From Caulobacteraceae bacterium (lineage in GTDB: Bacteria > Pseudomonadota > Alphaproteobacteria > Caulobacterales > Caulobacteraceae): a stretch of DNA of 35,913 bases. Every line of letters starts with the position of its first letter. The first letter of the stretch is position 1. The stretch covers positions 1 through 35,913 of the forward strand of contig JADZBR010000162.1 of the NCBI GenBank assembly GCA_020852035.1. The letters are read 5' to 3'. Shown one piece after another: positions 1-35,913 of this stretch. The notes below the pieces were generated by a model that was given only the letters and a program-made list of their open reading frames with translations, was not told the DNA's origin and ran no database searches. The position numbers and the translations under genes were made by a program.

Positions 1-4
1 CGGC

Positions 5-229
5 ATGAAGGCGGCCATGCCCAGGCTCGAAAAGCGCTCCGTCTCGCTCGCCGGCCACGCCACTTCGGTGGCGCTGGAGCCGGAATTCTGGGCGGTGCTG
101 GAGGCGATGGCGCGCGCGGAGGGGACGAGCCTGGCGCGATTGCTCATCCGGCTGGACGACGCGCGCGGCGCGCGACCGCTGGCGTCGGCGTGCCGGGTGG
201 CGGCGCTGAGCTTCGCGGAAGGCGGCTGA
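5..229 (+). CDS. Ribbon-helix-helix domain protein (RHH_4-like)
   Basis: 74-aa ORF; KRSVSLAGHATSVALEPEFWAVLEAMARAEGTSLARLL resembles the small alphaproteobacterial ribbon-helix-helix family. Confidence 0.75.
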   Translation: MKAAMPRLEKRSVSLAGHATSVALEPEFWAVLEAMARAEGTSLARLLIRLDDARGARPLASACRVAALSFAEGG

Positions 230-240
230 GGCGCCTTGCG

Positions 241-418
241 TGGTTCGAGACGCGCGGAGCCTGTCCTCGGGCCAGCCTCTGGCTGGACCCGTGGGCGCTC
301 CTCACCATGACTAGGTTTGTGCCGACTTCGTCATCCTGAGGGCCCGCGAAGCGGGTGTCTCGGAGCCTGCCCTCCTCGGGCTGGCGAGGCCTGACCCGTG
401 GGGGGCGCAGGGCCGAGC
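241..418. repeat. Degenerate intergenic repeat with an internal imperfect direct repeat
   Basis: ggagcctgtcctcgggccagcctctggctggacccgtgggcgct (about 257-300) recurs imperfectly as ggagcctgccctcctcgggctggcgaggcctgacccgtggggggc (about 362-406), flanking ctcctcaccatgac...gtcatcctgagg; noncoding gap before zur. Confidence 0.5.
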
Positions 419-422
419 CGCG

Positions 423-884
423 TCAGGCGGCGCACGCCTTGCAGCGACCGTGGACCTCGACCATCACCCGTTCGACGCCGAACCCGTGGGCCTGGGCGGC
501 CTGGCTCACCTGATCGCCGGCGGCGGCCTCGAATTCCTCGGCCGAGCCGCAGCAGTCGCAGATCAGGAAGGCCGCGCCGTGCGCCCCGTCGTGGCCGATG
601 CAGGCCTGGAAGGCCGACAGGCTGACGATGCGGTGGACCAGGCCCACCTTCTCCAGAAACTCCAGCGCCCGATAGACGGTGGCGGGCTTGGCGCCCTCTT
701 CGCCATAGGCGGCCATGAGGTCGTAGGCCTTCACCGGCTCGCCGGACTCGACCAGCAGTTCCAGCACCCGGCGGCGAGGCTCGGTCCAGCGGTGGCCCAG
801 GGCGCCGCAAAGCGCCTCGGCATGCGCCAGGGCGGCGGCGACATCGACCGTCGGATGCGCGTGGTCGTGGGTGCAGGCGCTCAT
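423..884 (-). CDS. zur: Fur-family zinc uptake regulator Zur (alternative start at 914)
   Basis: LGHRWTEPRRRVLELL...KPATVYRALEFLEKVGLVHRIVSLSAFQAC...FLICDCCGSAEEF...CKACAA: Fur fold with Cys pairs, divergent from a ZnuD-like receptor. Confidence 0.88.
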   Translation of the reverse strand: MSACTHDHAHPTVDVAAALAHAEALCGALGHRWTEPRRRVLELLVESGEPVKAYDLMAAYGEEGAKPATVYRALEFLEKVGLVHRIVSLSAFQACIGHDGAHGAAFLICDCCGSAEEFEAAAGDQVSQAAQAHGFGVERVMVEVHGRCKACAA

Positions 885-938
885 CGGGCTGGAATGTAGG
901 GGCGGGGGGTTCATGACCGCAACTTAAGTTGACGAACT

Positions 939-956
939 GATATGTTATCACATAAC
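939..956. promoter_or_regulatory. Candidate Zur box between zur and the TonB receptor
   Basis: gaTATGTtatcACATAac: inverted repeat TATGT-N4-ACATA with an outer G/C pair, in the divergent intergenic region. Confidence 0.6.
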
Positions 957-984
957 GACACTTCCAGGTGTTCGGAGGCGTCGC

Positions 985-3006
985 ATGCGGTTCAAGCTTT
1001 TCCTTTTCCTGACGGCCGGGACGGTCGGCCTCGCCGGCGCGGCGGCGGCGGAGGACGCTGCCCGTGCGAGCCCGACCGAGGTTGGCGAGGTTGTGGTGAC
1101 TGCCGCGCCCTATGCGGTCTCTGAGGAATCCATCACCTCGCACGTCGATGTGATGAACCGCGAGGCGCTGGACGCCGCCCCGCCCGCGGGGCTGGGCGAT
1201 GTGCTGAACGGCCTGCCCGGCGTGCGGTCCAGCGCATTCGGCCCCGGCGCCAGCCGGCCGATCATCCGCGGGCTCTCCGGGCCGCGGGTGCTGGTGTTGC
1301 AGAACGGGCTGGGCCAGATCGACGCCAGCGACGTCTCGCCCGACCACGCGGTGGCGTCCGACCCCAGCCAGGCCGAGCGGATCGAGGTGCTGCGCGGCCC
1401 CTCCACCATCGCGTTCGGCGGCTCGGGCATCGGCGGCGTGGTGAACGTGCTGGACGAGCGGGTGCCGACCCGGCCGGCCGCGAACGGTGTGGAGGGCCAC
1501 CTTTCCGCCTCCGGCTCGACCGTCGACGACGGCCGCAGCGTGGCCGGTTCGGTGAAGCTGGGCCAGGGGCCCTGGGTCTTCGCCTTCGACGGTTCCAGCC
1601 GCCGCACCGACGACTACGAGACGCCCGTCGCCCCGGTCTCGCGCCGGTTCGCCGAAGCCGAAGGCGTGGTCGCCTCCGACGACCGCGTGCAGCGCAACAC
1701 CGACACCGCCACCGACGCCGTCGGCGCGGGGGTCTCCTATGTCGGCGACGGCGGCTTCCTGGGAGCCTCGATCAAGCAGTTGAAGAGCCGCTACGGCGTG
1801 CCCTACGCCCAGCTGGAGGACGAACCGCCGGGCGGTGAGGAAGGCCCGGTCTACCTCGACCTGGAGCAGGTGCGGGTGGACGTGCGTGGCGAGCACGACA
1901 TCGATCTCGGCCCCTTCGAGCGGCTGCGCGCGGCGGGCGGCTGGGCCGACTACGAGCACTCCGAGATCGGCGTTTTTTCCGGCGAGGTGGGCACCACCTT
2001 CAAGTCCGACGGCTACGAGGGCCGGGTCGAGCTGGTGCAGAGGGACCTGGACGGCTGGCAGGGCGCGGTGGGCGTGCAGGCGCTCAAGCGCTCGCTGGAG
2101 GCGATCGGCGACGAAGCCTTCATTCCGTCGGTGGACATCGGCGAAGTCGCGATCTTCACCCTGCAGCGCCTCGACAAGGGCGGCTGGGGTCTGGAAGGCG
2201 GCGTGCGGCTCGACCGGCGTAGGCTGGAGACGCCGGACGATGCGCGCACCTTCACCAACCTCTCCGGCTCGGTGGCGGCGTTCTGGCGGCCGGCGGAAGG
2301 CTGGTTCGCCTCGCTGAACTACGCTCACAATTCCCGCTCGCCCACCGAGGTGGAGCTTTTCGCCGACGGCCCGCACGCGGGAACCGGCGCCTTCGAGATC
2401 GGCGACCGCGACCTCGACGCCGAGAGGGTGGATTCGGGCGAGCTGACCGTGCGCTACACCGGTGGGCGGCTGCGGCTGGAGGCTCACGGCTATGTCGCCC
2501 GCTATGACGGCTATATCGAGGAGCGCCGCACGGGCGAGGTGGAGGACGGCCTGCCGGTCTTCCAGTTCGTGCAGACCAGCGCGAAGTTCCGCGGGCTGGA
2601 GCTGGAGGGCGGATACGACCTCTGGCGCGACGGCGAGCGCACGCTGGCGGTGGAGGCGGCCTACGACCGGGTGCGCGGCCAGGCCGGCGACGGGCCGCTG
2701 GCGCGCATCCCGCCCGCCTCGTTCACCGGCCGGCTGTCCTACGGGGACGGCCGGTTCGAGGGGCGGCTCGAAGCGCGGCATGTGGCCGAGCAGGACCGTG
2801 TCGCGGCGCTGGAGACGCCGACCGAGAGCTACACCCTGTGGAACGCCTACCTGGCCTGGAAACCCTGGCCCGACCGCGACCTCAAGCTCTTCGCCGAGGG
2901 CCGCAACCTGACCGACGAAGAGGCGCGCGAACACGCCTCATTCCTGAAGGACATCGCTGTCCAGCCGGGGCGGAATTTGCGCCTGGGTGTCGCCTACAGC
3001 TTCTAG
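985..3006 (+). CDS. TonB-dependent receptor, ZnuD-like
   Basis: Signal peptide, TonB-box-like EVVVTA, plug PGVRSSAFGPGASRPIIRGLSGPRVLVLQNG...ERIEVLRGPSTIAFGGSGIGGVVNV, terminal GVAYSF; adjacent to zur. Confidence 0.88.
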   Translation: MRFKLFLFLTAGTVGLAGAAAAEDAARASPTEVGEVVVTAAPYAVSEESITSHVDVMNREALDAAPPAGLGDVLNGLPGVRSSAFGPGASRPIIRGLSGPRVLVLQNGLGQIDASDVSPDHAVASDPSQAERIEVLRGPSTIAFGGSGIGGVVNVLDERVPTRPAANGVEGHLSASGSTVDDGRSVAGSVKLGQGPWVFAFDGSSRRTDDYETPVAPVSRRFAEAEGVVASDDRVQRNTDTATDAVGAGVSYVGDGGFLGASIKQLKSRYGVPYAQLEDEPPGGEEGPVYLDLEQVRVDVRGEHDIDLGPFERLRAAGGWADYEHSEIGVFSGEVGTTFKSDGYEGRVELVQRDLDGWQGAVGVQALKRSLEAIGDEAFIPSVDIGEVAIFTLQRLDKGGWGLEGGVRLDRRRLETPDDARTFTNLSGSVAAFWRPAEGWFASLNYAHNSRSPTEVELFADGPHAGTGAFEIGDRDLDAERVDSGELTVRYTGGRLRLEAHGYVARYDGYIEERRTGEVEDGLPVFQFVQTSAKFRGLELEGGYDLWRDGERTLAVEAAYDRVRGQAGDGPLARIPPASFTGRLSYGDGRFEGRLEARHVAEQDRVAALETPTESYTLWNAYLAWKPWPDRDLKLFAEGRNLTDEEAREHASFLKDIAVQPGRNLRLGVAYSF

Positions 3007-3070
3007 GGCGCCCTTGCGCGGCGGGCTTGAAGGGGCTTAGTCCCAGGCTCACCCGCCGCGCGAGGCAGAT

Positions 3071-4459
<1,389 letters not shown>

Positions 4460-4462
4460 TTT

Positions 4463-4623
4463 CCTTCTCCCCTTGTGGGAGAAGGTGGCCGCGAGGCGGT
4501 CGGATGAGGGGTTGAAGATGCGATCCGTAGCGAAAGCTTCGAGGCTGCTCGGTCTTCGTCGGGTTCGGCGCGACCCCTCATCCGTCGCCTGCGGCGACAC
4601 CTTCTCCCGCAAGGGGAGAAGGA
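4463..4623. repeat. ~160-bp nested palindromic repeat, copy A
   Basis: ccttctccccttgtgggagaaggtgg...ggatgagggg ... cccctcatccgtcgcctgcggcgacaccttctcccgcaaggggagaagg; same architecture as 5599-5757 and 10737-10893. Confidence 0.85.
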
Positions 4624-5597
4624 TCATCCTCGGCCTCGCCCTTCTGCTCGCCGCCTGCCAGCCGAAGCCGGCCGAGGCGCCGGCGCAGAAGACTGTGACC
4701 TTTTCGATCCTCTCGACGGAAAGCTCGCAGAACTCGCTGGAGTCCTGGCGGCCGTTCCTGGCCGACATGGAGAAGGCCACGGGCCTGACGGTGAAACCCT
4801 ATGTCGGGAGCAACTACACCACCCTGATCGAGGCCATGCGCTTCAAACAGACCGACCTCGGCTGGTTCTCCAACCAGTCGGGGCTGGAGGCGGTGCGGCG
4901 CTCGGGCGGCGAGGTGTTCGCCCAGTCGATGAACCCGCAGGGCGGCGGCGCGCTGGGCTACAACGCGGTGATCGTGGTGCGCAAGGGCAGCGGCATCACC
5001 CTCGACAAGGTGCTGGCCTGCGACCGGACGCTGAACTTCGGCATGGGCGACGCCAAATCGACCTCGGGGACGCTGGCGCCCGTCACCTACCTCTTCGCGC
5101 CGCGCGGCATCGATCCCAGCGCCTGCTTCAAGTCGGTGCGCTCGACCAATCACGAGGCCAACCTCTTCGGCGTCGGCGCCGGCACGCTGGACGCGGCGAC
5201 CAACAACACCGCCTCGATGAAGCGGCTGGCGCAGGTGGGCACGCCGCTGGGCAAGCGGACGCTGGCGAACATCGAGGTGATCTGGACCTCGCCGACGATT
5301 CCCGAGGACCCGCTGGTCTGGCGCAGGGACCTCGATCCGGCGCTGAAGAAGAAGATCGGCGACTTCATCTTCAGCTACGGCGTGGGGACCGGACCCGAGG
5401 CCGAGCGCCAGCGCAAGGTGCTGGTCGGCATCGAGACCGCGCCGTTCGGCCATGCCGACGACAGCCACCTGATCCCGGTGCGCCAGATGGAGGCGACGGG
5501 ACAGCTCCTGCAGGCCAAGGCGCGGGGCGACGCGGCGGCGGTCGCCGCGGCGCAGGCGGAGCTGGACAGGCTGAAGGACGAGGCGGCGGCGAAGTGA
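4518..5597 (+). CDS. PhnD-like phosphate/phosphite/phosphonate ABC transporter substrate-binding lipoprotein (start uncertain; TTG at 4473 also possible)
   Basis: Lipobox [72 protein letters not shown] is PhnD-family-like. The N-terminus lies inside repeat copy A. Confidence 0.85.
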
Positions 5598-5598
5598 T

Positions 5599-5757
5599 CC
5601 TTCTCCCCTTGCGGGAGAAGGTGTCGCCGCAGGCGACGGATGAGGGGTCTCTCAGAGCTCTCGATCCGCGCCCGACCAGTCCGCTTTCGAGGCGTCGATG
5701 ATCTTCGACCCCTCATCCGTCCGCTTCGCCGCCACCTTCTCCCGCCAGGGGAGAAGG
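5599..5757. repeat. ~160-bp nested palindromic repeat, copy B
   Basis: ccttctccccttgcgggagaaggtgtcgccgcaggcgacggatgaggggtctctcaga ... gatcttcgacccctcatccgtccgcttcgccgccaccttctcccgccaggggagaagg; lies between convergent genes. Confidence 0.85.
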
Positions 5758-5764
5758 AAACTGA

Positions 5765-7601
<1,837 letters not shown>

Positions 7602-7641
7602 CTTGACCCTCGCGCTCGCATCGGCGACTCCCCGCTTACAG

Positions 7642-8370
7642 ATGCGCCAGCTCATCGCCTTCCTGACCAATATGGACGCCAAGGCGTGGCGCACGTTGCT
7701 GGTATCGTTCGTGCTGTTCGGCGGGGTGGGCATCGTCTTCCTGTTCGGCGCCTCGGTGCTGGGCTTCGACGGCGAGGCGACGGTCGAGGAGTGGCTGGGC
7801 CTGGCCGCCCACGGCCCCTGGGCGCTGCCGGTGGCGGTGGCGGCCTTCGCGATCCTGGCCTTCATCGGCGTGCCGCAGTTCGTGCTGATCGCCGCGGCGG
7901 TGGTGGCCTTCGGGCCGTGGGCGGGACTGGCCTACAGTTGGATCGGCACGATGGTCTCGGCGGGCATCGGCTTCTGGCTCGGCCGGGCGGCGGGAGCCAA
8001 GACGCTGGAGCGCTTCTCCGGCGAGGGGGTGCGCCAGTTCATGAGCCTTGTCGGCCGCAACGGCTTCCTGGCCAGCCTGATCGTCCGGCTGGTGCCCTCG
8101 GCCCCCTTCATCGTGGTCAACATGGCCGCGGGCGTGACGCCCATGCGGGTGCGCGACTTCCTGGCGGGCACCGGCATCGGCATCATCCCCAAGATCGCAC
8201 TCACCGCCTTCGCCGGCGCGGCTATCGTGCAGACAATGAAGGAAGGCTTGGGCGGCCAGGCGCTGCTGCTCGCCGCCATCGCGGTCGGCTGGGTTGCGGT
8301 GGGCGTGGCAGCGCGGGCCTGGCTGAAGCGCCGCGAGCGCGAGGCAGACATGAGAAGCGAAGCGCGGTAA
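7642..8370 (+). CDS. TVP38/TMEM64 family membrane protein
   Basis: Multi-TM; FIGVPQFVLIAAAVVAFGPWAGLAYSWIGTMVSAGIGFWLGR and RLVPSAPFIVVNMAAGVTPMRVRDFLAGTGIGIIPK typical of this family. Confidence 0.85.
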   Translation: MRQLIAFLTNMDAKAWRTLLVSFVLFGGVGIVFLFGASVLGFDGEATVEEWLGLAAHGPWALPVAVAAFAILAFIGVPQFVLIAAAVVAFGPWAGLAYSWIGTMVSAGIGFWLGRAAGAKTLERFSGEGVRQFMSLVGRNGFLASLIVRLVPSAPFIVVNMAAGVTPMRVRDFLAGTGIGIIPKIALTAFAGAAIVQTMKEGLGGQALLLAAIAVGWVAVGVAARAWLKRREREADMRSEAR

Positions 8371-8380
8371 GGTTGCGGCC

Positions 8381-8638
8381 ATGACCGCTCATTTTTCCGT
8401 CGCTCTGGAAGACGCCCAGCAGGCGGTGCTGGAAGACTTGGCCAGGCAGGATGAGGTGTCGCCCGGCGTGATGCTGGAAAAGCTCGTGCGCGACCGGCTC
8501 GACTACGAAGCGTGGTATCGGGCGAAGGTTCAGGAGGGCATCGACGCCGCCAATCGGGGGGAACTGATCCCCCATGAGGAAGTCGTCGCAAGCAGTCGCC
8601 TTCTCCTTGCGGAGCTCAAGGAAAAATACGGCGGGTGA
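8381..8638 (+). CDS. Putative type II antitoxin (ParD/CopG-like)
   Basis: 85-aa acidic protein whose stop overlaps the start of the ParE-like toxin (gtga junction). Confidence 0.6.
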   Translation: MTAHFSVALEDAQQAVLEDLARQDEVSPGVMLEKLVRDRLDYEAWYRAKVQEGIDAANRGELIPHEEVVASSRLLLAELKEKYGG

Positions 8639-8910
8639 GGGTCGTCTGGACCAGGCCGGCCCAAGCAGACCTACTGGCGCTCCTCCGCCATATCGCCGAA
8701 GACAGCTATGCGAACGCCGTCTCTGTGGACGAACGCATCCACGCTGCAGCGGATCGGCTGGAGCAACTGCCGAAGCGTGGTCGGCTTGGTTCAATCGCCG
8801 GTACGCGCGAGTTGGTGGTCCCTCGCACGTCCTGCCATCTGGTCTATCGCGTGGGCGCCGAAAGGGTGGAGATCCTACGGGTCATCCACGGTGCCCGCGA
8901 CTGGCCGTGA
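8635..8910 (+). CDS. ParE/RelE-family toxin
   Basis: MRVVWTRPAQADLLALLRHIAEDSYANAVSVDERIHAAADRLEQLPKRGRLGSIAGTRELVVPRTSCHLVYRVGAERVEILRVIHGARDWP matches the ParE fold pattern; GTG start. Confidence 0.85.
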   Translation: MRVVWTRPAQADLLALLRHIAEDSYANAVSVDERIHAAADRLEQLPKRGRLGSIAGTRELVVPRTSCHLVYRVGAERVEILRVIHGARDWP

Positions 8911-8974
8911 CGACACGCGGCCCGGCAAAATCCGCCTGAACGGCCGTCGACTCGCCGCACCCCGCGCAAGACTG

Positions 8975-9003
8975 TTGCGACACACCGGCGGTTTCGGTAG
9001 ATC
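8975..9003 (+). promoter_or_regulatory. Candidate leuA leader promoter
   Basis: TTGCGA (8975-8980) - 17 nt - TAGATC (8998-9003); would place +1 near 9010, next to the leader ATG at 9012. Confidence 0.4.
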
Positions 9004-9011
9004 ACATCCTA

Positions 9012-9074
9012 ATGACGATCCGGGTCGACATTCTCCTCCTGCGGGGCCTTAGGGGCCCCTGGGCGCCTCGTTAG
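9012..9074 (+). CDS. leuA leader peptide (attenuator), MTIRVDILLLRGLRGPWAPR
   Basis: 20-codon ORF ending TAG with att ctc ctc ctg ... ctt (Ile-Leu-Leu-Leu...Leu), followed by GC-rich hairpins before leuA. Confidence 0.7.
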   Translation: MTIRVDILLLRGLRGPWAPR

Positions 9075-9116
9075 GCCGCGCGCCGTCGCGGCCGGGCGTT
9101 CAGGGGAGAGACTCCC
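9043..9116 (+). promoter_or_regulatory. Putative leuA attenuator hairpins
   Basis: GGGGCC(9043-9048)/GGCCCC(9054-9059); GGCCGCG(9074-9080)-cgccgt-CGCGGCC(9087-9093); GGGAG(9104-9108)-aga-CTCCC(9112-9116). Confidence 0.5.
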
Positions 9117-9155
9117 GAACCCGATCCCGACCCCCGCGACGAGACTAGAAATCCA

Positions 9156-10733
9156 ATGACCCAAGCTTCCGACGCCGCCGCTCCTTCGGCCGACCGCGTC
9201 ATCGTATTCGACACCACCATGCGCGACGGCGAGCAGTCGCCCGGCGCCTCGATGAGCCACGACGAGAAGATCGAACTGGCCAAGATCCTCGAGGAGATGC
9301 GCGTCGACGTGATCGAGGCCGGCTTCCCGATCGCCTCCAACGGCGACTTCGAGGCGGTCCACGCCATCGCCCAGATCGTCACCGAGAGCACCATCTGCGG
9401 CCTGGCCCGCGCCGCCGCCGTCGACATCGAGCGCTGCGCCGAGGCGATCCGCCCGGCCAAGCGCGGGCGCATCCACACCTTCCTGTCGACCAGCCCCAGC
9501 CACCGCGACCACATCCTGAAGATGAGCCAGGAGGACATCCTGGAGGCCATCACCAAGTCGGTGACCCTGGCGCGCAATCTCTGCGACGACGTGGAGTGGT
9601 CGGCGCAGGACGCCACCCGCACCGAGCAGGACTTCCTGCGCCGCTGCGTGGAGGCGGCCATTCGCGCCGGCGCGCGGACGGTGAACATCCCCGACACCGT
9701 CGGCTACACCTATCCATCGGAATACGAGGCGGTGTTCCGCGATCTGGTCGAGAACGTGCCGGGCATCGACAAGGTGATCCTCTCCACCCACTGCCACAAC
9801 GACCTGGGCCTGGCGGTCGCCAACAGCCTGGCCGGCGTGCAGGGCGGGGCGCGGCAGGTGGAAGTGGCCATCAACGGCATCGGCGAGCGGGCCGGCAACG
9901 CGGCGCTGGAAGAGGTCGTGATGGCCCTGAAGGTGCGCGGCGACCGGCTGCCCTATCACACCGGCATTGAGACCCAGCACATCACCCGCGCCAGCCGCTA
10001 CGTCTCGGCGATCACCGGCTTCCCCGTGCAGTTCAACAAGGCGATCGTCGGCAAGAACGCCTTCGCCCACGAGAGCGGCATCCACCAGGACGGGATGCTG
10101 AAGGACCGCGGCACCTACGAGATCATGCAGCCCGAGGACGTGGGGCAGGGCGCCTCCAACCTCGTCATGGGCAAGCACTCTGGCCGGCATGCCTTCCGCG
10201 AGAAGCTGAAGGCGCTGGGCTATGAGCTGGGCCAGAACGCGCTGAACGACGCCTTCACCCGCTTCAAGGAACTGGCCGACAAGAAGAAGCACGTGTTCGA
10301 CGACGATCTCGTCGCCCTGGTGGACGACGCCCTGGCGTCGAGCGCCGACCGTATCCAGGTCTCGCACCTGCGGGTGATCGCCGGCACCGAAGGGCCGCAG
10401 GAGGCGCACCTGACCGTCACCGTCGACGGCGAGGAGCGTTCGTCCAAGGCGACGGGCGACGGGCCGGTGGACGCGGTGTTCAACGCCATCCACGAGGTGG
10501 TGCCGCACACCGCCGTGCTGCGCCTCTTCCAGGTGCACGCGGTCACCGAAGGCACCGACGCCCAGGCCCAGGTCAGCGTCCGGCTGGAGGAGGGCGGCCA
10601 CATCGCCACCGGCCAGGCGGCGGACACCGACACCCTGACGGCGAGCGCCAAGGCCTACGTCAACGCGCTGAACAACCTCTTCGCCCGCAAGGAGAAGACC
10701 GCGCCGGACGCCAAGCTCGCCAGCGGGTTCTAA
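9156..10733 (+). CDS. leuA: 2-isopropylmalate synthase
   Basis: [84 protein letters not shown]-terminal regulatory domain. Confidence 0.97.
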
Positions 10734-10736
10734 CGT

Positions 10737-10893
10737 CCTTCTCCCCTTGCGGGAGAAGGTGGCGCGAAGCGCCGGATGAGGGGTCTCTCAGACCTTGCCG
10801 TCCGGCGCAGCCGCCTTCGCTGTCCCGCTGAGATGATCTTCGACCCCTCATCCGTCGCCTGACGGCGACACCTTCTCCCGCAAGAGGGGAAGG
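10737..10893. repeat. ~160-bp nested palindromic repeat, copy C
   Basis: ccttctccccttgcgggagaaggtggcgcgaagcgccggatgaggggtctctcaga ... gatgatcttcgacccctcatccgtcgcctgacggcgacaccttctcccgcaagaggggaagg between leuA and the EamA gene. Confidence 0.85.
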
Positions 10894-10904
10894 AAAGGCG
10901 CTGC

Positions 10905-11783
10905 ATGCTCTGGATCCTCCTGACCGCCGCCGCGGCCCCGCTGCAGGTGGCGCGCAACGCCCTGCAGCGCGGGCTGGTGGGCGACGCCGGGCCGTGGGGC
11001 GCGACTTTGGTGCGCTTCCTCTTCGGCCTGCCGTTCTCGCTAGCCATGTTCGCGGCGATCGCGGTGTTCACTCGCGGCGCGAGCCCGACGGTCTCGGCCG
11101 GCTACTTCGCCGCCGCCGGCGTCGGCGGGCTGGCGCAGATGGCGGCCACGGCGGCGCTGTTGGTCGCCATGCGGCGCTCGGGGTTCGCGGTGGCGACCGC
11201 CCTGCAACAGAGCTCGCTGCCGTTCGCCGCCCTGCTGGGCCTGGCGATGGGCGATGCGCTCTCCGGCGCGGCCTGGGCGGGCGTGGCCTTGGCGACGGCG
11301 GGGCTCGGGGTCCTCACCTGGCCCCGGCGCGGCGCGGGGGAGGGCGCGCTGGCCGGCGCCCTGCTGGGCCTGGCGTCCGGCTTCGCCTTCGCCATTGCGC
11401 TGAACGCCTATCGTCGGGCCGGCGTGCTGTTGGAGCCGGAGCATCCGATCTACGCGGCGCTCGCCACCGTCTGTCTGGTGCAAGCCTTCCAGACGGTCCT
11501 GCTCGCGGGCCTGCTGGCGGCGTTCAGGCCCTCGGCGCTGGTCGCCGTGCTGGCCGCCTGGCGCCAGTCGCTGGGCGCGGGATTCTGCGGTTCGGCGGCC
11601 TCGGCCTGCTGGTTCGCCGCCCTGGCCCTGGCGCCGGCCGCGCCCGTGCGCGCGGTGGGGGTGATCGAGATGCCGATCGCGGCGGCGGCCGGGCGGCGGC
11701 TCTTCAAGGAGCGGCTGACCTTTCTCCAGATCGCGGCCGGCGCGGTGACCGCCGCCGGCGTGGTGCTCGCCGCGCTCGGCTAG
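10905..11783 (+). CDS. EamA/DMT-family permease
   Basis: ~10 hydrophobic segments; VATALQQSSLPFAALLGLAMGDALSGAAWAGVALATAGLGVLTW and C-terminal GRRLFKERLTFLQIAAGAVTAAGVVLAAL. Confidence 0.8.
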   Translation: MLWILLTAAAAPLQVARNALQRGLVGDAGPWGATLVRFLFGLPFSLAMFAAIAVFTRGASPTVSAGYFAAAGVGGLAQMAATAALLVAMRRSGFAVATALQQSSLPFAALLGLAMGDALSGAAWAGVALATAGLGVLTWPRRGAGEGALAGALLGLASGFAFAIALNAYRRAGVLLEPEHPIYAALATVCLVQAFQTVLLAGLLAAFRPSALVAVLAAWRQSLGAGFCGSAASACWFAALALAPAAPVRAVGVIEMPIAAAAGRRLFKERLTFLQIAAGAVTAAGVVLAALG

Positions 11784-11840
11784 CTGCGCGTTCCAGTCAG
11801 GTGGGGCCGAATCCGCAACGCCGCCTGGCGGACCGATCGC

Positions 11841-12719
11841 TCAACCGACTCGGCTGGCGCGCCAGCCCCTGGCCGCCTGCGCCAGGGGAACGCCTTCGGC
11901 CTTGGCGGGCGTGATGAGGTTTGCGGCGACCACGCCGGTGAACTGGCGCGGGCCGGCGGAGGTGTCGGCGACGAAGCCGATGCGGTCGCCCCGAAGGGTC
12001 GCCTTGCGGATCGGCTTGCCCGCGAAGGTCCCCTCGATCTCCTGGAACTTCTGCTTCAGGGCCAGGGAGCCGGCGACCCCGCCGCCGGTGATGCGCCAGG
12101 CGCCCTCCACCTTGGCCGGCACGATCCAGAGGTAGACCCGGCCGTTGGCGGAGGTGGCGTCGGGCCGCCAGTCGTCCATGTCGAAGGCGTGGGAAACCAC
12201 CCGCGCCCCCGGCTTCATCTCGTCCAGGATGCGCGGGCGCAGCTTCAGGTTCACCTCCGGCAGGAGATACATGGTCAGCAGACTCGCCTGGGCGATCGGT
12301 GTCTCGAAGAGGTCCTGGCGGCGGAAGCTCACCTTGTCGGCGACCCCGGCGTTCCGGGCGTTGAGGTTGGCCTCGGCGATCCGCTGGGGGTTGATGTCGA
12401 CGCCGAAGCCCGTCGCCCCGCGCCTGGCGGCCGCCACCAGGATGCGCCCGTCGCCGGAGCCGAGGTCGATCACGAAATCCCCCGCCTTCAGCCCGCCAAG
12501 GTCGAGCATGGCGGCGACCGTGTCGTTGGGCGTCGGCACATAGGGGACGTCGAGGTTGTCGGGATTGAACACCTCCTGGACCGGCGCGACTTCGCTGTTG
12601 GCGGCCGCGTTCCGGTCGGCCGCGGCGTCGCCGCAGGCGGCCAGCGGCAGGGCCAGGGCGCCGGTCATCGCTATCGCACCCAGTCGCCGCGTCCGGCGCG
12701 TCGTGATCACCAGCGACAT
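11841..12719 (-). CDS. Class I SAM-dependent methyltransferase with an N-terminal lipoprotein-type signal
   Basis: [31 protein letters not shown] (lipobox) followed by [39 protein letters not shown] (SAM-binding motif). Confidence 0.82.
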
Positions 12720-12814
12720 GTCGGGACGGCCTCCTCCAACCCCGCACTCCTCAAGCCTGACAGCAGGCTTCGGTTCCGGCCGGATTTCAAGAGCCGGCCG
12801 CGGGTGGCCCGCGC

Positions 12815-12843
12815 CTAGGGGAAATCCCGTAGGGAGAACTCCC
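12815..12843. promoter_or_regulatory. Tandem palindromes upstream of the alternative oxidase gene
   Basis: CTAgGGGAAATCCCgTAG (12815-12832) overlapping GGGAGaaCTCCC (12832-12843). Confidence 0.45.
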
Positions 12844-12927
12844 GAATGTCGCCATCCGCCGGCCTGGCCTATCCCGCCGCATCGACGGACGCGACCCCGC
12901 GCCCGCCTTCGCAGGATCTGGACTCCC

Positions 12928-13617
12928 ATGACCGCCCCGCTTGTCGACCTTTCCGTCCACCACCAGCCGCGCGGCGCGTCGGACCGCATCGCCTTCGGCT
13001 TCGTCAAGGCGCTGCGCTTCTTCGCCGACACCTTCTTCGCCAAGCGCTATGGCCACCGCGCCGTGGTGCTGGAAACCGTCGCGGCCGTCCCCGGCATGGT
13101 GGGGGCGACCCTCAACCACCTGAAATGCCTGCGTCGCATGGAAGACGACCGCGGCTGGATCAAGACGCTGATGGACGAGGCCGAGAACGAGCGCATGCAC
13201 CTGATGACCTTCATCGAGGTCTGCCGGCCGACGCTGTTCGAGCGCTTCGTGGTCGTGGCCGCCCAATGGGTCTTCTACCTCTTCTTCTTCGGCCTCTACC
13301 TGGTCAGCTCCAGGACCGCCCACCGCGTGGTCGGCTACTTCGAGGAGGAGGCGGTGATCAGCTACACCCACTACCTCGTCGAGATCGACGAAGGCCGCTC
13401 GGAGAACGTGCCGGCCCCGCAGATCGCCAGGACCTACTGGGGCCTGCCGGCCGATGCGCGGCTGCGCGACGTGGTCGAGGTGGTCCGCGCCGACGAGGCC
13501 CACCACCGCGACGTCAACCACGGCTTCGCCAACGAGATCGCCGGCCTGCCGCTGGCGAGCGTCGCCCCTTGCCCGCCGCATGTGGCGCAGGAGCCGAATT
13601 GGAAGAACGCGGCGTGA
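12928..13617 (+). CDS. aox: Alternative oxidase (cyanide-insensitive ubiquinol oxidase)
   Basis: All AOX diiron motifs present: [52 protein letters not shown]. Confidence 0.93.
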
Positions 13618-13753
13618 GCGCACCAGGGACGCAAGGCCCGCCCTGGGTGAAACACCGGCCTTGCCGACCTATCTCATCGGAGACGGCGGCGGCGTTCGAT
13701 GCGAGCGTCGCCGGGCGTCCCGCCACCCCACTAGCCGACGAGGTCAGAACGCC

Positions 13754-14218
13754 ATGACACAGCATGCGGACGATCGGGACGAGGCCGCGGCCCGCACGGA
13801 ACGGCGGCGGCTGATCGCGCCGGGGACGGCGGCCGGCGTCACTGAGGAGATGATCGGCGAACTGGTTCACACCTTCTACGGCCGCGTGCGCAAGGACCCG
13901 GCCCTGGGCCCGATCTTCAACCGCGAGGTGGAGGACTGGGACGAGCACCTGGCCAAGCTTTGCGACTTCTGGTCCTCGGTCACCCTGATGACCGGCCGGT
14001 TCAAGGGCGCGCCGATGGCGGCGCACGTCCGGGTGGCCGATATCCGGCCGACGCATTTCGCCCGCTGGCTGCACCTGTTCGGGGAGACGGCGCGCCAGGT
14101 CTGCCCGCCGGCGGCGGCCGACCTCTTCGCGGCCAAGGCCGAGATGATCGGCCAGAGCCTCCAACTCGGCATCGCGGCCAGTCGCGGCGAGTTGCCGGGC
14201 GCGCCGGCGGCCCGTTGA
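13754..14218 (+). CDS. Group III truncated haemoglobin
   Basis: EEMIGELVHTFYGRVRKDPALGPIFNREVEDWDEHLAKLCDFWSSVTLMTGRFKGAPMAAHVRVADIRPTHFARWLHLFGETA. Confidence 0.88.
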   Translation: MTQHADDRDEAAARTERRRLIAPGTAAGVTEEMIGELVHTFYGRVRKDPALGPIFNREVEDWDEHLAKLCDFWSSVTLMTGRFKGAPMAAHVRVADIRPTHFARWLHLFGETARQVCPPAAADLFAAKAEMIGQSLQLGIAASRGELPGAPAAR

Positions 14219-14231
14219 GTTTCGCTCGCCT

Positions 14232-14256
14232 TATAATATCGTGGAACGATATTATA
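14232..14256. promoter_or_regulatory. Operator-like palindrome, site 1
   Basis: TATAATATCGT-gga-ACGATATTATA, perfect 11-bp arms, ending 15 nt before the ATG of the PRC-barrel gene. Confidence 0.75.
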
Positions 14257-14271
14257 TCGGGCCTGGAGGAC

Positions 14272-14721
14272 ATGAAGATGGAGATGGACTGGTCGGCGCC
14301 CGACGGACGTTCGGGCCTGGGATTCATGAAGCCGAAGCGGACCTGGGTGCGGGCTCCCGGGCAAAGCTGGTATCGCCCCGCCGAAGCTTCGCCGTCGATG
14401 CGCGAGCCTCGCCCGCATCGGCGTGTGACCGCCAGTCGCGTGAAGGGCGCCGCCGTTTTCGGCCCCGGCGGGCGGCGGATCGGACGTGTCCGGGACGTGA
14501 TCATCGACGATGCGACTGGCCAGGTGGCCTTCGTGCTGATCGCTTGCGGCGGGATCCTGGGGTTCGGCGAGCGGCTGCGCCGCGCCAGCTGGTCGGCGCT
14601 GACCTACGAGGCGGAGCGGATTGGATATGTGCTGGACGAGGCCGGGGGCGATACGCCTTCGCCGGTTCCCCTCTCGAAGGCGGCGGTCCGCGATGACCGC
14701 GGCGCCGAGGCGGGGGGATAG
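14272..14721 (+). CDS. PRC-barrel domain protein
   Basis: RVTASRVKGAAVFGPGGRRIGRVRDVIIDDATGQVAFVLIACGGILGFGERLRRASWSALTYE; ggagg SD just upstream of ATG. Confidence 0.8.
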   Translation: MKMEMDWSAPDGRSGLGFMKPKRTWVRAPGQSWYRPAEASPSMREPRPHRRVTASRVKGAAVFGPGGRRIGRVRDVIIDDATGQVAFVLIACGGILGFGERLRRASWSALTYEAERIGYVLDEAGGDTPSPVPLSKAAVRDDRGAEAGG

Positions 14722-14766
14722 AACACCTCGACGCCGGGTCTGCCGGAGCACCTCCCTATGCGCTCG

Positions 14767-14791
14767 ATATATGTCGTTATACGATATAATT
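14767..14791. promoter_or_regulatory. Operator-like palindrome, site 2 (imperfect)
   Basis: ATATATGTCGT-tat-ACGATATAATT; same core CGT-N3-ACG geometry as sites 1 and 4. Confidence 0.55.
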
Positions 14792-14837
14792 CAAGAGAGC
14801 TCGTGACGGGGGCATGCGATGCGTCGTTGGCGAGGTG

Positions 14838-15062
14838 TCAGTGCGGCGAACGCGAGCCGTCCGGCCGGACATCGACGCCCACCAGGGGGCTCCAGTGGTG
14901 ATCTTCCGGATGGGCGCCCAACCGCAGCGCCGCCGACCTGATCTTGGCGTCCAGGTCGTGGAGCGCCTCGACCGACCGATCGTGCCGGTTCGTGAACGTC
15001 GGCGAGTTGGCGGGGAGCGGCTCCGGAACCTGGCCTTCCAGCAGGTCGGAATCTCGAATCAT
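14838..15062 (-). CDS. Small hypothetical protein (74 aa)
   Basis: ATG preceded by ctGGAGGctgacg; high-GC3 codon usage; MIRDSDLLEGQVPEPLPANSPTFTNRHDRSVEALHDLDAKIRSAALRLGAHPEDHHWSPLVGVDVRPDGSRSPH. Confidence 0.5.
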   Translation of the reverse strand: MIRDSDLLEGQVPEPLPANSPTFTNRHDRSVEALHDLDAKIRSAALRLGAHPEDHHWSPLVGVDVRPDGSRSPH

Positions 15063-15151
15063 CGTCAGCCTCCAGATGAATGCTGTCGCGACTGGCGTTT
15101 GGGATCAGTCCGGCAGGCTCGTCTAAAAGATATGCCTCGCGGCGGCGTAAT

Positions 15152-15171
15152 CAATCGCGTTACGATATAAA
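15152..15171. promoter_or_regulatory. Operator-like palindrome, site 3 (one strong half)
   Basis: caATCGcgttaCGATataaa between the 74-aa gene (-) and the MarR gene (+). Confidence 0.45.
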
Positions 15172-15343
15172 TCACCGCCTCGTGTCCCACCCGATCCGAG
15201 GCGCGGCGTCTTCGATGGGGCCAGCGCTTGTTCGACCCGCGTCGATATCGGGCGACGCCCTCCTCAGTGGAATTTGACGGGTGTCGCACCGGCGCGGGCT
15301 GCTCTACCAACGGCCCGTCCTGGACTCAGGAAAGGCAGCGACG

Positions 15344-15793
15344 ATGAGCGCTTCGAAAGGCCGGACGCCGGAACGCCCGACCCTGAACCAGGCCGACTAC
15401 GAAGCCCTGGCGTCCTTTCGCTACGCCGTGCGGCGCTATCTGGCCTTCGCCGAGGGCGGGGCCCGTTCGGTCGGCCTGACCTCGCAGCAGCACCAGGCCC
15501 TGCTGGCGATCAAGGCTCACACGCTCAGGGAGCCGATGTCGATCGGCGACCTCGCCGGAGAGTTGCTGTTGAAGCACCACAGCACCGTCGAGCTTCTCGG
15601 TCGTCTGGAGAAGGCCGGGTTCACCCGCAAGGCGGTCGACCCGCAGGACCGCCGCCGGGCGTTGATTTCCCTGACGCCGGCCGGCGAGGGCGTGCTGGCC
15701 GCGCTGTCGGCCAGCAACCTGCGAGAACTGCGGGTCATCGCCCCGGCGTTCTCGGGCCTGATTGGCCAACTGGAGCAGCTCAAGGCCGAATAG
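15344..15793 (+). CDS. MarR-family transcriptional regulator
   Basis: LTSQQHQALLAIKAHTLREPMSIGDLAGELLLKHHSTVELLGRLEKAGFTRKAVDPQDRRRALISLTPAGEGVL: MarR winged helix. Confidence 0.88.
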   Translation: MSASKGRTPERPTLNQADYEALASFRYAVRRYLAFAEGGARSVGLTSQQHQALLAIKAHTLREPMSIGDLAGELLLKHHSTVELLGRLEKAGFTRKAVDPQDRRRALISLTPAGEGVLAALSASNLRELRVIAPAFSGLIGQLEQLKAE

Positions 15794-15823
15794 TCGCCGG
15801 AAGACGCCGGCGGCGGCGAACGG

Positions 15824-16255
15824 TCAGCAGTATGGCGCGAGCAGATAGGGGTTGTAGTAGAGCGCGAGCCGCTCCTGCCAGGAGCGGTCGCCGGCCCCGA
15901 GCGCCTGCAGGTCCTCGTCGGAGAGCCGCGGCTCCTTCTCCAGTTCCGCCCTGTCCGCCGGGAGCACGTAGCCGCCAAGCGCCGCGTCATGGCGCAGGAG
16001 CCGCCAGGGCGCGGCGGAAACCCGCCGCAGGAAGCCCAGGCCGTTCTCCACATAGAGCAGCGCATAGTCGATATGGCCGGAAGCCTTGTCGATCGAAAGG
16101 TCGCCGACCCGGCCGCATCGTTCTCCCCGGGGACTGAACACCGGCGAACCGATCACCCGTGAGGCGCCGACCAGCCGCCGTGCGGGCCCCGTGGCGAGGA
16201 GGGGAATCACGACGTCCTCCGTTTCTGGACCTGGGGGATTCGCAATCCGTCTCAT
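15824..16255 (-). CDS. PRC-barrel domain protein
   Basis: RLVGASRVIGSPVFSPRGERCGRVGDLSIDKASGHIDYALLYVENGLGFLRRVSAAPWRLLRHDAALGGYVLPADRAELE. Confidence 0.8.
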   Translation of the reverse strand: MRRIANPPGPETEDVVIPLLATGPARRLVGASRVIGSPVFSPRGERCGRVGDLSIDKASGHIDYALLYVENGLGFLRRVSAAPWRLLRHDAALGGYVLPADRAELEKEPRLSDEDLQALGAGDRSWQERLALYYNPYLLAPYC

Positions 16256-16276
16256 CTGACTCGTCCCTCTCAGCTT

Positions 16277-16301
16277 GATAATATCGTATTACGATATAAA
16301 T
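16277..16301. promoter_or_regulatory. Operator-like palindrome, site 4
   Basis: GATAATATCGT-att-ACGATATAAAT in the divergent region between the PRC-barrel (-) and Rieske/FAD (+) genes. Confidence 0.7.
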
Positions 16302-16380
16302 AGGTTCAGGGATAGCGGTTTCCAAGCCGGGCGCGAGGCGCCACGGTTGGAGGCGGCTGAAAACGCAAGGGAGACGCTAG

Positions 16381-17913
16381 ATGGCTGTCACCGGCGAACC
16401 GACAGGGCCGAACCTGGCCGCCGGCCTGCCGACCGGCGAAATCGCGGAGGGCGGCTGGGTGGCCGGCCATGTCGACGGCGAGCCGGTGCTGCTCTCGCGG
16501 CTGGACGGCGGCTGGTTCGCGGTCGGCGGCGCCTGCACGCACTACGGCGGCGCCCTGGGCGACGGGCTGGTGGCCGGCGAGACGGTGCGTTGCCCGCTGC
16601 ACCACGCCTGCTTCAGCCGCCGCACGGGCGAGGCGCTGGCGGCGCCGGCGTTCGATCCGCTCGGGGTCTGGCGCGTGGAGGTCCAGGGCGACCGCGTGCT
16701 TGTCAGGGCGCGCGCCGATACGCCGGCGCCCTCCCGGCCGGCCGGCCGGTCCGAGCGCCTGCGGCGCATCGTCATCGTCGGCGGCGGTGCGGCGGGATTC
16801 GCCGCCGCGGAGATGCTGCGGCGACGTGGCTACGACGGCTCGCTGATCATGCTGAGCGCCGACCAGGCCCCGCCATGCGACCGGCCCAACCTGTCCAAGG
16901 ACTACCTGGCCGGGACCGCGCCGGAGGATTGGATCCCCCTGAAAGGCGACGACTTCTACCGCGACAACGCCATCGACCTGCGTCTGGGCGCGCGGGTGGC
17001 GCGGATCGCCGACGCCGACGAGGTGGTGATGGCGGATGGCGAGCGGCTGGGATTCGACGCCCTGTTGCTGGCCACCGGCGCCGAGCCGGTGCGTTTGAAG
17101 GGGCCGGGGTTCGATGCGCCGAACGTCCACACCCTGCGCTCGCTCGCCGACGCCAGGGCGATCATCGCCGCGGCGGCCGACCGGCCGCGCGCGGTTGTGA
17201 TCGGCGCCAGCTTCATCGGCCTGGAAGTCGCCGCCTCGCTGCGCGCGCGGGGCCTGGAGGTGGCGGTGGCGGCGCCGGAGGCCGTGCCGATGGAGCGGGT
17301 GCTGGGTCGCGAACTCGGCGAGTTCGTGCGCGGCCTGCACGAGGCGCAGGGCGTGACCTTCCATCTCGGCGAAGGCGCGGAGTCCTATGCCGACGGACGC
17401 CTGCGCTTGTCCGGCGGGACCGAACTGGAAGCCGGGCTGGTGGTGCTGGGTGTCGGGGTGAGGCCGCGCGCCGAACTGGCGGAAGCCGCGGGGATCGCGG
17501 TGGACAACGGGATTCTCGTCGATGCTCGCCTGCGGACCAGCCGCGCCGCCGTCTTCGCCGCCGGCGATGTGGCGCGCTATCCCGATCCGCTGACGGGCGA
17601 GCCCATTCGGGTGGAGCACTGGGTGGCGGCCGAGCGCCAGGGGCAGGCCGCGGCCCGGAGCATGCTGGGCGAGGACGCGCCCTTCGCCGCGACGCCGTTC
17701 TTCTGGAGCAACCACTACGGGACCGAGATCCGCTATGTCGGGCATGGCGCGCGGTTCGACGCCGTCGAGGTGACGGGCTCGACCACCGCGGGCGACGTCG
17801 CGGTGCGCTACCTGCGGGCCGGGCGCCTGGTCGCGGCGGCGACGATCGGCCGCGACCTGGAGAACCTGACCATCGGCGCGGATCTGGAGCGGGCGCTCTC
17901 CTCGCCGGTTTGA
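16381..17913 (+). CDS. FAD-dependent oxidoreductase with N-terminal Rieske [2Fe-2S] domain (AIF/ferredoxin-reductase-like)
   Basis: CTHYGG...CPLHHACF Rieske ligands; RIVIVGGGAAGFAAAEMLRRRG, ALLLATGAEP, VFAAGDVARYPDPLTGEPIRVEHWVAAERQGQAAA. Confidence 0.93.
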   Translation: MAVTGEPTGPNLAAGLPTGEIAEGGWVAGHVDGEPVLLSRLDGGWFAVGGACTHYGGALGDGLVAGETVRCPLHHACFSRRTGEALAAPAFDPLGVWRVEVQGDRVLVRARADTPAPSRPAGRSERLRRIVIVGGGAAGFAAAEMLRRRGYDGSLIMLSADQAPPCDRPNLSKDYLAGTAPEDWIPLKGDDFYRDNAIDLRLGARVARIADADEVVMADGERLGFDALLLATGAEPVRLKGPGFDAPNVHTLRSLADARAIIAAAADRPRAVVIGASFIGLEVAASLRARGLEVAVAAPEAVPMERVLGRELGEFVRGLHEAQGVTFHLGEGAESYADGRLRLSGGTELEAGLVVLGVGVRPRAELAEAAGIAVDNGILVDARLRTSRAAVFAAGDVARYPDPLTGEPIRVEHWVAAERQGQAAARSMLGEDAPFAATPFFWSNHYGTEIRYVGHGARFDAVEVTGSTTAGDVAVRYLRAGRLVAAATIGRDLENLTIGADLERALSSPV

Positions 17914-18012
17914 CTTTCGTCCGCCGCGGCGCCATGTCTCGGGGGCTATGTGTAAATTCGCTGCATTTGCGCGCCGATTCCACCACGCTGGCCGCCTGGT
18001 CGCAGGCTTCTA

Positions 18013-18108
18013 GCCCTGGGTCCTTCACGAGCGAAAGCTTAGGGCCCAGGGAGCACCTTCCGCTTTTCTGAAACTCAACTTCCTACAGCCGACGGAGTCC
18101 CGTCGGCT
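18013..18108. other. Structured intergenic region with two hairpins (possible terminator and/or RNA element)
   Basis: CCCTGGGTCC(18014-18023) / GGGCCCAGGG(18042-18051) enclosing AGC-GAAA-GCT, followed by cgcttttct; then AGCCGACGG-agtc-CCGTCGGCT (18087-18108). Confidence 0.5.
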
Positions 18109-18120
18109 TGAGGTCTAATC

Positions 18121-18282
18121 TTGCCCAATATCGACGATACGCCGCCCGTGGCTCATCCGAGCCCCGGCGAAAACCCTCGCGTGCGCGAAACGCCTGCGGA
18201 AACGAAGGTTCTCACCTTCCGTCCGCGGCCCGCGCCCGAACCCGACAGCCATCCGCCCCCGCCGCCGCCCGCGGCGGCCTGA
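18121..18282 (+). CDS. Putative small Pro-rich protein upstream of rnk
   Basis: TTG start with gagg 8 nt upstream; MPNIDDTPPVAHPSPGENPRVRETPAETKVLTFRPRPAPEPDSHPPPPPPAAA*; ends 25 nt before the rnk ATG. Confidence 0.4.
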   Translation: MPNIDDTPPVAHPSPGENPRVRETPAETKVLTFRPRPAPEPDSHPPPPPPAAA

Positions 18283-18307
18283 CCAGGCGGCGACGAAAGG
18301 AACCCCC

Positions 18308-18745
18308 ATGCCCTCGACCAACCCCCAGCACCGCAAGCCTTCGGTCCATGTGACCGAGACCGACTACGAGCGCCTCTCCAACCTGGCGCGCGCCCATGAC
18401 AGCCACGGCGCAACCCTGCTCGCCGACGAGCTTGCGCGCGCCGTGGTGGTCAAGGACGGCGGACGGCCGCGCGCCTTCGTGCGCCTCTACGCCACCGTCG
18501 AATTCAGCGACCTGATGACCGGCCGCACGCGGCGCGTGCAGATCGTGCCGCCCGACGAGGCCGACATCGACCAGCACCGCCTCTCGGTGCTGTCCCCGGT
18601 CGGGGCGGCGCTGATCGGGCTGGCGCCGGGCGATTCGATCGGCCTCAGCACCGAGGACGGCCGTCCCCATGTGCTGACGGTCGCCGCGGTGGACTGGACC
18701 GCCGACGCCGCCGCCGGCCGGACGAGAAAGCCGGCCGTGGCCTGA
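18308..18745 (+). CDS. rnk: Nucleoside diphosphate kinase regulator (Rnk, GreA/GreB C-terminal-like)
   Basis: VHVTETDYERLSNLA...VEFSDLMTGRTRRVQIVPPDEADIDQHRLSVLSPVGAALIGLAPGDSIGL. Confidence 0.85.
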   Translation: MPSTNPQHRKPSVHVTETDYERLSNLARAHDSHGATLLADELARAVVVKDGGRPRAFVRLYATVEFSDLMTGRTRRVQIVPPDEADIDQHRLSVLSPVGAALIGLAPGDSIGLSTEDGRPHVLTVAAVDWTADAAAGRTRKPAVA

Positions 18746-18769
18746 TGCCGTCCCGGGCCGGCCGGCGCG

Positions 18770-21034
18770 CTACTGGCGCGCGCTTTCGGCCCGGGCCTGG
18801 GCGCGGACCTCGCCGCCCATCGGCGCGCCGCCGACCTCGAACACCACGGTGTCGATCACGCCGGGGTAGGCGAAGGGCGCGGCGTAGCCGTGGCACACCG
18901 GCGCGGGGCTGCGTCCCAGGTCCATGCCGGTGCTGGAGAGCATGTAGAGCATCCGCGGCAGACGGCCGGCGGCGACCTGGGCGCCATCGACGCTGAGCGT
19001 GATGTCGGCCCCGCCCGCCTCGTCGCGCGTCACCGACAGTTCGACCTCGTGCGGCCCGGGCGTCAGTGGTTGGTCGGCGGTCAGGTGGGTGTGGTCGTGG
19101 AAGGCGTTGAAGTCGAACTGCAGACGCCCGTCGCCGACGTAGATCACATAGCCGCTGTTGATGTTGCCGCGGGCGACCAGCGCCCCGTCGCCGCTCCCCT
19201 CGGGGTGGTCCAGGGTGATCACCGTGCGCCAGCCGCGGGCCACCGGCGGGCAGGCGTCGGCGACCACGTGGGTGATCGGCGGGCGATAGACGAACCGCCG
19301 GCGCGAGCTGGGCAGGCCCTGCCGCATGGAGGCGCGGAAGAGCGCAGCGCCGGGCCGGTCGTCCAGCGGCAGCACCCCGTGGGTCTCAGCCTCCTGCCAC
19401 CAGCGCTCGACCATCGCCTTCAGGCGCTCGGGCTCCTGCTTGGCCAGGTCGTTGGTCTCCGAGAAGTCGGCGTCGAGGTTGTAGAGTTCCCAGACGTCGT
19501 CGTCGAAGGGCGTGCCGGAGGTGTGCCGGGTCACCGCTTTCCAGCCATCGAGATAGAGGCCGCGGTGGCCGCCCATCTCGAAATACTGCGCGCCGCGATC
19601 GGGCCGGGCCTCCGGCGACTGGAAGCTCGCCGCGAAGCTGGTCCCATGCAGCGGCGTCTGCGGCACGCCGCCCACCGTCTGCGGCGCGGCCAGGCCGATC
19701 GCGTCGAGAATGGTCGGGGCGACGTCGATGGCGTGGCAGAACTGGGTCCGCGTCTCGCCGGGAGACGCCAGCTTGCCCGGCCAGTGGACCACCAAGGGGT
19801 CGCGGATGCCGCCGCCGTGGGTGTTCTGCTTGTACCAGCGCAGGGGCGTGTTGCCGACCTGCGCCCAGCCCCAGGGGATGTTGGAGTGGCTGGCCGGGCC
19901 GCCGATGTCGTCCAGCCGCGCCACCGCCTGGTCGACGTTTTCCGGAATGCCGTTGAACCACTTCATCTCGTCCATCACGCCGGTGGCGCCGCCCTCCTGG
20001 CTGGCGCCGTTGTCGGACATCACCAGGAACAGGGTGTTGTCCCACTTGCCCAGGCGTTCGAGCTCGGCGATCAGCCGCCCGATCTGGTGGTCGGTATGGT
20101 CCAGCATGGCCGCGAAGGCTTCCTGCAGGCGGGCCGCGAACTTCTTTTCGTTGGTGGAGAGCTCATCCCACGCCTTCACGCCGGGATTGCGCGCCGAGAG
20201 CTGGGTGTCCGGCGGGACCACCCCCAGCGCCTTCTGTTTCTCGAACCAGCGCGCGCGCTCGATATCCCAGCCGTCGTCGAAGCGGCCCCTGTACTTGTCC
20301 AGCCAGGCCTGCGGCGCCTGGTGCGGCGAGTGGGTCGCGCCGACGGCCAGGTAGAGGAAGAAGGGGCGCTCGGGGACCAGCGAGACGAGGTCGCGCACGA
20401 AGCCGGCCGCGTGATCGGTGATGTCTTCTGAGACGTGGTAGCCCTCCTCCGGCGTGTAGGGCGGGTCGATGTGGTGGTTGTCGTAGGTCAGTTCGGGATG
20501 GAACTGGTCGGTCTCACCCTGCAGGAAGCCGTAGAAGCGGTCGAAGCCGCGCTGCAGCGGCCAGTTGGCGAAGGGGCCGGCCGCGGTGCACTCGGCCATC
20601 GGCGCCAGGTGCCATTTGCCGGCCGCGAAGGTGGCGTAGCCCTGCTCGCGAAGGATCTCCGGCAAGGTGGCGGCGGACTTGGGGATCGCGCCGCGCATGT
20701 TCGGAAAGCCGGTGTCGAAGTTGGAGACCGCGCGCATGCCCACGGCGTGGTGGTTGCGCCCGGTCAGCAGGCAGGCGCGGGTCGGCGAGCACAGGGCGGT
20801 GGTGTGGAAGCCGGTGTACTTCAGGCCCTTCGCGGCCAGCCGGTCGATGTTCGGCGTCTCGATCGCCGAGCCGTAGCAGCCGAAGTGCGAGAAGCCGGAA
20901 TCGTCCAGCACCACGATCACCACATTGGGCGCGCCGGGGCGTATGGGCGACGGCGGCCACCAGGGCTGCGATTCCTGCACCGAGCGCCCGATCACGCCCT
21001 GAAAGCCATCTCGCTCGGAATTCCCGCTGGTCAT
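18770..21034 (-). CDS. Arylsulfatase
   Basis: PNVVIVVLDDSGFSHFGCYGSAIETPNIDRLAAKGLKYTGFHTTALCSPTRACLLTGRNHH: sulfatase signature with formylglycine site CSPTR. Confidence 0.95.
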   Translation of the reverse strand: MTSGNSERDGFQGVIGRSVQESQPWWPPSPIRPGAPNVVIVVLDDSGFSHFGCYGSAIETPNIDRLAAKGLKYTGFHTTALCSPTRACLLTGRNHHAVGMRAVSNFDTGFPNMRGAIPKSAATLPEILREQGYATFAAGKWHLAPMAECTAAGPFANWPLQRGFDRFYGFLQGETDQFHPELTYDNHHIDPPYTPEEGYHVSEDITDHAAGFVRDLVSLVPERPFFLYLAVGATHSPHQAPQAWLDKYRGRFDDGWDIERARWFEKQKALGVVPPDTQLSARNPGVKAWDELSTNEKKFAARLQEAFAAMLDHTDHQIGRLIAELERLGKWDNTLFLVMSDNGASQEGGATGVMDEMKWFNGIPENVDQAVARLDDIGGPASHSNIPWGWAQVGNTPLRWYKQNTHGGGIRDPLVVHWPGKLASPGETRTQFCHAIDVAPTILDAIGLAAPQTVGGVPQTPLHGTSFAASFQSPEARPDRGAQYFEMGGHRGLYLDGWKAVTRHTSGTPFDDDVWELYNLDADFSETNDLAKQEPERLKAMVERWWQEAETHGVLPLDDRPGAALFRASMRQGLPSSRRRFVYRPPITHVVADACPPVARGWRTVITLDHPEGSGDGALVARGNINSGYVIYVGDGRLQFDFNAFHDHTHLTADQPLTPGPHEVELSVTRDEAGGADITLSVDGAQVAAGRLPRMLYMLSSTGMDLGRSPAPVCHGYAAPFAYPGVIDTVVFEVGGAPMGGEVRAQARAESARQ

Positions 21035-21354
21035 CTGCTCTCCCTTCGCGACGCCCTCGCCGGACTGGATCGGCTTCAAGGACGCAAGTGGTTCCGACCA
21101 GCATAAGGCAGAACCGCGGTTCCGGTCTTGCCGGAATTTCGGCGAGGCTTGCCAAAAGGCGTCCGGGCAGAGCGACCGCCTGTCGCGGAGAAATGACGAT
21201 AGAGCGAACCCCATACGTCTTGAAATGCGGTTCCTATCAAGGCACAGCGACGGACTTCCGACGAGGGATGTCGCGGCGCCGCAATGGCGCCACACGGGCA
21301 GCCACAACTCGCCGCCGTTCCGTCCCGCTTACCTTCTCGATTCCCGGGCTCTAG

Positions 21355-22398
<1,044 letters not shown>

Positions 22399-22465
22399 GA
22401 CTCGTTCGACACTTTCCCGCGGCCTGACCCTGGGCCGCAGCCGCCAACCTTAGGACGCACCGGGC

Positions 22466-23587
22466 GTGTCCTTCCGCGACAGTCGTTTTGGCGAGGTGAA
22501 GGTGCCGCTGGCGTGGACCGCCGCGGTGGCCCTGATCGTGGCCGGCGTGGTGGCGCTCGCCCTGCTGATGACCGACCGCCGGGAAACCTTCCAGGCCGAA
22601 GCCTATGGGCCGGCGCGGCAGGCGGCTGACGGCGTGCTGGCGCCGGTGGGCGAGGTGCTGTCGGCGCCGATCCGCTGGATCGGAGCCGGGGTGAACGGCG
22701 TGCGCGGCTACTTCTTCGCCGTCTCCGAGAACCGCCGTCTGAAGCGCGAGTTGGCCGAGGCCCGCCAGTGGCGCAATGTCGCCGTCGCCGTGCAGGACGT
22801 GAACGAGCGCTACCGCGACCTCCTGAAGCTGCGCACCGATCCCCCGATCCCGATGGTCTCGGCGCGCGTCGTGGCCGACAGCCGCGGCCCCTTCGCCAAT
22901 ACGCGGCTGGCCAACGCCGGCAGCGAGGCGGGGGTCAAGGTCGGCAACCCGGTGATGAGCGAGGAGGGGCTGGTCGGCCGCGTGATGGGCGTGACCAGGG
23001 ACGCCAGCCGCATCCTGTTGCTCACCGACACCGCCTCGCGCATCCCGGTGATGATCGACCGCACCAACGCCCGCGCGATCCTCACCGGCGACGGCTCGGG
23101 CCATCCGCAGCTGGCCTATCTGCGCGGGCGCGACCCGGTGAAGGTGGGCGACCGGGTGCTGTCGTCGGGCGACGGGGCGGTGTTTCCCCGCGGCCTGCCG
23201 GTGGGCACGGCGGTGCGCGGGGTCGACGGGACCTGGCGCGTGGCGCTGGACAGCGACCGCGACGCCATCGACTTCGTGCGCATCCTGCAGTTCGTCGATT
23301 TCTCGCAGCTGGTGAACGAGGCCGAGATGGCCGCCAGCGACCGGCCGCCGCCGCCGACCGAACCGCCCGCCCCGCCGTCCACCGGCCCCGGGATTCCCTC
23401 GCGCACCGCCGCCGGTCAGCCGCCGCCGGTCAAGACGCCTGCGGTAAAGGCTCCCGCCGCGAAGACGCCTTCGACGCCGCCCGCCAAAGCTGCGACGGCG
23501 CCCGCCAAAGCTGCGACGCCGCCGCCCAAGCCGGCCGCCGCCCCGGCCGCCAAGGCCCCGGCGCAGCCCGCCGAGCCGCCGCAATGA
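22466..23587 (+). CDS. mreC: Rod shape-determining protein MreC with Pro/Ala/Lys-rich C-terminal tail
   Basis: Position after mreB; AYGPARQAADGVLAPVGEVLSAPIRWI...GLVGRVMGVTRDASRILLLTDTASRIPVMIDRT. Confidence 0.93.
   Translation: MSFRDSRFGEVKVPLAWTAAVALIVAGVVALALLMTDRRETFQAEAYGPARQAADGVLAPVGEVLSAPIRWIGAGVNGVRGYFFAVSENRRLKRELAEARQWRNVAVAVQDVNERYRDLLKLRTDPPIPMVSARVVADSRGPFANTRLANAGSEAGVKVGNPVMSEEGLVGRVMGVTRDASRILLLTDTASRIPVMIDRTNARAILTGDGSGHPQLAYLRGRDPVKVGDRVLSSGDGAVFPRGLPVGTAVRGVDGTWRVALDSDRDAIDFVRILQFVDFSQLVNEAEMAASDRPPPPTEPPAPPSTGPGIPSRTAAGQPPPVKTPAVKAPAAKTPSTPPAKAATAPAKAATPPPKPAAAPAAKAPAQPAEPPQ
23479..23520 (+). repeat. Two-copy 21-bp in-frame tandem repeat in the mreC 3' end
   Basis: gcccgccaaagctgcgacggc / gcccgccaaagctgcgacgcc. 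Confidence 0.85.
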
Positions 23588-24084
23588 GGCCGCTGCATCC
23601 GCTCCGCTGGATCGCCGGGCCGATGCTGATGGCCATCCTGGCGACCTGGCTTCTGACCGTGCCGCTGAAGGTGTTCGGCCTGCAGCTGCCCGAGCCGGTC
23701 TGGGCGCTGGCGCCGCTGTTCGCCTGGGCGGTGATCCGGCCTTCGATCCTGGCGCCGTTCGCGGTGCTGGCGATGGGTCTGGCGCTGGATCAGTTGTGGG
23801 GCGGGGCGATCGGCCAATGGCCGGTGGCGCTGCTGATCGCCTACGGGGCGATCTTCGCCGCGCGACCGGGGCTGGTGGGCCAGAGCCGGCCGATCATGTG
23901 GGCCTGGTACGCCTTCGCCTGCGCCCTGGCGCTGGGCGCGGCCTGGCTGATCGGCCTGATGGACGCGGGCGGACGCCCACAAGTGGTCGGAATGGTCTGG
24001 CAGTACCTGGCCACGTTGCTGGCCTACCCCTTCGCCGACTATCTTATCGAACGCTTCGAGGACGCCGACGTCAGGTTCCGATGA
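23584..24084 (+). CDS. mreD: Rod shape-determining protein MreD
   Basis: atga overlap with mreC; hydrophobic protein MRPLHPLRWIAGPMLMAILATWLLTVPLKVF... in mreBCD-mrdA context. Confidence 0.88.
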   Translation: MRPLHPLRWIAGPMLMAILATWLLTVPLKVFGLQLPEPVWALAPLFAWAVIRPSILAPFAVLAMGLALDQLWGGAIGQWPVALLIAYGAIFAARPGLVGQSRPIMWAWYAFACALALGAAWLIGLMDAGGRPQVVGMVWQYLATLLAYPFADYLIERFEDADVRFR

Positions 24085-24111
24085 TCCTTCTTCGCCCCCT
24101 TCTTCGCCGAG

Positions 24112-24154
24112 GCTTCGAAGGGCGGACCGCGCCCTCCGAAGCTCCGCAAGGAGC
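24112..24154 (+). repeat. Palindromic element with two hairpins between mreD and mrdA
   Basis: gcttcgaagggcg(24112-24124)/cgccctccgaagc(24130-24142), then GCTCC-gcaa-GGAGC (24141-24154), a GNRA-type loop. Confidence 0.65.
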
Positions 24155-24162
24155 GTAGGAGG

Positions 24163-26136
24163 GTGAGCGAGCCGTCGATCTTCTTTTCCGATGTCAACGA
24201 ACGCCAGGGGCTGTTCCACCGGCGCGAGATCCTGCTGGGCGGGCTGGCGGCGCTGGGGCTGACGGCGCTCGGCGGGCGGCTTTCATATCTGCAGCTCGTC
24301 CAGACCCAGCGGTTCCAGAAGCTGTCGGTCGAAAACCAGTTCGACTTTCGCCTGGCGCCGCCGCCGCGCGGGCTGATCCTCGACCGCAACGGCGTGCTGC
24401 TGGCCGGCAACCGGCCCAACTTCCGGCTGCTCTACGCGCGTGACAAGGACCTCGACGCCCCGGCGATGCTGCAGACCCTGGCGGACTATGTGCCGTTGGA
24501 CGAACAGCGCCAGAAGCGGCTGCTGACCGAGATCAACAACACCCCTCGCCGGGTTCCCGTGTCGGTTATGGAGGACATGACCTGGGAGCAGTTCTCGGCC
24601 ATCAATGTGCGCCAGCCGGAGTTGCCGGGCGTGACCGCCGACATGGGCGAGGTGCGGGTCTATCCGTTCGGCGGCGCCTTCGCCCACGTCATCGGCTATG
24701 TGGCCAAGGTCAACCGCGAGGACCTGACCGAGACCGGGCCGAACAGCGACCCGATCCTGCTTCACCCCGGCTTTCGCATGGGTCGCCAGGGCATCGAGAA
24801 GGCGCTGGACCTGCAGCTGCGCGGCAAACCCGGCGCGGCCAAGGTGGAGGTCGACGCCAACGGTCGTGAGGTGCGGCGCGACACCCAGGGCGACATCCCG
24901 CCCACCCCGGGCGCGGAGGTGCAGCTGACTCTCGACGCCGACATCCAGAACCGCGCCCTGGAGATGATGGGCGAGGAGAGCGGGGCCATCGTGGTGATGG
25001 ACTGCCGCAACGGCGATATCCTCTGCATGGTCTCGGCGCCGAGCTTCGACGCCAACCGCTTCGTGCGCGGGCTGACCGGGCCGGAATACCGGGCGCTGGC
25101 CAACTACGAGCGCCGGCCGCTGCTCGACAAGGCGATGACCGGCACCTATCCGCCCGGCTCGACCTTCAAGACCATGACGGCGCTGGCCTGCCTGGAGGCC
25201 GGCATCGACCCGGAGGAGCGGGTGAACTGCCCCGGCGGCTGGTTCTTCGGCGGGCGGACCTTCCGCTGCTGGGGGCGGCACGGCTCGCAGAACATGCACG
25301 ATGCGATCAAGAACTCGTGCGACGTCTATTTCTACACCATGTCGGTGCGGATCGGGCCGGACCCGATCGCCAAGGTCGCCAAGGAATTCGGCTTCGGCCA
25401 GATATTCGACATCGGCATCCCCGGCCAGAAGAAGGGCATCGTGCCCTCGACGGCCTGGAAGAAGGAATACTTCAAGGGCACCGAGAACACCCGCTGGTGG
25501 CCCGGCGAGACCCCCAGCTACGCCATCGGCCAAGGGGCCCTGGCGGTGAACGGCCTGCAGCTGGCGGTGATGACCTCGCGGCTGGCCAACGGGCGCAAGG
25601 CGCTCAATCCCCGGCTGATCCGCTCGATCGGCGGCAAGGAGCTGCCAAGGGGCGACGCCGCGCCGGACCTGCCGTTCCCGAAGGAGCACATCGACATCGT
25701 CCGCGGCGGCATGGCGGCGGTGGCCAACGACACCAGCGGCACCGCCTACCGCCAGAGCCAGCTGGGCCTCGGCGAGGTGAAGATGGCCGGCAAGACCGGC
25801 ACGGCGCAGGCCCGCTCCTACGGCTCGGGGCCGCGCAAGAGCACGGGCCTGCCGTGGAAGATGAAGGACCACAACCTCTTCGTCGCCTTCGCCCCCTATG
25901 ACGCGCCGCGCTACGCTCTCTCGGTCATCGTCCAGCACGGCGGCATGGGCGGCGCCACGGCCGGCGCGCCGCGGGCCCGCGAGGTGATGCGTGTAGCCCT
26001 CCTGAAGGACCCGGAGGTCCGCGAACGGGCCACCCGCACGCCGATGCCGGAGCTGACCCCGGAGGATGGCCTGGAAGGCGCGGCCCCGCCCGAACCGCAG
26101 GTCGCCGCCGCGCAGACCCCGCGGAGGCCGGCATGA
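24163..26136 (+). CDS. mrdA: Penicillin-binding protein 2
   Basis: GTG start; RGLILDRNGVLLAGNRPNFRLL, TYPPGSTFKTMTALACLEAG (SxxK), KTGTAQ. Confidence 0.97.
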   Translation: MSEPSIFFSDVNERQGLFHRREILLGGLAALGLTALGGRLSYLQLVQTQRFQKLSVENQFDFRLAPPPRGLILDRNGVLLAGNRPNFRLLYARDKDLDAPAMLQTLADYVPLDEQRQKRLLTEINNTPRRVPVSVMEDMTWEQFSAINVRQPELPGVTADMGEVRVYPFGGAFAHVIGYVAKVNREDLTETGPNSDPILLHPGFRMGRQGIEKALDLQLRGKPGAAKVEVDANGREVRRDTQGDIPPTPGAEVQLTLDADIQNRALEMMGEESGAIVVMDCRNGDILCMVSAPSFDANRFVRGLTGPEYRALANYERRPLLDKAMTGTYPPGSTFKTMTALACLEAGIDPEERVNCPGGWFFGGRTFRCWGRHGSQNMHDAIKNSCDVYFYTMSVRIGPDPIAKVAKEFGFGQIFDIGIPGQKKGIVPSTAWKKEYFKGTENTRWWPGETPSYAIGQGALAVNGLQLAVMTSRLANGRKALNPRLIRSIGGKELPRGDAAPDLPFPKEHIDIVRGGMAAVANDTSGTAYRQSQLGLGEVKMAGKTGTAQARSYGSGPRKSTGLPWKMKDHNLFVAFAPYDAPRYALSVIVQHGGMGGATAGAPRAREVMRVALLKDPEVRERATRTPMPELTPEDGLEGAAPPEPQVAAAQTPRRPA

Positions 26137-27287
26137 CCGCCAGCGCCATCACCCGCCCCGGCGAACGCGACCGGCTGATCGTCAAGCTCTCTCAGGTCGA
26201 CTGGACCTTCTGCCTGGTGCTCTGCCTAATCGCGGGAGCCGGCGGGCTGATGATGTTCTCGATCGCCGGCTCCTCCTTTGAGCCCTGGGCGATCAACCAC
26301 CTGACGCGCTTCGGGCTCTGTTTTGCGATGATGATCGTGCTGGCGATGTTCAGCCCGCGCGTCTGGTTCGCGGTCGCCTATCCGGTCTACGCGGTCGCGC
26401 TCCTGCTGCTGGTAGCGGTGGAGATCGTCGGCGACGTCTCGATGGGCGCGCAGCGCTGGCTCGACCTCGGGTTCATCCGCTTCCAGCCCTCGGAGATCAT
26501 GAAGATCGGCATCGTGCTGGCGCTGGCGCGGTTCTACCACGGGGCCTCGGCGCAGACGGCGCGCTGGTCTTGGAAACTGCTGATCCCCGCCACCCTGATC
26601 GGTCTGCCGACGCTGCTGGTGGCGCACCAGCCGGACCTCGGCACCGCCATGCTGATCGCCCTGACCGGGGCGGCGATCATGGTGCTGGCGGGCCTATCCT
26701 GGAAGGTCGTCTTCGCGCTCTGCGGCGGGGCGATGGCGGCCATCCCGCCGTTCGTGATGTTCGTGCTGCACGACTACCAGCGCCAGCGGGTCACGACCTT
26801 CCTCAATCCCGAGAGCGACCCCTCGGGGTCGGGCTACCACATCATGCAGTCGATGATCGCGCTTGGGTCCGGAGGGCTGCTCGGCAAGGGTTACGGCCTG
26901 GGCTCGCAGAGCCAGCTCAACTTCCTGCCCGAGAAGCACACCGACTTCATCTTCGCGACCCTGGCCGAGGAGTTCGGCTTCGCCGGCTGCGTGACCATCC
27001 TGCTGCTCTACGCGGCGGTGATCTTCATGGCCCTCAGGATCGCCGCCCTGGCCTACAGCCATTTCGCGCGGCTGGCGGCGGCGGGGGTGACGGCGACGTT
27101 CACGCTCTACGTCCTGATCAACGGCGCGATGGTCATGGGCCTCGCCCCCGTCGTCGGCGTGCCGATGCCGCTGCTCAGCTATGGCGGCACGGTGATGCTG
27201 ACGGTGATGAGCGGCTTCGGCCTTGTGCAGTCCACCCGCGTGCACCGCTACAACGAGGTGACCAGCGGCAAGGGCGCGCTGTTCTAG
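26133..27287 (+). CDS. rodA: Rod shape-determining protein RodA (SEDS glycosyltransferase)
   Basis: atga overlap with mrdA; GAQRWLDLGFIRFQPSEIMKIGIVLALARFYH, LPEKHTDFIFATLAEEFGF, VVGVPMPLLSYGGTVMLTVM. Confidence 0.97.
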   Translation: MTASAITRPGERDRLIVKLSQVDWTFCLVLCLIAGAGGLMMFSIAGSSFEPWAINHLTRFGLCFAMMIVLAMFSPRVWFAVAYPVYAVALLLLVAVEIVGDVSMGAQRWLDLGFIRFQPSEIMKIGIVLALARFYHGASAQTARWSWKLLIPATLIGLPTLLVAHQPDLGTAMLIALTGAAIMVLAGLSWKVVFALCGGAMAAIPPFVMFVLHDYQRQRVTTFLNPESDPSGSGYHIMQSMIALGSGGLLGKGYGLGSQSQLNFLPEKHTDFIFATLAEEFGFAGCVTILLLYAAVIFMALRIAALAYSHFARLAAAGVTATFTLYVLINGAMVMGLAPVVGVPMPLLSYGGTVMLTVMSGFGLVQSTRVHRYNEVTSGKGALF

Positions 27288-27388
27288 GCCGTTTCCCGCC
27301 ACGTCACGGTTGACGCCGGCCCCTCGCTCCCGCTCTTTGGCGGCCTTCGAGAGCGCTCAATTAAGCGCCGCCAAGGCAGAGGAAACCC

Positions 27389-27898
27389 ATGGCCGCCAAG
27401 ACATTTCCCGTAGAAGCCAGTCATATCCTGATGTTCGCCCGCTCGGTCGGCGACGAGAACGTGGTCTACACCGACGCCGAAGCCGCCAAGGCCACCGAGG
27501 CCGGCGGCATCATCGCCCCGCCGACCTTCGTGCAGGCGTCCGCGCAATTCGATCCCAACTACGGCCTCAGGCCCAAGATCGGCCAGCCCTGGTTCGGCTC
27601 CGGCAAGAACCCGACCGGCGCGGTGCGCTCCGGCGGCGGCGGCGGTGGGGGAGGCGGTGGCGGTGGCCTGCACGCCGAGCAGCACTACGAATACCACCAG
27701 CCGCTGCGGGCCGGCGACGTGCTGACCGCGACGACCACCCCCGGCAAGACCTGGGAGAAGGAAGGCCGCCGCTCCGGCAAGCTGGTGTTCTCCGAGAGCG
27801 TCACCGAATACCGCAACCAGAAGGGCGAACTGGTGGTCACCGCCCGCGGCGTGGGCGTGCGCACCGAGCGCCCGGTCGAACAGAAGACGGAGGCCTGA
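27389..27898 (+). CDS. FAS1-like dehydratase-domain / MaoC N-terminal-like protein with poly-Gly tract
   Basis: FARSVGDENVVYTDAEAAKATEAGGIIAPPTFVQASAQFDPNY...GLHAEQHYEYHQPLRAGDVLTATTTPGKTWEKEGRRSGKLVF. Confidence 0.85.
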   Translation: MAAKTFPVEASHILMFARSVGDENVVYTDAEAAKATEAGGIIAPPTFVQASAQFDPNYGLRPKIGQPWFGSGKNPTGAVRSGGGGGGGGGGGGLHAEQHYEYHQPLRAGDVLTATTTPGKTWEKEGRRSGKLVFSESVTEYRNQKGELVVTARGVGVRTERPVEQKTEA

Positions 27899-27901
27899 TC
27901 G

Positions 27902-28312
27902 ATGCCCTTGAAAGCGAGCCAGCTGAAGGTCGGCGATGTCCACACCGCCCGCCTGGTCGACGACCTGACCCGCACCCAGATCGTGCAGTACGCCGGCGCC
28001 TCCGGCGACTACAACCCGCTGCACACCGACGAGATCTTCACCACCAAGGTGGCCGGCTATCCGAGCGTCTTCGCGCACGGGATGCTGACGATGGGCATGA
28101 CCGGCAAGATGCTGACCGACTACGTCGGCGACGCGCGGCTGACCAAGTACGGTGTGCGCTTCACCAGCCAGGTGTTCCCGGGCGACACGCTCGACGCCAC
28201 CGCGACGGTGAAGTCGGTGGAGAACGGCGTCGCCGAGTTCGACGTCAAGACCGTCAACCAGAACGGCGTCGAGGTGCTGAGCGGCTACGCCGCCGCGCGG
28301 GTCGACCCGTAG
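27902..28312 (+). CDS. MaoC family dehydratase
   Basis: DDLTRTQIVQYAGASGDYNPLHTDEIFTTKVAGYPSVFAHGMLTMGMTGKMLTDYVG: hot-dog hydratase motif. Confidence 0.93.
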   Translation: MPLKASQLKVGDVHTARLVDDLTRTQIVQYAGASGDYNPLHTDEIFTTKVAGYPSVFAHGMLTMGMTGKMLTDYVGDARLTKYGVRFTSQVFPGDTLDATATVKSVENGVAEFDVKTVNQNGVEVLSGYAAARVDP

Positions 28313-28320
28313 TCTCGGTT

Positions 28321-28455
28321 CCCCTCCCCCTTGCGGGGAGGGGTTAGGGGTGGGGGTGTTAGCGCAGGATCATCAGGCGAAGCCTAACCTGCGCCCTTCC
28401 ATGAGAGTCACAGGCCTACACCCCCACCCCAACCCCTCCCCGCAAGGGGGAGGAG
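28321..28455. repeat. ~135-bp long inverted-repeat intergenic element (second family)
   Basis: cccctcccccttgcggggaggggttaggggtgggggtgtta ... acacccccaccccaacccctccccgcaagggggagga; long complementary arms between convergent genes. Confidence 0.8.
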
Positions 28456-28464
28456 CTTGAGTTC

Positions 28465-29457
28465 CTAGACCTTCAGCGCCTTTTCCGTCGCCCGCACCAG
28501 TCCGTCGATGACGCCGGGCTCGGTCGACGCATGCCCAGCATCCCAGACGATCTCGAAGTGGGCGTCCGGCATGGCCTCTTTCAGCGCCCAGGCGGTCTCC
28601 AGGGGCGTGACCACGTCGAAGCGGCCCTGCACGATCCAGGTGGGGATGTGGCGCAGCTTCGGGGCCTGTTCGAGCAGCCAGCCGTCGTGGGGCAGGAAGC
28701 CGCCGTTGACGAAGTAATGGCACTCGATCCGCGCGAAGGCGATGGTGAAGTCGATCTCGTTGAACTTCGAGGGCCGCGCGTCCGGCCCGCGCAGGGAGAT
28801 GGTGTCGCCCTCCCACTGGCTCCAGGCGGCGGCGCAGGCTTCCTGCGCCTTGCGGTCGGTCCCGGTCAGGCGCTTGTGGTAGGCGGCCATCAGGTCGCCG
28901 CGCTCGGCCTCTGGGATCGGGGCGAGGTAGCGGGCCCAGGCGTCGGGGAACATGGCCGAGGCGCCTTCCTGGTAGAACCAGCGCAGTTCCTTCTCGGTGA
29001 GCAGGAAGATGCCGCGCAGCACCAGGCTCTCCACCCGCTCGGGATGCTTGATGGCGTAGGCTAGCGCGAGCGTGGAGCCCCACGAACCGCCGAACACGCA
29101 CCACTTCTCGATCCCCAGGTGCTCGCGGATGCGCTCGATGTCGTCCACCAGGTCCCAGGTGGTGTTGTTCTCCAGGCTGGCGTGCGGGCGCGACTTGCCG
29201 CAGCCGCGCTGGTCGAACAGCACCGTGCGCCATTTGTCGGGGTTGAAGAACCGCCGCATCGTCGGGTTGGTCGCCCCGCCCGGGCCGCCGTGCAGCACGA
29301 TGGCGGCCTTGCCGTTCGGATTGCCGCACTGCTCGTAGTAGACCTCGTGCCCGCCCGTGGTCTTCAACCAGCCGAAGGCGAAGGGCTCGACCTCGGCGAA
29401 AAGCCCGCGCCGACCGGCCACCGAGCTGGAGGCCGAGGAAAGATTGCTGTGATCCAT
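28465..29457 (-). CDS. pip: Prolyl aminopeptidase
   Basis: YYEQCGNPNGKAAIVLHGGPGGATNPTMRRFFNPDKWRTVLFDQRGCGKSRPH..., GGSWGSTLALAYA. Confidence 0.97.
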   Translation of the reverse strand: MDHSNLSSASSSVAGRRGLFAEVEPFAFGWLKTTGGHEVYYEQCGNPNGKAAIVLHGGPGGATNPTMRRFFNPDKWRTVLFDQRGCGKSRPHASLENNTTWDLVDDIERIREHLGIEKWCVFGGSWGSTLALAYAIKHPERVESLVLRGIFLLTEKELRWFYQEGASAMFPDAWARYLAPIPEAERGDLMAAYHKRLTGTDRKAQEACAAAWSQWEGDTISLRGPDARPSKFNEIDFTIAFARIECHYFVNGGFLPHDGWLLEQAPKLRHIPTWIVQGRFDVVTPLETAWALKEAMPDAHFEIVWDAGHASTEPGVIDGLVRATEKALKV

Positions 29458-29466
29458 CGGTCGCTT

Positions 29467-30462
29467 CTACTTCGGGAACCGGCGATCTAGCCAGTCGATA
29501 AGTATGCGGTTTACCGCCTCAGGCTGTTCCTGCTGGGTCCAGTGGCCGCTGTCCTTGACCAGCACCTTCTCCAGGTCGGCGACGTAGGCTTCCATGCCGT
29601 CCGCGGCGGCGGGGGGCAGGACCGCGTCCTGCTCGGCCATCACCATCAGGCAGGGAACGCCCTCGATCCGTGTCGGCTTGTCCGCCGAGATCTCCCAGTT
29701 GCGGGTGAAGTTGCGGTACCAGTTGATGCCGCCGGTGAACCCCGTGCGCTCGAAGGTCTCCACGAACGCCTCGAACTCCCCGTCGGTCAGGAAGAACTCA
29801 CGCTCGTCGAAGACCGGGTCGTAGAGCTTCAGGAGTTCGATCAGCGCGAAGGTGTTCTGCTCATCCGCGCCGCCGCCGATGCCTGAGGCGACCTGGGTTC
29901 CCGGCGCCGGGCGGCGCATGAAGAAGTCCATCGCCTTGCGGGTGTCAGCGGCCAGCACCGCGTCGGCCTCGCCGGGTTTCTGGAAGTGGACGATGTACAT
30001 CTGCTCGCCGAAGCGGGCGCGCATGATGGCGATGGGGTCGGCCGGCGCGCGCGGCACGAACGGCGTGTTGACCCCGATCACCCCGGCCGTCTTCTCCGGC
30101 CGCCAGAGCGGCATCTGCCAGACGACGATCCCGCCCCAGTCGTGACCGCAGAAGATCGCCTTCTCGATCCCCAGGTGGTCGAGCAGGGCGGCGAGGTCGC
30201 CGGTCAGGTGGTCGAGGTCGTAGTCGGCCACCGCCTCCGGCCGCGAGGAGCCGCCGTAGCCGCGCTGGTCCACCGCGATCGCCCAGCGGCCGGCCGCCTC
30301 GAACGCCTTGAGCTGGTGTCGCCAGGAGAAGGCCAGCTCGGGAAAGCCGTGGCAGAACACCACCGGCACGCCTTCGCGCGGCCCGACTTCGTAGTAGGCC
30401 AGCTCGACCCCGTTCACCCTGGCTCGCTGCTGCGGCGGCATCAGGTCTTGCATGGCGGACAT
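29467..30462 (-). CDS. Alpha/beta hydrolase, epoxide-hydrolase-like
   Basis: VPVVFCHGFPELAFSWRHQLKAFEAAGRWAIAVDQRGYGGSSRPEAVADYDLDHLTGDLAALLDHLGIEKAIFCGHDWGG. Confidence 0.9.
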   Translation of the reverse strand: MSAMQDLMPPQQRARVNGVELAYYEVGPREGVPVVFCHGFPELAFSWRHQLKAFEAAGRWAIAVDQRGYGGSSRPEAVADYDLDHLTGDLAALLDHLGIEKAIFCGHDWGGIVVWQMPLWRPEKTAGVIGVNTPFVPRAPADPIAIMRARFGEQMYIVHFQKPGEADAVLAADTRKAMDFFMRRPAPGTQVASGIGGGADEQNTFALIELLKLYDPVFDEREFFLTDGEFEAFVETFERTGFTGGINWYRNFTRNWEISADKPTRIEGVPCLMVMAEQDAVLPPAAADGMEAYVADLEKVLVKDSGHWTQQEQPEAVNRILIDWLDRRFPK

Positions 30463-30586
30463 GGCGGCTCCTCCGGCGATTGTCGGCGGCCACCTTGGCC
30501 GAAGGCGCGCGCGGTGCAAGCGCGACCCTGCGGAAGCCTCGCCGCCGGCTTTCGCCCCGCGCACGGCTGTGCTTCAAACCCTGCCG

Positions 30587-31786
30587 ATGAGCGCCCCCGA
30601 CGCATCGAAGAGTCGCACGCCCTGGGGCCTGGTCATCCTGCTCGGCGCGCTCACCGGCTTTGCGCCGATGGGCATCGACATGTACCTGCCCAGCCTGCCG
30701 GCCATCGGCGCGGACCTGAAGGCCAGCGCCAGCCAGACGCAGGCGACCCTGGCGGCCTTTCTGGCCGGCATGGCCATCGGGCAGTTGATCTACGGCCCGG
30801 CCTCCGACCGGTTCGGCCGGCGGATGCCGATCTTTTTCGGAGTGGGGGTCTTCGTGCTGGCCAGCATCGCCTGCGCGCTGACCACCTCGCCGGAGTTCCT
30901 GATCGGCGCGCGGTTCGTGCAGGCGCTCGGCGGCTGCGCCGGCGGGGTGGTCGCCCGGGCGGTGATCCGCGACCGCTTCGACCATACCGAGACCGCCCGC
31001 ACGCTCTCGCTGATGACGCTGATTATGGGCCTGGCGCCGATCCTGGCGCCGCTCACCGGCGGCTACATCCTGGCGCTGGCGGGCTGGCGGGCGATCTTCT
31101 GGTTCCTCGCCGCCTTCGGACTCTGCACCGGCGTCGCCGCCTACCTCTTCCTGCGCGAAAGCCGCTCGGAGGAGACGGCCGCCCAGGCGCGCTCCGAGAC
31201 GCCCATCGGCGCCTTCATCGCCCTGCTGCAGCAACCCAAGCTGATGGGCTACGCCATCGCCGGCGCACTGAACGGGGCGGTGCTCTTCACCTACATCTCG
31301 TCGTCGCCGGAGCTGATCATCGGTCTCTACAAGGTGCCGCCCAGCCAGTTCGGCTGGGTGTTCGGCTTCAACGCCTTCGGGGTGATCCTGGCCAGCCAGG
31401 TGAACCGCTACCTCCTGGAGCGCCGCACGCCCGACCAGGTGCTCTCGACAGCCAGCCTGTTCGCGGTGGGGTTCGGCGTTCTGCTGGCCATCGCCGCGTT
31501 CGCCGGGCTGGGGCCGTTCGTGATCCTGCCGCTGATCTTCCTGGTGCTGACCAGCTACGGCTTCATGCAGGGCAACACCCAGGCCGGCGCGCTCAGCGTC
31601 GATCCCAAGCGGGCCGGTTCGGTTTCGGCGCTCACCGGCAGCGGCTCGTTCGCGGCCGGCGCCCTGGCGGCCTGGGTCTCGGGGACCTTCCACGACGGCA
31701 CCGCCCGGCCGATGGCCCTGACCATCCTCGTCTGCCTGGTCGGCTCGCAGCTGGCCCTGCGGCTGCTGGCGCTGAGTAAGGCTTAG
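30587..31786 (+). CDS. Bcr/CflA family multidrug efflux MFS transporter
   Basis: GIDMYLPSLPAIGADLKASASQTQATLAAFLAGMAIGQLIYGPASDRFGRRMPIFFGV: Bcr/CflA signature. Confidence 0.94.
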   Translation: MSAPDASKSRTPWGLVILLGALTGFAPMGIDMYLPSLPAIGADLKASASQTQATLAAFLAGMAIGQLIYGPASDRFGRRMPIFFGVGVFVLASIACALTTSPEFLIGARFVQALGGCAGGVVARAVIRDRFDHTETARTLSLMTLIMGLAPILAPLTGGYILALAGWRAIFWFLAAFGLCTGVAAYLFLRESRSEETAAQARSETPIGAFIALLQQPKLMGYAIAGALNGAVLFTYISSSPELIIGLYKVPPSQFGWVFGFNAFGVILASQVNRYLLERRTPDQVLSTASLFAVGFGVLLAIAAFAGLGPFVILPLIFLVLTSYGFMQGNTQAGALSVDPKRAGSVSALTGSGSFAAGALAAWVSGTFHDGTARPMALTILVCLVGSQLALRLLALSKA

Positions 31787-32154
31787 CGGCGCAACGCGCC
31801 GACCGCCAGCAGGAGCCAGCCGAGCATCATCGCAAGGCCGCCGACCGGCGTCACCGCGCCCAGGATGCGCGGTCCGCCCAGCGCCATTGCATAGAGCGTC
31901 CCGGCGAACACCGCCGCCCCGATCACGAACGCCGGCGCCGCACCCCGGGTGCGCCGGCCCTGGCCCTGAAGCATCACGGCGGTGATCGCGGCGAGCGCGT
32001 GGACCAACTGGTAGTGCGCGCCCGTGGCCAGCCAGTCCCTGGCCGTCGGGTCGGCGACGCCGTGCGCGCCGAACGCTCCGAAGCCCACCGCGGCGAGGCC
32101 GCTGAGCGCCGCCAGCGCCAGCCAGATCCGCCCGTTGTCCGTCGTCGCCTTCAT
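31783..32154 (-). CDS. DUF423 family membrane protein
   Basis: GFGAFGAHGVADPTARDWLATGAHYQLVHALAAITAVML...AGTLYAMALGGPRILGAVTPVGGLAMMLGW; 3' end overlaps the Bcr/CflA gene. Confidence 0.9.
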   Translation of the reverse strand: MKATTDNGRIWLALAALSGLAAVGFGAFGAHGVADPTARDWLATGAHYQLVHALAAITAVMLQGQGRRTRGAAPAFVIGAAVFAGTLYAMALGGPRILGAVTPVGGLAMMLGWLLLAVGALRR

Positions 32155-32231
32155 GGCGGCCGACCCTAGGCTGAATCGACCTTCACCGCAGCCAGTACCT
32201 GTCGACACTCAGCGGCGGGTCTGGATTTCCA

Positions 32232-32259
32232 CCACCCCTCCCCGCAAAGGGGGCGGAGC
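32232..32259. repeat. Half-element related to the 28321-28455 repeat arm
   Basis: ccacccctccccgcaaagggggcggagc versus ccaacccctccccgcaagggggaggagc. Confidence 0.5.
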
Positions 32260-32357
32260 GGCGATTGGATTCGCTGGCTTTTCGGATGTCGATGCGACCT
32301 GGCTCCGGACGCCGTGATTGTCGATTCAGCCTGGCGGGACTCGGCGTATCGCAGGTC

Positions 32358-33515
32358 ATGGGGACCCCGCTCCGCCTCGGCCTGTTCTATTCGGCGCTCT
32401 ACATCGGCACCGGCGTCGGCTTGCCATACATCGGCGTCTGGATGGCGCACCGGGGCCTCAGCGGCGCGCAGATCGGCCTGATCCTCGCCGCGCCGATGAT
32501 CGCCCGCGCCGTCACCGGGCCTTTGATCGCCGTCTGGGCCGACGGGTTTCGCCTGCGCCGCACGCCGCTCGTCTGGCTCAGCCTGGGCTCGGCGGCGCTC
32601 TACGTCCTGATGGGCGCTCCGGCGGGGTTCTGGGGCTGGCTGGCGATCTGGTTCGCGGCCGTCTCGGTGTTCTCGGCCCTGACCCCGCTGACCGACGTGA
32701 TCGCGATGGCGCGGGTGCGGCTGGAGGGCTTCAACTACGGTTGGCCCCGCGGCCTGGGCTCGGTGGCTTTCATCGCCGCCAACATCGCCGGCGGCTGGCT
32801 GATCGCGCGCACGACGCCGGAACTGGTCGTCGGCTGGATCGCCGCGGCGGCGTTGCTGGCCGCCGCCGCCGCCTTCCTGCTGCCGCCCGACCCGGTCCGG
32901 GCCGAGGGCGAGGCCGCCGCCTGGCGCGAACGGCTGGCAGGACTGGGCGCGCTGTTCGGCGACCGCGACTTCGTGCTGGCGACCGTTTCGGTGGGCCTCA
33001 TCCAGTCGGCGCACGCCTTCTACTACGGCTTTTCGGCCCTGGCCTGGAAGCAGCAGGGGCTGGCGGAGAATCTCACCGGCCTGCTCTGGGGCCTGGCGGT
33101 GGCGGTCGAGGTGGCCTTCCTCTGGTTCCTGGAGCCCTGGCGCAGGCGCATGGGGCCGCTGCGGCTTCTGCTGCTCGGCGGCGCGGCGGCGGTAGTCCGC
33201 TGGACGGCGCTGGCCTTCTCGCCGCCGCTGTGGCTGCTCTTCCCGCTACAGGCGCTGCACACCCTGACCTTCGCGGCGACGTTCGTGGCTTCCCTGCAAT
33301 TGGTGGAGCGCCTCTCGACGCCCGCCAACGCTTCGTCGGCCCAGATGATCAATTCGGCGCTCTCCGGCGGCATGATCGCGGGCGTGGCGACGATCGCTTC
33401 GGGCTGGCTCTTCGACGGGGTCGGTGCGCTGGGCTACCTGGCGATGGCGGCGATGGCGGGGGCGGGGCTGGCGGGTGCGGCGGTCCTCACCCGTTCGGCG
33501 CGCGTGCGCGGCTGA
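32358..33515 (+). CDS. MFS transporter (MFS_1-like / HcaT-type)
   Basis: RLGLFYSALYIGTGVGLPYIGVWMAHRGLSGAQIGLILAAPMIARAVTGPLIAVWADGFRLRR; 12 hydrophobic segments. Confidence 0.85.
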   Translation: MGTPLRLGLFYSALYIGTGVGLPYIGVWMAHRGLSGAQIGLILAAPMIARAVTGPLIAVWADGFRLRRTPLVWLSLGSAALYVLMGAPAGFWGWLAIWFAAVSVFSALTPLTDVIAMARVRLEGFNYGWPRGLGSVAFIAANIAGGWLIARTTPELVVGWIAAAALLAAAAAFLLPPDPVRAEGEAAAWRERLAGLGALFGDRDFVLATVSVGLIQSAHAFYYGFSALAWKQQGLAENLTGLLWGLAVAVEVAFLWFLEPWRRRMGPLRLLLLGGAAAVVRWTALAFSPPLWLLFPLQALHTLTFAATFVASLQLVERLSTPANASSAQMINSALSGGMIAGVATIASGWLFDGVGALGYLAMAAMAGAGLAGAAVLTRSARVRG

Positions 33516-33598
33516 CCTCGCGGAAGGGTGACGTGGCGACACGGTTTTCCCGGCTGCTTCGCGCGGCCACAATGGCCTGACGACCAAGGGAGAACGCG

Positions 33599-34612
33599 AT
33601 GAAGGTGCTGCTCGCCGGCCCGCCGTGGGGCATCGACAATCTGCAATACGTCGACCAGCCGGAGCCGACGCCGGGGGCGGGCCAGGTGACGGTGCGGATG
33701 CGCGCGGCCTCGCTGAACTACCGCGACCTGGTGGGCGTGGCCGGCGCCTACGGCCGCCAGGCGCAGGAAGCCTATGTGCCGTTCTCCGACGGCTGCGGGA
33801 TCGTCGAGCAGGTGGGGGAGGGGGTGACCCGCGTCGCGCCGGGCGATCGTGTCTCGACCCTGTTCTTCCAGGCCTGGCTGGCCGGCAAGGGCAGCTACGC
33901 CGCGCGCGCCTCGGCGCTCGGCCCGCCGCTGCCCGGCGCGGGGCGCGAGATCGGCCTGTTCAGCGCCGAGGGCGTCTCGAAGGTCCCCGAGCACCTGACC
34001 GACCAGCAGGTCGCCACCCTGCCGTGCGCGGCCCTGACCGCCTGGCGGGCGCTGTTCCACGACGCCGACCTCAATCCGGGCGACACCGTCGTGCTGCAGG
34101 GCACGGGCGGGGTCTCGATCTTCGGGCTACAGCTAGCGCACGCGGCCGGGATGCGGACGATCATCACCTCCTCCTCGGACGAGAAGCTGGAGCGGGCCAG
34201 GGCGCTGGGCGCGGACGAGACCATAAACTACCGCGCAAATCCCGAGTGGGCGCGCAGGGTGATGGAACTGACCGGCGGTCAGGGTGCGGAGTTCATCATG
34301 GAGGTCGGCGGCGCCGGCACCCTGGAGCAGAGCCTGCGCTGCGTCGCCGCCGAGGGGCATATCGCGGCCATCGGCGTGCTCTCGGGCGCGGCCGGGCCGC
34401 CGGCGCTGGTCGGCCAGCTGATCGGGACCTCGGCGACGATCAAGGGCGTCTCGGTGGGCTCGCGGGAGATGTACGAGGCGATGTGCAAGTTCATCGCCCT
34501 GCACCGGATCGCGCCGGTGGTCGACAAGGTGTTCCCCTGGACAGAGGCCAAGGCCGCTTTCGCCGCGATGGCCGGCGGCGAGCACTTCGGCAAGATCGTG
34601 CTGGAGTTCTGA
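33599..34612 (+). CDS. NAD(P)-dependent alcohol dehydrogenase / quinone-oxidoreductase-like MDR protein
   Basis: MRAASLNYRDLVGVAGAYG, GDTVVLQGTGGVSIFGLQLAHAAGMRTIITSSSDEKLERARALGADETINYR. Confidence 0.92.
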   Translation: MKVLLAGPPWGIDNLQYVDQPEPTPGAGQVTVRMRAASLNYRDLVGVAGAYGRQAQEAYVPFSDGCGIVEQVGEGVTRVAPGDRVSTLFFQAWLAGKGSYAARASALGPPLPGAGREIGLFSAEGVSKVPEHLTDQQVATLPCAALTAWRALFHDADLNPGDTVVLQGTGGVSIFGLQLAHAAGMRTIITSSSDEKLERARALGADETINYRANPEWARRVMELTGGQGAEFIMEVGGAGTLEQSLRCVAAEGHIAAIGVLSGAAGPPALVGQLIGTSATIKGVSVGSREMYEAMCKFIALHRIAPVVDKVFPWTEAKAAFAAMAGGEHFGKIVLEF

Positions 34613-34682
34613 GCGCAGCGGCCTTGAAACCTCTGGCGGCAGGACCGAGGCTGGCGCCTGCCGCAACGCGGGAGGCAAGGCC

Positions 34683-35093
34683 GTGGCGCAATACTGGCTG
34701 GTGAAGTCCGAACCGGACACCTATTCGTTCGACGACCTCGTGCGCGACGGCTCGACCGTCTGGGACGGGGTGCGCAATCCCGCCGCGGCCAAGCACCTGC
34801 GCACCATGGCCGTCGGCGACGAGGTGTTCTTCTACCACTCCGGCGCCAAGCCGGGCGTGGTCGGCCGGGCCAGGGTGACCAGGACCGCCTTCCCCGATCC
34901 GAACGACGCCAGCGGCCGCTGGGTGGCGGTCGAGCTCGCCGCGGGCAAGCCGGTGAAGGCGCCGGTGAGCCTGGCCGACATCAAGGCCGAACCGGCGCTC
35001 GCCGACCTCGCGATCGTCCGTCAGGGACGCCTGTCGGTCTCCCCGGTCACCGCGGCCGAGTGGAAGACGATCACCGCGATGGCGCAGAGCTGA
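34683..35093 (+). CDS. EVE domain-containing protein
   Basis: GTG start; QYWLVKSEPDTYSFDDLVRDGSTVWDGVRNPAAAKHLRTMAVGDEVFFYHSG: EVE/THYN1 signature. Confidence 0.95.
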   Translation: MAQYWLVKSEPDTYSFDDLVRDGSTVWDGVRNPAAAKHLRTMAVGDEVFFYHSGAKPGVVGRARVTRTAFPDPNDASGRWVAVELAAGKPVKAPVSLADIKAEPALADLAIVRQGRLSVSPVTAAEWKTITAMAQS

Positions 35094-35118
35094 CGCCGAC
35101 GGGCGGCCTGCGCGCGGC

Positions 35119-35667
35119 TCAGCGCAGCTTGCAGATCGACTTGAACTGGGAGACCAGGTTGCGCTGACGGGCCAGGCCGGTCTCGACCGCGGCGGGCCGG
35201 GCGTCGCCGAACTGGGTCCGGTCGAGGACGTAGCGATCGATCAGCTGCTTGGTGGAGTCATTCCAGCGCAGCTGCGCCTCGGCGTAGCGCCGGGGCCGGA
35301 GGGACTGCAGCTCGGCCGGCGAGCTCACCACGTCCTTGAGCACGGTGTCGCTGTGGCGGGCGCAGGCGCCGTCGCAGCCCTCCACCGTCCGCAGGCGGCC
35401 GTCGCGGCGGGTCAGCGGCAGGCTGGGGGTCTTGCGCTCGGCCTGGTTCAGGTACTCGCGGACGGTGATCCGCTTGCCGCCGGGCTGGCAGCTGAACACC
35501 ACCCGAAGCCCCTCGGGCGCGTGATAGTCGCGATCGCTGACCAGGCTGGCCCCGGCGCCGTCCGGCACCAGGTTCCAGAACACGAAGGCATTGGGCGAGG
35601 GCTGCGCCACGGCCGTGGCCGCGCCAAGCGCCGCCAACCCCGCCGTCAGGGCCAGGACCCGCTTCAT
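35119..35667 (-). CDS. Secreted hypothetical protein
   Basis: MKRVLALTAGLAALGAATAVAQ signal peptide; 182 aa; no family recognised. Confidence 0.7.
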   Translation of the reverse strand: MKRVLALTAGLAALGAATAVAQPSPNAFVFWNLVPDGAGASLVSDRDYHAPEGLRVVFSCQPGGKRITVREYLNQAERKTPSLPLTRRDGRLRTVEGCDGACARHSDTVLKDVVSSPAELQSLRPRRYAEAQLRWNDSTKQLIDRYVLDRTQFGDARPAAVETGLARQRNLVSQFKSICKLR

Positions 35668-35734
35668 GATACTCCCTCCAAACCCCTCTCGTTAAGGCTA
35701 TAGCCTATTGAGCTTGTTGACAAATCCGTCCGCC

Positions 35735-35913
35735 TCAGGAGGCGGCTTCCAGCACCGCCGCGTCGGCCGCCGGGGCCGCGCCGTCGGCGCCGTGGAACGC
35801 ATAGGTGAAGCCGCCCTCGCCGACGCCCACGTCGATGCCGGTGATCGCCTCGCCAGCCATCTGGTGCTCCAGCAGCTTGATGGAGAGTTCGGGCAGCATG
35901 GTGTTGGTCAGGA
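35735..35913 (-). CDS. C-terminal fragment of an AAA+ Clp-type ATPase, possibly ClpV/TssH (truncated at window edge)
   Basis: Reverse-strand reading ...LTNTMLPELSIKLLEHQMAGEAITGIDVGVGEGGFTYAFHGADGAAPAADAAVLEAAS* resembles ClpV C-terminal (N)TLLPELSxxLL segments. Not in the supplied ORF list because it is open at the edge. Confidence 0.45.
   Translation of the reverse strand, partial: LTNTMLPELSIKLLEHQMAGEAITGIDVGVGEGGFTYAFHGADGAAPAADAAVLEAAS

Follow-up and report, generated by a model that had tools for sequence, protein, structure and literature searches.

We propose that the AT-rich palindromes repeated in a window of 35,913 nucleotides from a Caulobacteraceae bacterium (assembly GCA_020852035.1, contig JADZBR010000162.1) are the operators of the MarR-family regulator encoded among them at 15344-15793, which would act as an autoregulated local repressor. 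We give this reading a probability of roughly 0.8, with binding, repression and autoregulation all inferred from sequence. Since the pairing of this MarR with its site recurs across the alphaproteobacteria, we consider that it represents a real, undescribed small regulon of the stress type. The first-pass annotation had already suggested that the genes here form a local regulon, with the MarR encoded among them as first candidate regulator, and this suggestion gains support from the confinement of the sites to the cluster, from footprinting across orthologues, and from the covariation of residue 80 of the protein with base 5 of the site.

Four palindromic sites around a MarR gene

The sites and genes of the cluster are the following:

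14232..14256, unstranded: operator site 1, perfect palindrome, core start 14237 without mismatch, centre about 28 bp 5' of the PRC1 ATG
14272..14721, + strand: PRC-barrel protein 1 (PRC1; Pfam PRC, 2.7e-09), proposed target
14767..14791, unstranded: operator site 2, core 14772-14786 with 1 mismatch, where the 3' ends of PRC1 and the 74-aa ORF converge
14838..15062, - strand: 74-aa ORF, codon-position GC looks coding
15152..15171, unstranded: operator site 3, core 15153-15167 with 2 mismatches, in the gap separating the 74-aa ORF from the divergent marR
15344..15793, + strand: MarR-family regulator P0001, 149 aa by translation (Pfam MarR_2, 8.7e-09), proposed repressor
15824..16255, - strand: PRC-barrel protein 2 (PRC2; Pfam PRC, 3.8e-07), proposed target, with homologues in loci L064 and L065
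16277..16301, unstranded: operator site 4, core 16282-16296 without mismatch, between the divergent PRC2 and Rieske/FAD genes
16381..17913, + strand: Rieske plus FAD pyridine-nucleotide-disulphide oxidoreductase (Pyr_redox_2, 8.6e-55; Rieske, 6.5e-13), proposed target

The unit common to the four sites is a 15-bp core, TATCGT-N3-ACGATA, whose spacer varies from site to site (GGA, TAT, GTT and ATT). Site 1, which reads TATAATATCGT-GGA-ACGATATTATA, is indeed the perfect inverted repeat that had been described, with 11-bp arms and 3 bp between them, and the repetition at four sites within 2 kb also holds, as dinucleotide shuffles of the window produced a mean of 0.22 core sites and never four. 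When the full 25-bp pattern was searched with up to 3 mismatches, site 1 was the only match among the four; thus, the shared unit is a core of 15-17 bp and not the whole 25-mer. Moreover, the motif is not scattered over the genome. In a scan of the whole assembly (88% complete; 3.2 Mb in 392 contigs), matches to the core at up to 1 mismatch were found at three places, all of them within the MarR cluster, with no match for the reversed pattern used as a control. A looser pattern added a single near match, ATATCGTTTATCGATGT, on contig C236.

The sites are placed around the cluster genes as the first-pass annotation had it, with a qualification for site 2, which lies between the 3' ends of convergent genes and is therefore not an obvious promoter site. 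The centre of site 4 is 34 bp from the start of PRC2 (16255). The overlap with TATAAT/TATTAT-like -10 sequences that had been reported was not supported: a sigma-70 scan near the sites returned no promoter, and a search for a terminator pattern likewise returned none. Several features speak against the MarR reading, among them that site 3, the nearest to marR, is the weakest of the four, that site 2 has no obvious start downstream, and that no promoter was recognised at the sites. We also noticed a perfect site in the Phenylobacterium genome G136 (L093, 9970-9984) that lies between two convergent genes, away from marR; it resembles site 2 of the window and, like it, has no obvious promoter role.

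This arrangement could be explained differently if MarR binds but activates, or if the sites work together through looping or as a roadblock, and not by simple promoter occlusion. The spacing of several sites at 0.4-1.1 kb from each other, the site between convergent gene ends and the lack of a recognisable promoter beside the sites would all fit. However, centres located 27-38 bp from the PRC start codons, together with sites in the short divergent intergenic regions between marR and clc in relatives, correspond to the usual layout of repressors in the MarR family, so we regard activation or looping as unlikely.

The MarR protein

P0001, which is the sole copy in the assembly, carries a winged helix recognised by Pfam MarR_2 (35.9 bits, cut-off 27), with HTH_27 and MarR also above their cut-offs, and its predicted recognition helix reads HHSTVEL. 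The palindromic operator expected of the MarR family is present at sites 1-4, weakly so between marR and the 74-aa ORF (site 3). The protein has no cysteine, which rules out redox sensing by cysteine of the OhrR or DUF24 type. Among the NCBIfam models for characterised regulators, HpaR, BagL/FevM, BilQ, Saro_0803 and Rv0880 gave P0001 only 20-33 bits against cut-offs of 121-230. Neither a family nor a homologue was found in our searches with the 74-aa ORF.

Conservation of the site beside MarR relatives

To follow the motif beyond the window, MarR relatives were gathered from 199 Caulobacteraceae genomes, from the class Alphaproteobacteria and from plasmids. The motif (up to 2 mismatches, within 400 bp upstream) was found for 30 of the 40 relatives scoring at least 100 bits, the remaining 10 having no close upstream match, and in none of 1827 control stretches of equal length taken at random from the window outside the cluster. 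The MarR gene is accompanied by an exact or nearly exact site in Rhizobium, Mesorhizobium, Sphingobium, Methylocella, Acidiphilium, Bradyrhizobium, Sinorhizobium, Sphingomonas and, more distantly, on a Rhodococcus plasmid, with an overall consensus of about WTATCGY-N3-RCGATAW. By such phylogenetic footprinting, the palindrome is linked to orthologues of the window MarR across genera and orders. In the 26 MarR-bearing genomes scanned at up to 1 mismatch, 56 sites were counted versus 6 when the pattern was reversed as a control, and many of the 56 sit on the contig that carries MarR. A contig scan with the single sequence returned one close relative only. In G136, as in the window, the strong sites are located at target genes and not before marR; this and the 10 relatives lacking a close upstream match count against the MarR reading. 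As a separate observation, the Rhodococcus plasmid, from an actinobacterium, has two perfect copies of the operator beside its MarR gene (L159, 2755 and 3925).

A second explanation is that the sites are the operators of another regulator, for example an XRE/DUF2975 (YozG-type) module with the very similar palindrome TATCG-TTTAA-CGATA. This palindrome is conserved beside the XRE-DUF2975 pair in many Brevundimonas-like genomes, and the window's own genome has such a module, whose site is the C236 match mentioned above. The outer half-sites, TATCG and CGATA, are nearly identical in the two systems. However, the XRE-type sites belong to another protein family, occur mostly once per genome and keep their centre nearly fixed as TTTAA or TTAAA, unlike the variable spacers of the window. 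In addition, the cluster contains no XRE gene, and MarR relatives also have the motif at loci showing no XRE neighbour. We therefore rejected this identity as very unlikely, the XRE site being a look-alike palindrome at a separate, unrelated XRE-DUF2975/rdgB locus on C236. That palindrome, TATCGTTTAACGATA, is probably the operator of the XRE protein: it was observed beside the XRE-DUF2975 pair and rdgB in L038-L063 (locus position 1501-1515) and L108 (position 1501), mostly as a single copy per genome in a genus resembling Brevundimonas, with a degenerate version in the genome of the window.

Finally, it is barely credible that the palindromes arose by chance as AT-rich sequences, or belong to a dispersed repeat, and are devoid of regulatory meaning: bacterial genomes do hold dispersed palindromic elements and these AT-rich sites lie in a GC-rich window, but the shuffles speak against it, and the lack of further copies in the assembly and the conservation of the motif across genera beside one gene family refute it.

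A candidate specificity switch at residue 80

More distant relatives have symmetric variants of the site, such as TATCAT-N3-RTGATA, and these variants vary together with the protein. Where a site was called, every protein with a G-type site (TATCG; 34 of 34) has Ser or Thr at residue 80 of the predicted recognition helix, and every protein with a symmetric A/C-type site (TATC(A/C); 7 of 7) has Ala or Gly there. Residue 83 also changes between the two classes, from Glu/Gly to Gln/Ala. The maximum-likelihood tree forces at least two switches of site type, one of them in the Rhodococcus branch, as the protein from Rhodococcus (Ser80, G-type) falls together with those from Burkholderia and Klebsiella (Ala/Gly80, A-type). 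Alignment columns 45, 50 and 122 split the site classes as well as residue 80 or better; thus, part of the correlation of residue 80 reflects ancestry. We infer that residue 80 of the predicted recognition helix is matched to base 5 of the operator, bearing in mind that two independent events are few.

A conserved regulator with changing proposed targets

The genes adjoining the sites in relatives are chiefly MarR itself (32 members) and ClC/CBS chloride channels (22 members), a divergent ClC chloride channel being the paired gene in most hosts. These MarR-ClC divergons occur on both plasmids and chromosomes of alphaproteobacteria. In the tree, the clade of the window MarR consists of four Phenylobacterium members (the window, G088, G136 and Phenylobacterium palsa_901) and nests among the ClC-associated MarRs. 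A search for ClC (PF00654) found no match in the window assembly, which is 88% complete, nor in G088 or G136. In this Phenylobacterium subclade the genes preceded by sites are PRC-barrel, Rieske/FAD, secY or oxidase genes. With ClC absent and other genes at the sites, the regulator and its operator are kept while the proposed targets differ.

Several other genes are found at the sites in a lineage-specific manner: cytochrome oxidase subunit I, a secY homologue, PRC-barrel, Bax-inhibitor-1, a PQQ dehydrogenase and DUF4336. In two further Phenylobacterium genomes (L065 and L064), a site precedes the PRC-barrel genes by 27-38 bp. The secY homologue lies next to marR, behind two adjacent operator sites, in two Phenylobacterium genomes (L065, 8295-9641; L098, 10549-11901), and is probably an additional copy, apart from the one in the ribosomal operon. 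Genes for superoxide dismutase, otsBA, cfa, cyd, peroxiredoxin and metB are near sites, without each being shown directly behind one.

Taken more broadly, and with a confidence only slightly above even, an undescribed MarR subfamily extending across the alphaproteobacteria and beyond may read TATCGY-N3-RCGATA via residue 80 (Ser/Thr for G; Ala/Gly for A/C) and ancestrally control ClC. It would have been rewired in the ClC-less Phenylobacterium clade to PRC-barrel, secY and oxidase genes with its operator retained, an example of a regulator whose site persists as the genes under its control change. For a large set of MarR proteins that lack annotation, this would supply an operator open to testing, a list of targets and, in residue 80 versus base 5, a candidate switch of specificity, and it would tie ClC chloride channels to a specific regulator. 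These channels have been implicated in rhizobial acid tolerance by work on R. tropici sycA, as cited in PMC5936775.

Proposed mechanism and signal

In our model, a MarR dimer would insert one recognition helix into each TATCGY half-site. Bound at sites near the start codons, it would repress PRC1 from site 1 and both PRC2 and the Rieske/FAD gene from site 4, while weaker binding at site 3, in the divergent region between marR and the 74-aa ORF, would provide autoregulation. A ligand or a physical signal would then release MarR and end the repression. It is tempting to guess that this signal is acid, ionic or envelope stress, because ClC, trehalose synthesis, cytochrome oxidase, superoxide dismutase, cyclopropane synthase and PRC-barrel genes are located at or near the sites of relatives. 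The acid part remains a guess, as the relevant passages of Rhizobium acid-stress papers give it no direct support: in them, the R. tropici ClC genes appear with near-zero values and are not given as acid-induced, and a MarR acid mutant is likened to Rv1404 and not linked to ClC.

Comparison with known systems

Repression by MarR proteins through palindromic operators close at hand is a known kind of system. A close parallel is AesR from Corynebacterium glutamicum, an autoregulated MarR-family repressor with the REP1 operator ACTATG-N3-CATAGT (PMC13413800). The two systems share the MarR winged helix, half-sites of 6 bp set 3 bp apart, an operator in the regulator's own divergent intergenic region and a small local regulon; the window system differs in its half-site (TATCGY), its targets and the lack of cysteine in P0001. 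HpaR, the regulator of the homoprotocatechuate operon, is among the best NCBIfam matches and shares the superfamily with P0001, whose 32 bits are far under the cut-off of 121; moreover, no aromatic-degradation operon adjoins its gene. Also related are the MarR-ClC divergons, for example those of Rhizobium phaseoli pRphaR744b and Acidiphilium cryptum pACRY02, whose MarR is about 46-50% identical and whose operator sequence is the same. Their partner is the ClC/CBS channel, whereas the window sites stand before PRC-barrel and Rieske/FAD genes. The open-licence literature, searched for the motif and for MarR together with a chloride channel or a PRC-barrel, yielded no publication on this pair, so that the pair of MarR and palindrome itself appears to be undescribed.

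Upstream of the cluster, the window carries an alternative oxidase gene (12928-13617; Pfam AOX, 5.9e-83) followed by a gene resembling group III truncated haemoglobins (13754-14218), which was called by eye and had no match in the Pfam search. We considered a terminal-oxidase or NO regulon including these two genes and rejected it, as no site with up to 2 mismatches lies near either. This globin-like gene is also found near the MarR gene in L098 and L067, with 69-72% identity.
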